A program made the translations under genes and the position numbers. From assembly GCA_020072925.1 (NCBI GenBank), contig JAIQGA010000010.1, positions 1 through 55,855 of the forward strand: a stretch of 55,855 nucleotides of DNA. Direction: 5' to 3'. This document shows, piece by piece, positions 1-55,855 of this stretch. Positions within the stretch are counted from its first letter, which is position 1. Every line of letters begins with the position of its first letter. The notes under the pieces are model-generated. The model was given only the letters and a program-made list of their open reading frames with translations. It ran no database searches and was not told the origin of the DNA. This DNA comes from Terriglobia bacterium. Lineage in GTDB: Bacteria > Acidobacteriota > Terriglobia > UBA7540.

Positions 1-2136
1 ATCTGGACCACTACGCCCTGGACGCTGCCGGCCAGCATGGCGGTGGCATTCCATCCGGAGTTTGAATACTCCGTGGTGGCCGAGGGCGATGGCGACGCTT
101 ACCTTGTCGAAAGCCGCCGCCTCGCGCCGGTGTTGCAGGAGACGGGCCTGAAGGCTCCGAACGTCCTGGCGCGCATTTTGGGCAAGAAACTCGACCGCTT
201 GGAGATTCAGCATCCTTTTCTGGACCGCAAGCTACTGGGCGTGCTCGCGAACTACGTTACCGCGGAAGACGGCACCGGCTGCGTGCACACCGCGCCGGGG
301 CATGGCCGCGAGGACTATCTTACGGGCACGCAGTACGGCCTGGAGATTTACTGCCCGGTGGGCGAAGCGGGCGAGTTCACCGAGGGCCTTCCCGAATACA
401 AAGGCAAGACGGTCTTCGAGGCCAACGAGCCCATCGTCGAGTTGCTGAGAGCGCGTGGCCCGCTCGTCGGGCCTCCTGGCTGGCTGGTGCATTCTTATCC
501 GCACTGCTGGCGATGCCATAATCCCGTGATCTTCCGCGCCAGCGAGCAGTGGTTCATCGACATCGACCACGAGAAATTGCGCCAGCGTGCGCTCGACGAA
601 ATCAAGAAAGTGCGCTGGCTGCCGGCCTGGGGCGAGGAACGCATCTCGAACATGATCGCTACGCGGCCGGACTGGTGCATCTCCCGCCAGCGCAAGTGGG
701 GCGTACCCATCACGGTGTTTCATTGCGAAACGTGCCACAAGCCGCTGCTTGACGCGAAGCTCGCTTCGCGCGCCGTGGAATTGATCCGCCAGGAGGGCGC
801 GGACGCCTGGTTCATGCACGAGGTGGCGGACCTGCTTGCCCCCGGCGCGAAGTGCCCCGAGTGCGGCGGGTCGAAGCTGCGCAAGGAAACCGATATCCTG
901 GACGTGTGGTTCGACTCCGGCTCGAGCCACTACGCGGTTCTGGGGCATCGGCCGGACCTCCCCTGGCCCTCCGACGTTTACCTGGAAGCCGCGGACCAGT
1001 ACCGCGGGTGGTTCCACAGTTCGCTGCTGGTGGCGCTGGCAACGCACGGCGCGGCACCCTATCGCCAGGTCCTCACGCACGGCTGGGTGCTCGACGCCGA
1101 GCACCGCGCCATGTCCAAGTCCCTCGGCACCGGCATCGATCCGAACGAAGTCATCAAAACCCACGGCGCGGAAATTCTGCGACTCTGGGCAGCCTCGGTA
1201 GAGTTCACTGAGGATATGACACTTTCGGAGGACCTTCTCTCGCACCTCTCGGAGGCCTATCGCAAGCTGCGCAACACCTTTCGGTTTTGCCTGGGCAATC
1301 TCTACGATTTCGATCCCCGCCAGGACGCGGTGAAGCCCGAGCAGCTCGAGGAAATCGACGCCTGGGCGCTGGCGCGCACCGCGGAATTGCTCGAGCGTGT
1401 GCAGGCGGCTTACGACGAGTACGCGTTCCACAAGGTCTATCGCGCGCTCTACGACTTCGCCACAGTGGATTTGAGCGCTTTCTATTTCGACATTCTCAAG
1501 GACCGGCTCTACACTTCGCCCGCGCACTCGGTGCGACGGCGCGCCGCGCAGACCGTGCTCTATCGCGTGGCCGAGGCACTGGTGCGCGCGCTGGCGCCCG
1601 TGCTTTGCTTCACCACTGAAGAAGTCTGGGCGCACCTTCCCGCTCCGGAGACGCGCGAGAAGAGCGTGCACTGCGCGAAGTTCGGGCGCCCGGAGGACCT
1701 GCGCGCCGGAATTCCGCAGAAATTCCAGTCGCGCCTCGGGAACTGGCCGCGCCTGATTGCCGCGCGCGACGAAGTCCTGAAGGCGCTGGAAGGGGCGCGA
1801 CAGGGGAAATCCATCGGGGGCTCGCTGGAAGCGAAGGTGCAACTCGCTGCGGACGGCGACCTACTGCCGCTGCTCGAAGATTATCGCGGCATGCTCCCGG
1901 CGCTGTTCATCGTCTCTCAGGTGGAACTTTCGTGGGGCGCGCGGCCTGCGGCGCCGGACGCCGCCGCGCCAAGCTTGCGTGTTCAGATTCAGAAGGCCGA
2001 AGGCCGGAAGTGCGAGCGCTGCTGGAATTATTCCCTGCACGTGGGGGAGGACGCGCGCTATCCGACCGTCTGCGAGCGCTGCTCGGCCGCGTTGAAGGAA
2101 ATCGAAAAGCAGGAGTCAGAAGTCAGGAGTCAGTAG
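1..2136 (+). CDS. ileS: Isoleucyl-tRNA synthetase, 5'-truncated by the window edge
   Basis: Charges tRNA-Ile with isoleucine in the cytoplasm. The frame is open from base 1 (IWTTTPWTLPAS, a conserved class-I synthetase block), so the gene begins upstream and the HIGH motif is outside the window. Visible parts are the CP1 editing domain region, the KMSKS loop read here as MSKSL at about residue 371, the anticodon-binding domain, and a C-terminal zinc finger with paired CxxC motifs (CERCWNY and CERC) typical of bacterial IleRS. The last residues (KQESEVRSQ) are encoded by the AGTCAGAAGTCAGG word repeat that fills the following intergenic region, so the native C-terminus appears to have been overwritten by the repeat. 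lspA and an rluD-type gene follow on the same strand, an arrangement common in bacteria. Confidence 0.97.
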   Translation: MWTTTPWTLPASMAVAFHPEFEYSVVAEGDGDAYLVESRRLAPVLQETGLKAPNVLARILGKKLDRLEIQHPFLDRKLLGVLANYVTAEDGTGCVHTAPGHGREDYLTGTQYGLEIYCPVGEAGEFTEGLPEYKGKTVFEANEPIVELLRARGPLVGPPGWLVHSYPHCWRCHNPVIFRASEQWFIDIDHEKLRQRALDEIKKVRWLPAWGEERISNMIATRPDWCISRQRKWGVPITVFHCETCHKPLLDAKLASRAVELIRQEGADAWFMHEVADLLAPGAKCPECGGSKLRKETDILDVWFDSGSSHYAVLGHRPDLPWPSDVYLEAADQYRGWFHSSLLVALATHGAAPYRQVLTHGWVLDAEHRAMSKSLGTGIDPNEVIKTHGAEILRLWAASVEFTEDMTLSEDLLSHLSEAYRKLRNTFRFCLGNLYDFDPRQDAVKPEQLEEIDAWALARTAELLERVQAAYDEYAFHKVYRALYDFATVDLSAFYFDILKDRLYTSPAHSVRRRAAQTVLYRVAEALVRALAPVLCFTTEEVWAHLPAPETREKSVHCAKFGRPEDLRAGIPQKFQSRLGNWPRLIAARDEVLKALEGARQGKSIGGSLEAKVQLAADGDLLPLLEDYRGMLPALFIVSQVELSWGARPAAPDAAAPSLRVQIQKAEGRKCERCWNYSLHVGEDARYPTVCERCSAALKEIEKQESEVRSQ

Positions 2137-2280
2137 ACAGAAACAGAAGTCAGAAGGCAGAACACGGGAGAAGAGTTTCGGAATGACCGCAGCTTGGCCA
2201 GGTCGCTGTGCAACGACCACGCAATCCCCGAAAAATGCGCCGGTAGTATTCTGACTTCTGACTCCTGACTTCTGTCTTCC
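2110..2280. repeat. Word-repeat block 1 (AGTCAGAAGTCAGG words, inverted arms)
   Basis: The left arm (2110-2162) is a string of degenerate CAGAAGTCAGGAGT words; the right arm (2249-2280) carries the complementary TCTGACTTCTGACTCCTGAC words. The arms could fold into a long imperfect hairpin. The left arm begins inside the end of ileS and supplies its last codons. Confidence 0.8.
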
Positions 2281-2288
2281 GGTTTTTC

Positions 2289-2789
2289 ATGCCCACTTCC
2301 GCCGCCACCCGCGTCAAGACACTCTCGCGTATGCTGTCGGTCCTGATCGCCGTGGTGGTGTTCGCGGGCGACCAGGCGACCAAGGCCATCGTGGAACGCT
2401 CCATTCCCGAACACTCTATCGTTCCCATCCTGCCGCACCTTTTCAACCTGACTCACACCAAGAACGCCGGCGCGGCGTTCGGCCTTTTTTCCGAATCGCC
2501 GGCGCCGTGGAAAACCGCGCTGCTGGTTGCTGTCTCCGGCATGCTGCTGGTGGCCGTCGTGGGCATCGTCTGGAAAAGCCGGCACCTGCACTGGGAGACT
2601 GGCGCGGGGCTGGCACTGATTCTGGGGGGCGCACTCTCGAACCTTTTTGACCGTATTCGCCTGGGCCGCGTGGTGGATTTTCTGGATGTTTACTACCGCA
2701 GCTACCATTGGCCGACGTTCAATCTCGCCGACAGCGCCATCGTTATCGGCGCGGTATTTCTGATATTTGAATTTATATTCGCAGAATGA
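2289..2789 (+). CDS. lspA: Lipoprotein signal peptidase (signal peptidase II)
   Basis: Membrane aspartyl protease that removes signal peptides from prolipoproteins at the inner membrane. The 166 residues match family length. Conserved blocks are GDQATK near the N-terminus, NAGAAFG, the GGALSNLFDR block, VVDFLDVY and FNLADSAI; the catalytic Asp pair lies in the last two blocks. Four hydrophobic segments are visible. No clear Shine-Dalgarno precedes the ATG because a word repeat ends about 8 bases upstream; an internal ATG at 2331 is an alternative start. It sits between ileS and rluD, which supports the call. Confidence 0.96.
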   Translation: MPTSAATRVKTLSRMLSVLIAVVVFAGDQATKAIVERSIPEHSIVPILPHLFNLTHTKNAGAAFGLFSESPAPWKTALLVAVSGMLLVAVVGIVWKSRHLHWETGAGLALILGGALSNLFDRIRLGRVVDFLDVYYRSYHWPTFNLADSAIVIGAVFLIFEFIFAE

Positions 2790-2790
2790 G

Positions 2791-2924
2791 GTTCGAAATG
2801 CGAAACTAGAAACTCGAAAATCGAAATTCGAAAATCGAAACTGGAAACCACGGCGGGCGAATTTCGAGTTTCGAATTTCGGCTTTCGAGTTTCCAGTTTT
2901 CAATTTCCAGTTTCGCTCTTTCGC
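2791..2924. repeat. Word-repeat block 2 (CGAAATTCGAAAATCGAAA words, inverted arms)
   Basis: Fills the gap between lspA and the rluD-type gene. The left arm (2791-2849) repeats CGAAA/ATCGAAA words; the right arm (2858-2924) repeats TTTCGAATTTCGAGTTTC words, the reverse complement. It ends about 5 bases before the next start codon, leaving no recognisable Shine-Dalgarno. Confidence 0.8.
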
Positions 2925-2929
2925 TTACG

Positions 2930-3874
2930 ATGGCTGAATTTTACGAATTCCAGGTTCCCGCCGACGCGGCCGGCATGCGTCTGGATGTTTTTCTTGCGCG
3001 GCGCATGCCCGACTGGAGCCGCAGCGCGCTGCAGCGGCTGATTCGTGCTGGGCTTGTGACGGTCGGCTCGCGACCCGCGCGCAAGGCCGGCGAAGAGGTT
3101 CCGGCCGGCGCGCGCATCTGCGTGCAGGCCGTGCGCGAGGAGTTGCGCGCCAGTCCGGAAGACTTGCCCCTCGCCATCGTGTACGAGGACGACGATCTGC
3201 TGGTGGTGAACAAACCCGCCGGCATGGTGGTGCATGTGGGCGCGGGGGTGAAATCCGGCACGCTGGTGAATGCGCTGTTGCACCACGTGCGGCAACTCTC
3301 TTCTGCGGGCGGCGAGCTGCGGCCCGGGATTGTGCACCGGTTGGATAAACTGACTTCTGGCCTGGTCGTTGCGGCCAAGAACGACTTCACCCATCGCGCC
3401 CTCGCCGCACAATTCAAGGGGCGCGAAGTGCGCAAGACTTACCTCGCGCTCGTGCACGGCCGCGTGGCGAAAGACTCGGGGGAAGTCAACCAGCCGATCG
3501 GAAGGGATCCGGTGCGCCGCACGCGGATGAAGGCGGGAGGCATCGGTGCGCGTGAGGCTCTGACGCGATACCAGGTGACACGGCGCTTTCCGCATTTCAC
3601 GCTGCTCGAAGCGAGGCCGCACACCGGGCGGACCCATCAAATTCGCGTGCATCTGGCTTGGCTCGGGCATCCCATCGTCGGCGACACGAGGTATGGCGCG
3701 CCGGGCAAGCTGCGGCTTGCAGGCAGGGAAGTGCCTACCCTCCCGCGAACGTTTCTCCACGCCGCCCAGCTCGAATTCCAGCATCCGCGCAGCGGCCTCC
3801 ACCTCGCCTTACGTGCCGCGCTGCCCGCTGATCTCTCGGCATTCATCGAAAACCTCGGCGCACAAGATCGTTAG
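2930..3874 (+). CDS. rluD: RluA/RluD-family ribosomal pseudouridine synthase
   Basis: Isomerises uridines in rRNA, in RluD's case of the large subunit. An N-terminal S4-like RNA-binding domain (about residues 15-80, with RLDVFLARRMPDWSRS) is followed by the pseudouridine synthase domain. The signature HRLDKLTSG places the catalytic Asp at about residue 139. The 314-residue length fits RluD. It is third in the ileS-lspA-rluD row. Family members share this motif with RluA/RluC, so substrate assignment as RluD rests on the S4 domain and on context. Confidence 0.9.
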   Translation: MAEFYEFQVPADAAGMRLDVFLARRMPDWSRSALQRLIRAGLVTVGSRPARKAGEEVPAGARICVQAVREELRASPEDLPLAIVYEDDDLLVVNKPAGMVVHVGAGVKSGTLVNALLHHVRQLSSAGGELRPGIVHRLDKLTSGLVVAAKNDFTHRALAAQFKGREVRKTYLALVHGRVAKDSGEVNQPIGRDPVRRTRMKAGGIGAREALTRYQVTRRFPHFTLLEARPHTGRTHQIRVHLAWLGHPIVGDTRYGAPGKLRLAGREVPTLPRTFLHAAQLEFQHPRSGLHLALRAALPADLSAFIENLGAQDR

Positions 3875-4064
3875 TTTCGGGTGACGCCGTGCGGCAAGCG
3901 CCTTGTAGGCCAGCCTGCGCGCGCCAGGCCGACTAGCGGAAAGTGTGCGGCTTGTCGTGACGGCTTGATTTCGCGTGGACTTTGCCTTGCATTTTCGCTA
4001 AAGTCCTGCCCACAGTGGCCGGCACCGTGTTTCGCGCGCCAGTAATCCACCGGAGGAGGGGCTC

Positions 4065-6059
4065 ATGAAAAGGCGTCAAAGTCTCCAGAAGCTTGGCGTT
4101 AATCGCCGCGATTTCTTCAAAAGCGCCGGCGCGGGAATTCTGGCGTCGGGACTGGCGACACCGGCCTCGGGCTCAGCACCGAATGCTGATTCTGCCGGCC
4201 CTGTGCGTTTCAAGCCCAGCGGTGGGTTGACCCAAATCTCGCCGAACCTCTACGTGCTTCCGGATACCTGCAACGTGTATGTCCTGAAGGATGGCGACCG
4301 CGCGCTGCTCATCGATTTCGGCTCCGGCCATGTGCTGAACCTGCTCGCGCAGATCGGGGTGACGAAAGTCGAGGGGATTCTCCATACGCACCATCATCGC
4401 GACCAATGCCAGGGCGATGCGCGCGCCGCGGCCGAGCGCATTCCCATCCATGTGCCGCAGCACGAGCGGCACCTTTTCGAGGACGCCGAGAACTTCTGGC
4501 GCAACCGGCGCGTGTTTCACCTCTATTACGTCCGCAATGATTACTTCACGGTGACGCACAACATTCCCGTCGCGGGCGACCTGCGCGATTACGAGACGTT
4601 CCACTGGGGCCCCTACGAGCTGCTCATCTATCCTACGCCAGGTCATACCCTCGGCGGAATTAGCATTGTGGGTATGATTGATGGCAAGAAGACCGCGTTC
4701 ACCGGCGACCTCATCCACTCCCCGGGCAAGGTCGTCAATCTCTACGAGCTTCAATACAATTACGGCAGCGGCGATGGCGTCGACTTCGCAATCTTCTCGC
4801 TGACGCGAATGCGCGAACAGGGCCCGGCCCTGATTTGTCCTTCCCATGGCGAGCCTTTCAGCAATCCCGGCGCGGGCATTGATGACCTCATCGGCAAGCT
4901 GAAAGGCTGGCTCCAGGCGTACGATCCGGGTATGGCGCTGACGATTGCCAACCAGCCTTTTGCCGTCACGCCGCACCTGATCGCATCGAGCGCGACCACC
5001 TCGAGTTTTTACGCGCTCATCAGCGACAGCGGCAAAGCGCTTTTTGTGGATTACGGTTCGGCGAGCGGGAACTTCTTCTTTAGCCTCAACGCGGCGGTGC
5101 CCGTGCTCGATCGTATGCGATTCGTCCAGCACACGATTCCGGAATTGAAGGCGCGCTACGGCTTGAAGTCCGTGGATGTGGCCATACCCAGCCACATGCA
5201 CGACGATCACCTGAACGGTTTTCCCTACCTCAAGCGGCATTACGGAACGAAGGTCTGGTGTTACGAAAATATGGTGGACATCCTTCAGAATCCGCGCGGC
5301 AACAACTTGGGCTGCATCCTGGCGGAACCCATCAAGGTGGAGCGCTCCTTCCGGGACGGCGAGACGTTCAAGTGGGAGGAATACGAGCTGACGGTTTATC
5401 ATTCCCCTGGCCATACCGAATACCAGATGGCCATGTTCGCGAATATCGACGGCGCGCGCGTGGCGTTTACCGGCGACGCGTTCTTTCCGTCTGGTTCCGG
5501 CGCGACGTCCCAGCTTCGTCACAATCTTATCTTCCGCAATTGGGTGGAGAACGACAGCCACCTGCGCTCGATTCGCACGATCCTCCAGCATCAGCCCAAT
5601 ATCATCGCGCCCGGGCATGGCAAGCCGTTCGTGAGCAATCAGGACGACCTGAAGGATCTTGAGCGCCGAATCGAGCAACAGGCGCGGTATTTCAGCGATG
5701 TGATCGCCGACCCGGACTGCAACGTGGGCTTAAACCCCAGTTGGGTGCGGCTGTACCCGTACCAACTGTTGGCCAAGGCGGGTGCGACAGCGGAGGTCGA
5801 ATTGCGCGTCCGCAATTATCGCGCGCGTCCGATCCGCCTGGAAGCCGCGCTGGTCCTGCCCGCGGGCTGGAAAGCCTCGCCCGAAGTGGCCACGCTGGAA
5901 GTTCCCTCGAAAGCCGACGGCCAGACGGGATTCACCCTTACGATTCCGGAAAACTGGGACCGCGCCAAGCCGCGCGTGGCGCTTGCTGCCGATATCATGG
6001 CCGACGGGCAATACCTTGGTCAGCTTGCCGAGGGCGTCGTGGACGTCGGGTTTGCGTAA
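4065..6059 (+). CDS. Tat-exported protein with two metallo-beta-lactamase domains
   Basis: The N-terminus has a twin-arginine signal (NRRDFF then a hydrophobic stretch, about residues 13-35), so the product is probably exported folded. Two MBL-fold hydrolase domains lie in one chain. Domain 1 has THHHRDQ (about 108-114), PGHTLGG, FTGDLIH and PSHGEPF; domain 2 has SHMHDDH (about 376-382), SPGHTEYQ, FTGDAFF and APGHGKPF. Domain 2 has the canonical HxHxDH metal site, while domain 1 has Gln in the last position. The C-terminal 100 residues look like an Ig-like/NEW3-type beta domain. A GGAGGAGG ribosome site precedes the ATG. Substrate is unknown. An SGNH hydrolase gene follows 91 bases downstream on the same strand. 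Confidence 0.85.
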   Translation: MKRRQSLQKLGVNRRDFFKSAGAGILASGLATPASGSAPNADSAGPVRFKPSGGLTQISPNLYVLPDTCNVYVLKDGDRALLIDFGSGHVLNLLAQIGVTKVEGILHTHHHRDQCQGDARAAAERIPIHVPQHERHLFEDAENFWRNRRVFHLYYVRNDYFTVTHNIPVAGDLRDYETFHWGPYELLIYPTPGHTLGGISIVGMIDGKKTAFTGDLIHSPGKVVNLYELQYNYGSGDGVDFAIFSLTRMREQGPALICPSHGEPFSNPGAGIDDLIGKLKGWLQAYDPGMALTIANQPFAVTPHLIASSATTSSFYALISDSGKALFVDYGSASGNFFFSLNAAVPVLDRMRFVQHTIPELKARYGLKSVDVAIPSHMHDDHLNGFPYLKRHYGTKVWCYENMVDILQNPRGNNLGCILAEPIKVERSFRDGETFKWEEYELTVYHSPGHTEYQMAMFANIDGARVAFTGDAFFPSGSGATSQLRHNLIFRNWVENDSHLRSIRTILQHQPNIIAPGHGKPFVSNQDDLKDLERRIEQQARYFSDVIADPDCNVGLNPSWVRLYPYQLLAKAGATAEVELRVRNYRARPIRLEAALVLPAGWKASPEVATLEVPSKADGQTGFTLTIPENWDRAKPRVALAADIMADGQYLGQLAEGVVDVGFA

Positions 6060-6150
6060 GGCGGAGCGGCGTTCAATCTGGGCGCGTCAGCATTCACCGC
6101 AAGAACGGCCTCGCGGGTGCAGAAAATCGGCATTAACGAAAGGGGAAATT

Positions 6151-7431
6151 GTGCGCAACAATCATCGTGCAAAGCTCCTGCGACTCGCGCTTGCCGCCTT
6201 GCTGCTGGCGGCCTCGTTGTTGCTGGCCGCCCCGGCGAACGGCCAGAGCAACTATTATTTGAAGAACGGCGACCGGGTGGTTTTCTACGGCGACAGCATC
6301 ACCGATCAGATGCTTTACACCGGGTTCGTGGAAACGTACACGCTCACACGCTTCCCGCGATTGAATGTCACCTTCGTGCACTCGGGCTGGGGCGGCGACC
6401 GCGTCACGGGCGGCGGTGGCGGCCCGATTGATCTCCGCCTGCGCCGCGACGTTTTCGCCCACAAGCCCACGGTCATGACCATCATGCTGGGGATGAATGA
6501 CGCGGGCTATAAGGCGTTCGACGAGGGTTTGTACAAGACCTACACGACGGGTTACGAGCACATCATCGATTCAGTTAAGAAGGAGTTGCCGGGAATTCGC
6601 ATCACGGTCATCGAGGCTTCCCCCTTCGACGATGTGACGCACCCGCCGTCGTTCGAGGGCGGATACAACGCGGTGCTGGTTCGCTACGCGCAGTTTGCGA
6701 AGGAACTCGGCGAGCGCGATGGCCTCGCGGTGGCGGATGCCAATACAGCTTTCGTCGAGGCGCTCCAGAAAGCCAACCGCACCGATCCTGAAACCGCCAA
6801 GAGAATCATTCCGGACCGCGTTCATCCTGCGGTGGGCGGCGCGTTGTTGTTGGCCGAAGGGCTGCTGAAGGCCTGGAATGCGCCGGCGACAGTAACCGCG
6901 GTCGAGATTGACGCGGCAGGGAAGCGCGTTGTAAGCGCGGAGAATTCAAAAGTGACGGGCCTCGAAGCGGCGAACGGGCTCGCGTGGTCGCAGCTCGATG
7001 TCACGCTTCCCATGCCGCTGGATTTGAAGGACCCCGTGCTGGCGCTCGCGGTGCGCAGTTCGGACATTGAGCAGGCGCTCGATGAGGAACCGCTGAAGGT
7101 GACCGGGCTTGCCGCCGCGCGTTACACTCTCAAGATTGATGGCGAGGAGGTCGGAACCTTCACGAAGGAACAGCTTGCGGAAGGAATCAACCTTGCCCTG
7201 CTGCCGACGCCCATGGCCAAGCAGGCCGCGTCTGTCCACGCTCTCACCGGCAAGCGCACCCAGGTTCACTGGGCGCGCTGGAGAATGCTCCAGGTGCCGC
7301 TTGCTGACGACCATTTCGCGCGCGAGCAGGCGGCACTCGACGCCTTGGACCGCTTGGACCGGGAAATTGCCGCGCGCCAGCATTCCGCGGCACAGCCCAA
7401 ATCGCATCATTACGAACTTATCCCGCAGTAG
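6151..7431 (+). CDS. Exported SGNH/GDSL-type hydrolase
   Basis: Serine esterase/lipase-fold enzyme of the SGNH family; the substrate could be an acetylated polysaccharide or a lipid. A GTG start is chosen at 6151 because GAAAGGGGAAATT precedes it and a signal peptide (AALLLAASLLLAAPANGQ) follows directly; the open frame reaches further upstream but overlaps the preceding gene. Motifs are FYGDSIT (nucleophile Ser), a Gly block around SGWGGDR, GMND (Asn) and a DRVHP block carrying the catalytic Asp and His. About 150 residues after the SGNH core have no recognised domain. Probably co-transcribed with the MBL gene upstream. Confidence 0.85.
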   Translation: MRNNHRAKLLRLALAALLLAASLLLAAPANGQSNYYLKNGDRVVFYGDSITDQMLYTGFVETYTLTRFPRLNVTFVHSGWGGDRVTGGGGGPIDLRLRRDVFAHKPTVMTIMLGMNDAGYKAFDEGLYKTYTTGYEHIIDSVKKELPGIRITVIEASPFDDVTHPPSFEGGYNAVLVRYAQFAKELGERDGLAVADANTAFVEALQKANRTDPETAKRIIPDRVHPAVGGALLLAEGLLKAWNAPATVTAVEIDAAGKRVVSAENSKVTGLEAANGLAWSQLDVTLPMPLDLKDPVLALAVRSSDIEQALDEEPLKVTGLAAARYTLKIDGEEVGTFTKEQLAEGINLALLPTPMAKQAASVHALTGKRTQVHWARWRMLQVPLADDHFAREQAALDALDRLDREIAARQHSAAQPKSHHYELIPQ

Positions 7432-7514
7432 CGCGCCTTGGGACAGATGAACACGCGACGCCTGAGTTCGCGCGTTGTAAACCGGCCGTGCTTGTGTTAT
7501 GGAAGTGGCCGACC

Positions 7515-7685
7515 ATGGAGAACGACGAGCCACCCAGCCCGGAATTGCCCACGCACAGCGAAGATGGCGTGGATTTGACCTTGATTCGCTGGATGCTTTC
7601 GCTAACTCCCGCCGAGCGCCTGGAGGCGTTGCAGGGCATTGTCGACTTCATCGAATCGGTTCGCCGCGAGAATGGCCAAGATTGA
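7515..7685 (+). CDS. Small hypothetical protein paired with a nucleotidyltransferase
   Basis: A 56-residue protein (MENDEPPSPELPTHSEDGVD...), acidic N-terminus and a predicted helical C-terminal half (LTPAERLEALQGIVDFIESV). The ATG at 7515 is preferred over an upstream in-frame start at 7488. Its end overlaps the start of the downstream nucleotidyltransferase gene by 14 bases, indicating translational coupling. Function is not known; the arrangement is reminiscent of a toxin-antitoxin or regulator pair, which is inference only. Confidence 0.65.
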   Translation: MENDEPPSPELPTHSEDGVDLTLIRWMLSLTPAERLEALQGIVDFIESVRRENGQD

Positions 7686-8160
7686 CTTCCTCTCGCTTTT
7701 GCGCACACTCGACAGACATCGGGTGGATTACCTTGTCGTGGGGGGCATGGCGGGGGTTTTGCACGGCGCTCCCATCACAACCTTTGACCTGGACCTTGTT
7801 CATTCGCGGCGTGAGGATAACGTGGCGCGCCTTCTCGCGGCCCTCAAAGAACTGGATGCCTGTTACCGCATCCAGCCGGAGCGACGGCTGAGACCAAGCG
7901 CGTCACATCTCGCCTCCGCGGGCCACCAACTCCTGACCACACGATTTGGCCCCCTCGACTTGCTCGGTGAGATCGGCGCTGGGTATACCTACGAAAATCT
8001 CCTTCCGGGCTCAGTCGCGGTCCAAGTCGGAGAGGGGCTGTCGGTCCGGGTCCTGAACTTGGAAACCCTCATCACAATTAAAGAGCAACTCGGCGAGGAC
8101 AAGGATCGCGCGGTCATCCCCGTTCTTCGCCGCACCCTCGAAGAGAAACGCCGGCGATAG
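7672..8160 (+). CDS. Nucleotidyltransferase-fold protein
   Basis: 162 residues. The nucleotidyltransferase signature is visible as LVVGGMAGVLHGAPITTFDLDLVH: a GG motif near residues 24-25 and a DxD pair at about 39 and 41, the metal-binding carboxylates of this fold. The fold is shared by MNT-type antitoxins, AbiEii-like toxins and other small NTases. The start at 7672 lies inside the end of the preceding small gene. No HEPN partner is adjacent, so this is not a standard HEPN/MNT pair. The biochemical target cannot be read from the sequence. Confidence 0.8.
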   Translation: MAKIDFLSLLRTLDRHRVDYLVVGGMAGVLHGAPITTFDLDLVHSRREDNVARLLAALKELDACYRIQPERRLRPSASHLASAGHQLLTTRFGPLDLLGEIGAGYTYENLLPGSVAVQVGEGLSVRVLNLETLITIKEQLGEDKDRAVIPVLRRTLEEKRRR

Positions 8161-8175
8161 ACAAGATGCAGGGAG

Positions 8176-9075
8176 CTACTTGTTCTTGATGGCCTCAAGC
8201 TCCTCCAGCGTGCGAGGCCAGTCCTGCTTAAGCAGTCGCGAAAGGGCGCGGTCGGCGAGCAGTTTGCCGCCCGTCTGGCAACGCGCGCAGTAGTTGGTCT
8301 CGTTATCCGCGTAGCGGATGCGCTGCACTTTGGCGCCACAGCGAGGGCAGGGCTTGCCGTAGCGGCCGTGCACGGCCATGCCGTCGCGAAACGCTGTGAC
8401 TTTTTCCGGAAAACCTCCTCCCGCCTCGGCGCGCAAGCGCTCGGTCCAGTCCATCAGTGATTGTCGTGTAGCTTCGAAGAGCCGCTCGATTTCGTCCCGC
8501 CCCAGCCGCTGCGTCAACGCCACGGGAGAGAGCCTGGCGCGATGCAGGATCTCATCCGAGTAGGCGTTTCCGATGCCGCTGAAAAGGTGCGGATCGGTGA
8601 GCGCGCGCTTGAGCGTGTGATTCGCGGCGGTAAGTCGCGCGGCAAAGGATTCGAAGTCGGTTTCGAGGACTTCCAGGCCTCCCGGGTCCAAAGCGCGCAA
8701 TGATTCCTCACCTTGCACGACGTGGAGGGCTGCGCGCTTCTTCGAGCCCGCCTCGGTTAGCAGTAGGCTGCCGGTCGTGAAATCGAAGGCTGCCAGCCCG
8801 CGCTTGGCCGGAATCTTCGCACCGGGCTCGTGCCAGTGCAGTCGACCTGCAATCATCAGGTGGAGCACCAGCCAATAATCGTCTTCCAGACCGATAGCGA
8901 TGCGCTTGCCGACCCGCCGCAATGCCTTGACGAGTCTTCCTTCCACACTCTGGAGCGGTGGGACCGCGGTGCGCAACAAAAACGGGCTCGCAATCCGCAG
9001 GCGTTCGAATTTCTGATTCGAAATCCGCTGCTGCAGGGCTTCGATGTAAACCGTAATGTCGGGCAACTCGGGCAT
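8176..9075 (-). CDS. mutM: Fpg/Nei-family DNA glycosylase
   Basis: Base-excision repair glycosylase/AP lyase acting on oxidised bases. The mature N-terminus begins PELPD, keeping the catalytic Pro2 and Glu3 but with Asp instead of the usual Glu at position 6. Further blocks are VGKR (the active-site Lys loop), the helix-two-turn-helix region [11 protein letters not shown] and a C-terminal zinc finger (CPRC...CARC). About 30 residues follow the finger. The start at 9075 is fixed by the need for PELP at the N-terminus; the longer open frame upstream is not coding. Divergent enough that it could be a paralogue rather than the main MutM. Confidence 0.88.
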
Positions 9076-9159
9076 GGCGCACCATGTTGGCACGGGTTTG
9101 ATACGCGTGCAAACTGGTGGTTGCTGTGGCCTAACAGGGCGATGAAGATTCACCTGAGC

Positions 9160-9322
9160 TGTCATCCTGAGGAGCCGCAGGCGGTCCTGAGTGAAACGAA
9201 GGAAGGATCTCCGCATTTGCGCAATTCATGAAATGCGGGGATTCTTCGCGAAGTCTACCCTGAGCGGACTGCCGGGATCCTTCGCTCCGCTCAGGATGAC
9301 AGTCGAAGGGCTCAGAATGACA
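9160..9322. repeat. Dispersed inverted repeat ending in TGTCATCCTGAG
   Basis: TGTCATCCTGAG at 9160-9171 is mirrored by CTCAGGATGACA at 9290-9301, with a third related arm (CTCAGAATGACA) at 9310-9321. Internal pieces such as GAAGGATC and GGATCCTTCGCTCCG are also complementary. Elements of this appearance are widespread in bacterial intergenic DNA. It separates the glycosylase (minus strand) from the oxidoreductase (plus strand), and spurious reading frames run through it. Confidence 0.8.
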
Positions 9323-9399
9323 TGGGTGGCGTTGGGATGTCGCCGGCTGTATAATCGCGCCTCCCACGGGGAGAGAATTCAATAAGGGGGCACTCATCG

Positions 9400-10764
9400 A
9401 TGAATTCCATGAATCGAAGGGATTTTATGCGGCGCTCGGGCATGGCGGCGACGGCGGGGACCGTGGCGCTGAGGTCCGGCGGCAAAGTGCTCTGGGCGTC
9501 GAGCCCGGGGCCGGCGTCGGTGCCGCCGAGCGACCACGTGCGGGTGGGCGTGTTGGGGATTGGCGCGCGCGCCCAGAGCGATGCGTATAGTTTTTCCATC
9601 ATTCCGGGCGTCGAATTGGTGGCGGTCGCGGACGTTTATAAGGACCGCCTGACTCGTGCCAAAGAACTCTTCGGCGAAAAGCTCGAGACCACAAGCGACT
9701 ACCGGCGCATCCTGGAACGCAAAGATATTGACGCGGTGCTGATCGGCTCGCCCGACCACTGGCACAAGGCCATGATTATCGAAGCCATGGACGCGGGCAA
9801 AGACGTCTACTGCGAGAAGCCCATGACGTACAAGATCGAGGAAGGCTTCGACATCATCGACGCGGAGAAGCGCACGGGACGGATATTGCAGATTGGCAGC
9901 CAGTGGGTGAATTCGCCGCTCACCGACCTGGCGAAGAAATGGATCGACGAGGGGCGGTGCGGGCAGATCACCTTGGTGAAAGCCTGGGAAAATCGTAATA
10001 CGCCCTCCGGCGCGTGGTTTTATCCCGTCGCCCCGGATGGCAACGAGGAAACCATCGACTGGAAATCCTGGCTGGGCCCGGCGCCACAGCGGCCGTTCGA
10101 CGCCCGGCGATACTTCCGCTGGCGCTGCTACTGGGATTACTCGGGAGGACTTCAGACCGACCTGGTGGTGCATCACCTCAACACGCTGCATTACCTGATG
10201 CACGAGATCTGTCCGCGCAGCGCTATCACTTACGGCGGGACCTATCGCTGGAAGAAAATCTATCCGGAGACGGAAGTCCCCGACGTGGTCCAAACGCTCT
10301 TTGAATACCCGAATTTCACTTACAACGTTTCCCTGACACTGAACTCCTCGAGCCAGGGATTCGGCGCGTATTTCATGGGCACCAAGGGGACCGCGCAGGT
10401 CAGCGAGACGGCGCTCTCGTTCTACGGCGACAACCCGTTTGACGATTACGGCTGGGTGGTGGCGGCTTGGCCTGCCAAGATGCAGGAAGAGTTTGTGAAA
10501 TCTAACGGCATCCTGGGCATCAATTCCCCCTGGGCGCCGGGTACCTGCACCGCGCCGGAGGCCTACGAGCACTACGACATCATCGGCGATCCTACGGACC
10601 TCCACGTGAAAGCTTTTGTCGAGTGCGTGCGCACGCGTACCAAGTCCAAGGAAACCGGCGTGGAAGGCCACAACGCCGCATTGGGCGCGCACATCGCCAA
10701 CATGTCCTATCGCAACGGCAGCCGCAAGGTGACGTGGGATGGGAAAAAGGCAAGTGTGATTTAG
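9400..10764 (+). CDS. Tat-exported Gfo/Idh/MocA-family oxidoreductase
   Basis: NAD(P)-dependent oxidoreductase family acting on sugars or inositols. A twin-arginine signal (NRRDFMRRSG) heads the protein. The Rossmann nucleotide-binding region follows (VRVGVLGIGARAQ, about 45-60), then the family's CEKPMTY block with the catalytic Lys and a PDHWH segment. The C-terminal half is the alpha/beta substrate domain. 454 residues is usual for the Tat-exported subgroup seen in Acidobacteriota and Planctomycetota. AAGGGGG precedes the ATG; an ATG three codons in is an alternative. The specific substrate is unknown. Confidence 0.9.
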   Translation: MNSMNRRDFMRRSGMAATAGTVALRSGGKVLWASSPGPASVPPSDHVRVGVLGIGARAQSDAYSFSIIPGVELVAVADVYKDRLTRAKELFGEKLETTSDYRRILERKDIDAVLIGSPDHWHKAMIIEAMDAGKDVYCEKPMTYKIEEGFDIIDAEKRTGRILQIGSQWVNSPLTDLAKKWIDEGRCGQITLVKAWENRNTPSGAWFYPVAPDGNEETIDWKSWLGPAPQRPFDARRYFRWRCYWDYSGGLQTDLVVHHLNTLHYLMHEICPRSAITYGGTYRWKKIYPETEVPDVVQTLFEYPNFTYNVSLTLNSSSQGFGAYFMGTKGTAQVSETALSFYGDNPFDDYGWVVAAWPAKMQEEFVKSNGILGINSPWAPGTCTAPEAYEHYDIIGDPTDLHVKAFVECVRTRTKSKETGVEGHNAALGAHIANMSYRNGSRKVTWDGKKASVI

Positions 10765-10765
10765 C

Positions 10766-10796
10766 GATTGAGTGATTTGGTGATTGAGTGATTTCA
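10766..10796. repeat. Word-repeat block 3 (GATTGAGTGATTTGG words)
   Basis: Single arm of GATTGAGTGATT words immediately after the oxidoreductase stop codon. Its complement (ATCACTCAATCACCC words) occurs at 13136-13170, so the two arms flank about 2.3 kb containing four small genes. Confidence 0.65.
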
Positions 10797-10899
10797 GGGC
10801 CGGCAGTTCTGCGAATGGCAGACGGGGCATGCGGCCCTCGTCGCCATTTCGCGCCAGCTCTCAGGATTAGAGGAGGGCGGAGTCCACGGGAGGCGTGCG

Positions 10900-11469
10900 A
10901 TGACAAGAGTCTCATCCCTGGCATTGATGGTCCTAAGTTGTGTCCTGATTACCCCTCCCTTGGTTTGCGCTGCCACTCCAGCACCTCGCAAGAAGGCGAA
11001 GGGAGAGTACTTCTACGCAACGATCGAAGGCCGAGTGAGTCAGAACAATGTAACGATTGTGATTGAAGGATACACAACACGGGATGATGGCGAGCTCCTC
11101 CGACTGGCGTTTGAGTCGGGCAGAAGTGGGGGGCTTGAAAAGGCCCTCGGGAAGATGAATAAGGGGCAGTTTCGACTTGGCACTGGGCCGACCAATCCAT
11201 TGCGAATCGTCCAGTCTGTTTCGACAGCAAAAGGGAGAAGAGTAAGTCTCGTCGCCGATCGAGACCTGGAATGGTTCGAGCTCAGGGGTGACCCCTTGCG
11301 CAGCAAGGAGTACCCCTTCACTTACGTCGAACTGGATCTTGACCAGAACGGGAAAGGTAGCGGGCTCCTCATGCCGTTTGCTAGAGTACGATTCACCGAC
11401 GATGGCCACCTAAAGATCGAGAACTACAGCGTGCGGCCCTTGCGGCTGGTCTCGTTTACACCCGAATGA
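10900..11469 (+). CDS. Hypothetical exported protein
   Basis: 189 residues with a clear signal peptide (LALMVLSCVLITPPLVCA) and a mature part without a domain I recognise; it is rich in beta-prone sequence. GGGAGG lies 8-10 bases before the ATG, supporting the start. Stands alone between repeat block 3 and the orphan ribbon-helix-helix gene. No function is proposed. Confidence 0.7.
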   Translation: MTRVSSLALMVLSCVLITPPLVCAATPAPRKKAKGEYFYATIEGRVSQNNVTIVIEGYTTRDDGELLRLAFESGRSGGLEKALGKMNKGQFRLGTGPTNPLRIVQSVSTAKGRRVSLVADRDLEWFELRGDPLRSKEYPFTYVELDLDQNGKGSGLLMPFARVRFTDDGHLKIENYSVRPLRLVSFTPE

Positions 11470-11559
11470 GCAAGTTGTTCCGCGCGCTGGTGACGCGGCG
11501 TTTGCGACTTCTGCGGGTGGAGCGAAGCTGTGCCGTCGCAGATATGAGGCAGTGATAAC

Positions 11560-11784
11560 ATGGTTCGGACGGAGGTCAGTCTCGACAAGCAGGAGTACGA
11601 GCTGGCGAAGAAGGAGGCGAAGGCGCTGGGGATCTCCTTGGCGGAGTTTGTTCGCCGGGCAGTGCGGCGCGCGCTTCCAGCTTCCGGCGAAGCTCCCTGG
11701 GTGCGCTATGCGGGGCTCGTCGAATCGGGCAACCCGCGCTTGAGCCGGTCGATCGACGAGACCGTGTATGATTCCAAAGACTGA
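11560..11784 (+). CDS. Ribbon-helix-helix (CopG-type) antitoxin-like protein, orphan
   Basis: 74 residues. The N-terminal VRTEVSLDKQEYELAKKEAKALGISLAEFVRRAVRRAL is the beta-strand plus two-helix ribbon-helix-helix DNA-binding fold; the tail ending in DETVYDSKD resembles VapB-type antitoxins that wrap a PIN toxin. No PIN or other toxin gene follows within the next 160 bases, so the partner is lost or elsewhere. It may act as a solitary regulator. Confidence 0.75.
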   Translation: MVRTEVSLDKQEYELAKKEAKALGISLAEFVRRAVRRALPASGEAPWVRYAGLVESGNPRLSRSIDETVYDSKD

Positions 11785-11949
11785 AGCCTGCGTCAATGGC
11801 TCCGTGGTGAGAATTACTGGAATGTGACACACAAGATTTTGAAGGTGTGAGACAATGCCAGGTGCGCTGGGCAGGGTCATGCCGGCGATGGTGCCGGGGG
11901 TACCTGTACCAGGCAAGTTCGGGCGAACTTAATTCAAGGGAGGGTAAAG

Positions 11950-12474
11950 ATGAGACGACTGTGGATTGGTTTGTCTATTCTGACGCTGGCGGTGTGGCTG
12001 CCAGCCGCGGCTCTGGCTCAGGGAGGTTCGCGCGGGACATCGAAGATTACCGTGAAAAGCGCGGCGGTCTCTGTGGAATACGGCCGGCCCGCGCTCAAAG
12101 GGCGCTCAGTAACCGAGATGCTTGCGAAACTGAAGCCGGGGCAAGTGTGGCGGCTGGGCTCTAACCAATCGACGACATTTACGACCGCCATCGATCTGAA
12201 GTTCGGCGACGTCACCATTCCGAAAGGCGAGTACAGCCTCTGGGCGCGTCGCGAAGCGGATAATTCCTGGAAGCTGGTCTTCAACAAGCAGCACGGCCAG
12301 TGGGGCACGCAGCACGACGCCGCACAGGACCTCGCCGCCGTGCCCTTGAAGGAATCGAAAGCGGGCAAGCCCGCGGAAATGGTCACCATCAATCTGCAAC
12401 AGCAGGGCGACGGCGGGGCCATTGCGATCCAATGGGGCGACATGGAACTGACCACGGATTTTGCGGCGAGTTGA
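11950..12474 (+). CDS. DUF2911 exported protein
   Basis: 174 residues: signal peptide ending AAALAQG, then a compact beta domain. Recognisable family features are SVEYGRPALKGR, the LKPGQVWRLGSNQSTTFTTA stretch and a IPKGEYSLWA segment, all usual for DUF2911 proteins of Acidobacteriota and Bacteroidota. The ribosome site GGGAGGG is well placed. Function of the family is unknown. Confidence 0.85.
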   Translation: MRRLWIGLSILTLAVWLPAAALAQGGSRGTSKITVKSAAVSVEYGRPALKGRSVTEMLAKLKPGQVWRLGSNQSTTFTTAIDLKFGDVTIPKGEYSLWARREADNSWKLVFNKQHGQWGTQHDAAQDLAAVPLKESKAGKPAEMVTINLQQQGDGGAIAIQWGDMELTTDFAAS

Positions 12475-12683
12475 ACGCGCCTGGGATGAACCGAAACCTG
12501 GTTTGTGGCAAGCCGGCAGCGCTGCGGCTGAGGGGCGTTGCCGGCGTGCGCCACATGACCCGACTCTCCGTTGCTCTTTCTTCATAAGCCCCGGTAATTA
12601 TCAACATAAAAAAATTGCATACGCTTTCCTGCCGGAATGCATCTATGCTAAGGAAAGTTTCTGTTTGAAGGAGAATTCGGACC

Positions 12684-12797
12684 ATGATTGTTCTGGTGAT
12701 TTTCGGTGGACTCGTTGCAGGAGGAGCGCTTTTTGCCGTCCTCAAGAATTCCAGCAAGCGATCGCAATCCAAATATACCAAGCTGAACATCGGCTAA
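12684..12797 (+). CDS. 37-residue single-pass membrane microprotein
   Basis: A short open frame with AAGGAG at 12668-12673, ten bases before the ATG. The peptide begins MIVLVIFGGLVAGGALFAVL, one glycine-rich transmembrane helix, then a short basic tail with KNSSKRSQSK. It lies alone in a 700-base gap between DUF2911 and the VWFA genes. A possible hairpin with a UC-rich loop (GGGAA...CCCG/CGGG...TTCCC) follows the stop. No family is recognised; the ribosome site and clean membrane topology are the evidence. Confidence 0.45.
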   Translation: MIVLVIFGGLVAGGALFAVLKNSSKRSQSKYTKLNIG

Positions 12798-12975
12798 CCC
12801 AGGGAATCCCGCCTCTTCGGGTTGTTCCCCCTCGGTAGTATCCACTCAGCCTCCGCGTCGGAAAAAACTTCCGGTATGAGAAGGGGTGGTTGTGTCCCTA
12901 CACGCGGCAACGAACCGCGAAAGAGCCGGCAAACCGGTGGTGTCTCATGCAATCGAACTTGAGAAAGTGACAAAC

Positions 12976-13102
12976 GACCCCTCACCCACCGCTTCGCGGT
13001 CCCCCCTCTCCCCAAGGGAGAGGGCCATGGTCAAATCTTTAGACTTAGATTACAGGCCTTTCCCAGGGGGAGAGGGTGGCCCGCAGGGCCGGGTGAGGGG
13101 TC
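12976..13102. repeat. Dispersed inverted repeat, GACCCCTCACCC ends
   Basis: GACCCCTCACCC at 12976-12987 is mirrored by GGGTGAGGGGTC at 13091-13102; inner arms CCCTCTCCCCAAGGG and CCCAGGGGGAGAGGG also pair. This resembles a repeat family common in bacterial intergenic DNA. It occupies much of the gap before the VWFA genes. Confidence 0.8.
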
Positions 13103-13135
13103 AAGGGTTGCGACGCTAGGGAAGCATTCTGCCGA

Positions 13136-13170
13136 ATTCACCCAATCACTCAATCACCCGATCGCTCAAT
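13136..13170. repeat. Word-repeat block 4 (CAATCACTCAATCACCC words)
   Basis: Complement of block 3 words, placed 5 bases beyond the stop codon of the minus-strand VWFA gene. Together with block 3 it forms an inverted pair around the small-gene segment. Confidence 0.65.
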
Positions 13171-13174
13171 GTCT

Positions 13175-14230
13175 TTACTGGCTGCTGGCAACCGAGGAGG
13201 GAATCGGCGCTTTGGGGGCGTAGTAGCCCGGCTTGGTGCGCACGACCAGCTTGTTGCGGCCGTTCAAGAGGGCCTCGACGCGCAGGTTGCGGTAGGTGCC
13301 GTCCTTCTTGGCGTTAGAGGGATAGTAGGCCAGCGTGTATTGATCGCGAATATCATGAGCGATCTGGGTGCAAGTCCCCTCGACTTCGTCGAGCGACTTG
13401 GGGAAGTAGGCCTGACCGCCCGTGGCTTCCGCCAGGGTTTTCAGAAATTTCGCGGCGCGCCTCGGCCCACCACCGTGAACCTTGAACAATCCCCCAGGTT
13501 CCTCGGACCCCAGCAGGCCGATGGTATAAATCACGGCATTGGATTTTTGCGCGTATTTGATCAGTTCCTCGAAGGAATAGCGGCTGGCATTATCTTCGCC
13601 GTCGGTGACGACCAGCAGAACCTTCTTGTCGCGATTGCCGAGCTTCAGGTGGTCGAGTGAAGCATAGACGGCGTCATACAGCGCCGTGCCGCCGCGCGAG
13701 TCAATCTTGTCCAGCGCGGATTTCAGGTCCTCCATGTTGGCGGCAAAATCTCCCGGCGTGTCGAGGTAATAGACGTCGTTGAAATTCACGACAAAGGCCT
13801 GGTCCTGGGGATTCGACGTCTTGACGAACGTGAGCGCCGCCGCGTTCACCGACTGGCGCTTCTCGCGCATGCTTCCGCTATCGTCGATCACGATGCCCAT
13901 GGTGACCGGGATGTCGGCGTGGCTGAACACCGAGAGCTTTTGCGGCACGTTGTCTTCGAACACCTTGAAATTGTCCTCTTTGAGGCCATTCACCATGCGG
14001 CCATGCTTGTCGAGGACCGTCGCGTGGATCACCACCATATTGACGTCCACGTTGATGGTGTATTCACGCTTCGGCTTGTCCCCGGTGGAGGGAGGGTCAG
14101 ACTTCGGCGCGCTTTGCGCCGCCAGCAACGCGGGCAGGCACAGCCACACGGCCAGCCAGGCCCCCCCGCGCCGGGAAATCAATTGGCCTAACGTCCTATT
14201 GAGTCGGAGCATAGTATCCAGTACGAGCAT
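13175..14230 (-). CDS. VWFA-related domain exported protein (downstream copy)
   Basis: 351 residues: a membrane/signal segment ending LLAAQSAP, then a von Willebrand factor A domain with the MIDAS motif DDSGSM at about residues 115-120, a TDGEDN block carrying a further MIDAS ligand, and a C-terminal RTKPGYYAPK segment. This layout is that of the VWFA-related proteins expanded in Acidobacteriota. Its start overlaps the end of the upstream VWFA gene by 35 bases (17 if the ATG at 14212 is used), so the two are coupled. Likely a metal-dependent adhesion or scaffolding protein outside the cytoplasm; the ligand is unknown. Confidence 0.88.
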   Translation of the reverse strand: MLVLDTMLRLNRTLGQLISRRGGAWLAVWLCLPALLAAQSAPKSDPPSTGDKPKREYTINVDVNMVVIHATVLDKHGRMVNGLKEDNFKVFEDNVPQKLSVFSHADIPVTMGIVIDDSGSMREKRQSVNAAALTFVKTSNPQDQAFVVNFNDVYYLDTPGDFAANMEDLKSALDKIDSRGGTALYDAVYASLDHLKLGNRDKKVLLVVTDGEDNASRYSFEELIKYAQKSNAVIYTIGLLGSEEPGGLFKVHGGGPRRAAKFLKTLAEATGGQAYFPKSLDEVEGTCTQIAHDIRDQYTLAYYPSNAKKDGTYRNLRVEALLNGRNKLVVRTKPGYYAPKAPIPSSVASSQ

Positions 14231-15212
14231 ATACCTGGAGGGGCGGCAGCCCCTTCGGGGGATTGAGCTTGACCTTAATGCGCCGCCAGCGGCCGTCCCG
14301 AATGAGGTTGGAGGGTTTGTAACCGATCAGGTACTGGTTGCGGAGCTCGATGGAAATTTTCTCCGCAATATCCGGTAACTCGTTCGGATCCTCCACGCTG
14401 AACATGCGTCCCCCGGAAACTTCCGCCAGTTCCGCCAGCAAGCTGGGGCCGCCGGCCTCCTCGGGAGTGCGGCCGCGGGAGGCCAGGGGCTCGAAGATCC
14501 CTACGGCGTAGATTTGCACGTCGGATTCCTTCACGGCCTTCTTGATGTCGCGTTCCGTGTACCGGCTGTGGTTGTCCCCGCCGTCGGAAATCACCAGCAA
14601 CGCCTTGCGATTGGTCGTCCCCTTCTTCATTTCGCTCAAGCCCAGGTAGATGGCGTCTAACAACGCCGTTCTTCCGCCCGATTTCACAAACAACAAGCGG
14701 TCCTGCAGATTTTCGAACTTCGACGTGAAGCCCGTGATGAGATTAGGCCGATCGCTGAAATTGATCAGCATAAACTCATCCTGGGGGTTAGATGTTTTGA
14801 AGAACTGGAGGGCTGCTTCCTTGGATTTCGGAATTTTGTCTCCCATCGAGCCGCTGCTGTCGAAAATCAGGCCCACGGAAATGGGAGCATCCTCTGTGGA
14901 AAAAGTGGCGATGCTTTGGGGGACTCTTTCGTCATAGACCTGGAAATTGCCTTCGTCTAGCCCCGTCACGATACGATCGTAGGGATCGGTCACTGTTACA
15001 TTCACCATCACCAGGTTCACATCTACCTGGATGGGGGCCATGTGGACGGGGGGCTTGCGAACCGTGACCCGCGAGGGGTCGTCGACGCCGGCTGGAGCCG
15101 GCTTCTGTTTCTCATCGGCTCGGAACTGAGGATTCGGGATAACCACGCACACGGATGCGAGCAGTCCGATGGCGCCCCACCGCCAAATCGAACGCAAGCT
15201 AAGTGCGGTCAT
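14196..15212 (-). CDS. VWFA-related domain exported protein (upstream copy)
   Basis: 338 residues, same architecture as its neighbour: N-terminal hydrophobic signal, VDVNLVMVNVTVTD beta segment, MIDAS FDSSGSMGD, ISDGGDNHS block and C-terminal ARTGYYAPT. The two proteins are clearly paralogous, suggesting a tandem duplication, and may form a heteromer. GAGGG lies about ten bases before the ATG. Confidence 0.88.
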   Translation of the reverse strand: MTALSLRSIWRWGAIGLLASVCVVIPNPQFRADEKQKPAPAGVDDPSRVTVRKPPVHMAPIQVDVNLVMVNVTVTDPYDRIVTGLDEGNFQVYDERVPQSIATFSTEDAPISVGLIFDSSGSMGDKIPKSKEAALQFFKTSNPQDEFMLINFSDRPNLITGFTSKFENLQDRLLFVKSGGRTALLDAIYLGLSEMKKGTTNRKALLVISDGGDNHSRYTERDIKKAVKESDVQIYAVGIFEPLASRGRTPEEAGGPSLLAELAEVSGGRMFSVEDPNELPDIAEKISIELRNQYLIGYKPSNLIRDGRWRRIKVKLNPPKGLPPLQVYARTGYYAPTQ

Positions 15213-17251
<2,039 letters not shown>

Positions 17252-17253
<2 letters not shown>

Positions 17254-17281
17254 GGATCAGGGGTTAGGGATTAGGGATTAG
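17252..17281. repeat. Word-repeat block 5 (GGGATTAGGGATTAG words)
   Basis: Four degenerate units of AGGGATYAGGG placed just after pyrG and about 55 bases before the kdsA start. No inverted partner is nearby. Confidence 0.6.
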
Positions 17282-17335
17282 CAAGCACCCTTATAACAAG
17301 GCCCTGAATCCCCGTTTATTCGAAAGAAGCTCGAC

Positions 17336-18102
17336 GTGAGCCAACCGCTGCGAATTGGCAAACTCGCGCTGGGTGCCGGACAACCATTGTTTCTGATTGC
17401 CGGGCCGTGCGTCATCGAGAGCGAACGCCACGCCTTCAAGATGGCCGCGCGGCTTTCGGCCATTGCGCGCGAACTGCGCATTCCTTACATTTTCAAGGCT
17501 TCCTACGACAAGGCCAATCGCACTTCCATCCAATCCTACCGCGGCCCGGGCCTGGCGCAGGGGCTGAAGATACTGGCGCGCATTAAGCGCGAGCTGGGCG
17601 TCGCCGTTCTGACTGACGTCCACGAGCCAGCCCAGGTCGCGGCGGCGGCGGAGGTTTGCGATGTTCTCCAGATTCCCGCTTTCCTCTCGCGCCAGACAGA
17701 TTTGTTGCTGGCCGCTGGGCGCTCCGGCGTCGCCGTCAACATCAAGAAGGGCCAGTTCCTCTCGCCCTGGGAAATCCGGCACGCGATCGAAAAAGTGAGG
17801 GGCACCGGGAACGATCGTGTTTTCGTTACCGAGCGTGGGACGACGTTTGGCTACAACAACCTGGTCGTGGACATGTGCAACTTCCGGGCGGCGAGGGCCG
17901 GCAGAGCGGCGGCCAACCCCAATTCATTGCCACTCTGGCGCGCGCGGGGGTCGCCGCGGGCGTCGATGGCCTCTTTATGGAAGTGCACGACCAGCCTGCC
18001 CGCGCGCTTTCGGACGGCGCCAACGCGCTGCCGCTCCCACAGTTCCGCCCCTTGGCGCGCAATGTTCGCGACCTGGGCCGGTTTGTGCGAAAGCTCCGCT
18101 GA
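17336..18102 (+). pseudogene. kdsA: 3-deoxy-8-phosphooctulonate synthase, frameshifted
   Basis: Condenses PEP with arabinose-5-phosphate to Kdo-8-phosphate for LPS. Intact parts include LIAGPCVIESE, FKASYDKANRTS, RGPGL, LTDVHEP, FLSRQTDLL, KKGQFLSPW and TTFGYNNLVVDM. Immediately after VVDM (17875) about 20 expected residues, including the FDATHS block with its metal/active-site His, are absent and the frame changes. The rest of the protein (VQLPGGEGRQSGGQPQF, then VDGLFMEVHDQPARALSDG) continues in the other frame to a stop at 18102. The original frame runs instead into the next gene. GTG start. The pyrG-kdsA adjacency is common and supports the identity. Confidence 0.9.
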
Positions 18103-18123
18103 ATCAATCTGGAGGACGATTTT

Positions 18124-19114
18124 ATGGAGTCTTTGGAAAGGACGCGCCGGGTAATTGCCGGCCAGCCCGTCGATCGCCTGCCCGCGCAGCCGGTCCTGAT
18201 GATGTTTGCGGCTCAGAACGCCGGCTATCGCTACCTTGACTATACCGTGGACGGCGGCAAGATGGCGCACGCTCAACTGAAAATGATGGAAGATTACGGC
18301 GTTGATTGCCTGCTGACCTGCTCGGACCCGGCGCGTGAGGTGATTGATATTGCCGGGACCGGCAGCGTTGATTGGTTCGACGATCAGGGACCGGCCATCA
18401 ACGAAGGACGCGCGGCGTTGCGCGACAAAGCGCGGCTGAAACAGTTCAAGCTCCCAGACCCGTTGGGCGGCGGACGCATGCACGACCGCATCAAGGGCAT
18501 CGAGATCATGCGGCGCGAAGGCGGGCCGGGAGTTTCGATTGTGGGGTGGGTGGAAGGTCCTCTGGCGCTGGGAGCGGAGCTGCGCGGCGTGTGCACCATC
18601 ATGACGGATTTCCTCGACGATCCGCCCTTTGTCCGCGACCTGTTCGCGTTCACTTCGGAGGTGGCGATTCATTACGCGATGGCACAAATTGAGGCAGGCG
18701 CCGACACCATCGGGATGAGCGACGCCGCAGCCTCGATGATGGGCCCGCGCCCGTACGCCGAGTTCCTGTTCCCAATGCAGCAGCGCGTGTTCACGGTCAT
18801 CAAGGAGAAATATCCTGAGGTCACTGCGCGCCGACATCTTCGAGCTGGATTTTCCGGTGGATTTGCCGCAGGCGCGGGCCAAACTCGGGCCGGAACGGGT
18901 GATCTGCGGGAATGTCTCCACCATTACGGACTTGCTGGAAGGCACGCCGGAAAGGGTCTATGAGGCAACGCGGCAGTGCCACGAGACTTGCGGGCGTTAC
19001 CACATTGTGGGGGCGGGTTGCGAAGTTTCGCCGCGTACGCCTCCCGAAAACCTGCGAGCGATGTTTCAGTATGCGCGCGAGCATAAGCCGGAAGAGTACC
19101 TGCTGACGGCCTAG
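18124..19114 (+). pseudogene. Uroporphyrinogen decarboxylase-family protein, frameshifted
   Basis: GGAGG precedes the ATG. The family relates to uroporphyrinogen decarboxylase and to corrinoid methyltransferases (MtaA/CmuA type); distance from true HemE suggests the latter group. Frame 1 reads MESLERTRRVIAGQPVDRLP to VIKEKYPEV (about 18822). The next block expected here, a LHICGNT-type segment, is missing, and the remainder (LRADIFELDFPVDLPQARAKLG, then VICGNVSTITDLLEGTPE and VGAGCEVSPRTPPENLRAM) lies in a second frame ending at 19114. The lost length is 2 modulo 3. This is the third consecutive gene with such a lesion. Confidence 0.85.
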
Positions 19115-19491
19115 CGCCGATCGAGGCGGGCCGAGCTTTCGCTTGACAATTTCCTGCCAGCCGGAGAAGTCACTCGCGCCTTCGGGGTGCGCCAGTATTT
19201 CTCGATACCGCACCAGGACCCAAGAAAAGAACTTGCCTTACGGATTAATTCCGAATATCCGCTGGCGGTGACGATGAAGGGGAAGCGCGAATCGCGGCGC
19301 GCCCCGGCGCAGGAGCGCGCGGTCCCCGCGCGCTGAGGTCCGGCGGGCGGCTGTAACGGCGGCCCCCGATAGAGTCGGGGGTGACCGCCGAACGCCCGCC
19401 CCCGCCCCGGTTGACGCGGGCAGCCGAATGGGGTAGTTTTCTCGTGGTGGTGGTCCCTGCGGCGAGGCCAGTCTTGCCGCGCCGTTAGAAC
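19115..19491. other. Gene-free 377-base spacer with a long GC hairpin
   Basis: No supported gene. Short open frames are present but have neither a ribosome site nor a recognisable motif. It contains the strong hairpin listed at 19342-19400. Confidence 0.5.
19342..19400. repeat. Three-tier GC-rich hairpin element
   Basis: Nested complementary arms: GGCGGGCG (outer), CGGCGG (middle) and CCCCCGA (inner), closing a TAGAG loop, then TCGGGGG, CCGCCG and CGCCCGCC. Only small bulges (CTGTAA-side, TGA, AA) interrupt it. Could be a REP-like element or an RNA structure; it has no U tract, so a simple terminator is unlikely. Confidence 0.65.
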
Positions 19492-21282
19492 ATGGCGGTC
19501 TCACTCCGGCATCTGAAAATCCGGCACCAGATCCTTGTGGTCACGCTGCCGCCCCTGTTTGTCTTGCTGTGCGCGGTGGGGTTGTTTTTCTACGCCTACT
19601 GGATGGCCATCGCCACGCAGCAGGCCGCTTCCCGTGCGGAGCAGAGCCTCGCGCGCGGGGAGTCGCTTTTGCGCAACCTCACGGAAATGTTCACGAGTGC
19701 GCGCGATTTTGCGCTCACCGGACGTCCGGAAATGGCTGCGGATTACCAGGGCGCACTCTCGGAGGTGCAATACAACCTGAAGGTCTTGCGCAGCCTGGAG
19801 GCCGAAACACCTCCTCAGGTCATTGAGGTCGACGAGATTCGCGCCGAAATCGAGCGGCTGAACAACAATTGGGCCAAACCTCTGGTGGACCAGGTGAAGC
19901 GCGGCCAGCGGCCCGACATTTCCGCCGTGCTGCCCGAAGGTGAGAACATTATGGCCTCGGCGCGGAGCAAAGTTCTGAGACTCATCTCGGAAGATCGCGC
20001 GGAGAACATGACCACGGTCGACGAGGCGCGACGAACCATGGGCCGCATGCTGATGCTCGGGGTAACTCTTGCCGTGCTGCTGGGGGCGGGCCTGTTGCTG
20101 GTCACGCGCATGGTGACGCGCATGATCGGTGAGCCGGTTTTGCAGCTCATCAGTGCCTCGGAACAGGTCAGCCGCGGCGAATTCAATCCCGCCTTGCCGC
20201 CCGCGGTGGACAACGAATTTGGCGTCCTCTCGCGCAGCTTCGCGCATATGACCAACGTGGTGCGCCGCGAGCGCGAGGAGATCGCCGCCTTGAACAAGTA
20301 CTCCGAGGCCGTCACGCAGTGCACCTCGGAGCGGGAAGTCCACGACCTCCTCATGCATTGGCTTCGCGAGCGCTTCAAGCCCCGGCAAGTGATCATCTTC
20401 AAGTTGAACCCGCAGGAGAATTTCCTGGAAGTGGTGGAGAGCCTGGTCCAGCTTCCTGAAGACCGTCGCGCCTGGCCTGTGATCGAGGAGCCGCATAAAT
20501 GCAAGGCGGTGCGCACGGGGCGGTATTTCCGCGTCAACGACGTCACCGCCGAGCCGCCTTGCCCGTCGCACTTCGCGCTGCCCGGAGAGGGGAGCTATTA
20601 TTGCGGGCCGCTCATCGCCGGCGGCATTATTATCGGCGCCGTGCGCCTGGAAGGGCTGAAGGATTTCTGGACGCCCGAGCGCGAGCGGCTCCTGGAAAGC
20701 TATTTGAGCGGCGCGGCTTCCGCGCTCTCAAACCTGCGCCTGCTCGCCACCATGACCGAGCAGGCCAACGTCGATGTGCTGACCGGCTTGTACAACCGCC
20801 GCTTCCTGGAGGATTACGCGCGCAAGCTGCTGGCTATGGCGCGGCGGCGCGAGCAGCCGGTCGGCGTCATCATGATGGACCTGGACCACTTCAAGACCTT
20901 CAACGACATTCACGGTCATGAGGTTGGCGACCGGGTGCTGCGGCAATTCGCCAAGACCATCACCACGAGCATGCGCGAGACTAACCTGGCCTCGCGCTAC
21001 GGCGGGGAAGAGTTCGTGTTGCTGCTGCCCGATGCCGGGCCCAAAGCGTGCCTGCTGGTTGCCGAGCGCATCCGCCTGGCCGCACTGCACATGGTCGTTC
21101 CCTCCGTCGCCGAGAGACCCTTGCCGCAAGTCACGGTGAGCCTGGGCATCGCCGTCTTCCCCGAACACGGCCAGACCTTCGAAGAAGTTCTCCAGGCTTC
21201 CGATAAAGCCCTCTACGAGTCGAAGCGCGGCGGGCGCAATCGCGCCACACTCTACCTGCCGCTCGAAGAACCTGCCAGCTAG
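19492..21282 (+). CDS. Membrane-bound diguanylate cyclase with HAMP, GAF and GGDEF domains
   Basis: Makes cyclic di-GMP from two GTP in response to an unknown signal. Order: transmembrane helix (about 15-40), an extracytoplasmic helical CHASE3-like sensor (40-180), second transmembrane helix (about 185-205), HAMP linker, a GAF-like domain (about 280-410), and a C-terminal GGDEF domain with the active motif GGEEF at residues 504-508 and DLDHFKTFND. The usual inhibitory I-site RxxD upstream of GGEEF reads RETN, so product inhibition may be weakened. No Shine-Dalgarno is evident before the ATG. It stands alone. Confidence 0.93.
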   Translation: MAVSLRHLKIRHQILVVTLPPLFVLLCAVGLFFYAYWMAIATQQAASRAEQSLARGESLLRNLTEMFTSARDFALTGRPEMAADYQGALSEVQYNLKVLRSLEAETPPQVIEVDEIRAEIERLNNNWAKPLVDQVKRGQRPDISAVLPEGENIMASARSKVLRLISEDRAENMTTVDEARRTMGRMLMLGVTLAVLLGAGLLLVTRMVTRMIGEPVLQLISASEQVSRGEFNPALPPAVDNEFGVLSRSFAHMTNVVRREREEIAALNKYSEAVTQCTSEREVHDLLMHWLRERFKPRQVIIFKLNPQENFLEVVESLVQLPEDRRAWPVIEEPHKCKAVRTGRYFRVNDVTAEPPCPSHFALPGEGSYYCGPLIAGGIIIGAVRLEGLKDFWTPERERLLESYLSGAASALSNLRLLATMTEQANVDVLTGLYNRRFLEDYARKLLAMARRREQPVGVIMMDLDHFKTFNDIHGHEVGDRVLRQFAKTITTSMRETNLASRYGGEEFVLLLPDAGPKACLLVAERIRLAALHMVVPSVAERPLPQVTVSLGIAVFPEHGQTFEEVLQASDKALYESKRGGRNRATLYLPLEEPAS

Positions 21283-21520
21283 ACGGGTAGTCCGTGCGGC
21301 TTGCCGCGAAGGGGCAACTCGCGCCTTGCGGGCCCGCCATTTCCGTGATAGGTCGTTCCCCTGGAATTGCCGCTCCGGCGAGGGGGCCGGCCGAGGGTGA
21401 CAAATTGTCCGGCTCGCCCGTCCCCTTATCCGGATCATACCTCACGCCACCCCGTGCGGCTCCAGGCGTGTCCCCACTCCGCCGACTGCCTTGTGTTCCG
21501 GATTCAGTCGTCTGAAACGT

Positions 21521-21823
21521 TTATGCGTGAACAGCCTCGTGCCGTTTCAGTCTGGGAAGTGTTTCGATAGACCTGCCGGCTTTCTCCCGGGCGAGTCGCA
21601 GGTCATAGAGACTCTGTAGGTTGAGCCAAAACTGTGCGCTCGTGCCAAAAAAGTGACCGAGGCGCAGAGCTGTGTCGCCCGTAATCGCGCGCGTCCCATT
21701 CAGGATTTGCGTAATGCGGTTGGTCGGGACGCCGATCTTTCGGGCGAGTTCTGCGGCGCTCATGTCGAGGGCTTCCAGTTCTTCGGCCAGGTGTTCACCT
21801 GGATGGATGGCGGTCTCCCGCAT
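21521..21823 (-). CDS. higA: HigA-type antitoxin
   Basis: 100 residues. Begins MRETAIHPGEHLAEELEALDMS and contains an Xre-type helix-turn-helix (AAELARKIGVPTNRITQILNGTRAITGDTALRLGHFFG), the standard HigA layout; it should neutralise HigB and repress the operon. The start at 21823 has GGAGGATC immediately upstream. The open frame continues further upstream over higB, but that part is not homologous. It follows higB by 10 bases, the reversed toxin-first order typical of higBA. Confidence 0.93.
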   Translation of the reverse strand: MRETAIHPGEHLAEELEALDMSAAELARKIGVPTNRITQILNGTRAITGDTALRLGHFFGTSAQFWLNLQSLYDLRLAREKAGRSIETLPRLKRHEAVHA

Positions 21824-21833
21824 GGCGATCCTC

Positions 21834-22118
21834 CTAATGGTAATCAACAATCTCCACGTTTGATGGCCCCGGCGATCGGTCCGACCACTCGAAGCAAATC
21901 CGCCATCGATCGTTGATGCGGATGCTGTACTGGCCTTGGCGGTCGCCCACGAGGGCCTCAAAACGATTGCCCGGCAATGCCGCGAGATCCCGGAGCGACG
22001 TTGCCGCCTCCAAACGGTCGAGCTTCAGGCGGGCGGCGCGTTCAAATCCGAAGAACGCTTTGACCGGTTTCCCGGCCGCGAAGCGTCTGGTCCGCTTGTC
22101 CCGATAGCTGACGATCAC
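21834..22118 (-). CDS. higB: HigB-type RelE-superfamily toxin
   Basis: 94 residues with a GTG start. Features of the HigB mRNA-interferase group are FxxAARLKLDRLEAATSLRDL, LPGNRFEAL, the GQYSIRINDRWRICFEW core and a terminal VEIVDYH. Expected to cleave mRNA on the ribosome when free of HigA. A further small gene ends 3 bases upstream and may share the transcript. Confidence 0.93.
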   Translation of the reverse strand: MIVSYRDKRTRRFAAGKPVKAFFGFERAARLKLDRLEAATSLRDLAALPGNRFEALVGDRQGQYSIRINDRWRICFEWSDRSPGPSNVEIVDYH

Positions 22119-22121
22119 TAC

Positions 22122-22463
22122 CTAAGGATGCGCGGAATTACGCCTTACGTCAAGCATAATGAAATCGCACGATGAGCAAGGTAGCGCGGCTTTCAGGTCC
22201 GCGGTTCGTATAGGATTCCCCCCGAAGACTTCTTCTGTTAACGGTAGCTCCCCCGTCTCCAAAAGTCGGCACGTCCGCAGAGCTTCCTCAACGAATCTCT
22301 TGCCTTCAGTAACTAACGACTGCAATTCTTGGGCCGGTGCCCCCAGGGTGTCTTCCCCGGAGTGAAGGAACTTGTCCTGTAGCTCTTGCGCCTCGGCAAG
22401 TCTGATTTCGAGTGATTTCAACAACTTTTCGTGTTCCGCAAGAGACTCTTTTGTTAGTAGCAT
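22122..22463 (-). CDS. Hypothetical coiled-coil protein upstream of higBA
   Basis: 113 residues beginning MLLTKESLAEHEKLLKSLEIRLAEAQELQDKF, a strongly helical, charged stretch consistent with a coiled coil. The ATG at 22463 is preceded by GGAGG at good spacing; the longer frame upstream lacks this. Its stop lies 3 bases before higB, so it may be the first gene of a three-gene module. No family is recognised. Confidence 0.55.
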   Translation of the reverse strand: MLLTKESLAEHEKLLKSLEIRLAEAQELQDKFLHSGEDTLGAPAQELQSLVTEGKRFVEEALRTCRLLETGELPLTEEVFGGNPIRTADLKAALPCSSCDFIMLDVRRNSAHP

Positions 22464-22624
22464 GCTGAAGCCTCCGCCTTTCCGCTTGGCCGGTGGCCCC
22501 CAACTGGAGTCTTCGGTGTGCAGACGCTTCGAAATGATACTCACCGTCCGTGGACATATCAACCCCGAGGGCGGGTTGGCGCACAGTATTGCCCTGGGGG
22601 TGTGCGACCACCGGCCGCATCAAG

Positions 22625-23020
22625 CTACAACAGCCGGGCGATACCCGGGAAGCCGTCAAAACCCGAATCAAAACTCAGGATTCGATGGATTCCATGCTGT
22701 TCCATGATAGCGAGATGGAGAGCATCACGCGCCGACAGCCGTCGATGTCCCAGGACAATCTCCTTGGCGCGCTCGGCGGCGGTCCGCGTGACGTCAAGCA
22801 CCTGATCGACGACGCCGAGGAGAGCATCGAACGCTGGTTGGATGGCGTCCCGGCGGTCGATGGCGACATACCGATGCAGGATCTCTTGCAGGACCTCGGC
22901 GTCGGTCACGAGGCGCTGGCGGTCGTTGACCAGTTCTTCGAGCAACCGCTGGGCGTCGCTCTTGTGCGGGTGGGGCGAGCCCACAAGATACATGGGGATA
23001 TTTGAATCGACCAAAATCAC
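22625..23020 (-). CDS. vapC: PIN-domain VapC-type toxin
   Basis: 131 residues. PIN-domain ribonuclease: acidic residue in the N-terminal [13 protein letters not shown], a [13 protein letters not shown] helix with a conserved Glu, [27 protein letters not shown] carrying the remaining acidic metal ligands. Probably cleaves tRNA or rRNA when released. Overlaps the upstream antitoxin gene by 4 bases (ATGA). Confidence 0.93.
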
Positions 23021-23274
23021 GGCTGGGCACCCGGCCCGTATCCTGCCTCGATCTCTGCGAGCATGCGGTCGATGTCACCGGTGGGAAAGTCCCCTCGTGC
23101 CGCGGCGCGGATGACTTCGAGTTTCTTGCCCACGTCGCCCACAGGCTCGCGGCGCTGTGCCAGTTCGAGCGCCTGTCGTACCCATTCGGCAACCGACATT
23201 CGTCGTGAGCGCGCGGCGCGCTTAATCTCGCGATACTGGGGATCCTTGAGGATGACTTGCAGCCGCTTAGCCAT
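23017..23274 (-). CDS. vapB: Ribbon-helix-helix antitoxin partner of VapC
   Basis: 85 residues: [37 protein letters not shown] is a CopG/Arc-type ribbon-helix-helix, followed by an acidic C-terminal part that should bind VapC. It is transcribed first and overlaps vapC by 4 bases. An ACTCATATCGATGAGT-like inverted repeat 15-30 bases upstream (23291-23307) could be its operator, which is inference. Confidence 0.88.
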
Positions 23275-23400
23275 AACTTGAGTATATTTGACTCATATCG
23301 ATGAGTCAATCCGGGCCTCGAACTCCATCGCACGGTTGACCGCCAAGGCAGAATCCTCGTCCGGTGCTCTCTGCGTCTTTTTGGACCTTTCTTGGAGGTG

Positions 23401-23433
23401 GATTCCCGCTTTCGCGGGAATGACGTGCCGTGG
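23401..23433. repeat. REP-like palindrome, copy 1 (ATTCCCGCTTTCGCGGGAAT)
   Basis: A 20-base near-perfect palindrome at 23402-23421, followed by GACGTGCCGTGG. A second copy lies 85 bases downstream in the same orientation. Read in frame it gives a WIPAFAGMT-like peptide, which spuriously extends the kdsD open frame upstream. Confidence 0.85.
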
Positions 23434-23518
23434 AAGACTCTCCATTTCGCGTTTAATCGGCCAGGCCCAAATCCGCATCAGGCGTTCTCCGCCGCTTTTT
23501 GCCTATTCCGTGCAGGTA

Positions 23519-23551
23519 GATTCCCGCCTTCGCGGGAATGACGTGCCGTGG
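23519..23551. repeat. REP-like palindrome, copy 2 (ATTCCCGCCTTCGCGGGAAT)
   Basis: Same element as at 23401, with one base changed in the loop and the same GACGTGCCGTGG flank. It ends 70 bases before the kdsD start. Confidence 0.85.
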
Positions 23552-23620
23552 GAAACCTTCCCTGACCCCCAAAGCCCGCCGCTACAGTGGTGCAACCTGT
23601 GCTATTATCCCTCGTTCTCT

Positions 23621-24580
23621 ATGAGTCTCGAAACCGCCCGCAAGGTCCTGGAGATCGAAGCGCGCGCGCTTGGCGAGCTCGTGCACCGCCTGGACGCGGG
23701 ATTTGTGCGCGCGGTAGAGATTTTGCTGGCCTGCCAGGGGCGGGTCGTCGTGACGGGGATGGGCAAGTCCGGCATCGTGGGCCAGAAAATTTCCGCGACG
23801 CTCTCGAGTACCGGCACGCCTTCCTTTTTTCTGCATCCGGCCGAAGCCCTCCACGGCGACCTGGGGCGGCTGGTGCGCCACGACGTGCTGGTGGCGCTCT
23901 CCTACAGCGGTGAGACCGAAGAACTGCTGCGTCTGCTCGACACGGTGAAGCGCCTGGGCATACCGCTCATTTCTTTGACCGGCAGCCTGCAATCCACGCT
24001 TGCGCAGGCCAGCGATGTGGTTATTGATGTAGGCATACGCGAGGAGGCTTGTCCTCTGGGCCTTGCGCCGACGGCCTCCACCACGGCGATGCTGGCGATG
24101 GGCGACGCGCTGGCCATGGCCCTGCTCGAGCGGCGCGGCTTCAACGAAGAGGATTACGCCGCGCTGCATCCCGGCGGGGAATTGGGCGTCAAGCTGCGCC
24201 GCGTCGAAAACGTCATGCACACGGGCGAGCAGGTCCCGCGCGTCCTGCCGGAAACGCCCATGCCGGGCGTCATTTACGAAATGAGCAAGAAGGGCCTGGG
24301 CCACACGGCCGTGGTCGACAGCAGCAACCGGCTGCTGGGCGTAGTTTCCGACGGTGACCTGCGGCGCTTTCTGGAAAGGGAAGGGAACCGCGCGCTCAGC
24401 CTCACCGCCGCCGACTGCATGACGCGCTCGCCCGTCACCATCGGCCGCAGCGAACTGGCCACCAAGGCCCTGAACCTGATGGAGACGCGCAAGATCACTT
24501 CGCTCCTGGTGGTCGATTCGACGGGCGCCCTCGAAGGCGTCGTGCATATTCACGATTTGTGGGCGACGCAGATGTTTTGA
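23621..24580 (+). CDS. kdsD: Arabinose-5-phosphate isomerase (SIS plus two CBS domains)
   Basis: Converts ribulose-5-phosphate to arabinose-5-phosphate, the substrate of KdsA. The 319 residues hold an N-terminal SIS domain (VVVTGMGKSGIVGQKISATLSSTGTP and SYSGETEE) and two C-terminal CBS domains (about 205-265 and 270-319). The start ATG (MSLETARKVLEIEA) is chosen by homology; the open frame reaches 23288 but that stretch consists of REP-like repeats. kdsC follows 187 bases downstream, making a Kdo supply pair. Confidence 0.95.
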   Translation: MSLETARKVLEIEARALGELVHRLDAGFVRAVEILLACQGRVVVTGMGKSGIVGQKISATLSSTGTPSFFLHPAEALHGDLGRLVRHDVLVALSYSGETEELLRLLDTVKRLGIPLISLTGSLQSTLAQASDVVIDVGIREEACPLGLAPTASTTAMLAMGDALAMALLERRGFNEEDYAALHPGGELGVKLRRVENVMHTGEQVPRVLPETPMPGVIYEMSKKGLGHTAVVDSSNRLLGVVSDGDLRRFLEREGNRALSLTAADCMTRSPVTIGRSELATKALNLMETRKITSLLVVDSTGALEGVVHIHDLWATQMF

Positions 24581-24586
24581 AGCTGT

Positions 24587-24757
24587 CAGCCGTCAGCGAT
24601 CAGCAGTCAGTTGTCCGTAGTCCGTGGTCCGTTGCCCCGTATCCGTTTGCTCGCGCCGATTTCGATGGTTCGTTGTTTGTTGTTCAGCATTCATCATTCA
24701 GCATTCATCGTTTCTTTATTCTGTCTTCTGACTCCTGTCTTCTGACTTCTGCTCCGA
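24587..24757. repeat. Word-repeat block 6 (several words, kdsD-kdsC gap)
   Basis: A mosaic of short-word runs: GTCAGCCGTCAGCGATCAGC, GTCCGTAGTCCGTGGTCCG, CAGCATTCATCATTCAGC and finally TTCTGACTCCTGTCTTCTGAC. The last run uses the same word as block 1, the GTCCGT run the same word as block 11, so vocabularies are shared between blocks. Confidence 0.75.
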
Positions 24758-24767
24758 GGAGTTCCCC

Positions 24768-25316
24768 ATGCCCATCACCCCACAGCAACTCCGCAATCGC
24801 GCTCGAAAGATTGGACTGCTCCTCCTGGACGTGGACGGCGTCCTGACGGACGGGCATATCATCTATCTGCCGCGTCAGGGCGGGGAGATGTTTGAAACCA
24901 AGGGATTCCACTCTCGCGATGGGTTGGGCATCCGTCTGGCGCACGCCGCGGGCTTGAAGACGGGAATCATCACGGGCCGCTCCTCGCCCGTCATCCAGTA
25001 TCGCGCCAAAGAACTGGGGATTCATTTCGTGCAGGAAGAAGCGCTCGAAAAGCTCGAACCGTATCAGCGCATTCTGCACGCCGCCGGATTGAGCAACGAG
25101 CAGGTGTGCTATATCGGCGACGACGTGGTGGATCTGCCCATCCTGACGCGCGTCGGCCTGGCGGTCGCGGTCGCCGACGGCCACCCGCTGCTTCGCCGGT
25201 ATGTGCACTACACCACGCGCCGCCCCGGAGGGGCAGGCGCGGTCCGTGAAACTATCGAACTCATTCTCTCCGCACAAAAGAAATGGAATGCCACTCTTGC
25301 GCAATACTTGAAGTGA
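24768..25316 (+). CDS. kdsC: 3-deoxy-D-manno-octulosonate 8-phosphate phosphatase
   Basis: HAD-superfamily phosphatase that removes phosphate from Kdo-8-phosphate. 182 residues. Motif I is LLLLDVDGVLTDG with the nucleophilic Asp; GIITGRSSPVIQYRAKELGI is motif II with its surroundings; YIGDDVVDLPIL is motif IV. The small KdsC-type body without a cap domain fits the family. CCGAGGAG precedes the ATG. Works with KdsD just upstream and KdsA at 17.3 kb. Confidence 0.95.
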   Translation: MPITPQQLRNRARKIGLLLLDVDGVLTDGHIIYLPRQGGEMFETKGFHSRDGLGIRLAHAAGLKTGIITGRSSPVIQYRAKELGIHFVQEEALEKLEPYQRILHAAGLSNEQVCYIGDDVVDLPILTRVGLAVAVADGHPLLRRYVHYTTRRPGGAGAVRETIELILSAQKKWNATLAQYLK

Positions 25317-25384
25317 TAAGGAAAGTCTTCGCCGACGCGCAGTCTCATGCTCCACGCCTCACCGGCATCGATTCACGCCGATTG

Positions 25385-25543
25385 GATTTCAAAACTACGG
25401 TAATGAGCCGCCATTGGTGGCACCCACCGGCGATTCTCTGTGGCCTCTGTGCCTCTCAAGCGTTCACACGGAGGGCACGGAGGGGCTCAGTGACCTCCGT
25501 GTTGAATCTTTTCTCAACTACAGAGGGCACAGAGACACTACTG
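25385..25543. repeat. 160-base dispersed repeat, copy A
   Basis: Clearly related over its length to 52629-52789: shared strings include GATTCTCTGTG, GCCTCTCAAGCGTTCACAC, TGACCTC(C/A)GTGTTGA and CACTACTG/CTCTACTG. Its core (CACGGAGGGCACGGAG against CTCAGTGACCTCCGTG) is an imperfect hairpin. Each copy lies 70-80 bases beyond the stop codon of a plus-strand gene (kdsC here, the M13 peptidase there). The rest of the gap to 25664 holds nothing else I can identify. Confidence 0.75.
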
Positions 25544-25664
25544 AGAACGGGACCCGCACCCGGGATAACCTCTGCCTTCGAGTCACTTCTAGCGGGTCAA
25601 AACACTACGGGTGGAGTCCCATTCATGTCGGGCCTTCAGGACCCTTTATCCGAGTCCACCGGTG

Positions 25665-25847
25665 TCAGCTCGGCATTTCGCGGGTTGCCAGCCGGTCCTC
25701 AATGTGGAGTTGAATGGCGTACTTAATATTCCTCAGAGCCTCTTCGTAGGTGTCTCCCTGGCTGTAGCAGCCCTGGAGCGCCGGGCACGAAACGAAATAG
25801 CCGTCCGCGTCAGCCTCGATAACGATAGGAAAGGTCAAGCGCTTCAT
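25665..25847 (-). CDS. hicB: HicB-type antitoxin, orphan
   Basis: 60 residues: MKRLTFPIVIEADADGYFVSCPALQGCYSQGDTYEEALRNIKYAIQLHIED is the partial RNase-H-like fold of HicB antitoxins. The C-terminal DNA-binding domain found in longer HicB proteins is absent. No hicA toxin gene (60-80 residues, dsRNA-binding fold) is visible on either side, so this is an orphan or a short HicB-like regulator. The ATG at 25847 is chosen by family length; an in-frame ATG eight codons upstream is possible. Confidence 0.82.
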   Translation of the reverse strand: MKRLTFPIVIEADADGYFVSCPALQGCYSQGDTYEEALRNIKYAIQLHIEDRLATREMPS

Positions 25848-26089
25848 GGCCAATAGGGCTCGCCCCGGCATTTCGCCAACCGAATTCCGCCCCGGTGCCT
25901 GCTCCTCTTTTTGCGATTCCCGACTGCCGATTTTCACCTGTCGACTCCGAAGTTGTCCCCTCGGATGGCTCCGCATATAGAGTTCGGCAATCTTCAGACG
26001 CGCGAAACGGACTGGCGCAGAACGCCGTCCAGCGCGCCGCCAGACCTGACGTAATTGTCCGCGATCGGCGGATTTCCGCCGACATTCTA

Positions 26090-26143
26090 CCTGCCACCTA
26101 CCCCTGCTGCTTTCTGCCTGCTGCCTTCTGCCTACTACCGACT
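26090..26143. repeat. Word-repeat block 7 (CTGCCTGCTGCCTTCTGCCTAC words)
   Basis: Degenerate CTGCC/CTACC words in the 352-base gap between hicB and the following exported-protein gene. No inverted partner is seen. Apart from the ribosome site at its end the gap contains nothing else I recognise. Confidence 0.55.
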
Positions 26144-26199
26144 TGATTCCCCGATGCGTGCGCAAGCATCTCAAGAGGTGGGAGCCCAAAGGAGGAGCC

Positions 26200-27018
26200 A
26201 TGGCCTCCGGGTTTCGCGCACTGCTTTGTCTGGCGTTGCTGCTTGCGCCGGCCGCGGGCCTTGCGCAAGCCAGCGAACCCAGCGCCGAGGAAATCGTCCA
26301 GCGGTCGCTCGCGAACACGCGGGCGGACTGGGAAGCTCAGCCGCGCTATTCCCACATGGAGCGTGACGAGGACATCAAGGGGTCGACGCATACCGTCTAC
26401 ACGTACCGAATCTCGATGATCGATGACTCACCCTACCAGCGCTTGACTGCGGTCAATGACGAGCCGCTCTCAGCTCAGCAGGCTGCTAAAGAGGAAAGCA
26501 AGCTTCGCCAGGAGACTGCCCGACGTGCCAAGGAGTCAGCGCCCGAGCGCGCCCGGCGGCGGGCTCAGTACCACAAGAGCCGCCAACGGTTGTTCAACTT
26601 GATGAACGAGATGGTCAATGCCTTCGACTTCAAGTTGCAGGGCCAGGAACTTGTAGACGGCCGGGAGGCGTGGATCCTCAATGCCACGCCGCGTCCTGGC
26701 TATCAACCGACCAGTCGCGAGACCAAAATCCTTACGGGGATGAAGGGCAGGCTCTGGATTGATTGCCAGGATTTTCAATGGGTGAGAGCGGAGGCGGACG
26801 TCATCAAGCCCGTCTGGTTCGGCTGGTTCATTGCCAAGGTGGTTCCGGGGACGCACTTCCTCCTCGAGCAGGCTCCTGTCACAGAGGACCTCTGGCTTCC
26901 CGAACGCTTCCATGTGGATGTGCACGCCTCACTGCTCTGGATGGAACGCAACTTCATTCACGACGAAACTTTCCGGGACTATCGGCTGGATTCCTCTTCT
27001 GCTGCGGCTTCTGAGTGA
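26200..27018 (+). CDS. Hypothetical exported protein
   Basis: 272 residues from the ATG that follows AAAGGAGGAGCC. Signal peptide LLCLALLLAPAAGLAQA, then a mature part with a charged helical stretch (AAKEESKLRQETARRAKESAPERARRRAQY region) and a beta-rich C-terminus containing KGRLWIDCQDFQWVRAEAD and ERFHVDV. The C-terminal pattern recalls LolA/outer-membrane lipoprotein-sorting-like proteins, a weak suggestion. Stands alone on this strand. Confidence 0.7.
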   Translation: MASGFRALLCLALLLAPAAGLAQASEPSAEEIVQRSLANTRADWEAQPRYSHMERDEDIKGSTHTVYTYRISMIDDSPYQRLTAVNDEPLSAQQAAKEESKLRQETARRAKESAPERARRRAQYHKSRQRLFNLMNEMVNAFDFKLQGQELVDGREAWILNATPRPGYQPTSRETKILTGMKGRLWIDCQDFQWVRAEADVIKPVWFGWFIAKVVPGTHFLLEQAPVTEDLWLPERFHVDVHASLLWMERNFIHDETFRDYRLDSSSAAASE

Positions 27019-27029
27019 CCAGAGCCTTT

Positions 27030-27186
27030 GAATGAGGTAGACGGTAGACGGCATACAGTATACGGGGCGTTCGCTGGCTGAAGATTCCCCAGATGCCACG
27101 GCCAGAAGAATTTAGGCCAGAATGTGCCTGAGCGCTTAATCTCTGGGAGCCACGGCGCCACATGCCGTCTACCGTATGCCGCGGGA
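27030..27186. repeat. Word-repeat block 8 (GGTAGACGGTAGACGGCATAC words, inverted arms)
   Basis: Left arm (27030-27067) GGTAGACGGTAGACGGCATACAG; right arm (27161-27186) ATGCCGTCTACCGTATGCCG. It lies between two convergent genes and ends 5 bases before the stop codon of the DUF2207 gene. Confidence 0.8.
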
Positions 27187-27190
27187 TGTC

Positions 27191-29161
27191 CTACCACCCG
27201 CCTCCGCCGCCACCTCCGCCGCCACCACCTGAGGAACCTCCCCCTCCTCCTCCGGAACGCGAGCCGGGCGCCGTCGAGGACGAGGCGATGGCGCTCGAAA
27301 ATGAACTGCCAAATCCTGAGGCGAATCCCGAGGCGCCCAGGTTGCTCCAATTGTTTCCTGAATACCAACCCGGGCTGTAGGCTGAGGTCGTGGTCGCAGG
27401 CCCCTCGCCCGCTGCCCCCAACACCTCCGCGAATTGCTCCGACCATGCCTGTTCGACGTCCAGCGCCAGCGCGAAGGGTAGGTATTTCTCGAAAAGCTCC
27501 GGGGTCTTCTTCACTGGCATGAGGACGTTATAGCGGTCTTTCTCGACCGCCGAGAGAAACATCTTGAATCCTTCAATCTTGTCGAGCAGGTCGCGCCCGG
27601 TGTGGGTGGGTGCCTTGAGGAGATAGTGGAAGAGGTAGTTGACGGAAACCAACGCGGCAAGAATTCCGATGATGACCGCCGAAGTGCTGATGGCCAGGAA
27701 GACCATGCCGACAATCTCGCCGCCCACGAAGGGCAGGGAAAACAAGCTGATGGTAATCGCTCCGCCCAGCGAGGCCGCGCGGTGGCCGCCACCAAAAAGG
27801 TAATTCTGCCAGGCGTGCACGGCTTGATGCAGCAGCGCAAATACTGCAAAGCTCCAGCCCGTCAACCAAACGCAGAGAAACAGGCCTGCCGCCGGCGCTT
27901 CCCCGGGCAGGGCCACAATGGCGGCAATCAGCGTCACGGCCGAAAGGATCAGCCCGGGAATCAGATAACGGCTATTTCTTAGGAAATAGACCTTTTCCAG
28001 ATTTAACTTCAAGGAGCGCTTTAGCTCCTCGATGGCCCCACCGATGCGGCTGTGGTTTTCGGTCTTCAAGGTCAGAATCTTGCTCGTGCCCAGGAGCTTG
28101 TCAGCAACCAGCTTTTCGTCGGGAAGCAAGGAGGCTTGGCCGCCGTCCAGGCGTATGAGAGTGAACGTCCCCTTATCGTCGTCCTTAATGTTCAGGACCT
28201 TCTTTACGGCCAGGCTGAGGACATTGGCCGCAAAAATCCTGTTGTCGTATTCCATGCGATAGATGTAACGGATGGCTGCAGGAGAAAATCCTGCGGGCGG
28301 CTGATAGAGCGGCATGATGACGCCCGCCGCGGGATCCTTGCCGACGGCAAGCCACGTGATGCCGTAATAAATCAGAACCACCAGCAATCCTCCCAGGCCA
28401 ATCAGCGCGCCGCGATTATCCTCAAGGAACCAGCCGAATTTCTGGGCATCGGTGGGGGGCTGGATGAAACCCTTGGGCCAGCGCACTACGATGGTCAGGC
28501 CCTCGTGCGGCCCCAGCGGACGCGTGGTGCGAAAGACCACGGGGCCTTTGGGCTCGACGAGGGAAGTGAAGTCGGTGCCGGCCGCCCCCTGCGGGCCCGT
28601 GTAGCCATCGCGCAGGATGGCGTCGGCGGCGATCCCTTCCGGCAGGTGAACCACGGCCATCGCGGAGTTGATGGGGAACTCCCACTGCGTGCCCGTAACG
28701 TTCCAGTACAACTCATCGTGGTCGGCGAAGAACCCCAACTGGCGCGTCGTCCGGTACACCAGCGTGAACGTGTACTGCCCGGGCGAAAGGGTGACGCTCG
28801 AACTGCCGACGTAAATGCGCACCCCATTACTCTGGCTCTCCGTGTGATAGTCCACGGGCTGATCGTTCATCAACACCTGCTGGAGTTCGAAGTCCACAAC
28901 ATACTGGTTGCCCCACCGGTCTTTGTAGCGAGTGGGGAAGTCGCGGTAGATCCCGTGCTTGATGCGCTCTCCCGCCGCCACAACCTGGATGGCTTCGCGC
29001 ACCAGCAACGAGCCATCGGAGTCTACCTTGATGTCGCTGTCATAGGAGATGATTTCTTCGGAGGACGTCTGCGCGCGGACGGGCCGTACCACGCACGCCA
29101 GAAAACAGGCTGCGGCGAACGCGACGGCCAGAGCGCTCCACCCATTAAGACGAGTTTTCAT
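27191..29161 (-). CDS. DUF2207 membrane protein with glycine-rich tail
   Basis: 656 residues. Signal peptide, then a large extracytoplasmic beta domain of the DUF2207 type (IISYDSDIKVDSDGSLLVREAI, GIYRDFPTRY, DELYWNVTG), a transmembrane helix around residue 260, a cytoplasmic region, and a cluster of hydrophobic helices between about 410 and 560. The tail is serine/glycine-rich and ends in a poly-Gly run closed by Trp, as in many DUF2207 proteins. The start at 29161 has GGGAGG upstream. Function is unknown; the family is presumed envelope-associated. Confidence 0.88.
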   Translation of the reverse strand: MKTRLNGWSALAVAFAAACFLACVVRPVRAQTSSEEIISYDSDIKVDSDGSLLVREAIQVVAAGERIKHGIYRDFPTRYKDRWGNQYVVDFELQQVLMNDQPVDYHTESQSNGVRIYVGSSSVTLSPGQYTFTLVYRTTRQLGFFADHDELYWNVTGTQWEFPINSAMAVVHLPEGIAADAILRDGYTGPQGAAGTDFTSLVEPKGPVVFRTTRPLGPHEGLTIVVRWPKGFIQPPTDAQKFGWFLEDNRGALIGLGGLLVVLIYYGITWLAVGKDPAAGVIMPLYQPPAGFSPAAIRYIYRMEYDNRIFAANVLSLAVKKVLNIKDDDKGTFTLIRLDGGQASLLPDEKLVADKLLGTSKILTLKTENHSRIGGAIEELKRSLKLNLEKVYFLRNSRYLIPGLILSAVTLIAAIVALPGEAPAAGLFLCVWLTGWSFAVFALLHQAVHAWQNYLFGGGHRAASLGGAITISLFSLPFVGGEIVGMVFLAISTSAVIIGILAALVSVNYLFHYLLKAPTHTGRDLLDKIEGFKMFLSAVEKDRYNVLMPVKKTPELFEKYLPFALALDVEQAWSEQFAEVLGAAGEGPATTTSAYSPGWYSGNNWSNLGASGFASGFGSSFSSAIASSSTAPGSRSGGGGGGSSGGGGGGGGGGGW

Positions 29162-29274
29162 TCCCGCCTCCCAATGGATCGTTACTCCTTCAGGGCAGGG
29201 AAGTGATTGGCTGCCAAGTCGTGGCGATAAATTATCACAAACGGGCAATCGCCAGTAGAGGGAGAACGCGCGGG

Positions 29275-29312
29275 GAGTCAGAAGTCAGGAGCCAGAAGTC
29301 AGAAGAGCGAAG
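29275..29312. repeat. Word-repeat block 9 (GTCAGAAGTCAGGAGC words)
   Basis: A short arm using the same AGTCAGAAGTCAG word as block 1, in the 187-base gap between the DUF2207 and PfkB genes. No complementary arm nearby. Confidence 0.65.
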
Positions 29313-29348
29313 GCTGGAGGATCACCGCGCGCACGAAGGCGCCGCCCC

Positions 29349-30332
29349 TCATCGTTTCACCTTGCGGACCGGATTATGCGAGTTGCTGGCTCCTGATGCA
29401 TAAGCCGTATTACGGTGGCGGAGACCTGTGGCCATGAGCTTTTCAGCTTCTGCCCGCGACTTGATCCCGCCCCTCGCCCCCAGAGCCGTGCAGTTGAGTC
29501 CCGCCAGGGCGTTCGAGAAGTCGAGGGTGCGGTCCAGGTTCCATCCCGCCAGCAGTCCGTAGATGAATGCGCCGTGGAAAACATCGCCGGCGCCTGTGGT
29601 GTCTACTGTCTCGACCACGAAGCCCGGGGAATAGATGAACCGGCCATCAGAATAGACAAGGGCGCCATCGCGGCCCAGCGTCATGCCCGGCACGGCGATC
29701 TTGTACTCCCGCGACATGTATTCGAGCACCCGGAAGGGGTCAGCCTGGCCGGTCACGGCGGGAAGGAAATTGGCGGAGGCCAGCAGGTAGTCGATGTAGG
29801 GGAACAGCTTCTCCACTTTCTTGTATACCGTATCGAGGTCAGCCACTACCGGGATGCGCGCCCGGCGAGCCCAGCGCGCCGCCTGGAGGCAGGCTTCCAC
29901 GTCGCAGCCATCCACGTGCAGCGCTCGGGCGGTCACGATGGCCTGTTCGTTCAGTTCCTTTGGACTGACGGTCAAGCCTCGGTCGCGGTCCCAAAAAACC
30001 GTCCGCTCGCCCGTCCGCTGGTCCACCAGGATGTAGCCAAACTGGGTGGGGGTATGGCGGGCAACCCGCGTGTGGCGGAGGTCGACGCCCTCCCGCCGCA
30101 AGCTGGCCAACTGAAACCGGCCTGCATCGTCGTCTCCCACCTTGCCGATGTACCGCGCCCGCAGGCCGAGACGCTGGCAGGTGACCAGCGCCGTCGCCAC
30201 TTGGCCGCCCGCGTGTCGCGAAAGCGAGACTACCCGCTCCTTGCCCCCCAGGGCAGGGAGTTCGCGGACGATGATCACTGTATCCGTGGCATTCAAGCCG
30301 AGCCCAACCACATCTGCCTTCGCACTTCGCAA
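29349..30332 (-). CDS. PfkB-family carbohydrate/nucleoside kinase
   Basis: Ribokinase-fold kinase. N-terminal DVVGLGLNATDTVIIV, GGQVATALVTCQRLG and the C-terminal signature DTTGAGDVFHGAFIYGLL with the catalytic Asp and anion hole are clear. A TTG start at 30332 is preferred since AGGAGG lies 6 bases upstream; a GTG at 30347 is in frame but lacks a ribosome site and would include the Shine-Dalgarno. Substrate cannot be assigned; ribose, adenosine and fructose-type substrates are all known in the family. Confidence 0.88.
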   Translation of the reverse strand: MRSAKADVVGLGLNATDTVIIVRELPALGGKERVVSLSRHAGGQVATALVTCQRLGLRARYIGKVGDDDAGRFQLASLRREGVDLRHTRVARHTPTQFGYILVDQRTGERTVFWDRDRGLTVSPKELNEQAIVTARALHVDGCDVEACLQAARWARRARIPVVADLDTVYKKVEKLFPYIDYLLASANFLPAVTGQADPFRVLEYMSREYKIAVPGMTLGRDGALVYSDGRFIYSPGFVVETVDTTGAGDVFHGAFIYGLLAGWNLDRTLDFSNALAGLNCTALGARGGIKSRAEAEKLMATGLRHRNTAYASGASNSHNPVRKVKR

Positions 30333-30447
30333 CCTCGACCTCCTCACGGCAGGGTAGGGGAGAATCTACTCGGGCAGGTTCGAAGATGGCAACAGAAATG
30401 TGCGATGCCCGGGCTGTGGCGGCGCCTCGCCGCGTACACGGCGTTGA

Positions 30448-30476
30448 GGTAGAGACGCCCCGGCGGGGCGGCTCTA
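30448..30476. repeat. GTAGAGACG hairpin element, copy 1
   Basis: GTAGAGACGCCCC facing GGGGCGGCTCTAC, a 29-base hairpin with a short loop. A sister copy with a different inner stem follows at 30510. Elements of this pattern recur in many bacterial genomes. Confidence 0.8.
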
Positions 30477-30509
30477 CAACCGGTGCCGACTAGCGCGCGG
30501 GCTGGCGGA

Positions 30510-30538
30510 AGTAGAGACGGCCCATCGGGCCGTCGCTA
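30510..30538. repeat. GTAGAGACG hairpin element, copy 2
   Basis: GTAGAGACGGCCC facing GGGCCGTCGCTAC. Same ends as the copy at 30448 but the central bases have changed on both sides, so pairing is preserved. Confidence 0.8.
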
Positions 30539-30617
30539 CAACGACTCACCGGGGCCGGGCAGGGGCCTGCCAGTCCGCCCTCTGGAAGTCCTCCCCCGCG
30601 GCGAAAGCCACGTTGAG

Positions 30618-30705
30618 TTATCCACAGGCACGTCTGATAATATTTTCGCTTGGCGCTGCGGGTTAACATAATCAGATTTCCACAAAATCCGAAGTTATTT
30701 CCACA
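30618..30705. other. AT-rich island with DnaA-box-like 9-mers
   Basis: TTATCCACA, a perfect consensus DnaA box, at 30618-30626, followed by two copies of ATTTCCACA (two mismatches) at 30676-30684 and 30697-30705. The segment is markedly AT-richer than its surroundings. Could be a DnaA-binding regulatory site. The other contents of this 768-base gap are the two hairpins, block 10 and the palindrome before recO. Confidence 0.35.
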
Positions 30706-30766
30706 GTGTGTTGAAGGGGTAGGGATTGTGCTGAGTTTTCAGAGGTTTGGAAGAGGTTAAGGAAAA

Positions 30767-31025
30767 GCGGAAGTAGGAAGTTGGGAGTAGGAAGTAGGGA
30801 ATCGGGTGTTTGGGGTCGGGTGCAGGGCGTCGAGCCAGGAGATCACATGCTTTGCCCTCCCGGATTCTCGATCTCTACTCTCGCCTCTCGCGGGCTGGAG
30901 TCGGAAGTCGGAAGGTGAAAATTGTGAGGGAATGGATTCGCTGCGCTTCGGGCCCGAGCCAATACTCCAGACTCTCGATACCCTGCTTCCGGCGCCCTAC
31001 ACCCCACGCCCCACGCCCTACTCCG
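30767..31025. repeat. Word-repeat block 10 (GGAAGTAGGAAGTTGGGAG and CCCCACGCCCCACGCC words)
   Basis: Runs of GGAAGTAGG/GGGAGTAGG (30767-30808), GGAGTCGGAAGTCGGAAGG (30896-30915) and CACCCCACGCCCCACGCCCTAC (31000-31021), the last roughly complementary to the first in base composition. The palindrome TGTCGGCGCGTCGACA begins 49 bases after the block. Confidence 0.65.
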
Positions 31026-31073
31026 CCATTTTCCCCTTCCCGCTTCTGAGTCGTTGTGTTAACTTCAAGAGTT

Positions 31074-31089
31074 TGTCGGCGCGTCGACA
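31074..31089. repeat. Palindrome TGTCGRCGCGYCGACA, copy 1
   Basis: TGTCGGCGCGTCGACA, 11 bases before the recO start codon. First of five copies in the window; see the copies at 35295, 38355, 41686 and 47860. Confidence 0.8.
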
Positions 31090-31100
31090 TTGGCACTCGG

Positions 31101-31847
31101 ATGCCTCTGCGCGAAACAGAAGCCATTGTCCTCAGAACCTACCGCCTGGGCGAAGCAGATAAGATTGTTTCGCTCTTCACTCGACAACTCGGGCGCTTGA
31201 GGGCTGTGGCAAGCGGCGCACAGCGCACCAAAAGCCGCTACGGCGGAACGCTCGAACCGCTCAGCTATGTGCGCCTGTGGGTCTTCGAGCGGGAAAACCG
31301 TGATTTATTGCGTCTGAATGCGGTCGAGTTGCTCGAGTCGTTCTTCGCGATGCAGAAGGATTACCGGGTGCAGGTAGCGGCGCAGTACCTGGCCGAGGCC
31401 GCGGATCGGATCTTGCCGGAGCGCGAAGTCAACGAGCGCGCCTTCCGCTTGCTCCTGGCCGTCCTGAGAAGCTTGAAGCAGGCGGGCGAGATTAACCGGC
31501 CGCTCCTCTACTTCAACTATTGGCTGGCCAGGCTCGGTGGCTTCCTGCCGGATCTCGACCGCTGCATGGCGTGCGGCCGGGCTCTCGGCCAGGAAAACGG
31601 GTATTACGGTCCGGGGTCGGAGGGCCTGCTCTGCGCGGATTGCAGGGTCAGCGGCGCGAATCAAACTGTGGCCGGCGCCACGCGCGCCATGGTTCAACGC
31701 GCTTGCGCTGCGCCCCTCGAACGCTGGCTCACCGAGGAAAAAGCGCCAGCGGGGTGCCGGGAAGCTCGACGTTTTCTTGAGGAAATCATCGAGACGCACT
31801 TGGAGCGGAAGTTGGTCACGCGCCCCATGTTGGAAGAGGAAGTGTAG
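31101..31847 (+). CDS. recO: DNA repair protein RecO
   Basis: Recombination mediator that helps load RecA together with RecR. 248 residues: an N-terminal OB-fold (ETEAIVLRTYRLGEADKIVSLFT, then GRLRAVASGAQRTKSRYGG) and a C-terminal helical part with a zinc site (CMACGR ... CADC). The ATG at 31101 matches the family N-terminus; no Shine-Dalgarno is visible, and the space is occupied by the GTCG palindrome. It is followed by glyQ, glyS and ppdK, a gene order seen in many bacteria. Confidence 0.95.
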   Translation: MPLRETEAIVLRTYRLGEADKIVSLFTRQLGRLRAVASGAQRTKSRYGGTLEPLSYVRLWVFERENRDLLRLNAVELLESFFAMQKDYRVQVAAQYLAEAADRILPEREVNERAFRLLLAVLRSLKQAGEINRPLLYFNYWLARLGGFLPDLDRCMACGRALGQENGYYGPGSEGLLCADCRVSGANQTVAGATRAMVQRACAAPLERWLTEEKAPAGCREARRFLEEIIETHLERKLVTRPMLEEEV

Positions 31848-31867
31848 CGGCGGGCTTTAGCCCGGCA

Positions 31868-32012
31868 ATTTCAGACGTCAGTTGTCCGTGGTCAATTGTC
31901 CGTTGCCGCGCCGCAGGCAATGAAACGGGCTGTTTCTGAAAACCGCAGGCGACTGATCGATGACAACGGACCACTGACAACGGACTACGGACAACGGACT
32001 ACTGACAACGCT
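31868..32012. repeat. Word-repeat block 11 (CAGTTGTCCGTGGTC words, inverted arms)
   Basis: Left arm (31875-31913) TCAGTTGTCCGTGGTCAATTG; right arm (31963-32010) GACAACGGACCACTGACAAC words, the reverse complement. It ends about 8 bases before the glyQ start codon. Confidence 0.8.
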
Positions 32013-32018
32013 TAATCT

Positions 32019-32959
<941 letters not shown>

Positions 32960-32963
<4 letters not shown>

Positions 32964-35242
32964 ATCGCGGGGCAGGGGATATGAGCAATTCGAAGCGGGT
33001 TGAACGCACCGCTAAAGTAGGGGCGATTCATGAATCCCCCCTACTTCCATTATTGCTTGAGGTTGGCTGCGAAGAAATCCCCGCGCGGTTCCTGGCACAG
33101 GCTGAGAAAGACTTGGGTGAAAGGGTTAAAGCAATACTTGAAGAATCTCGATTGCTGAACGTAGGGGCGGTTCATGAACCGCCCCTACAAACCACAGGCC
33201 AGCCGCCTCTACAAACATATTCCACGCCGCGCCGGCTGGTGGTGCGCGTCCCCGCCGTGCTCGCGAAGCAGCCCGATAAGGTTGAGGAAATCATCGGCCC
33301 GCCCGTCAAGGTGGCGTTCGATGCCGAAGGCAAACCTACCCGGGCTGCGGAAAGCTTTGCCCAGAAGAACGGCGTGGCCGTCCAAGACCTGACTCGCGTA
33401 ATTACGCCTAAGGGCGAATACCTGGCGGCGCGCAAGACCACGCCAGGAAGAACCGCACGAGACTTGCTCGCCGAGACTCTGCCTCTGGCCATCACAGGGC
33501 TGAGCTTCCCGAAGAGCATGTACTGGGTGGCCAAGGCCGGGCCGCGCTGGGTTCGCCCCATCCGCTGGGTCCTGGCTGTGCTGGGGGAGGGGAAGCAGGC
33601 CAAGGTCATTCCTTTCGAGATCGCCGAAGTCAAGTCTTCGCGCTACACTTACGGTCATCGCGCTTACGCCAAGGCACCGCGCGCCGTCAGCAGCTTTGCG
33701 GAATACGCGAAGAAGCTTCGGCAGGCACACGTGGAGTTTGATCCGCAAAGCCGCCTGCAAACGATTCGGAATGAATCTGGAGTTCTGCTTGAGCCTCACC
33801 TTCGCCTGGTTGAGGACCGCAGCCTGGAAGACTGGCACGTGAATTCCGCGGAGTGGCCTTCGGCGCTCCGAGGGGGATTTGACGAGCGCTTCCTGCACCT
33901 GCCACGCGAGATCCTCATCACGGTCATGCGCGACCACCAGAAATACTTTGCCGTCGAGGACCGTAAGGGGAAACTCGAACCGCGCTTTATTGCCATCCTG
34001 AACCGGGACGACGATCCGCTCGGGTTGGTCCGCCAGGGGCACGAGCGCGTGCTCACCGCCCGCTTTCGCGATGCCGAGTTCTTCTGGAACACCGACCTCA
34101 AAACCAATCTGCTCGAGCGCAGCTTGCTGCTCCATAGGATCACCTATCAGGCGGACCTGGGGAGCTACGAACAGAAGATCACCCGGATGCACGCGATTGC
34201 TTCGCACATTTGCGACGTCTTGGAGGGGAAGGGGTTGCTCGGGCAGGAAGGTCGTAAGCATGTTCGTGAGGCCGTCGGATTCTGCAAGTGCGACCTGACC
34301 ACGCAGATGGTCCAGGAATTCCCGGAACTCCAGGGGGTGGTGGGAGGGCTCTACGCTGCGGCGCAGGGCGAACCGCAGGAAGTCGCGGACGCCATTTACG
34401 ACCACTACCTGCCGCAAGGCGTCGAAGACCGCTGCCCGCGCTCAACGGTGGGCGCGATCGTTTCGCTTGCGGACAAACTGGATGGCGTGGTGGGCGGCTT
34501 TGCGGTGGGCCACGAGCCCACGGGCTCGAGCGACCCGTTCGCACTGCGCCGGCAGGGCAATGGCATAATTAAAGTTTTACTTGAGATATCCCTCCCGATT
34601 TCAATCCGGGGCGCCGTCCAGGAAGCCATCAACGCGCTGGACGTGGAATGGCGCCGACCACGCGAGGAACTGTTTACCACACTCCTGGAGTTTTTTGCGG
34701 AGCGCTTGAGGTATTATCTGGAGACGGTGAAGGGCTTGCGCTATGACACGGTCCGCGCGGTTTTGGCCGCGGGTTGGGATATCCCGATCGGCGCGCTGGC
34801 GCGCGCGGAGGGCCTGGAGGCGATTCGGGGCGGAGAAGATTTTCAGGCGCTCTCCCAGGCCGCCAAGCGCATCAAGAATATCTTGAGGAAGTCCGCGACC
34901 TCGGCAGATTGGGAGCCCGGTGAAGTCGATGCGGCGGGCCTCCAAGCCGAGGAAGAGCGCCAACTGTTCGAGGCTTACCAGCGCGTGGCGGGAGAGGCGA
35001 ACGAACTCGGTGCGAAGGCGCAGTATGAGTCGGCGCTCGAGCGCATCTCGACGCTTCGTCCTACTGTGGACCGCTTCTTCGACAAAGTCCTGGTGATGGC
35101 GGAAGACGCGGCCCTGCGAAGGAACCGCCTGCGGCTGCTGGGCAAGCTTGACGCGCTGTTCTCCGGCATCGCGGACTTCGCGGAAGTGGCGGAGAAAACG
35201 GAAGTCGGGGGTCGGAAGTCGGAAGTCGGGACCAAGACTTGA
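32960..35242 (+). CDS. glyS: Glycyl-tRNA synthetase beta subunit, carrying two in-frame palindromic insertions
   Basis: Partner of GlyQ, required for tRNA binding. 760 residues from the ATGA overlap with glyQ (an ATG at 32981 is the alternative), longer than the usual near-690. The family N-terminus [14 protein letters not shown] begins only at about residue 34, after a stretch encoded partly by a palindrome (VGAIHESPL). A second palindrome supplies [10 protein letters not shown] just before the conserved [10 protein letters not shown] block. Further conserved parts ([53 protein letters not shown]) are intact. The last residues ([13 protein letters not shown]) come from word-repeat block 12. 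The catalytic core seems complete, so it should be functional. Confidence 0.95.
33017..33044. repeat. GTAGGGGCG palindrome inside glyS, copy 1
   Basis: 28-base palindrome with one mismatch: half site GTAGGGGCGATTCA facing TGAATCCCCCCTAC. Read in frame it adds VGAIHESPL to GlyS, just ahead of the normal N-terminus. Confidence 0.85.
33161..33188. repeat. GTAGGGGCG palindrome inside glyS, copy 2
   Basis: Perfect 28-base palindrome, half site GTAGGGGCGGTTCA. It adds VGAVHEPPL to GlyS. A degenerate extra half (CCGCCTCTACAAAC, echoing CCGCCCCTACAAAC) follows at 33203-33216. Copies 1 and 2 differ at the same paired positions of both arms, so the stems have changed in compensated fashion. Confidence 0.88.
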
Positions 35243-35289
35243 ACTGCCGCTTCCCGATTTCCGACTTCCTACTTCCGATTTCCCAGTTC
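35196..35289. repeat. Word-repeat block 12a (GGAAGTCGGGGGTCGGAAG words, inverted arms)
   Basis: Left arm (35196-35231) GAAGTCGGGGGTCGGAAGTC; right arm (35250-35282) TTCCCGATTTCCGACTTCC. The left arm lies within the end of glyS and encodes its tail. Confidence 0.8.
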
Positions 35290-35294
35290 TTCAA

Positions 35295-35310
35295 TGTCGA
35301 CGCGTCGACA
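35295..35310. repeat. Palindrome TGTCGRCGCGYCGACA, copy 2
   Basis: TGTCGACGCGTCGACA, perfect; with flanks the palindrome extends to 18 bases (35294-35311). It sits between word blocks 12a and 12b. Confidence 0.85.
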
Positions 35311-35317
35311 TCTTCAA

Positions 35318-35436
35318 AACAGTGACGAGTGAGCAGTGATGAGTGATGAGCCGAACGTCAAAAGTTGAAGGTGCAAAGCGGATGAAGGTTGATGTTTCGC
35401 TTTAACTTTCAACTTTTGACTTTCGACCTTTAACAG
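35318..35436. repeat. Word-repeat block 12b (CAGTGATGAGTGATGAGC and AAAGTTGAAGGTGCAAAG words)
   Basis: A GTGATGAGTGATGAG run (35321-35351), then an inverted pair: GTCAAAAGTTGAAGGTGC (35357-35374) against TTTCAACTTTTGACTTTCG (35406-35424). It ends about 8 bases before the ppdK ribosome site. Confidence 0.75.
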
Positions 35437-35459
35437 CTTTGATAAAAGGAGATCTACAC

Positions 35460-38162
<2,703 letters not shown>

Positions 38163-38165
<3 letters not shown>

Positions 38166-38236
38166 GTTGAAGGTTACGGGGGACAGGTGGCAGGTTGCGG
38201 CGCAGAGATACTCCTGCTTGTCACCTGTCACTTGAT
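38163..38236. repeat. Word-repeat block 13 (GGACAGGTGGCAGGTTG words, inverted arms)
   Basis: Left arm GTTGAAGGTTACGGGGGACAGGTGGCAGG (38166-38194); right arm CTTGTCACCTGTCAC (38217-38231). It begins at the ppdK stop codon. Confidence 0.7.
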
Positions 38237-38347
38237 TCCGTTTATGTGGGGGGTCTGGGCCCCGGCGATCCTGGCAGGTTCTAACCCCTGGCTTGGAGTT
38301 CATGTGGAGCCCCGAGAGACTTAAAGTAAAGCTTTAAGTTTTTGATT

Positions 38348-38378
38348 CCCAAAATTTCGACGCGCCGACATTTTGGGG
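38348..38378. repeat. Palindrome TGTCGRCGCGYCGACA, copy 3, extended
   Basis: Core TTTCGACGCGCCGACA at 38355-38370 (one base off consensus), flanked by CCCAAAA and TTTTGGG so that the stem lengthens to about 30 bases. Twenty bases upstream lies CTTAAAGTAAAGCTTTAAG, another inverted repeat. The rest of this 350-base gap is unremarkable. Confidence 0.75.
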
Positions 38379-38515
38379 TTGGACGGCGAGGGCAGGGCGC
38401 TTGTTCACTAAACGCAGGCGGCGGACGATTCCCCCTGCACTCCAAAGTGACCTCATTCTCTTCCAAGCTTCCTGGGCGTGCGGGCTAGCGACCGCACCTG
38501 CAGCGCGCCGTCCTG

Positions 38516-39538
38516 ATGCACGACGCGAGCTCATTTCAGGGGCTATTCTTGGCGACCTGGAGTCTTGCCAGCCTCGTGAGAGGTAATCATCGTCACACGT
38601 CACCCAGACTAATCTATACGCTGTTGCTGGGCTTCGCTGTCACCGCCGCCGGCCGTGACCCGGCTGAATCACTTCTTCGACAGGGCACCGACCTCTTGGA
38701 CCGCGGCTTCTTTGCGGATTCCGTGGCCATGCTCACCCACGCCCTCGAACAGAATCCCAAGAATGCAAAGGCTTGTTACTATCGGGCTCTGGCCAACGAG
38801 ATGGTGGACCGCCAGGCGGCTATCGGCGACTGGCGTAAGTTCGTGGAGTTAGCGGCTACGGACCCTGATTCAAAGGAGGAGGCTACGCAAGCTGAGGAAC
38901 GGCTGCAGGCTTTCGAAAGGATGCCTGGACTCCCTGACTCGTTGCGTCCCTCTCGGTACGTGCCGAAGGCCGGAGACTACTACCAGCGAGTTGCGGGGCC
39001 CTCCCTGAGGTTGCAGTGGACCGAATTTCCCGTCAAGGTATTTGCCGATAGCCCGCCGGAAGAGTGGCGCCGCGCCCTCGGGGAAGCGCTGGACGCCTGG
39101 ATGAATGTGTTCCCGCTTCAGACGGTCAGTGCGCGTGAGAGGGCGGACATCGTTCTAAGCTGGGCGAAGTTGCCGAAGCGGAGCATGGGCACGGAGCAGA
39201 GTTTCTTCCGGCTCCAGAAGGAAGGCGATAAGATCATCAAGCGCCGGAAGACGTCTTCCATTGTCCTTGATAATTCCCACCGCTGGTCCAAACGCGAGAT
39301 GCGGGCAGCTATAATGCACGAGGTCGGACATGCCTTGGGCATAGAAGGGCACAGCGACGGTTCGAGGGATGTGATGTTCCCTCAAGAAGTAAGAACCTTT
39401 GTCCTCACCCAAGGGGGCGAGCACACACTCTCTGGCGCCCCATTATCAACCGGGATCAACACGAAACTCACTCCCCGAGACGTCAACACCGTCATCCGCC
39501 TCTATAACTGTCCCGGACCTCTCGTTCACCTGAAATAA
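38516..39538 (+). CDS. TPR-containing matrixin-like zinc metalloprotease
   Basis: 340 residues. A hydrophobic N-terminal stretch (LIYTLLLGFAVTAAG) suggests export or anchoring; a GTG at 38576 just before it is a plausible alternative start. Residues about 45-130 form TPR-like helices (ALEQNPKNAKACYYRALANEM). The C-terminal half has a metzincin zinc site HEVGHALGIEGH at about 268-279 and a Met-turn-like DVMFPQ. The third His is one residue further than in classical matrixins (HExxHxxGxxGH), a variant I have seen in bacterial matrixin-like proteins. Substrate is unknown. Confidence 0.72.
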   Translation: MHDASSFQGLFLATWSLASLVRGNHRHTSPRLIYTLLLGFAVTAAGRDPAESLLRQGTDLLDRGFFADSVAMLTHALEQNPKNAKACYYRALANEMVDRQAAIGDWRKFVELAATDPDSKEEATQAEERLQAFERMPGLPDSLRPSRYVPKAGDYYQRVAGPSLRLQWTEFPVKVFADSPPEEWRRALGEALDAWMNVFPLQTVSARERADIVLSWAKLPKRSMGTEQSFFRLQKEGDKIIKRRKTSSIVLDNSHRWSKREMRAAIMHEVGHALGIEGHSDGSRDVMFPQEVRTFVLTQGGEHTLSGAPLSTGINTKLTPRDVNTVIRLYNCPGPLVHLK

Positions 39539-39659
39539 CTCTTCCCGACGTACCAGGCTTTGCGGCCATGTCCTGCAAGCTCCAGAATGGGTTCACGGGA
39601 CACCATCGGAAACAAATGTGAGTATACTGCCGGGCACACCAAGCGTGCGGAGGAGCGAA

Positions 39660-41567
39660 ATGGGGAGAAACAAGCAGCGAGGGATGACGCGGAGAAGATT
39701 TCTTGGAAGTTCGTTGGCGGGCTTGTGGGCGTTGCAGTGCCCCTGGTCAAAGCCGAGCACTGCCGCTTCCCTACGAGACTCAGGAATGCCGGGCCAGGCG
39801 CGGGGAACCCAATCCCCGCACACCTTCGGCTGGAAAGGCGAACAATTCCTCCTCGATGGCAAGCCCTTCCAGATTATCTCCGGCTCGATGCACTACCCGC
39901 GCGTGCCGCGCGCTTACTGGCGCGACCGCATGCGCAAGCTGCGCGCCAAGGGGCTCAACACACTCTGCACGTACTGCTTCTGGAATCTCCACGAACCGGA
40001 GCGAGGCAAGTTCGATTTCACCGGCAATCTCGATGTGGCCGCCTACATCAAGACCGCGCAGGAGGAAGGGCTGTGGGTGCTATTGCGCACGGGCCCCTAT
40101 AACTGCTCGGAGTGGGACTTCGGCGGTCTGCCCGCGTGGCTTTTGCGGACACCCAATATCAAGGTGCGGACCACGGACCCGAAGTTCTTGAAGCCCGCGG
40201 GAGAATATCTGCAGCGCTTGGGGAGGGAAGTGGCAGGACTGCAAATCACCCAGGGCGGACCGATCGTCATGGTCCAGGTCGAGAATGAATACGGCTCGTT
40301 CGGGAGTGACCACGCTTACATGAGCGCCATTCGCCGGCTCATCCGCGATGCAGGACTTCAAGTAACACTTTACACTTCGGACGGCTCCGAACCCCGCATG
40401 CTTGAGGGCGGCACTCTGCCCGGAGTGCTCTCGGTGATCAACTTCGGGGCAGGCGACGCCGCGCGCGAGTTCGCCAATTTCGCCAAATTCCGCCAGGGCG
40501 TGCCACGCATGTGCGGCGAGTATTGGGTGGGATGGTTCGATCACTGGGGCGAGCAACACCACGAAGTTCCATTTGACGTGGGCGTGAAGGGCCTGGACTG
40601 GATGCTCGGGCAGGGCATCTCGGTGAACCTTTACATGGCCCACGGTGGGACGTCCTTCGGGTTCATGAGCGGGGCCAATTTCGATAAGGCCTATCAACCC
40701 GACATATCGAGTTACGACTACGACTCTCCGCTCGATGAGGCGGGGCGACCCACGGAAAAATTCTTCGCCTTCCGCGAGACCATCAAGAAATATCTGCCCA
40801 AGGGAACGCAACTGCCGCGCGTCCCTGCGCCGCTTGCAGAGATTGCCATCCCGCGCTTCGGGCTCGGCGAATCTGCGGGGCTGACGGACCTGCTCGGCAA
40901 GGCCGGGACAGCGGAGCGGCCGCGAACCATGGAGCAGTTAGGCCAGTCGTACGGCTTCGTCCTCTACCGTAAAGCCATCGAGCGCGCGGCCAGCGGGAAG
41001 CTGGAAATCGCCGAGGCGAGAGACTACGCCGTGGTCTGGCAAGGTGGAAAGCGCCTGGGCACGCTCGACCGGCGACTTGGGCAAAAGACGCTGCCGGTGG
41101 AACTGGCCGCCGGCCAACCGCTCGAAATATTGGTGGAGAACATGGGGCGCACCAACTTTGGGCCGCGGATGGTGGACGACCGCAAAGGGATCGTCGGCTC
41201 GGTCAAGCTGAATGGGCAAGTACTCACGGGCTGGGAGCACTACACGCTGCCGATGGAAAATCTGGAACGCTTGAAATTCTCATCGGCCGCCAAAGGAGCG
41301 CCGGCTTTCTATCGCGGGGAATTCAAGCTGGCGTCGGTGGGCGATACTTTCCTCGACATGCGCGGGTGGGGCAAGGGATACGTGTGGGTTAACGGCCACA
41401 ACCTGGGACGTTACTGGAGGATCGGTCCGCAGCAGACGCTTTATGTTCCCGCCGTCTGGCTTCGGCCTGGAGCGAACACGGTTATCGTGCTGGACCTCGA
41501 GTCGGGCGGGGGACGGTCCATCGAGGGGCTGAAGGATTCCGTTTGGGAAACCCCGGGGAAGAATTGA
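39660..41567 (+). CDS. Tat-exported GH35 beta-galactosidase
   Basis: 635 residues from the ATG that follows GGAGGAG. Twin-arginine signal MTRRRFLGSSLAG near the N-terminus. GH35 TIM-barrel motifs: SGSMHYPRVPRAYWRDR, LRTGPYNCSEWDFGGLPAWLL, VQVENEYGSFG with acid/base Glu210, and CGEYWVGWFDHWG with nucleophile Glu287. C-terminal jelly-roll domains end with GKGYVWVNGHNLGRYW, the galactose-binding-like module of this family. Probably hydrolyses beta-galactosides outside the cytoplasm. Confidence 0.93.
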   Translation: MGRNKQRGMTRRRFLGSSLAGLWALQCPWSKPSTAASLRDSGMPGQARGTQSPHTFGWKGEQFLLDGKPFQIISGSMHYPRVPRAYWRDRMRKLRAKGLNTLCTYCFWNLHEPERGKFDFTGNLDVAAYIKTAQEEGLWVLLRTGPYNCSEWDFGGLPAWLLRTPNIKVRTTDPKFLKPAGEYLQRLGREVAGLQITQGGPIVMVQVENEYGSFGSDHAYMSAIRRLIRDAGLQVTLYTSDGSEPRMLEGGTLPGVLSVINFGAGDAAREFANFAKFRQGVPRMCGEYWVGWFDHWGEQHHEVPFDVGVKGLDWMLGQGISVNLYMAHGGTSFGFMSGANFDKAYQPDISSYDYDSPLDEAGRPTEKFFAFRETIKKYLPKGTQLPRVPAPLAEIAIPRFGLGESAGLTDLLGKAGTAERPRTMEQLGQSYGFVLYRKAIERAASGKLEIAEARDYAVVWQGGKRLGTLDRRLGQKTLPVELAAGQPLEILVENMGRTNFGPRMVDDRKGIVGSVKLNGQVLTGWEHYTLPMENLERLKFSSAAKGAPAFYRGEFKLASVGDTFLDMRGWGKGYVWVNGHNLGRYWRIGPQQTLYVPAVWLRPGANTVIVLDLESGGGRSIEGLKDSVWETPGKN

Positions 41568-41682
41568 GTCATTTAGCGATTTGGTGATTTTGTGATTGGG
41601 TCATTTGAAAACCATCACAGGGGGCATACTAACTGAAATGATAAAATCATAAAATCACTAAATCACAAAATCGCTAAATGGC
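41565..41682. repeat. Word-repeat block 14 (ATTTAGCGATTTGGTGATT words, inverted arms)
   Basis: Left arm (41570-41608) CATTTAGCGATTTGGTGATT words; right arm (41637-41680) AAATCACTAAATCACAAAATC words. It separates convergent GH35 and lptFG genes and ends 3 bases before the palindrome copy 4. It could act as a bidirectional terminator. Confidence 0.8.
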
Positions 41683-41685
41683 CCT

Positions 41686-41701
41686 TGTCGACGCGCCGAC
41701 A
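41686..41701. repeat. Palindrome TGTCGRCGCGYCGACA, copy 4
   Basis: TGTCGACGCGCCGACA, immediately beyond block 14 and 17 bases from the lptFG stop codon. A GAAAGCTTTC inverted repeat follows. Confidence 0.82.
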
Positions 41702-41718
41702 CATTTGAAAGCTTTCCT

Positions 41719-44025
41719 TTAAGTTTTCACCCGCAGCAGCATGTAGACCCCCGCCAGGCCAAAGAGCACATCCGGCGACCACGCCGCCACCGAAGGCGGA
41801 AGCTGGCTGAGGTTGCCCATCGCCTCGAACAGGCCGGAGATCGACCAGTAGAGGATGGCGATGCCGATACTCACCGCCACGCCCGAGAGCGCGCCCTTGC
41901 CTCCCAGGGAAAACGAAAAGGGAATCGCAATCAAAGTAATCACGAAGGCGATGAGCGGGAAAGAAAACTTGGTGTAGAACTGCACCGAGAGCCGCACCAC
42001 GTCGAAGCCGCTCTGGCGCAGCTCGTTGATGTAGCGGCGCAGCTCGAGCACGCTCATCTGCTCGGAGGTCCGAACTTCCTTCTTGAAGTACGTGGGCGGT
42101 TCGCTCAACTCGCGGAAGGTGGCCACGGAGAAGGGCATGTAGTGGGTCACGCGATCGCCGTCCAGGTCGCGCACCCAGCCGTTCTCCAGCACCCAGCCGT
42201 GTATCGGCTCTTCCCAAAACGCCCGCTCCGCGTAGATGCGGCGCGTCATCGTGAAGCTCTGCGGGTTCAGCTCAAAAACCGAAAGGTGGCCAAAGATGTT
42301 CTGGTCGGGATCAAAGAACCGGTAATTGTAGATTCGGTTTGACTCCCCAAAAATCCATTGGCGGTCAGGCCGATAGAAGGTCTGCGCGGGCTTGCCCTTG
42401 ATTTGATTGCGCAGGGCGCTCTGGCGCTGGTTGGTTTCGGGAAGGATCCGGTCCTCAAGCCCGAACATGCCCACGCTCAGGATCGCCGCCGCGAGCAAGA
42501 CCGGAACGCAAACCCGGTACAGGCTGATGCCCGCGGATTTCATGGCGACGATCTGATTGGTCTTTGTTAACAGGCTGAAATTCACGAGGGTTGCCACCAG
42601 AATACTCAAGGGAAGCATTAAGTACATCACCTGGGGCAGGAGGAAACGGTAGTAGTTGAGCACCACGGTCACCGCGGTATGGGTACGCACGATGTCGCCG
42701 AGAAGCTGGAAAAAATCGAAGATGGCGTATACGCCCGTAAACGTCACCAGCAGGATGCCGAAGTAGAAAGTCCAGCCGCGGATGACGTAGAGGTCGAGGA
42801 TCTGGAGAAACCTTCCTCCTGCCGGGCGTGGCGCGACAAGCGGCGCGGCCAGGGGCGTGGCGCGCGGCCGGGCGCGGCGATGCTGCCACCAGCGCGTGAC
42901 GTCCTCGATCACATCCTGAATAATCTGCAGGCGGGTTCGCACCCGACGAAGGTTAGCCAGCATGAGAATTCCCGCGACCGCGAAGAGCAGGTTGGCCATC
43001 CAGAGGCCAATGACGGGCGAGATCCGCCCCTGCTTGGCCAGGCTCAGGCCAAACGCCATCATGATGTAGTAAATGAAGACCAGCAGAATGGTGAGCATCA
43101 GTCCCACGGCCTTGCCGCCCTTGCGCGTCGAGAGGCCAAGCGGAATACCCACCAGGGCAAGCACCAGCGTGGCGACGGGGAGGGCCAGGCGATAGTGCCA
43201 TTCGACCACGGCGGCCTGCCGCTCCCGGGGATTCCCCGTCATGGCCAGGAGTTGAGACGCGGAGAGCAGCGGCGGCGAGCGTCGCTCGACGGCCGGCGCG
43301 CCGCCCTGGTCGAGGGGAATGGGAATATCCGTATCGGTGAAGGAGACGACGGAGTATTGCTCCGGGTGCTGGGAATCGATCTGATGCGTCGTGCCATGTT
43401 CCAGGTGCAACATCAAGCGGTCTTGGGCGGGTTCGTTGACAAGCACCCCGCTTTCCGCTAACGTTACCTTGACCTGCTCGTGCTGTGTGATATCGGCGAT
43501 GAAAACGCCGCGCCAACGCGAGCGAGAGCCGGTAACGTCCTCCAGGTAGAGCAGCAGATTGGGGAATTGCTCGATAAAGACCCGCGGTTGGATTTCGTAC
43601 GGCACCTGGCTGGCCTTGAGCCCCGTCTCCATATGATTCAGTTTCCGGGCGGCTTGGGGACCGAGAAACATGCTCATCCAGAGCGTGAGGCCCCAACCCG
43701 CCAATGCCAGCATCATCACCGGTCGGATGAACTGGGCAAGGCCAATGCCCGCGGCGCGCACCGCGATGACCTCGCCGTCTGCCGCCATCCGGCTCAAGCC
43801 GATGAGCGTTCCTACCAGGATGGCCATTGGAATCGTCAGCACCAGAATGCTGGGAACCGGAAGCACGAAAAGGGTCAAAGTGCTGGCAAGGGGCAGGTCG
43901 TGACGGACCACCATTTCCAGCAGGCGCCCCAGTTGACGGACGAAGATCACGAAGGTGAAGATCAAGACTCCGAGCAGCGCGTGCGAGATGATCTCTTTCA
44001 GAATGTAGCGGGTGAGTATGCGCAT
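41719..44025 (-). CDS. lptFG: LptF-LptG fusion permease of the LPS exporter
   Basis: 768 residues holding two complete LptF/LptG-family units in one chain. Unit 1 (about 1-365): MRILTRYILKEIISHALLG, six membrane helices and a periplasmic beta-jellyroll domain. Unit 2 (about 400-768) repeats the pattern: LQILDLYVIRGWTFYFGILLVTFTG, helices, jellyroll (RQWIFGESNRIYNYRFFDP), and the final helices. The two are joined by a basic, Pro/Arg/Ala-rich linker (about 370-398). LptF and LptG normally form a heterodimer with the LptB ATPase; here the dimer is covalent. Consistent with the Kdo genes elsewhere in the window. Confidence 0.93.
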   Translation of the reverse strand: MRILTRYILKEIISHALLGVLIFTFVIFVRQLGRLLEMVVRHDLPLASTLTLFVLPVPSILVLTIPMAILVGTLIGLSRMAADGEVIAVRAAGIGLAQFIRPVMMLALAGWGLTLWMSMFLGPQAARKLNHMETGLKASQVPYEIQPRVFIEQFPNLLLYLEDVTGSRSRWRGVFIADITQHEQVKVTLAESGVLVNEPAQDRLMLHLEHGTTHQIDSQHPEQYSVVSFTDTDIPIPLDQGGAPAVERRSPPLLSASQLLAMTGNPRERQAAVVEWHYRLALPVATLVLALVGIPLGLSTRKGGKAVGLMLTILLVFIYYIMMAFGLSLAKQGRISPVIGLWMANLLFAVAGILMLANLRRVRTRLQIIQDVIEDVTRWWQHRRARPRATPLAAPLVAPRPAGGRFLQILDLYVIRGWTFYFGILLVTFTGVYAIFDFFQLLGDIVRTHTAVTVVLNYYRFLLPQVMYLMLPLSILVATLVNFSLLTKTNQIVAMKSAGISLYRVCVPVLLAAAILSVGMFGLEDRILPETNQRQSALRNQIKGKPAQTFYRPDRQWIFGESNRIYNYRFFDPDQNIFGHLSVFELNPQSFTMTRRIYAERAFWEEPIHGWVLENGWVRDLDGDRVTHYMPFSVATFRELSEPPTYFKKEVRTSEQMSVLELRRYINELRQSGFDVVRLSVQFYTKFSFPLIAFVITLIAIPFSFSLGGKGALSGVAVSIGIAILYWSISGLFEAMGNLSQLPPSVAAWSPDVLFGLAGVYMLLRVKT

Positions 44026-44137
44026 GCGTCGTGCGGCCCGGCGGGGCGCGGCGGGTTCTTGCCCCGGCCCCAGGGGCCAACTTCCGCTATGCTAGCACAC
44101 TCATTTCGATACCGTAAAGGAAGCGCCTCCTAACCCC

Positions 44138-46306
44138 ATGCCGCCCACCTACTTGATGCTCCTCTGGCACATGCACCAGCCCTTCTACAAGGACCTGGCC
44201 GAAGGTGTCTACACCATGCCCTGGGTCCGCCTGCACGGCCTCAAGGACTACTACGGCATGGTGGCCATGCTGGAGGAGTTTCCTTCCGTCCACGCGACAT
44301 TCAATCTCGTCCCTTCGCTTGTTGTCCAGATTCAGGACTACGCGCGCGACACCGCGCGCGAGCGCCCTTACGAGGTGGCCTTCAAGCGTGTCGAGGAACT
44401 TGACGCGGACGACCGTGAAGCTTTGCTCACCTCCGCTTTCCAGGTGAACCACGAGAACCTGCTGAGCCGCTATCCGCGATTCAAGGAGTTGTGGGAGAAA
44501 TCCCGTGCCACCGATCTCCCCACCGCCGCCCGCCTCTTCACCGCCCAGGACCTGCTGGATCTCCAGGTGTTGTCGCAAATAGCTTGGTTCGACGAAATCT
44601 ATCTGGAGAAGGACCCCACCATTTGCCTCCTGATGGAAATGGAGCGCGGCTATTCCGAGGAAGACAAGGCGTTACTGCGGAAAAAAGAAATCGAATTACT
44701 TAAAGCAATACTTGAAGAATATGGAAAGGCCGCCGCGCGGGGTCAGGTTGAACTGTCAACCTCACCTTTTTACCATCCGATTCTCCCCCTGCTTTGCGAT
44801 ACGAACATCGCCTCGGAATCGAATCCCGGCGTGAGACTCCCTCACCACCGATTCCGGCACCCGGAAGACGCTCGAGCGCAATTGGCCGCCGCTGTCGAGC
44901 TTCACGAAAGCGTTTTTGGGCAGCGGCCGCGTGGCTTCTGGCCAAGCGAGGGCAGCGTTTCCGACGAAGTCCTGCGCTTGGCCATCGATCAGGGCTTTGA
45001 GTGGGCGGCGACGGATGAAGGTGTGCTGGCACGCTCCCGCCAGATGGGATTCCACCGCCAGGCCGACGGCTCGGTGGCCGGAGGAGAAGAGCTCTATCGG
45101 CCGCACCACTTCATCGCCGACAACCGAACCATCGGGCTGTTCTTTCGCGACCACCAGCTCTCCGACCTGATCGGTTTCGTCTACATGCGCATGGATCCGC
45201 GCGCCGCCGCCACCGATCTCTACCGGCGCATTCAGGCCGCCGGCCGAAGCACCGGCGACCGCCCGGCCATCGTCTCCGTGATTCTGGATGGCGAAAACGC
45301 CTGGGAGTACTACCGGGGTAACGGCAGGGAATTCCTGCGGAACTTTTACGGCATGCTGGCGGAGGACGGGCCCGTGCGCGCCGTGACCGCATCCGAAGCG
45401 CTAAAGCTTGCCCAACCCGGAGCGTTGCCTCATATCGTCCCCGGCTCGTGGATCAACGCCAATTTCGATGTCTGGCTGGGAGCCGACGAGGACAATCGTG
45501 CTTGGGATCTGCTGAAGGAAGCGCGCGATTACTATGCACAGCATGCTCAGGACCCGGACGTCGATCCCGAGAGCGCCCGCATGGCGCGGCAGGAGCTCTG
45601 GATCGCGGAGGGCAGCGATTGGTGCTGGTGGTATGGGCCCGAGCATTCCACGGCCAATGACGAAGAGTTTGACCTCCTCTACCGGAAACATTTGAGCAAC
45701 TTTTACCGCATGCTGGGCGGCTCGCCCGCGGATGAACTGGCCGTGCCCATCAAGCGGCCGCGTGTGCGAGCGGTGACGGTGCCGCCTAGCGCCCGAATCG
45801 AGCCGCGTGTGGACGGGGAAGTCACCAACTACTTCGAGTGGCTGGGCGCCGGCATTTACATGCCCGACTACCGCTCCGGCTCGATGCACGGCGCGGCGCA
45901 GTTGCTCGAAGCGCTCTATTACGGGTTCAGCGATAAGACGCTCTACCTGCGTCTCGATTTGGGAGACCAGTTCCTCAAGACTCACCCGGAGTTCGAGGTG
46001 CGGGTCAATATCGATGGGGACAATCGGGCTCGCTTGCACGCCCTGGTCAACCAGCACGGCGTGCGTATGATTGAATTCTGGAAGCGCGAGGAGCCATTGC
46101 TTGTGCCCCTGGGAACCGGCGATCAGGTGCAAGTGGCGTTCGGGCACATCGTCGAGATTGGACTTGCCTACAGCCTACTCGGCTTGGTGCCGGAGGAGCA
46201 GGTGCGCTTACAAGTCTCGATCTGGGTCAATGAACTACCACTTCAAGTGTTGCCTCAGGAAGGGTGGCTTATCCTCCAGTTGACTGAGGACTTGGTAAGT
46301 TGGTGA
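44138..46306 (+). CDS. Glycoside hydrolase family 57 protein
   Basis: 722 residues. GH57 alpha-glucan-active enzyme (amylase, amylopullulanase or branching type). Signatures are LMLLWHMHQPFYKD at the N-terminus, FNLVPSLV, FWPSEGSVSDE with the likely nucleophile Glu271, and VSVILDGENAWEYY with the likely acid/base Asp384. The last 200 residues form a DUF1926-like beta domain. No signal peptide, so probably cytoplasmic and acting on glycogen-like polymer. Divergently oriented from lptFG across 112 bases. Confidence 0.9.
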   Translation: MPPTYLMLLWHMHQPFYKDLAEGVYTMPWVRLHGLKDYYGMVAMLEEFPSVHATFNLVPSLVVQIQDYARDTARERPYEVAFKRVEELDADDREALLTSAFQVNHENLLSRYPRFKELWEKSRATDLPTAARLFTAQDLLDLQVLSQIAWFDEIYLEKDPTICLLMEMERGYSEEDKALLRKKEIELLKAILEEYGKAAARGQVELSTSPFYHPILPLLCDTNIASESNPGVRLPHHRFRHPEDARAQLAAAVELHESVFGQRPRGFWPSEGSVSDEVLRLAIDQGFEWAATDEGVLARSRQMGFHRQADGSVAGGEELYRPHHFIADNRTIGLFFRDHQLSDLIGFVYMRMDPRAAATDLYRRIQAAGRSTGDRPAIVSVILDGENAWEYYRGNGREFLRNFYGMLAEDGPVRAVTASEALKLAQPGALPHIVPGSWINANFDVWLGADEDNRAWDLLKEARDYYAQHAQDPDVDPESARMARQELWIAEGSDWCWWYGPEHSTANDEEFDLLYRKHLSNFYRMLGGSPADELAVPIKRPRVRAVTVPPSARIEPRVDGEVTNYFEWLGAGIYMPDYRSGSMHGAAQLLEALYYGFSDKTLYLRLDLGDQFLKTHPEFEVRVNIDGDNRARLHALVNQHGVRMIEFWKREEPLLVPLGTGDQVQVAFGHIVEIGLAYSLLGLVPEEQVRLQVSIWVNELPLQVLPQEGWLILQLTEDLVSW

Positions 46307-46316
46307 AGGAGCAGAT

Positions 46317-46590
46317 AACAGTTATCAGTTGAGGGTTTAGGGTTGAGGGTCGAGAGCACAAGAACGCGAGAGCCGATGATGATCCCAGCCGTGCGCTAGT
46401 GCCCCGTCCCGTTTAATTGTTTCCAGCTACCAAAAAGGCGGCGGCTCCGCTGCCGCCTTGCGATGCCGGCCCACGGCAGTTGCAAGGACTTAAGCGGGAC
46501 AGCACGCTGGACTCCACGTCTCAACCCTCAACTCTCGACCCTGAACTCTTCACCGAGGACTATCAACTGTTGACTGCTCTGCTCACTTCC
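46317..46590. repeat. Word-repeat block 15 (GTTGAGGGTTTAGGGTTGAGG words, inverted arms)
   Basis: Left arm (46320-46356) CAGTTGAGGGTTTAGGGTTG; right arm (46517-46577) CTCAACCCTCAACTCTCGACC words. Between them a second inverted pair, GTCCCG(T)TTAA at 46406-46416 and TTAA(G)CGGGAC at 46491-46501, encloses a terminator hairpin. The block spans the gap between two convergent genes. Confidence 0.75.
46435..46459 (-). terminator. Rho-independent terminator candidate
   Basis: Stem AAGGCGGC/GCCGCCTT with a 9-base loop; on the minus strand it is followed by a U run (CCTTTTTGG). Well placed to end the minus-strand beta-propeller gene. Confidence 0.55.
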
Positions 46591-47788
46591 CCCCCAGCCA
46601 ATCCGGCACCACCACATCCACCGGTCGGACGCCCACGGGGATTGCGGTAAGCAGCCCTGGGGGATTGGTCTGAAGAATGGCAAGGGAGTTTGCCGCAGCG
46701 TCCGCCACGGCCAGAAAGCGTTCGTCCGGCGTAAGGGCGAGCGCGCGTGGTTCGAGGCCCACGTGCACGGAGGCGAGCAACTCGCGGGTTTGGACGGCCA
46801 GCGCCATTACGGAGCCATCGCCGGCACTGGCGATATAGAGCACACTGGAATCCCGGCGGAAGATTCCCGTCACCGGGTCGTGGCCAGTGGGAAAACTCTG
46901 CTCGACGTTGTCATGCGCGGCATCGACGATGACCATGCTGGTGCCCAGCGCGCCGAGCACGAAGATTTCTCCGCCGTCGGGCTTGAGCGCCAGCACGCCG
47001 GGCCGAAGCCCGAGTTCGATGTGGGAGAGAAGTTGGCGCGTCGCCACCTCGACTGCGGAGATCTTTTCTTCACCGGCGTCCGCAACAAAAACCTTCGAGT
47101 TGTCGGGAAGAACCACCATGGCGCCCGGCTCTTTGCCGACCTCGACCGAGCCCAGCACCTTTCGTGATTCCGTGCTGACAAAATAGAGGCGATTGCTCGC
47201 AGCCACCGAAGCGATCAGCGTTTTGCCATCTGGAGTAAGCGCGAGCCCAGAAAGGGCAGCAGCCAAGGGCATACGTCCCTCGGGTGTCAAAGAACTCTCC
47301 GGGGGGACGCCCGCCGCCACGCGGGCAAGTTCCTTTCCCGTTTCGCCGTCCAGAAAAACAATTTCTCCTTTTGAAGGGTACAGAACGAAGGCGTGGCGGC
47401 CATCGGCGGAGAAAGCCAAATCGCGCGCGCTCGTTCCGATCGCAAGAGTCTTGGTCACCTCGAGCTCGGGATAGGCCACGATGCTGATCTTCCCTGAGGC
47501 GGAAACCACCCAGAGTTCCCGGCTTTGGGGGCGAGCGACGGCGCGTTCCGGTTGGGCTGCCACAGGGATAAACTTCACCACCTGAAACTTCGCCATGTCG
47601 ACGGCGGCCACCGTGGCGCTCTGGTTGTTGACGACGAAAGCCACGTAGGGGCGAGGCGCGGGGGCCCGGCGCTTGGCGCAGGCGAGTGTCCCCAGCAGGA
47701 GGAGAAGACTCAAGGGCAGGGTTGCGAACGAACCTGGGTGGAGTCGCCGGCGAGCAATGTGACGGGGCAGAAAGGCGAAGCGCTTCAT
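46583..47788 (-). CDS. YVTN-type beta-propeller exported protein
   Basis: 401 residues. Hydrophobic signal LPLSLLLLLGTLACAK with a possible lipobox Cys, so perhaps a lipoprotein. The mature chain is made of about seven repeats with the pattern GxxPxxxAxxPDGxxxxVxxxxxxxVxxVD (for example VGLEPRALALTPDERFLAVAD), the YVTN/lactonase-like propeller. The ATG at 47788 gives the signal peptide directly; no clear ribosome site. Probably a binding scaffold in the periplasm. Confidence 0.85.
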   Translation of the reverse strand: MKRFAFLPRHIARRRLHPGSFATLPLSLLLLLGTLACAKRRAPAPRPYVAFVVNNQSATVAAVDMAKFQVVKFIPVAAQPERAVARPQSRELWVVSASGKISIVAYPELEVTKTLAIGTSARDLAFSADGRHAFVLYPSKGEIVFLDGETGKELARVAAGVPPESSLTPEGRMPLAAALSGLALTPDGKTLIASVAASNRLYFVSTESRKVLGSVEVGKEPGAMVVLPDNSKVFVADAGEEKISAVEVATRQLLSHIELGLRPGVLALKPDGGEIFVLGALGTSMVIVDAAHDNVEQSFPTGHDPVTGIFRRDSSVLYIASAGDGSVMALAVQTRELLASVHVGLEPRALALTPDERFLAVADAAANSLAILQTNPPGLLTAIPVGVRPVDVVVPDWLGGK

Positions 47789-47859
47789 GGAGGAAGAAGG
47801 TACAGCGCCGCGCGGGCGCAATCAAGACGAGCGATTACATCAAGTGTTACTTCACATCC

Positions 47860-47875
47860 TGTCGGCGCGTCGACA
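47860..47875. repeat. Palindrome TGTCGRCGCGYCGACA, copy 5
   Basis: TGTCGGCGCGTCGACA; with flanking CC/GG the stem spans 20 bases (47858-47877). It lies 70 bases upstream of the beta-propeller start and 3 bases from block 16. Confidence 0.82.
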
Positions 47876-47877
47876 GG

Positions 47878-48018
47878 CCATTGAGTGATTGAGTGATTGG
47901 GTGATTGAGTGAATTGAAAAATTACTCTGATGCCATTTGGGGTCTTGCCCTTTACAGACAGGCTTGACCTGAAATCACCAATTCGCTCAATCGCTAAATC
48001 ACCCAATCACTCAATGAC
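47878..48018. repeat. Word-repeat block 16 (ATTGAGTGATTGGGTGATTG words, inverted arms)
   Basis: Left arm (47879-47914) CATTGAGTGATTGAGTGATT; right arm (47974-48017) CAATCGCTAAATCACCCAATC words. The right arm includes the stop codon of aroF. Words match blocks 3, 4 and 14. Confidence 0.82.
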
Positions 48019-49072
48019 TCAGTTCGGCGCGCGCCTCCGTCGTGTGCGCGGTGGTGCGGCCCAGCACGCCGGCGATGGCTGTGACTTCTCCCATCAGCGC
48101 CTCGAACTGATCCGGGTAGAGAGACTGATACCCATCCGAGAGCGCGCGTTCCGGCTCAGGGTGGACTTCGACAATCAATCCATCCGCCCCCACCGCCACT
48201 GCCGCGCGTGCCAGAGGCGTGACCTTGTCGCGCTTGCCCGTCCCGTGACTGGGATCGGCGATAATGGGCAAGTGCGAAAGCCGCTTGACGGCCGGGATCA
48301 CGCTCAGGTCCAGCGTATTGCGCGTGTGGTCGGCAAACGTTCGCGAACCCCGCTCGCACAGGATGACGTTGTAGTTGCCCTCGGCGAGGATATATTCCGC
48401 CGCCATCAGGAACTCTTCCAGCGTGGCGGACATGCCGCGCTTCAAAAGCACTGGGCGCTTCGACCGTCCCACGCGTTTCAGGAGCGAGAAGTTCTGCATG
48501 TTGCGCGCGCCCACCTGGAGCACGTCTGCGAATTCTTCCACCAGGTCGCAGTTTTCCGGGTCGATGGTTTCCGTGACGATCATGAGGCCGAACTCCCGCC
48601 GGACCTCCGCCAGGATTTCGAGGCCTTCTTTCCCCAGGCCTTGGAAGCTGTAGGGCGAGGTGCGCGGCTTGAAGGCGCCGCCACGGAACAGTCGCGCGCC
48701 GGCACGGCGCACGCGCTCCGCCGCTGCGAATGCTTGCTCGCGGCTCTCGATGGCACATGGTCCGGCGATCACCTGGAGCTCCTGGCCGCCGAAGGTGACT
48801 CCCGCTTCCTCCGGACCAACCCGGATCAGCGAGTCTTCGTTCTTCACCTCGCGGCTGACCAGCTTATAGGGCTTCGAAACCGGTATGGCCTCGGCGACGC
48901 CGGGAAGGCATTCGAATTCCTCGGGCTCAAGCGGCCCTGGATTGCCCGTAATGCCGATGGCGGTCCGCTGCGCGCCCGGCATCGGATGGGGACGATACCC
49001 CAGCGCCTCGATTCGCTGGCAAACCCGGCGAATGTCTTCTTCCGTCGCTTGCGGCTTCATGACGATCAGCAT
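48011..49072 (-). CDS. aroF: 3-deoxy-7-phosphoheptulonate (DAHP) synthase
   Basis: First step of aromatic amino-acid synthesis: PEP + erythrose-4-phosphate to DAHP. 353 residues from [17 protein letters not shown], which matches the N-terminal ferredoxin-like regulatory domain of this subgroup. The catalytic barrel has [73 protein letters not shown] and [20 protein letters not shown] precedes the chosen ATG. An in-frame ATG at 49252 also has GAGGT upstream and would add 60 residues without family similarity. Expression is probably controlled by the attenuator about 210 bases upstream. Confidence 0.93.
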
Positions 49073-49283
49073 GCTGCCTTCTTTCTGCCCATTTCCTGCT
49101 TCGGAGAGGGAACGACCAGTGTAGTCAACTCGGGCGCGGGACGCAAACGCCGGGTTCGCAGGCTGCGTTGATCGGCGCTCGTCCTTTCGATTAACGCTGT
49201 TCGTCCTTTCCTCTTCGGAGGTCAGGGTGGAGGCTAGGGATTCGGGTTCCATGGATTACCTCACAAGGGAATTTGGCCCATGA

Positions 49284-49323
49284 AATCAAAAAGGCCCGCT
49301 GACCTTTTCGATCAGCGGGCCTT
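49284..49323 (-). terminator. Attenuator terminator of the aroF leader
   Basis: Perfect 12-base stem (AAGGCCCGCTGA/TCAGCGGGCCTT), 9-base loop, followed on the minus strand by TTTTTGATTT. It lies between the aromatic-rich leader peptide and aroF. Its 5' arm can alternatively pair with an identical copy of TCAGCGGGC at the end of the leader peptide gene. Confidence 0.85.
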
Positions 49324-49348
49324 GCTTACTTCCGAACTTGCTTACGCC

Positions 49349-49426
49349 TTACGCGGGCGCCCGCTGACACCTCCGCCAAAAGCTAAAGTAATAAAAGAAG
49401 CGGCCATGTGTCAGCGAGGAATACAT
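49349..49426 (-). CDS. aroF leader peptide (aromatic attenuator)
   Basis: 25 codons, ATG to TAA. Codons 10-17 read F F Y Y F S F W: seven of eight are aromatic, covering all three end products of the pathway aroF starts. The first part (CGCTGACAC, 49408-49416) is complementary to GTGTCAGCG at the end of the peptide gene (49362-49370). The stop codon falls just beyond that second segment, as in classical attenuators. The ribosome site is weak (TAGG), and the promoter leaves only a very short untranslated leader. Confidence 0.8.
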   Translation of the reverse strand: MYSSLTHGRFFYYFSFWRRCQRAPA

Positions 49427-49439
49427 AGTGCGAAAACCT

Positions 49440-49468
49440 AAAATACAGATCCCGCCGGAGCCTGTCAA
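49440..49468 (-). promoter_or_regulatory. Promoter of the aroF attenuator transcript
   Basis: On the minus strand: perfect -35 TTGACA (49463-49468), 17-base spacer, -10 TATTTT (49440-49445, four of six consensus bases). The expected start of transcription would lie only about 6-8 bases before the leader peptide ATG. Confidence 0.65.
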
Positions 49469-49582
49469 GGAGAATTTGGGAGAATTTGTGAAATCCCTTG
49501 ATCGATCATGCCCCCAGCCAGCAATTCCTCTATACCCCGAATGCATCTGGCAGTTAGGGCCCGAAACGTGTTAGCATACGGT

Positions 49583-49900
49583 ATGGGAGGCCGTAGGGGA
49601 ACAAGGGGAACTGGGCAATGTTTATTCCACGAGAAAGTCACTGATGAGGACGGCGACCTATACGAGGCCATTATTTGGAGAGTGCCAGTGAGCAGCAAGT
49701 ACCGGGAAGGTATCCGCTATCGCTTGGCCTTCATCCGATCCGGGGAAGGCACACCGGCTGTGCTTTATGACAACCATCACCCGAAGGGCCACCATCGCCA
49801 TCTTGGGCAAAGGAGAGAGCCTTACGAATTTCAGGGTGTGCACCGCCTGCTTCAAGATTTCCGCGATGATGTTGGGCGAGTTAAGGAAGGCAAATTATGA
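49583..49900 (+). CDS. TumE-like (DUF6516) toxin candidate
   Basis: 105 residues from the ATG at 49583; upstream ATGs at 49508 and 49541 are also in frame and none has a clear ribosome site. The core LFHEKVTDEDGDLYEAIIWRVP, YREGIRYRLAFIRSG, VLYDNHHPKGHHRH and YEFQGVHRLLQDF matches my recollection of the TumE/DUF6516 family, proposed toxin partners of HTH antitoxins. The stop overlaps the next gene by 4 bases. Assignment is by pattern, without a search. Confidence 0.7.
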   Translation: MGGRRGTRGTGQCLFHEKVTDEDGDLYEAIIWRVPVSSKYREGIRYRLAFIRSGEGTPAVLYDNHHPKGHHRHLGQRREPYEFQGVHRLLQDFRDDVGRVKEGKL

Positions 49901-50274
49901 ACCGGACGCTAACGATTCGTATCAAACCTGTGGTGAAGATGTTGGCTGACTTTCGCGACACCTTCAAGGCCGTTGAGGAGGGACGGAAGGTCACGCCTCG
50001 AAGTGGAGGGTACTTCACCAACATCGAGGCGGCGCGCAACTTTTTCACTCGCGAGAGGCTGGCCCTGCTGAGCGCTATTCGCAGGGAGCGGCCTGGCTCG
50101 ATCTCCGAACTTGCGAGGATAGTGAATCGGAGCCTCAAGAGCGTGCAAACTGACCTCAAGGTTTTGGAGAAGCACGGCCTTGTCAGGTTTCGCCCAGCGC
50201 GCCGCGCGGCCCGGCGTGCCAGCAAAGCTCCCGAAGCACCCTACCGGGAAATTGCCCTCAGGATTGCCATTTAG
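49897..50274 (+). CDS. Winged-HTH antitoxin candidate (TumA-like)
   Basis: 125 residues. The middle RERLALLSAIRRERPGSISELARIVNRSLKSVQTDLKVLEKHGLVRF is a winged helix-turn-helix of the MarR/ArsR kind, likely binding its own promoter. The basic C-terminus (RPARRAARRASK) may contact nucleic acid or the partner. Starts within the stop of the TumE-like gene (ATGA), so they are co-translated. Confidence 0.75.
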   Translation: MNRTLTIRIKPVVKMLADFRDTFKAVEEGRKVTPRSGGYFTNIEAARNFFTRERLALLSAIRRERPGSISELARIVNRSLKSVQTDLKVLEKHGLVRFRPARRAARRASKAPEAPYREIALRIAI

Positions 50275-50516
50275 TCTTTTGGTTGGTTAGACTCGCCCTT
50301 GCGGATGACCGAAATTTCTTCGGCTGGGCAAGAGGCTCTTTCAAGGGATTTCAGGACACTACCCACGCTCCCCGAGGAATCCCGCGACGCCCCACTGTGA
50401 TAACATAGCGCGCTCCTGAATGCCTGGAGCAGTCAGGCCTCGATCTCGGCGGAGGCGCCACGCAATGAAGGAAACGGCTGCTAAGGGCGAGAAAATCTGG
50501 GTGAGGTCATCACTTC

Positions 50517-52553
50517 ATGTATTACTTGAGATTTGGGCTTCCGGCAATCTTGTTCCTCACGCTCACGCTGGGGTTTGCTGTGCCGCTAGGGCAGGACTCC
50601 GAGCACGGGGTTTATCTCGCTGATATGGACACCAAGGTCTCCGCGTGCGTGAACTTCAACCAGTATGCCAATGGCGGCTGGATGGCGAAGAATCCCATTC
50701 CCGCGGCGTATCCCAGTTGGGGAACTTTCAACGAACTGGCTGAGCGGAACCGCGACCAACTACACGAAATCCTGGAGGCCGCTGCGAAAAACACCAACGC
50801 GCCCCAGGGCAGCAACGAGCAGAAAATCGGCGATTTCTACGCGAGTTGCATGGACACGACGCAAGTGGAAAGCGTTGGCACGAAGCCGCTCGACCCCGAA
50901 TTCGCCAGGATCAGCACGATTCAAGACCTGACGGGTCTGCAGGCGGAGATCGCGCGCTTGCAGCGCTACGACGTGAATGTGCTCTTCAACTTCGGCTCGC
51001 AACAGGACCGCAAGAACAACGAGCAGGTGATTGGCGGGGCGGCGCAGGGCGGCCTGGGATTACCGGACCGCGATTACTACACGAAGAGCGACGACAAATC
51101 CCAGCAACTGCGCGAGCAATACGTCGCGCATGTCGCTCGGATGCTTGAGCTATTGGGCGATGAGCCCGCCAAGGCCGCGGACGAAGCCAAGACGGTGATG
51201 AGCATCGAAACCAAGCTCGCCGAAGCTTCCATGACTCGCGTCGAGCGGCGTGACCCCGACAAGACTTACCACAAAATGGACGCCGCCCAGTTGCGTGCCC
51301 TGACGCCGAACTTCGCCTGGGATGGTTATCTCAGCGACTTGGGCTTTCCAGGCATCGCGGAGGTCAACGTTGCCCAGCCGAGTTTCTTCGAAGCGGTGAA
51401 CGGCCTGCCAAAGTCCGCGCCGCTCGATGACTGGAAAACCTACCTGCGGTGGCACCTTGTTAATTCCACGGCGCCCGCGCTTTCCGAGAAATTTGTCGAG
51501 GAAGACTTTAACTTTAAGGGGAAAATCCTCACGGGGACAAAGGAGATTCTGCCGCGCTGGAAGCGCTGCGTCACGGCCACGGACGGCGAGCTGGGTTTCG
51601 CGCTCGGAAAGGTTTATGTCCAGAAATATTTCCCGCTCGAGGCCAAAGCGCGCGCCGACCAGATGGTGCACTACCTGATCGCGGCCTTGGGCGACGACAT
51701 CAAGACGCTGCCCTGGATGGGCTCGGACACCAAGCAGGCGGCGCTTGCGAAGCTCGAAGCCTTCACGCCCAAAATCGGCTATCCGGACAAGTGGCGCGAT
51801 TATTCCGCCTATAAAGTAGACCGCGGGCCGTACGTGGATAACGTGATGAACGGCGAACTGTTTGAATTCAACCGTGATTTGAACAAGATCGGCAAGCCGG
51901 TCGACCGCACGGAATGGGGCATGACGCCGCCCACCGTCAATGCCTACTACAATCCGCCCAAGAACGAAATCGTTTTTCCGGCCGGAATTCTCCAGCCGCC
52001 TTTCTTCGATCCCAAGGCCGATGACGCGGTGAATTATGGTGGCATCGGCGCGGTCATCGGGCACGAGATGACCCACGGTTTCGACGACCAGGGGCGCAAA
52101 TTCGACGCGCACGGAAACCTGAAGAACTGGTGGACGGAGGAAGACTTGAAGAATTTCCAGGAGCGCGCGGCGTGCGTCGAAAAGCAGTTTGACGGCTACG
52201 TGGTCATGGACGACCTCCACCAGAACGGCAAGCTGGTGCTGGGCGAAAGCATCGCGGACCTCGGCGGCCTGACCATCGCCTTCAAGGCCTACGAGAAAAG
52301 CCTGGAAGGGAAGCCGCGCCCGCCCAAGGTCGATGGCTTCACGCCGGAGCAGCGCTTCTTTCTCGCTTACGCACACCTCTGGGCGCAGAATGCGCGACCG
52401 GAATATGAGAGGCTTCGGGTCAATGTGGATCCGCACCCCCTGGGACGTTTCCGCGTCATCGGGCCACTCTCGAATATGCCGTTCTTCACGCAGGCCTTCG
52501 ACTGCAAGGCCGGCGATCCCATGGTCCGGTCCGACCGCTGCGTCATTTGGTAA
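50517..52553 (+). CDS. pepO: M13-family (PepO/neprilysin-like) metallopeptidase
   Basis: 678 residues: signal peptide (YYLRFGLPAILFLTLTLGFAVP), M13 N-terminal helical domain beginning with CVNFNQYANGGWMAKNPIP, and the C-terminal catalytic domain. The zinc site is HEMTH at residues 516-520, with the third ligand in GESIADLGG (Glu577). NAYYNPPKNEIVFPAGILQPPFF and the terminal DPMVRSDRCVIW (usual CxxW end) are diagnostic. An exported peptidase cleaving short peptides. GAGGT lies ten bases before the ATG. Confidence 0.95.
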   Translation: MYYLRFGLPAILFLTLTLGFAVPLGQDSEHGVYLADMDTKVSACVNFNQYANGGWMAKNPIPAAYPSWGTFNELAERNRDQLHEILEAAAKNTNAPQGSNEQKIGDFYASCMDTTQVESVGTKPLDPEFARISTIQDLTGLQAEIARLQRYDVNVLFNFGSQQDRKNNEQVIGGAAQGGLGLPDRDYYTKSDDKSQQLREQYVAHVARMLELLGDEPAKAADEAKTVMSIETKLAEASMTRVERRDPDKTYHKMDAAQLRALTPNFAWDGYLSDLGFPGIAEVNVAQPSFFEAVNGLPKSAPLDDWKTYLRWHLVNSTAPALSEKFVEEDFNFKGKILTGTKEILPRWKRCVTATDGELGFALGKVYVQKYFPLEAKARADQMVHYLIAALGDDIKTLPWMGSDTKQAALAKLEAFTPKIGYPDKWRDYSAYKVDRGPYVDNVMNGELFEFNRDLNKIGKPVDRTEWGMTPPTVNAYYNPPKNEIVFPAGILQPPFFDPKADDAVNYGGIGAVIGHEMTHGFDDQGRKFDAHGNLKNWWTEEDLKNFQERAACVEKQFDGYVVMDDLHQNGKLVLGESIADLGGLTIAFKAYEKSLEGKPRPPKVDGFTPEQRFFLAYAHLWAQNARPEYERLRVNVDPHPLGRFRVIGPLSNMPFFTQAFDCKAGDPMVRSDRCVIW

Positions 52554-52628
52554 TTGCGTGAGGCGGGATGCGCTGCGGCCGCAAGTGCCTGGGCGAGAAT
52601 CCCGATTCCTGGTGTTCTCCTGCAGAAT

Positions 52629-52789
52629 CGATTTCAAACCTGCGGTATTGCACCGCCATTTGCGGCGCCCAAGGGGATTCTCTGTGCGCTCCATGCCTCT
52701 CAAGCGTTCACACAGAGATCACGGAGAGTCTCTGTGACCTCAGTGTTGAGTCTTTTTCCAGCCACAGAGGACACAGAGGCTCTACTGGC
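52629..52789. repeat. 160-base dispersed repeat, copy B
   Basis: Direct-orientation relative of 25385-25543, roughly four of five bases alike by eye. It starts 75 bases after the M13 peptidase stop codon and contains the hairpin CACAGAGATCACGGAGAG with CTCTGTGACCTCAGTG. Nothing else is recognised in this gap. Confidence 0.75.
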
Positions 52790-52826
52790 GCCAGAATCCT
52801 CCCTATATGTTGATGGCTCGATTTCT

Positions 52827-53861
52827 TTAGAAGAGTCCGCCGAGATTCAGCACGCAGACTGAGACGACGATGACGATCATGCCCGCCGTGAGGAGCGTCC
52901 TGGTGCGCGGGGAGGTGGCCTGCCATTCGCCGGCCAGGATGCCGGCGCCATTCGAGGCGAGAATGCTCATTGCCATGAAAAGCGTAAAGCCCACCGAAGT
53001 CCCATACTTTCCAACCAGGGTTGCGCCCATGCCGTAGCCGAAGACCCCGGCAATCCACAAAGCCGCCATGGCCGCGCTGAGGAAGGTTTCCTTAGGCCAA
53101 CCGCGCCCCAAGAACAACCGAAGGGTCCGCCGGCGGACCAGCAGAAAGAAGCAATATAGCAAGTTAGGGATGGATCCCGCGCCGAACACCAGCGCCCAGA
53201 CAGCGTAGGTCCCGGTCAGAGCGCCCGCGCCTAGGCTGAACGTCTTGCGCAGGAGTTCACCGCTGAAGGCAAAGCCCAGGTTGAAGTTGGAGGCAAAAAT
53301 TCCAGTAAAGATTGCGATAGCCAGGCCGGCGGCGAAACTCCCCACAATGGGCGCGGAGGAAGCCGCGGCGTGCGTCGCCGGGCGTTCGCGCTCGCGGCGC
53401 CGCCCCGCAAAGCCATATAGGGCGAGGCCTGCAAAAAGAATCGGCATGCTGCTCAGAAGCAGCACGCCGCGCGGGCGGAACAGGTCAGCGGGACTCAAAA
53501 CCAAAAGCGGGACCAGCGCTCCCGCAAGGCAACCCAGACCGCCGACCACCGCCACGGCAATCGCCATGCCCACGGCATCAATGCTGAGTCCGAACGTGAC
53601 CTGCGCAATTCCCCAGAGGAACCCGAATATCAAAGGAGGAAGCAGAGCGCGAACCGGGACCGATTGGTAAACCTCACCCAGGTGAGGCACAAACGTCGCG
53701 GCGAGGATCCAGGGCATGGCGAAGATACCAATCACCGAAAACGCGAACCAGGTATTCTCCCAGCGCCAGTGCCGCGCGTATTTCATGGGAAGCGGGAAGG
53801 CTCCGTTGAGAATCCCGCTCACGAAGATCACGAACATCCCGAGCCAAAAATGATCCGTCAT
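52827..53861 (-). CDS. RhaT-like L-rhamnose/H+ symporter family protein
   Basis: 344 residues, about ten transmembrane helices. The N-terminal block NGAFPLPMKYARHWRWENTWFAFS is the hallmark of the RhaT family, and the FGLSIDAVGMAIAVAVVGGLG and FASNFNLGFAFSGELL segments also fit. RhaT imports L-rhamnose with protons. No rhamnose catabolic genes are nearby, so the substrate is uncertain. Confidence 0.88.
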   Translation of the reverse strand: MTDHFWLGMFVIFVSGILNGAFPLPMKYARHWRWENTWFAFSVIGIFAMPWILAATFVPHLGEVYQSVPVRALLPPLIFGFLWGIAQVTFGLSIDAVGMAIAVAVVGGLGCLAGALVPLLVLSPADLFRPRGVLLLSSMPILFAGLALYGFAGRRRERERPATHAAASSAPIVGSFAAGLAIAIFTGIFASNFNLGFAFSGELLRKTFSLGAGALTGTYAVWALVFGAGSIPNLLYCFFLLVRRRTLRLFLGRGWPKETFLSAAMAALWIAGVFGYGMGATLVGKYGTSVGFTLFMAMSILASNGAGILAGEWQATSPRTRTLLTAGMIVIVVSVCVLNLGGLF

Positions 53862-53923
53862 TAGTGGGTGGCTCCAAGTCTCTGCCGCCGCACGCTTCGG
53901 CGGACGCTGGTATCACTCCGCCT

Positions 53924-55285
53924 TCAGCCTCGCGTCCCCACGATGAGGCCGGAGGGGCCGGGCAGGCGGATGTGCCGGACTTCCTGGAAACCTGCCTCGC
54001 GCAGCCACGCCGCGTATTCGGGTTCGCTGTAGCTGCTACCCGCTTGGGTTCCGACGAGCATATTGAGCGCGAACAGGGCCGCGAATTTCGGAGCGGTCTT
54101 ATTCGGCTCAAGGATGAAATCCTGAATGACCAGGCGGCCCTGCGGCGCCAGAGCCGCGTAGCAACGTTTCATCAAATCCAGGTTTTCATCGGGATTGAGC
54201 ATGTGGCAGATGGCGGAGACAAAAACCAAATTGTAGCCTTCGCCCAGCTTGTCGGTCCGCAGGTCACCCGCGCGCGTGGTGATGCGGTCAGTGAGAGCTG
54301 CCTTCTCAATATGCCGCTGCGCGATGGGCAGCACGGCCGGAAGGTCAAGCAGGTCGGCGCGCAGTTTCTCGCTCGCCTTGGCAAAAGCAATCGAATACGC
54401 CCCCGAGCCCCCGCCCACGTCGAGCATCCGCGCGACGCCTTCCGTGCCCACTGCGGCGACCACGTGCGGCGCGCGCTCCGCGGCGTTGCGATGCATGGCG
54501 GCAATAAAAGCTTCCGTCCAGTCCTCGCGCCGCTCGGCGTGTTCCTGATAGGACACTGACGTGCCCGCGCGCACGCAAGCGGTGAGGGTGGACCAGCGTT
54601 CCCACAGGTGCACGGTGTGCATCGTGGCCGCGCGGCTGTCGTCGGGCGCGCCGGCGGTGAAGTACCGCGCGATTAGAGGTGTGTTGTGAAAGACGCCGTC
54701 CTGCTTGGTGAGCGTGCCCATCGCCGCCAGCGCATTCAGCAGCATCTCGGTGGCGCGCGGATCGGTGCGGAGGACGCCCGCGACTTCCACGCCGCTCCGG
54801 CCTTCTCCAATCGCCGTGAAGACATCCAATTCCACCGCGGTGAGAAGCACGCGGCTTTCCTGGAAGGCGCGCAGGGTCTGCGCCAGGTCGTCGGGGAGTA
54901 TGCCCGCCGCGTCCTTGGCGCGCATTGCCGCCAGCATCTTGTCGCGGTTCCCGGTGATCTCGGCCTTGAGCGCGGCCGCGTCAGAATTGACTAGACGCTC
55001 GAGCACTCGTCCCTGCTGGAAGTGCGTCTCGACCAGTTCCGGCACGTCGGCGGGCTGCACGCTGGAGTACCAGACCCCCTCGGGATAGACCACCACATTC
55101 GGCCCTCGCTCGCAAACGCCCAGCGAGCCGCACACCGTGATTTGCACCTGGTCGCCCAGATGGCGCGCGGCGATTTCCCGGCGCAACGCCTCAATCGTTC
55201 TTGCCGAGCCTCGCGCCGAGCAGCAGGGCACGCCTTCGGGTTTCTGTTGATCGCAAACGAACACGTGATAACGATAGGGTTCCAT
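53924..55285 (-). CDS. Fusion of a thioredoxin-like [2Fe-2S] ferredoxin and a SAM methyltransferase
   Basis: 453 residues; the ATG at 55285 has GAGGAC upstream. Residues 1-95 are a thioredoxin-like ferredoxin: YRYHVFVCDQQKPEG with Cys11, Cys21/22, and CGSLGVCERGPNVVVYPEGV with Cys52 and Cys58. In relatives the last pair is usually CxxxC; here the expected third ligand position is Ser54 and Cys52 lies two residues earlier. Residues about 130-453 form a plant-type O-methyltransferase: a helical dimerisation domain (ESRVLLTAVELDVFTAIGEG), SAM motif I (LDVGGGSGAYSIAFAKA) and VIQDFILEPN. Role unknown; a redox-linked methylation is possible. Confidence 0.85.
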   Translation of the reverse strand: MEPYRYHVFVCDQQKPEGVPCCSARGSARTIEALRREIAARHLGDQVQITVCGSLGVCERGPNVVVYPEGVWYSSVQPADVPELVETHFQQGRVLERLVNSDAAALKAEITGNRDKMLAAMRAKDAAGILPDDLAQTLRAFQESRVLLTAVELDVFTAIGEGRSGVEVAGVLRTDPRATEMLLNALAAMGTLTKQDGVFHNTPLIARYFTAGAPDDSRAATMHTVHLWERWSTLTACVRAGTSVSYQEHAERREDWTEAFIAAMHRNAAERAPHVVAAVGTEGVARMLDVGGGSGAYSIAFAKASEKLRADLLDLPAVLPIAQRHIEKAALTDRITTRAGDLRTDKLGEGYNLVFVSAICHMLNPDENLDLMKRCYAALAPQGRLVIQDFILEPNKTAPKFAALFALNMLVGTQAGSSYSEPEYAAWLREAGFQEVRHIRLPGPSGLIVGTRG

Positions 55286-55470
55286 AAGAGTCCTCGCACC
55301 AAAGGTTTTGGCCCGCGCCATTATAGTTCCACTTGTAAAGGGCTGGCGATGGAAAGAGGCCGCGCGACAGCGGCGGGCGCGACGATGGCGCGCCTATTGT
55401 GGATAACACATTGACCGGAAGAGGGGTATAATCGCCCCACCTGCTTCCAACGCTCATTATGGAGGTCGCC

Positions 55471-55855
55471 ATGTTCTGTGCAGCTTGTGGCTCTCCCATT
55501 TCTACCGGCGCGCAGTTCTGCGCATCCTGCGGAGCGCCCGTGACAGCGCCTGCCGCGCCGTCGCCAGGCGTCACGCCATCCGGCCCAATCCCCGCTGTCG
55601 CCGCACCTGCCGCGCCCGCTGTGACTCCGGGGGTGGTAACGGGCCCCAAGCTCGCCGGCCTCGGCCGTCGAGTCATTGCGCTGATCTTTGACACGCTGCT
55701 GCTCGTGATCGCCTTCGGCGTTGCCGGAATGTGGGCGGCCGACCTGCTCAAGGGGTGGAAGGGCGAGCTCGAGGTGACTCCCCTCGACGGGGAGGGCACC
55801 TACCGCTGGCTCGCCGAGTTCTCCGCGTGGTCGCAGGCCCTGCGCGCGCGCGACC
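55471..55855 (+). CDS. Zinc-ribbon RDD-family membrane protein, 3'-truncated by the window edge
   Basis: Starts at an ATG preceded by GGAGGT. The N-terminus is a double-CxxC zinc ribbon (FCAACGSPISTGAQFCASCG), then a Pro/Ala-rich linker of about 35 residues, then an RDD domain start (GLGRRVIALIFDTLLLVIAFGVAGMWAADLL) with the Arg and Asp of the family and the first membrane helix. The frame is open to the last base. RDD proteins are membrane proteins, some implicated in ion or solute transport. Confidence 0.8.
   Translation, partial: MFCAACGSPISTGAQFCASCGAPVTAPAAPSPGVTPSGPIPAVAAPAAPAVTPGVVTGPKLAGLGRRVIALIFDTLLLVIAFGVAGMWAADLLKGWKGELEVTPLDGEGTYRWLAEFSAWSQALRARD

Follow-up and report, generated by a model that had tools for sequence, protein, structure and literature searches.

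A candidate ribosome-mediated attenuator with its own promoter upstream of aroF in a Terriglobia bacterium

Multi-amino-acid leaders are familiar from branched-chain operons, and an aromatic leader in control of aroF has a precedent in aroR of C. glutamicum. In this organism aroF is attenuated via the Phe-Tyr-Phe leader aroR and responds to Phe, not to Tyr, limitation (Neshat et al., 2014, as related in PMC4046766 and PMC11802643). Phe-sensing leaders with attenuation precede pheA and pheST of E. coli (PMC11802643), and for Shewanella a survey assigns to aroF an attenuator that senses Tyr-tRNA (PMC2659441). For the Acidobacteria, a 2010 survey gives almost no attenuators with an assigned function (PMC2965389).

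We analyzed a stretch of 55,855 nucleotides from a Terriglobia bacterium of the Acidobacteriota (contig JAIQGA010000010.1; here called the window), in which a leader region lies upstream of aroF on the minus strand. Its unusual traits are a leader with three kinds of aromatic amino acids and a layout with two promoters. We favor, with a probability of roughly 0.6, that this region is a lineage-specific ribosome-mediated attenuator with its own promoter (P1), placed ahead of the ancestral promoter of aroF (P2).

Anatomy of the leader region

All parts of an attenuator are found on the minus strand in the correct order and spacing (Table 1), which supports the favored reading.

Table 1. Features of the aroF upstream region in the window, from the distal promoter to the gene.
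Feature	Coordinates	Strand	Basis or remark
Distal promoter P1, TTGACA-17-TATTTT	49440..49468	-	10/12 consensus match
Leader ORF, 25 codons, MYSSLTHGRFFYYFSFWRRCQRAPA and stop	49349..49426	-	sequence/translation
Control codons FFYYFSFW = TTC TTT TAT TAC TTT AGC TTT TGG	49376..49399	-	translation, pattern searches
Segment 1 (CGCTGACAC)	49408..49416	-	pairs with segment 2
Segment 2 (GTGTCAGCGGGC)	49359..49370	-	alternative partners: segment 1 or segment 3
Segment 3 (AAGGCCCGCTGATC), terminator 5' arm	49310..49323	-	
Segment 4 (GGTCAGCGGGCCTT), terminator 3' arm, then TTTGATTT	49291..49304	-	
Proximal promoter P2, TTGCGT-17-TACACT	49118..49146	-	position of promoter conserved in aroF orthologs
aroF, DAHP synthase (PF18152 + PF00793, NF006421), 353 aa, ATG 49072	48011..49072	-	domain matches, ortholog starts

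The two boxes of P1 (TTGACA at 49468-49463 and TATTTT at 49445-49440, separated by 17 nt) were found where a first-pass annotation of this DNA had placed them. P1 is the sole promoter-like site of such quality reported on the minus strand within 2.7 kb; by chance, 0.7 sites with a 10/12 match are expected in the shuffled 2.7-kb region. Transcription from P1 is predicted to start at about 49433-49429, only ~3-7 nt ahead of the leader ATG (49426), and no Shine-Dalgarno sequence precedes this ATG. From this combination we infer that the leader must be near-leaderless. Several attenuator leader peptides of S. lividans are leaderless (PMC8079986), and the title of a reference in PMC4046766 describes the ilvBNC leader of C. 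glutamicum as produced with no ribosome binding site.

The leader ORF proved to be exactly as annotated, including the run FFYYFSFW at 49399-49376. As expected for an attenuator, this run of aromatic codons precedes the gene for the first enzyme of aromatic synthesis. The stop codon (49351-49349) is located just after segment 2. The complementarities proposed between segments 1:2, 2:3 and 3:4 and the repeated 9-mer were likewise recovered: CGCTGACAC (49416-49408) and GTGTCAGCG (49370-49362) are exact reverse complements, and TCAGCGGGC is present twice, at 49367-49359 and 49302-49294, with each copy complementary to 49320-49312. The annotated strong, U-tailed terminator upstream of aroF (49323-49291, minus strand) consists of a 14-bp stem with one G-U pair, a GAAAA loop and a T tail, and its stem-loop has a computed energy of -27.7 kcal/mol. 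It is located between leader ORF and aroF, as an attenuator demands, and directly upstream on the minus strand there is no other gene for it to serve. Folding of the leader RNA gave z = -4.8. No Rfam family matched the window at its gathering score.

Predicted switching and chance expectation

To describe the switch in silico, the RNA was folded from its predicted start to just short of segment 4, with a ribosome set on each codon and the footprint size varied. With the A site at Phe1 or Phe2, the core of the terminator 5' arm was sequestered by segment 2 at 0.98-0.99 for any footprint, and with the ribosome at Tyr1 at 0.96-0.99, the smallest footprint excepted. Sequestration varied with the assumed footprint at Tyr2 and Phe4, dropped to ~0.1 at Phe3 and mostly to ~0.1 at the Ser codon, and reached 0.55-0.99 at Trp. 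A ribosome on the stop codon left the arm core sequestered at 0.11-0.23. The value was 0.10 in the absence of a ribosome, because the 1:2 pairing then forms. The mutually exclusive pairings switch with ribosome position in these calculations only before segment 4 is transcribed: the 3:4 duplex has an energy of -28.8 versus -21.3 kcal/mol for 2:3, and the full-length RNA at equilibrium always formed the terminator. Since the terminator wins at equilibrium once segment 4 exists, antitermination would have to be kinetic.

According to the folding model, sensing is firmly favored at Phe1, Phe2 and Tyr1 and less firmly at Trp, and finds no support at Phe3. The predictions thus support the joint sensing originally proposed for Phe and Tyr, less securely for Trp, and do not point to equal sensing of the three.

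The favored mechanism would operate as follows. Transcripts from P1 would start almost at the leader AUG and would be translated as near-leaderless messages. A shortage of Phe-tRNA or Tyr-tRNA would make the ribosome stall at the first aromatic codons and mask segment 1, and the freed segment 2 would pair with the terminator 5' arm, so that polymerase would continue into aroF. A ribosome that translates to the stop codon would instead mask segment 2, and without any translation segments 1 and 2 would pair; either way the terminator would form and the output of P1 would end. Unattenuated basal expression of aroF would be supplied by P2.

Among 1500 shuffled leaders, a single one reproduced this three-way logic of stalling, stop and no translation. 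In 1.2% of shuffles there was a 9-mer able to pair with the 5' arm of the terminator, and a start-led short ORF with at least seven aromatics in eight codons was seen at a rate of 1e-4 in shuffled leaders. Across 1.47 million strand-bases of related loci, we counted 316, 64, 11 and 1 start-led short ORFs with at least 4, 5, 6 and 7 aromatics per eight codons, respectively, which corresponds to 2.7e-4 ORFs of the densest class expected per 400-nt sense region. The exact codon pattern of FFYYFSFW had one match in 40 genomes of the order, at the present locus. With one mismatch allowed, 24 other sites were found in 396 genomes of the phylum, mostly within T-rich frames of short length, with a few lying in open frames that are longer; an aroF homologue is encoded at none of these loci. 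The combination of elements is far beyond chance, and coincidence is a poor explanation for it.

The conserved proximal promoter and the relatives of aroF

The aroF gene stands alone, and the DAHP synthase that it encodes carries a ferredoxin-like domain. The compared orthologs start at a MLIVMKP-like sequence that matches ATG 49072. A start at ATG 49252 (413 aa) was rejected on account of these ortholog starts and of the flat codon-position GC of the extension 49252-49073 (0.60/0.57/0.62, versus 0.69/0.46/0.78 in aroF), and this in-frame stretch is probably non-coding. ATG 49252 does have a good Shine-Dalgarno sequence (TGAGGT) and is in frame with aroF, although composition argues against coding; readthrough RNA from P1 could yield from it a 60-residue N-terminal extension of AroF. 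Antisense to aroF runs an open frame of 413 aa (47930-49171, plus strand) that has no NCBIfam match and probably just reflects the high GC. Next to the leader and divergent from aroF, at 49508-50274 on the plus strand, are genes for a toxin-like protein with a TumE domain, whose start is perhaps 49583, and for an HVO_A0114/ArsR-type HTH protein, likely a TumE-TumA toxin-antitoxin module; a search of 39 other genomes of the order did not find the toxin.

Between terminator and aroF, ~145 nt beyond the former, lies P2. A TANRCT motif 15-60 nt ahead of the aroF ATG was present in 84 of 123 orthologs, whereas a shifted window used as control had it in 3 of 122. It is accompanied by a -35 TTG in 69, and the conserved promoter, TTG-N17-TANRCT, is seen in orthologs of the class such as L003-L021, L033-L048 and L114-L204. 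Among same-family orthologs 14/18 carry TANRCT, all with TTG at 17-18 nt spacing. This conservation indicates that aroF is very probably also transcribed from P2. Because P2 is downstream of the terminator, attenuation can govern only a second, distal promoter, P1. The first-pass annotation had spoken of a complete attenuator upstream of aroF and had named aroF transcription starting downstream of 49284 as evidence against it. Anatomy and folding logic fit an attenuator, but with a conserved promoter downstream of 49284 "complete" is too strong, and at most P1 is gated.

The leader itself was expected to be conserved in close relatives, and within the family it is not. An aromatic leader this dense together with a terminator was found upstream of none of the 18 aroF orthologs from the same family, whose proteins are 80-88% identical, and of none of ~105 further orthologs across the class and beyond, a set in which a few upstream regions are short where the contig ends and the genus is represented by this one genome. 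Searches by blastn detected no leader homologue in the ortholog upstream regions, and comparison with 396 genomes of the phylum gave short chance matches only. Elsewhere in its own genome, trpE, pheA and a second aroF showed no aromatic leader with terminator in front of them. Upstream of trpE a TTCGA-type simple repeat gives a Phe-rich chance frame, and the second aroF, also a DAHP synthase gene, sits close behind other genes. The repeat directly before trpE (L242, contig C4, ~14940-15070) is degenerate and forms a weak hairpin.

The search pipeline does recover a classic Trp leader from another phylum. In L051 (2564-2720 and downstream; a MAG labelled Proteobacteria) the leader MHFSANNWWWREMERVRPRS and two tandem terminators precede aroF, followed by trpE, and this element, with NNWWW in its leader, is a Trp attenuator on the aroF-trpE pair. 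Attenuator sensing systems evolve fast, as stated in PMC2965389, and absence from relatives is thus compatible with an attenuator. The element in the window either arose in this lineage or has been lost from the others; we think that it is new and was built ahead of the ancestral P2.

The alternative that survives best, although clearly less probable, is that leader ORF and terminator form a short transcript unit without bearing on aroF, a coincidence or relic, with P2 alone making aroF and the terminator insulating it. P2 is conserved in orthologs and kept in the window, and the relatives manage without a leader, just as this explanation would have it. Strong terminators are also found upstream of aroF in L040 and L126, and the occurrence of such terminators just upstream of P2 at some other aroF loci fits insulation; at least one belongs to the upstream gene (L126, where it comes after a longer upstream gene and was rejected as an aroF attenuator). 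T-rich intergenic runs, moreover, give chance aromatic-rich ORFs in other genomes. However, an aromatic run, an antiterminator complement and switch logic are jointly improbable directly before an aromatic gene, and no minus-strand gene immediately upstream requires a terminator.

A role in trans for the leader RNA or peptide once transcription has terminated, whether or not aroF is also controlled, is improbable. The model would be rnTrpL/peTrpL of Sinorhizobium: the attenuator leader peptide peTrpL can indeed work in trans (PMC7298713), but here peptide and RNA are unconserved in relatives. Least plausible of all, the GCTGA/TCAGC repeats would be operators of the divergent TumE-TumA type operon and not RNA arms, for which the TumE-domain and HVO_A0114-type HTH genes starting from ~49508-49583, with the inverted repeats within ~220 nt, could be cited, yet on the aroF strand two of the repeats make up a perfect terminator with a U tail, and the repeats lie away from any recognizable plus-strand promoter.

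Significance and comparison with known systems

If functional, the proposed attenuator would be a concrete example from the Acidobacteriota whose signal can be read. It would also offer a clear instance of a single lineage acquiring an attenuator before a promoter that already worked, and could help to explain the gain of such switches. With two promoters in the layout, the simple view of the attenuator as sole control of aroF needs correction. We suggest only tentatively, and regard as rather doubtful, the full picture in which one near-leaderless leader senses all three aromatics and tunes the common first step, as an acidobacterial attenuator newly acquired ahead of an older promoter that escapes attenuation, and giving basal and starvation-induced modes of aroF expression.

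The leaders LeuL, TrpL and IlvL of S. lividans resemble the present one in that the message begins at or beside the AUG (PMC8079986), but they are actinobacterial and concern other amino acids. With E. coli pheA and pheST the locus would share a Phe-sensing leader and attenuation; those genes, however, belong to the terminal Phe branch or encode a tRNA synthetase, whereas aroF stands at the first common step. Leaders of the E. coli trpL type, including that of L051, have the same control codon principle, four segments and a stop codon at which a terminating ribosome masks segment 2. They differ in carrying Trp runs where Phe, Tyr and Trp codons are found here, and the present leader precedes a single gene and has no Shine-Dalgarno sequence. 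In C. glutamicum aroR-aroF, as here, consecutive aromatic codons precede a DAHP synthase gene, and in aroR stalling relieves termination. The Terriglobia locus belongs to a different phylum, has seven aromatics of three kinds in its leader, and adds a conserved, unattenuated promoter between terminator and gene.

Follow-up and report, generated by a model that had tools for sequence, protein, structure and literature searches.

The window analysed here, a 55,855-nt stretch of contig JAIQGA010000010.1 from a Terriglobia bacterium, carries on its minus strand (53924-55285) a single open frame of 453 aa that encodes a fused two-module protein, in which a putative thioredoxin-like [2Fe-2S] ferredoxin precedes an O-methyltransferase. 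The start codon at 55285 is supported by a possible ribosome-binding site with a 5-nt spacer upstream and by M1, which is invariant in 30 aligned fusions. The features of the gene are as follows.

53924..55285, minus strand: fusion gene, thioredoxin-like [2Fe-2S] ferredoxin plus O-methyltransferase, 453 aa (sequence, Pfam/NCBIfam profiles, fusion alignment)
55291..55295, minus strand: GAGGA, possible ribosome-binding site, 5 nt before ATG (sequence)
54983..55285, minus strand: ferredoxin domain, residues 1-101 (NF041612, PDB 1m2b match, domain model)
55253..55255, minus strand: Cys11 codon, expected ligand 1 (invariant in 30/30 fusions)
55220..55225, minus strand: Cys21-Cys22 codons, Cys22 being expected ligand 2 (C22 in 30/30 fusions, C21 in 20/30)
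55130..55132, minus strand: Cys52 codon TGC, shifted third cysteine (Cys in 24/30 fusions, 53/108 domains)
55124..55126, minus strand: Ser54 codon TCG, usual third-ligand position (fusions, Ser 21/30 and Cys 9/30; domains, Cys 59/108 and Ser 49/108)
55112..55114, minus strand: Cys58 codon, expected ligand 4 (Cys in 108/108 domains)
54908..54979, minus strand: linker helix, residues 103-126 (AlphaFold2 models; standalone ferredoxins stop at or just past the same helix)
54668..54895, minus strand: O-methyltransferase dimerisation domain, residues 131-206 (PF08100, 4.3e-11)
53984..54547, minus strand: SAM-dependent O-methyltransferase domain, residues 247-434 (PF00891)
54401..54421, minus strand: SAM-binding motif DVGGGSG, residues 289-295 (D289, G291-G293 and S294 invariant in 30 fusions)
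54203..54205, minus strand: His361 codon (aligned with the ICH His of plant O-methyltransferases; invariant in 30/30)

The two modules of the fusion

In the model, the N-terminal domain has the fold of a thioredoxin-like [2Fe-2S] ferredoxin. Predicted alone (pLDDT 95.5), it matches the Aquifex ferredoxin structures 1m2a, 1m2b and 1m2d (Z 18.6, 1.2-1.8 Å) and Azotobacter vinelandii FeSI, 5abr (Z 18.4), and a sequence search pairs the ferredoxin part with PDB 1m2b (5.8e-21). The domain was predicted separately; no ferredoxin chain is among the matches listed for the full-length model, where methyltransferase matches fill the list. In profile searches, residues 1-101 scored below the curated cut-offs of NF041612 (9.6e-22, 77.5 bits, cut-off 150) and NF041613 (3e-20, 72.5 bits, cut-off 195), and the score against Pfam PF06999 (Suc_Fer-like), 24.7 bits, was under the gathering cut-off of 34.9. 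A His7/Tyr67 pair, which corresponds to the inter-chain pair His7/Tyr69 of A. vinelandii FeSI (PMC8561814), is invariant in 30/30 fusions; the invariant H7 and Y67 are suggestive, and only suggestive, of a ferredoxin homodimer. Mean identity across 29 relatives is 0.65 for the ferredoxin part and 0.64 for the methyltransferase part, indicating that the ferredoxin is not decaying, since it is as conserved in the fusions as its partner.

The C-terminal module is a complete plant-type O-methyltransferase, which with its dimerisation domain spans residues 131-453. Both PF00891 (1.6e-26, 93.4 bits against a cut-off of 22.3) and PF08100 (42.9 bits against 25.6) were recovered, and the methyltransferase part of the model superposes on 5i2h over 303 residues (Z 33.2, 2.3 Å). 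The claim of an earlier note on this DNA, that a ferredoxin is joined to a complete plant-type O-methyltransferase, is thus borne out by the single frame, by both Pfam scores and, at the level of prediction, by the ferredoxin fold. H361 aligns with the ICH of (iso)eugenol O-methyltransferase 3reo, whose His we take to be the catalytic base in plant O-methyltransferases. Structural matches of this part include 5i2h (listed as an apigenin complex), RedM, PigF and DnrK. The module resembles the PF00891/PF08100 enzymes RedM, PigF, Plim_1147, DsyB and BchU in fold, SAM motif and His position; unlike them, the fusion has an N-terminal ferredoxin, and its identity to these solved enzymes is only 20-28%. 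The best PDB sequence match to the fusion is DsyB, an MTHB S-methyltransferase, at 28% identity. Two candidates were set aside: BchU (bacteriochlorophyllide C-20 methyltransferase) as an identity for the module, with TIGR02716 at 74.7 bits against a cut-off of 276.1, and PDB 22ow_A (461 aa) as a solved fusion, since only its residues 143-459 match and the ferredoxin query did not match its N-terminal part.

Distribution, solo enzymes and gene neighbourhoods

Of the 399 genomes searched in the window's class, 21 hold the full-length fusion, from residue 1 to at least residue 450 in one frame, and fused-length matches lie in four genomes from other classes of the same phylum (G557, G617, G425 and G580). 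The fusion also occurs in 2 of 195 genomes of a second phylum (that of L018, titled Deltaproteobacteria and placed in Myxococcota in the tree) and in 1 of 240 genomes of a third (that of L015, titled Opitutia; Verrucomicrobiota in the tree), both occurrences resting on the phylum under which the metagenome-assembled genomes are filed. Forty chosen regions were retrieved from a longer match list. Loci taken from single contigs and from whole genomes overlap in part (L006/L089, L013/L091, L016/L099, L022/L029, L015/L160 and L018/L161); once repeats were removed by sequence identity or contig, 35 distinct fused sequences were compared. Independent genomes share both the architecture and the CGS motif, so the fusion is not a product of chance; it is a real protein of soil bacteria and no contig artefact, and the possibility raised earlier that it is confined to this contig falls away. 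An open-access literature search found no paper on a ferredoxin-methyltransferase fusion, which does not prove that the fusion is unpublished.

Methyltransferases 40-66% identical to that of the fusion exist without a ferredoxin. In the methyltransferase tree (66 of 84 rows used, outgroup set reduced to 10), placing the 35 fused rows takes 6 changes, of which starred branches force at least 5, and solo forms 43-66% identical to the methyltransferase of the fusion interleave with fusions; one solo methyltransferase (L034) lies inside a fused clade with support 100/99. Forcing the fusions into one clade cost 68.9 log units and was rejected (p-AU 0.00045). A genome-wide search of 20 solo-enzyme genomes for a close ferredoxin found none, the best match being 4.4e-20 at 40% identity, and two of the 20 had no ferredoxin match at 1e-8. 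The reverse is also seen: at L121, L122, L124, L207, L114, L116 and L021, a close ferredoxin stands alone and stops at the linker helix or shortly beyond it. Solo enzymes and standalone ferredoxins together indicate that the module is mobile and that the methyltransferase can do without it. The argument from dispensability would be weaker if solo forms switched substrate once the module was lost, as may have happened. The window's own genome encodes a second methyltransferase relative without a ferredoxin (L001:1-1074, contig C355; 58% identity), which starts at a contig edge; its N-terminus is signal-peptide-like, and the solo enzymes L105, L106 and L108 look similar, an odd trait for a SAM-using enzyme.

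These results bear on what the ferredoxin might do. The earlier note had raised a radical-type reaction, and we consider it very improbable that the fusion protein carries out redox or radical catalysis of its own: only the fusion as such speaks for it, whereas the radical-SAM motif CX3CX2C, looked for in the fusion sequence, is absent, DVGGGSG and the His are conserved, and relatives without a ferredoxin nest among the fusions. We also consider it unlikely that the ferredoxin passes electrons to the substrate, reducing a quinone-like compound to a hydroquinone whose free OH would then be methylated in place. This route would suit the electron-carrier fold and a methyltransferase class that acts on phenols and polycyclic aromatics (the 5i2h, RedM, PigF and DnrK matches), but no close ferredoxin turned up in the genomes of closely related solo methyltransferases, and the loci examined contain no conserved linked reductase gene.

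The earlier note had also looked to the genomic context of relatives, which yielded little: across about 50 loci, no neighbour was conserved beyond close-relative synteny, and no pathway can be assigned. In the window, a RhaT-like transporter lies downstream of the fusion. At one locus, in one genome only, a solo methyltransferase 64% identical to that of the fusion belongs to a hemA-hemC-hemD run and shares 4 bases with hemD (L016:2-3483). HemA, HemC and HemD were absent from the other loci compared (L016, L099 and L082 being the same stretch), and a tetrapyrrole link is best treated as a lead. Elsewhere, a standalone CGS-type ferredoxin has a 4-base overlap with a moeA-like molybdenum-cofactor gene (L156:6856-8372), and a solo methyltransferase gene shares its strand with an adjacent gene for a CobW-family GTPase (L109:7192-9218).

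The cluster site and its shifted cysteine

As printed in the available text of PMC11138216, the motif of thioredoxin-like ferredoxins is C-X10-12-C-X29-34-C-X3-C. In the fusion, C11-X10-C22 and the X29 spacing to C52 fit this motif, whereas its final pair takes the form C52-X5-C58 and Ser54 occupies the place that the X3 spacing reserves for Cys. In the alignment, the Aquifex counterparts of Ser54 and C58 are Cys55 and Cys59. The domain shares with Aquifex ferredoxin (1m2a, 1m2b and 1m2d) and FeSI (5abr) the predicted whole-domain fold (Z 18.4-18.6), C11, C22, C58 and the dimer-interface His/Tyr; unlike both, it has Ser at the third ligand and Cys two residues earlier, giving C-X5-C rather than C-X3-C, and is fused to a methyltransferase. 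C11, C22 and C58 are invariant in 30/30 aligned fusions and canonical C54 is present in 9/30, with positions 52/54 reading C/S in 21, S or T/C in 6 and C/C in 3. Ser54 in place of the third Cys, with Cys52, Cys21 and Cys22 present, had been pointed out in the earlier note, and the alignments uphold it: by sequence, the anomaly is real and conserved.

We extended the comparison to 108 distinct ferredoxin domains, fused and unfused (distinct rows from 153 aligned, mostly of one phylum and all found with the fusion-ferredoxin query). Positions 52/54 read C/S in 47, other/C in 53, C/C in 6 and S/S in 2, raw counts that are non-independent owing to the relatedness of the domains. No residue other than Cys (59) and Ser (49) stands at position 54, whereas at position 52 Cys can give way to Ser, Ala, Thr or Leu. 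C11, C22 and C58 plus C52 or C54 are all present in 94 domains, the 14 exceptions comprising 5 rows without an aligned position 11, 7 with the second Cys aligned elsewhere and the 2 S/S rows. These two, the only domains with neither C52 nor C54, are standalone ferredoxins that retain S54 and have an extra C21, so that C21-C22 is present (L121:1504-1806 and L124:1501-1803); they are candidates for a natural serine-ligated [2Fe-2S] cluster. A separate group of standalone ferredoxins (family f31; L173, L176 and L184) carries C52 together with C54, and its N-terminal loop is short.

The codon for Ser54 is TCN in 46 of 47 C/S domains and in 48 of all 49 Ser54 domains, as expected if the residue is maintained as Ser; together with the strict Cys/Ser choice at position 54, this makes Ser54 unlikely to be a mere relic. 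C52 is missing from 53 of the 59 domains that have C54, a count inflated by shared ancestry. The ferredoxin tree, built on 100 columns and with weak forks, requires 8 changes to account for the four 52/54 states; C/C and other/C are mixed within one clade of 9 fused domains, consistent with a thiol that moved via forms holding both cysteines. An independent-pairs test of C52/C54 exchange could draw on just 3 pairs from starred branches (p 1), too few for significance. C52 and C54 rarely occur together, which favours C52 as the replacement ligand; strict Cys/Ser at position 54 favours Ser54.

The conserved ligand site also speaks to the idea that the ferredoxin is a structural or dimerisation module, in which a cluster, if present, merely stabilises the fold. 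Both modules come from dimeric families, the dimer-interface pair of the ferredoxin is kept, and the ferredoxin was repeatedly lost or gained on the tree, all of which would suit such a role. We judge it improbable, however, with the cluster-site residues among the most conserved in the domain and position 54 confined to two residues that can both ligate iron.

The site resembles either a migrated ligand or a naturally occurring equivalent of the Cys55Ser Aquifex ferredoxin, an engineered variant solved as PDB 1m2b. Ligand swapping in thioredoxin-like ferredoxins has been seen in mutants. Tentatively, and on the doubtful side, the [2Fe-2S] site may be hemilabile, with one coordination position shared by S54 and C52: the thiol would have moved between positions via double forms, O- and S-ligation may swap with redox state, and this switch would be wired to the methyltransferase so that methylation depends on cluster state. 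Alternatively, Ser54 could be the fourth ligand, as in the engineered variant, and C52 could form an inter-subunit disulfide across the dimer axis as a thiol switch. In A. vinelandii FeSI, whose ligands are Cys11, 24, 56 and 60, residues 53 and 55 form hydrogen bonds between the two subunits of the homodimer (available text of PMC8561814); C52 corresponds to FeSI residue 54 and so may face its mate in a dimer, a geometry that we infer. The solved Cys55Ser structure and the finding that every non-Cys residue at position 54 is Ser (49/49, TCN in 48/49) agree with this alternative. Nevertheless, we regard it as quite unlikely, given that the rarity of C52 beside C54, even allowing for ancestry, would be expected if C52 replaces C54.

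A proposed accessory role for the ferredoxin

To a two-module enzyme, in which methyl transfer by SN2 chemistry with His361 is combined with an accessory ferredoxin whose cluster state tunes the methyltransferase, we give about an even chance of being the correct description. The C-terminal module would transfer the methyl group of SAM to its substrate by ordinary base-assisted chemistry with His361. The N-terminal module most likely binds a surface [2Fe-2S] cluster via C11, C22, C58 and a fourth site of C52 and/or S54, and the occupancy or redox state of this cluster would tune a presumably dimeric methyltransferase. The ferredoxin is most likely an accessory module that acts by redox or cluster state, a reading supported by solo methyltransferases that interleave with fusions and lack a close ferredoxin in the genome. 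A module that is mobile and dispensable to the enzyme, yet equally conserved in the fusions, fits an accessory and probably regulatory role better than a catalytic one. Cluster-based regulation of the methyltransferase, as the earlier note had it, can thus fairly be suggested from these comparisons. Against the two-module proposal, no conserved operon or partner that would back a regulatory input was found among the loci compared.

The best precedents for such an accessory module, by analogy, are DGAT3 and the bacterial ferrochelatases. DGAT3 is a plant acyltransferase with a thioredoxin-like ferredoxin domain and a demonstrated [2Fe-2S] cluster; like the fusion, the Arabidopsis enzyme is a transferase bearing a thioredoxin-like [2Fe-2S] domain whose role is unexplained as far as the available text goes, and it differs in being an acyltransferase, in having its ferredoxin at the C-terminal end and in its canonical C-X3-C pair (PMC6250708). 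Bacterial ferrochelatases have a patchily distributed [2Fe-2S] cluster that, in the available text of PMC8529089, is not needed for activity. They share with the fusion a patchy accessory site with cysteines at differing sequence positions; unlike it, by the same text, they have no ferredoxin-fold fusion, their cysteines lying in an insertion or tail. Thioredoxin-like ferredoxins themselves are given no settled function in the available text of PMC11138216.

Overall, the fusion most likely combines ordinary methyltransferase chemistry with an unusual, putative cluster site. The natural family holds all of the 52/54 states (C54 only, C52 with C54, C52 with S54, and S54 only) in small domains with high-confidence predictions, and lets one test directly whether serine is a physiological [2Fe-2S] ligand and whether such shifts alter potential. 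The fusion, moreover, gives the ferredoxin a defined partner whose activity can be measured both in the presence of the module and in its absence, with natural solo enzymes as controls.
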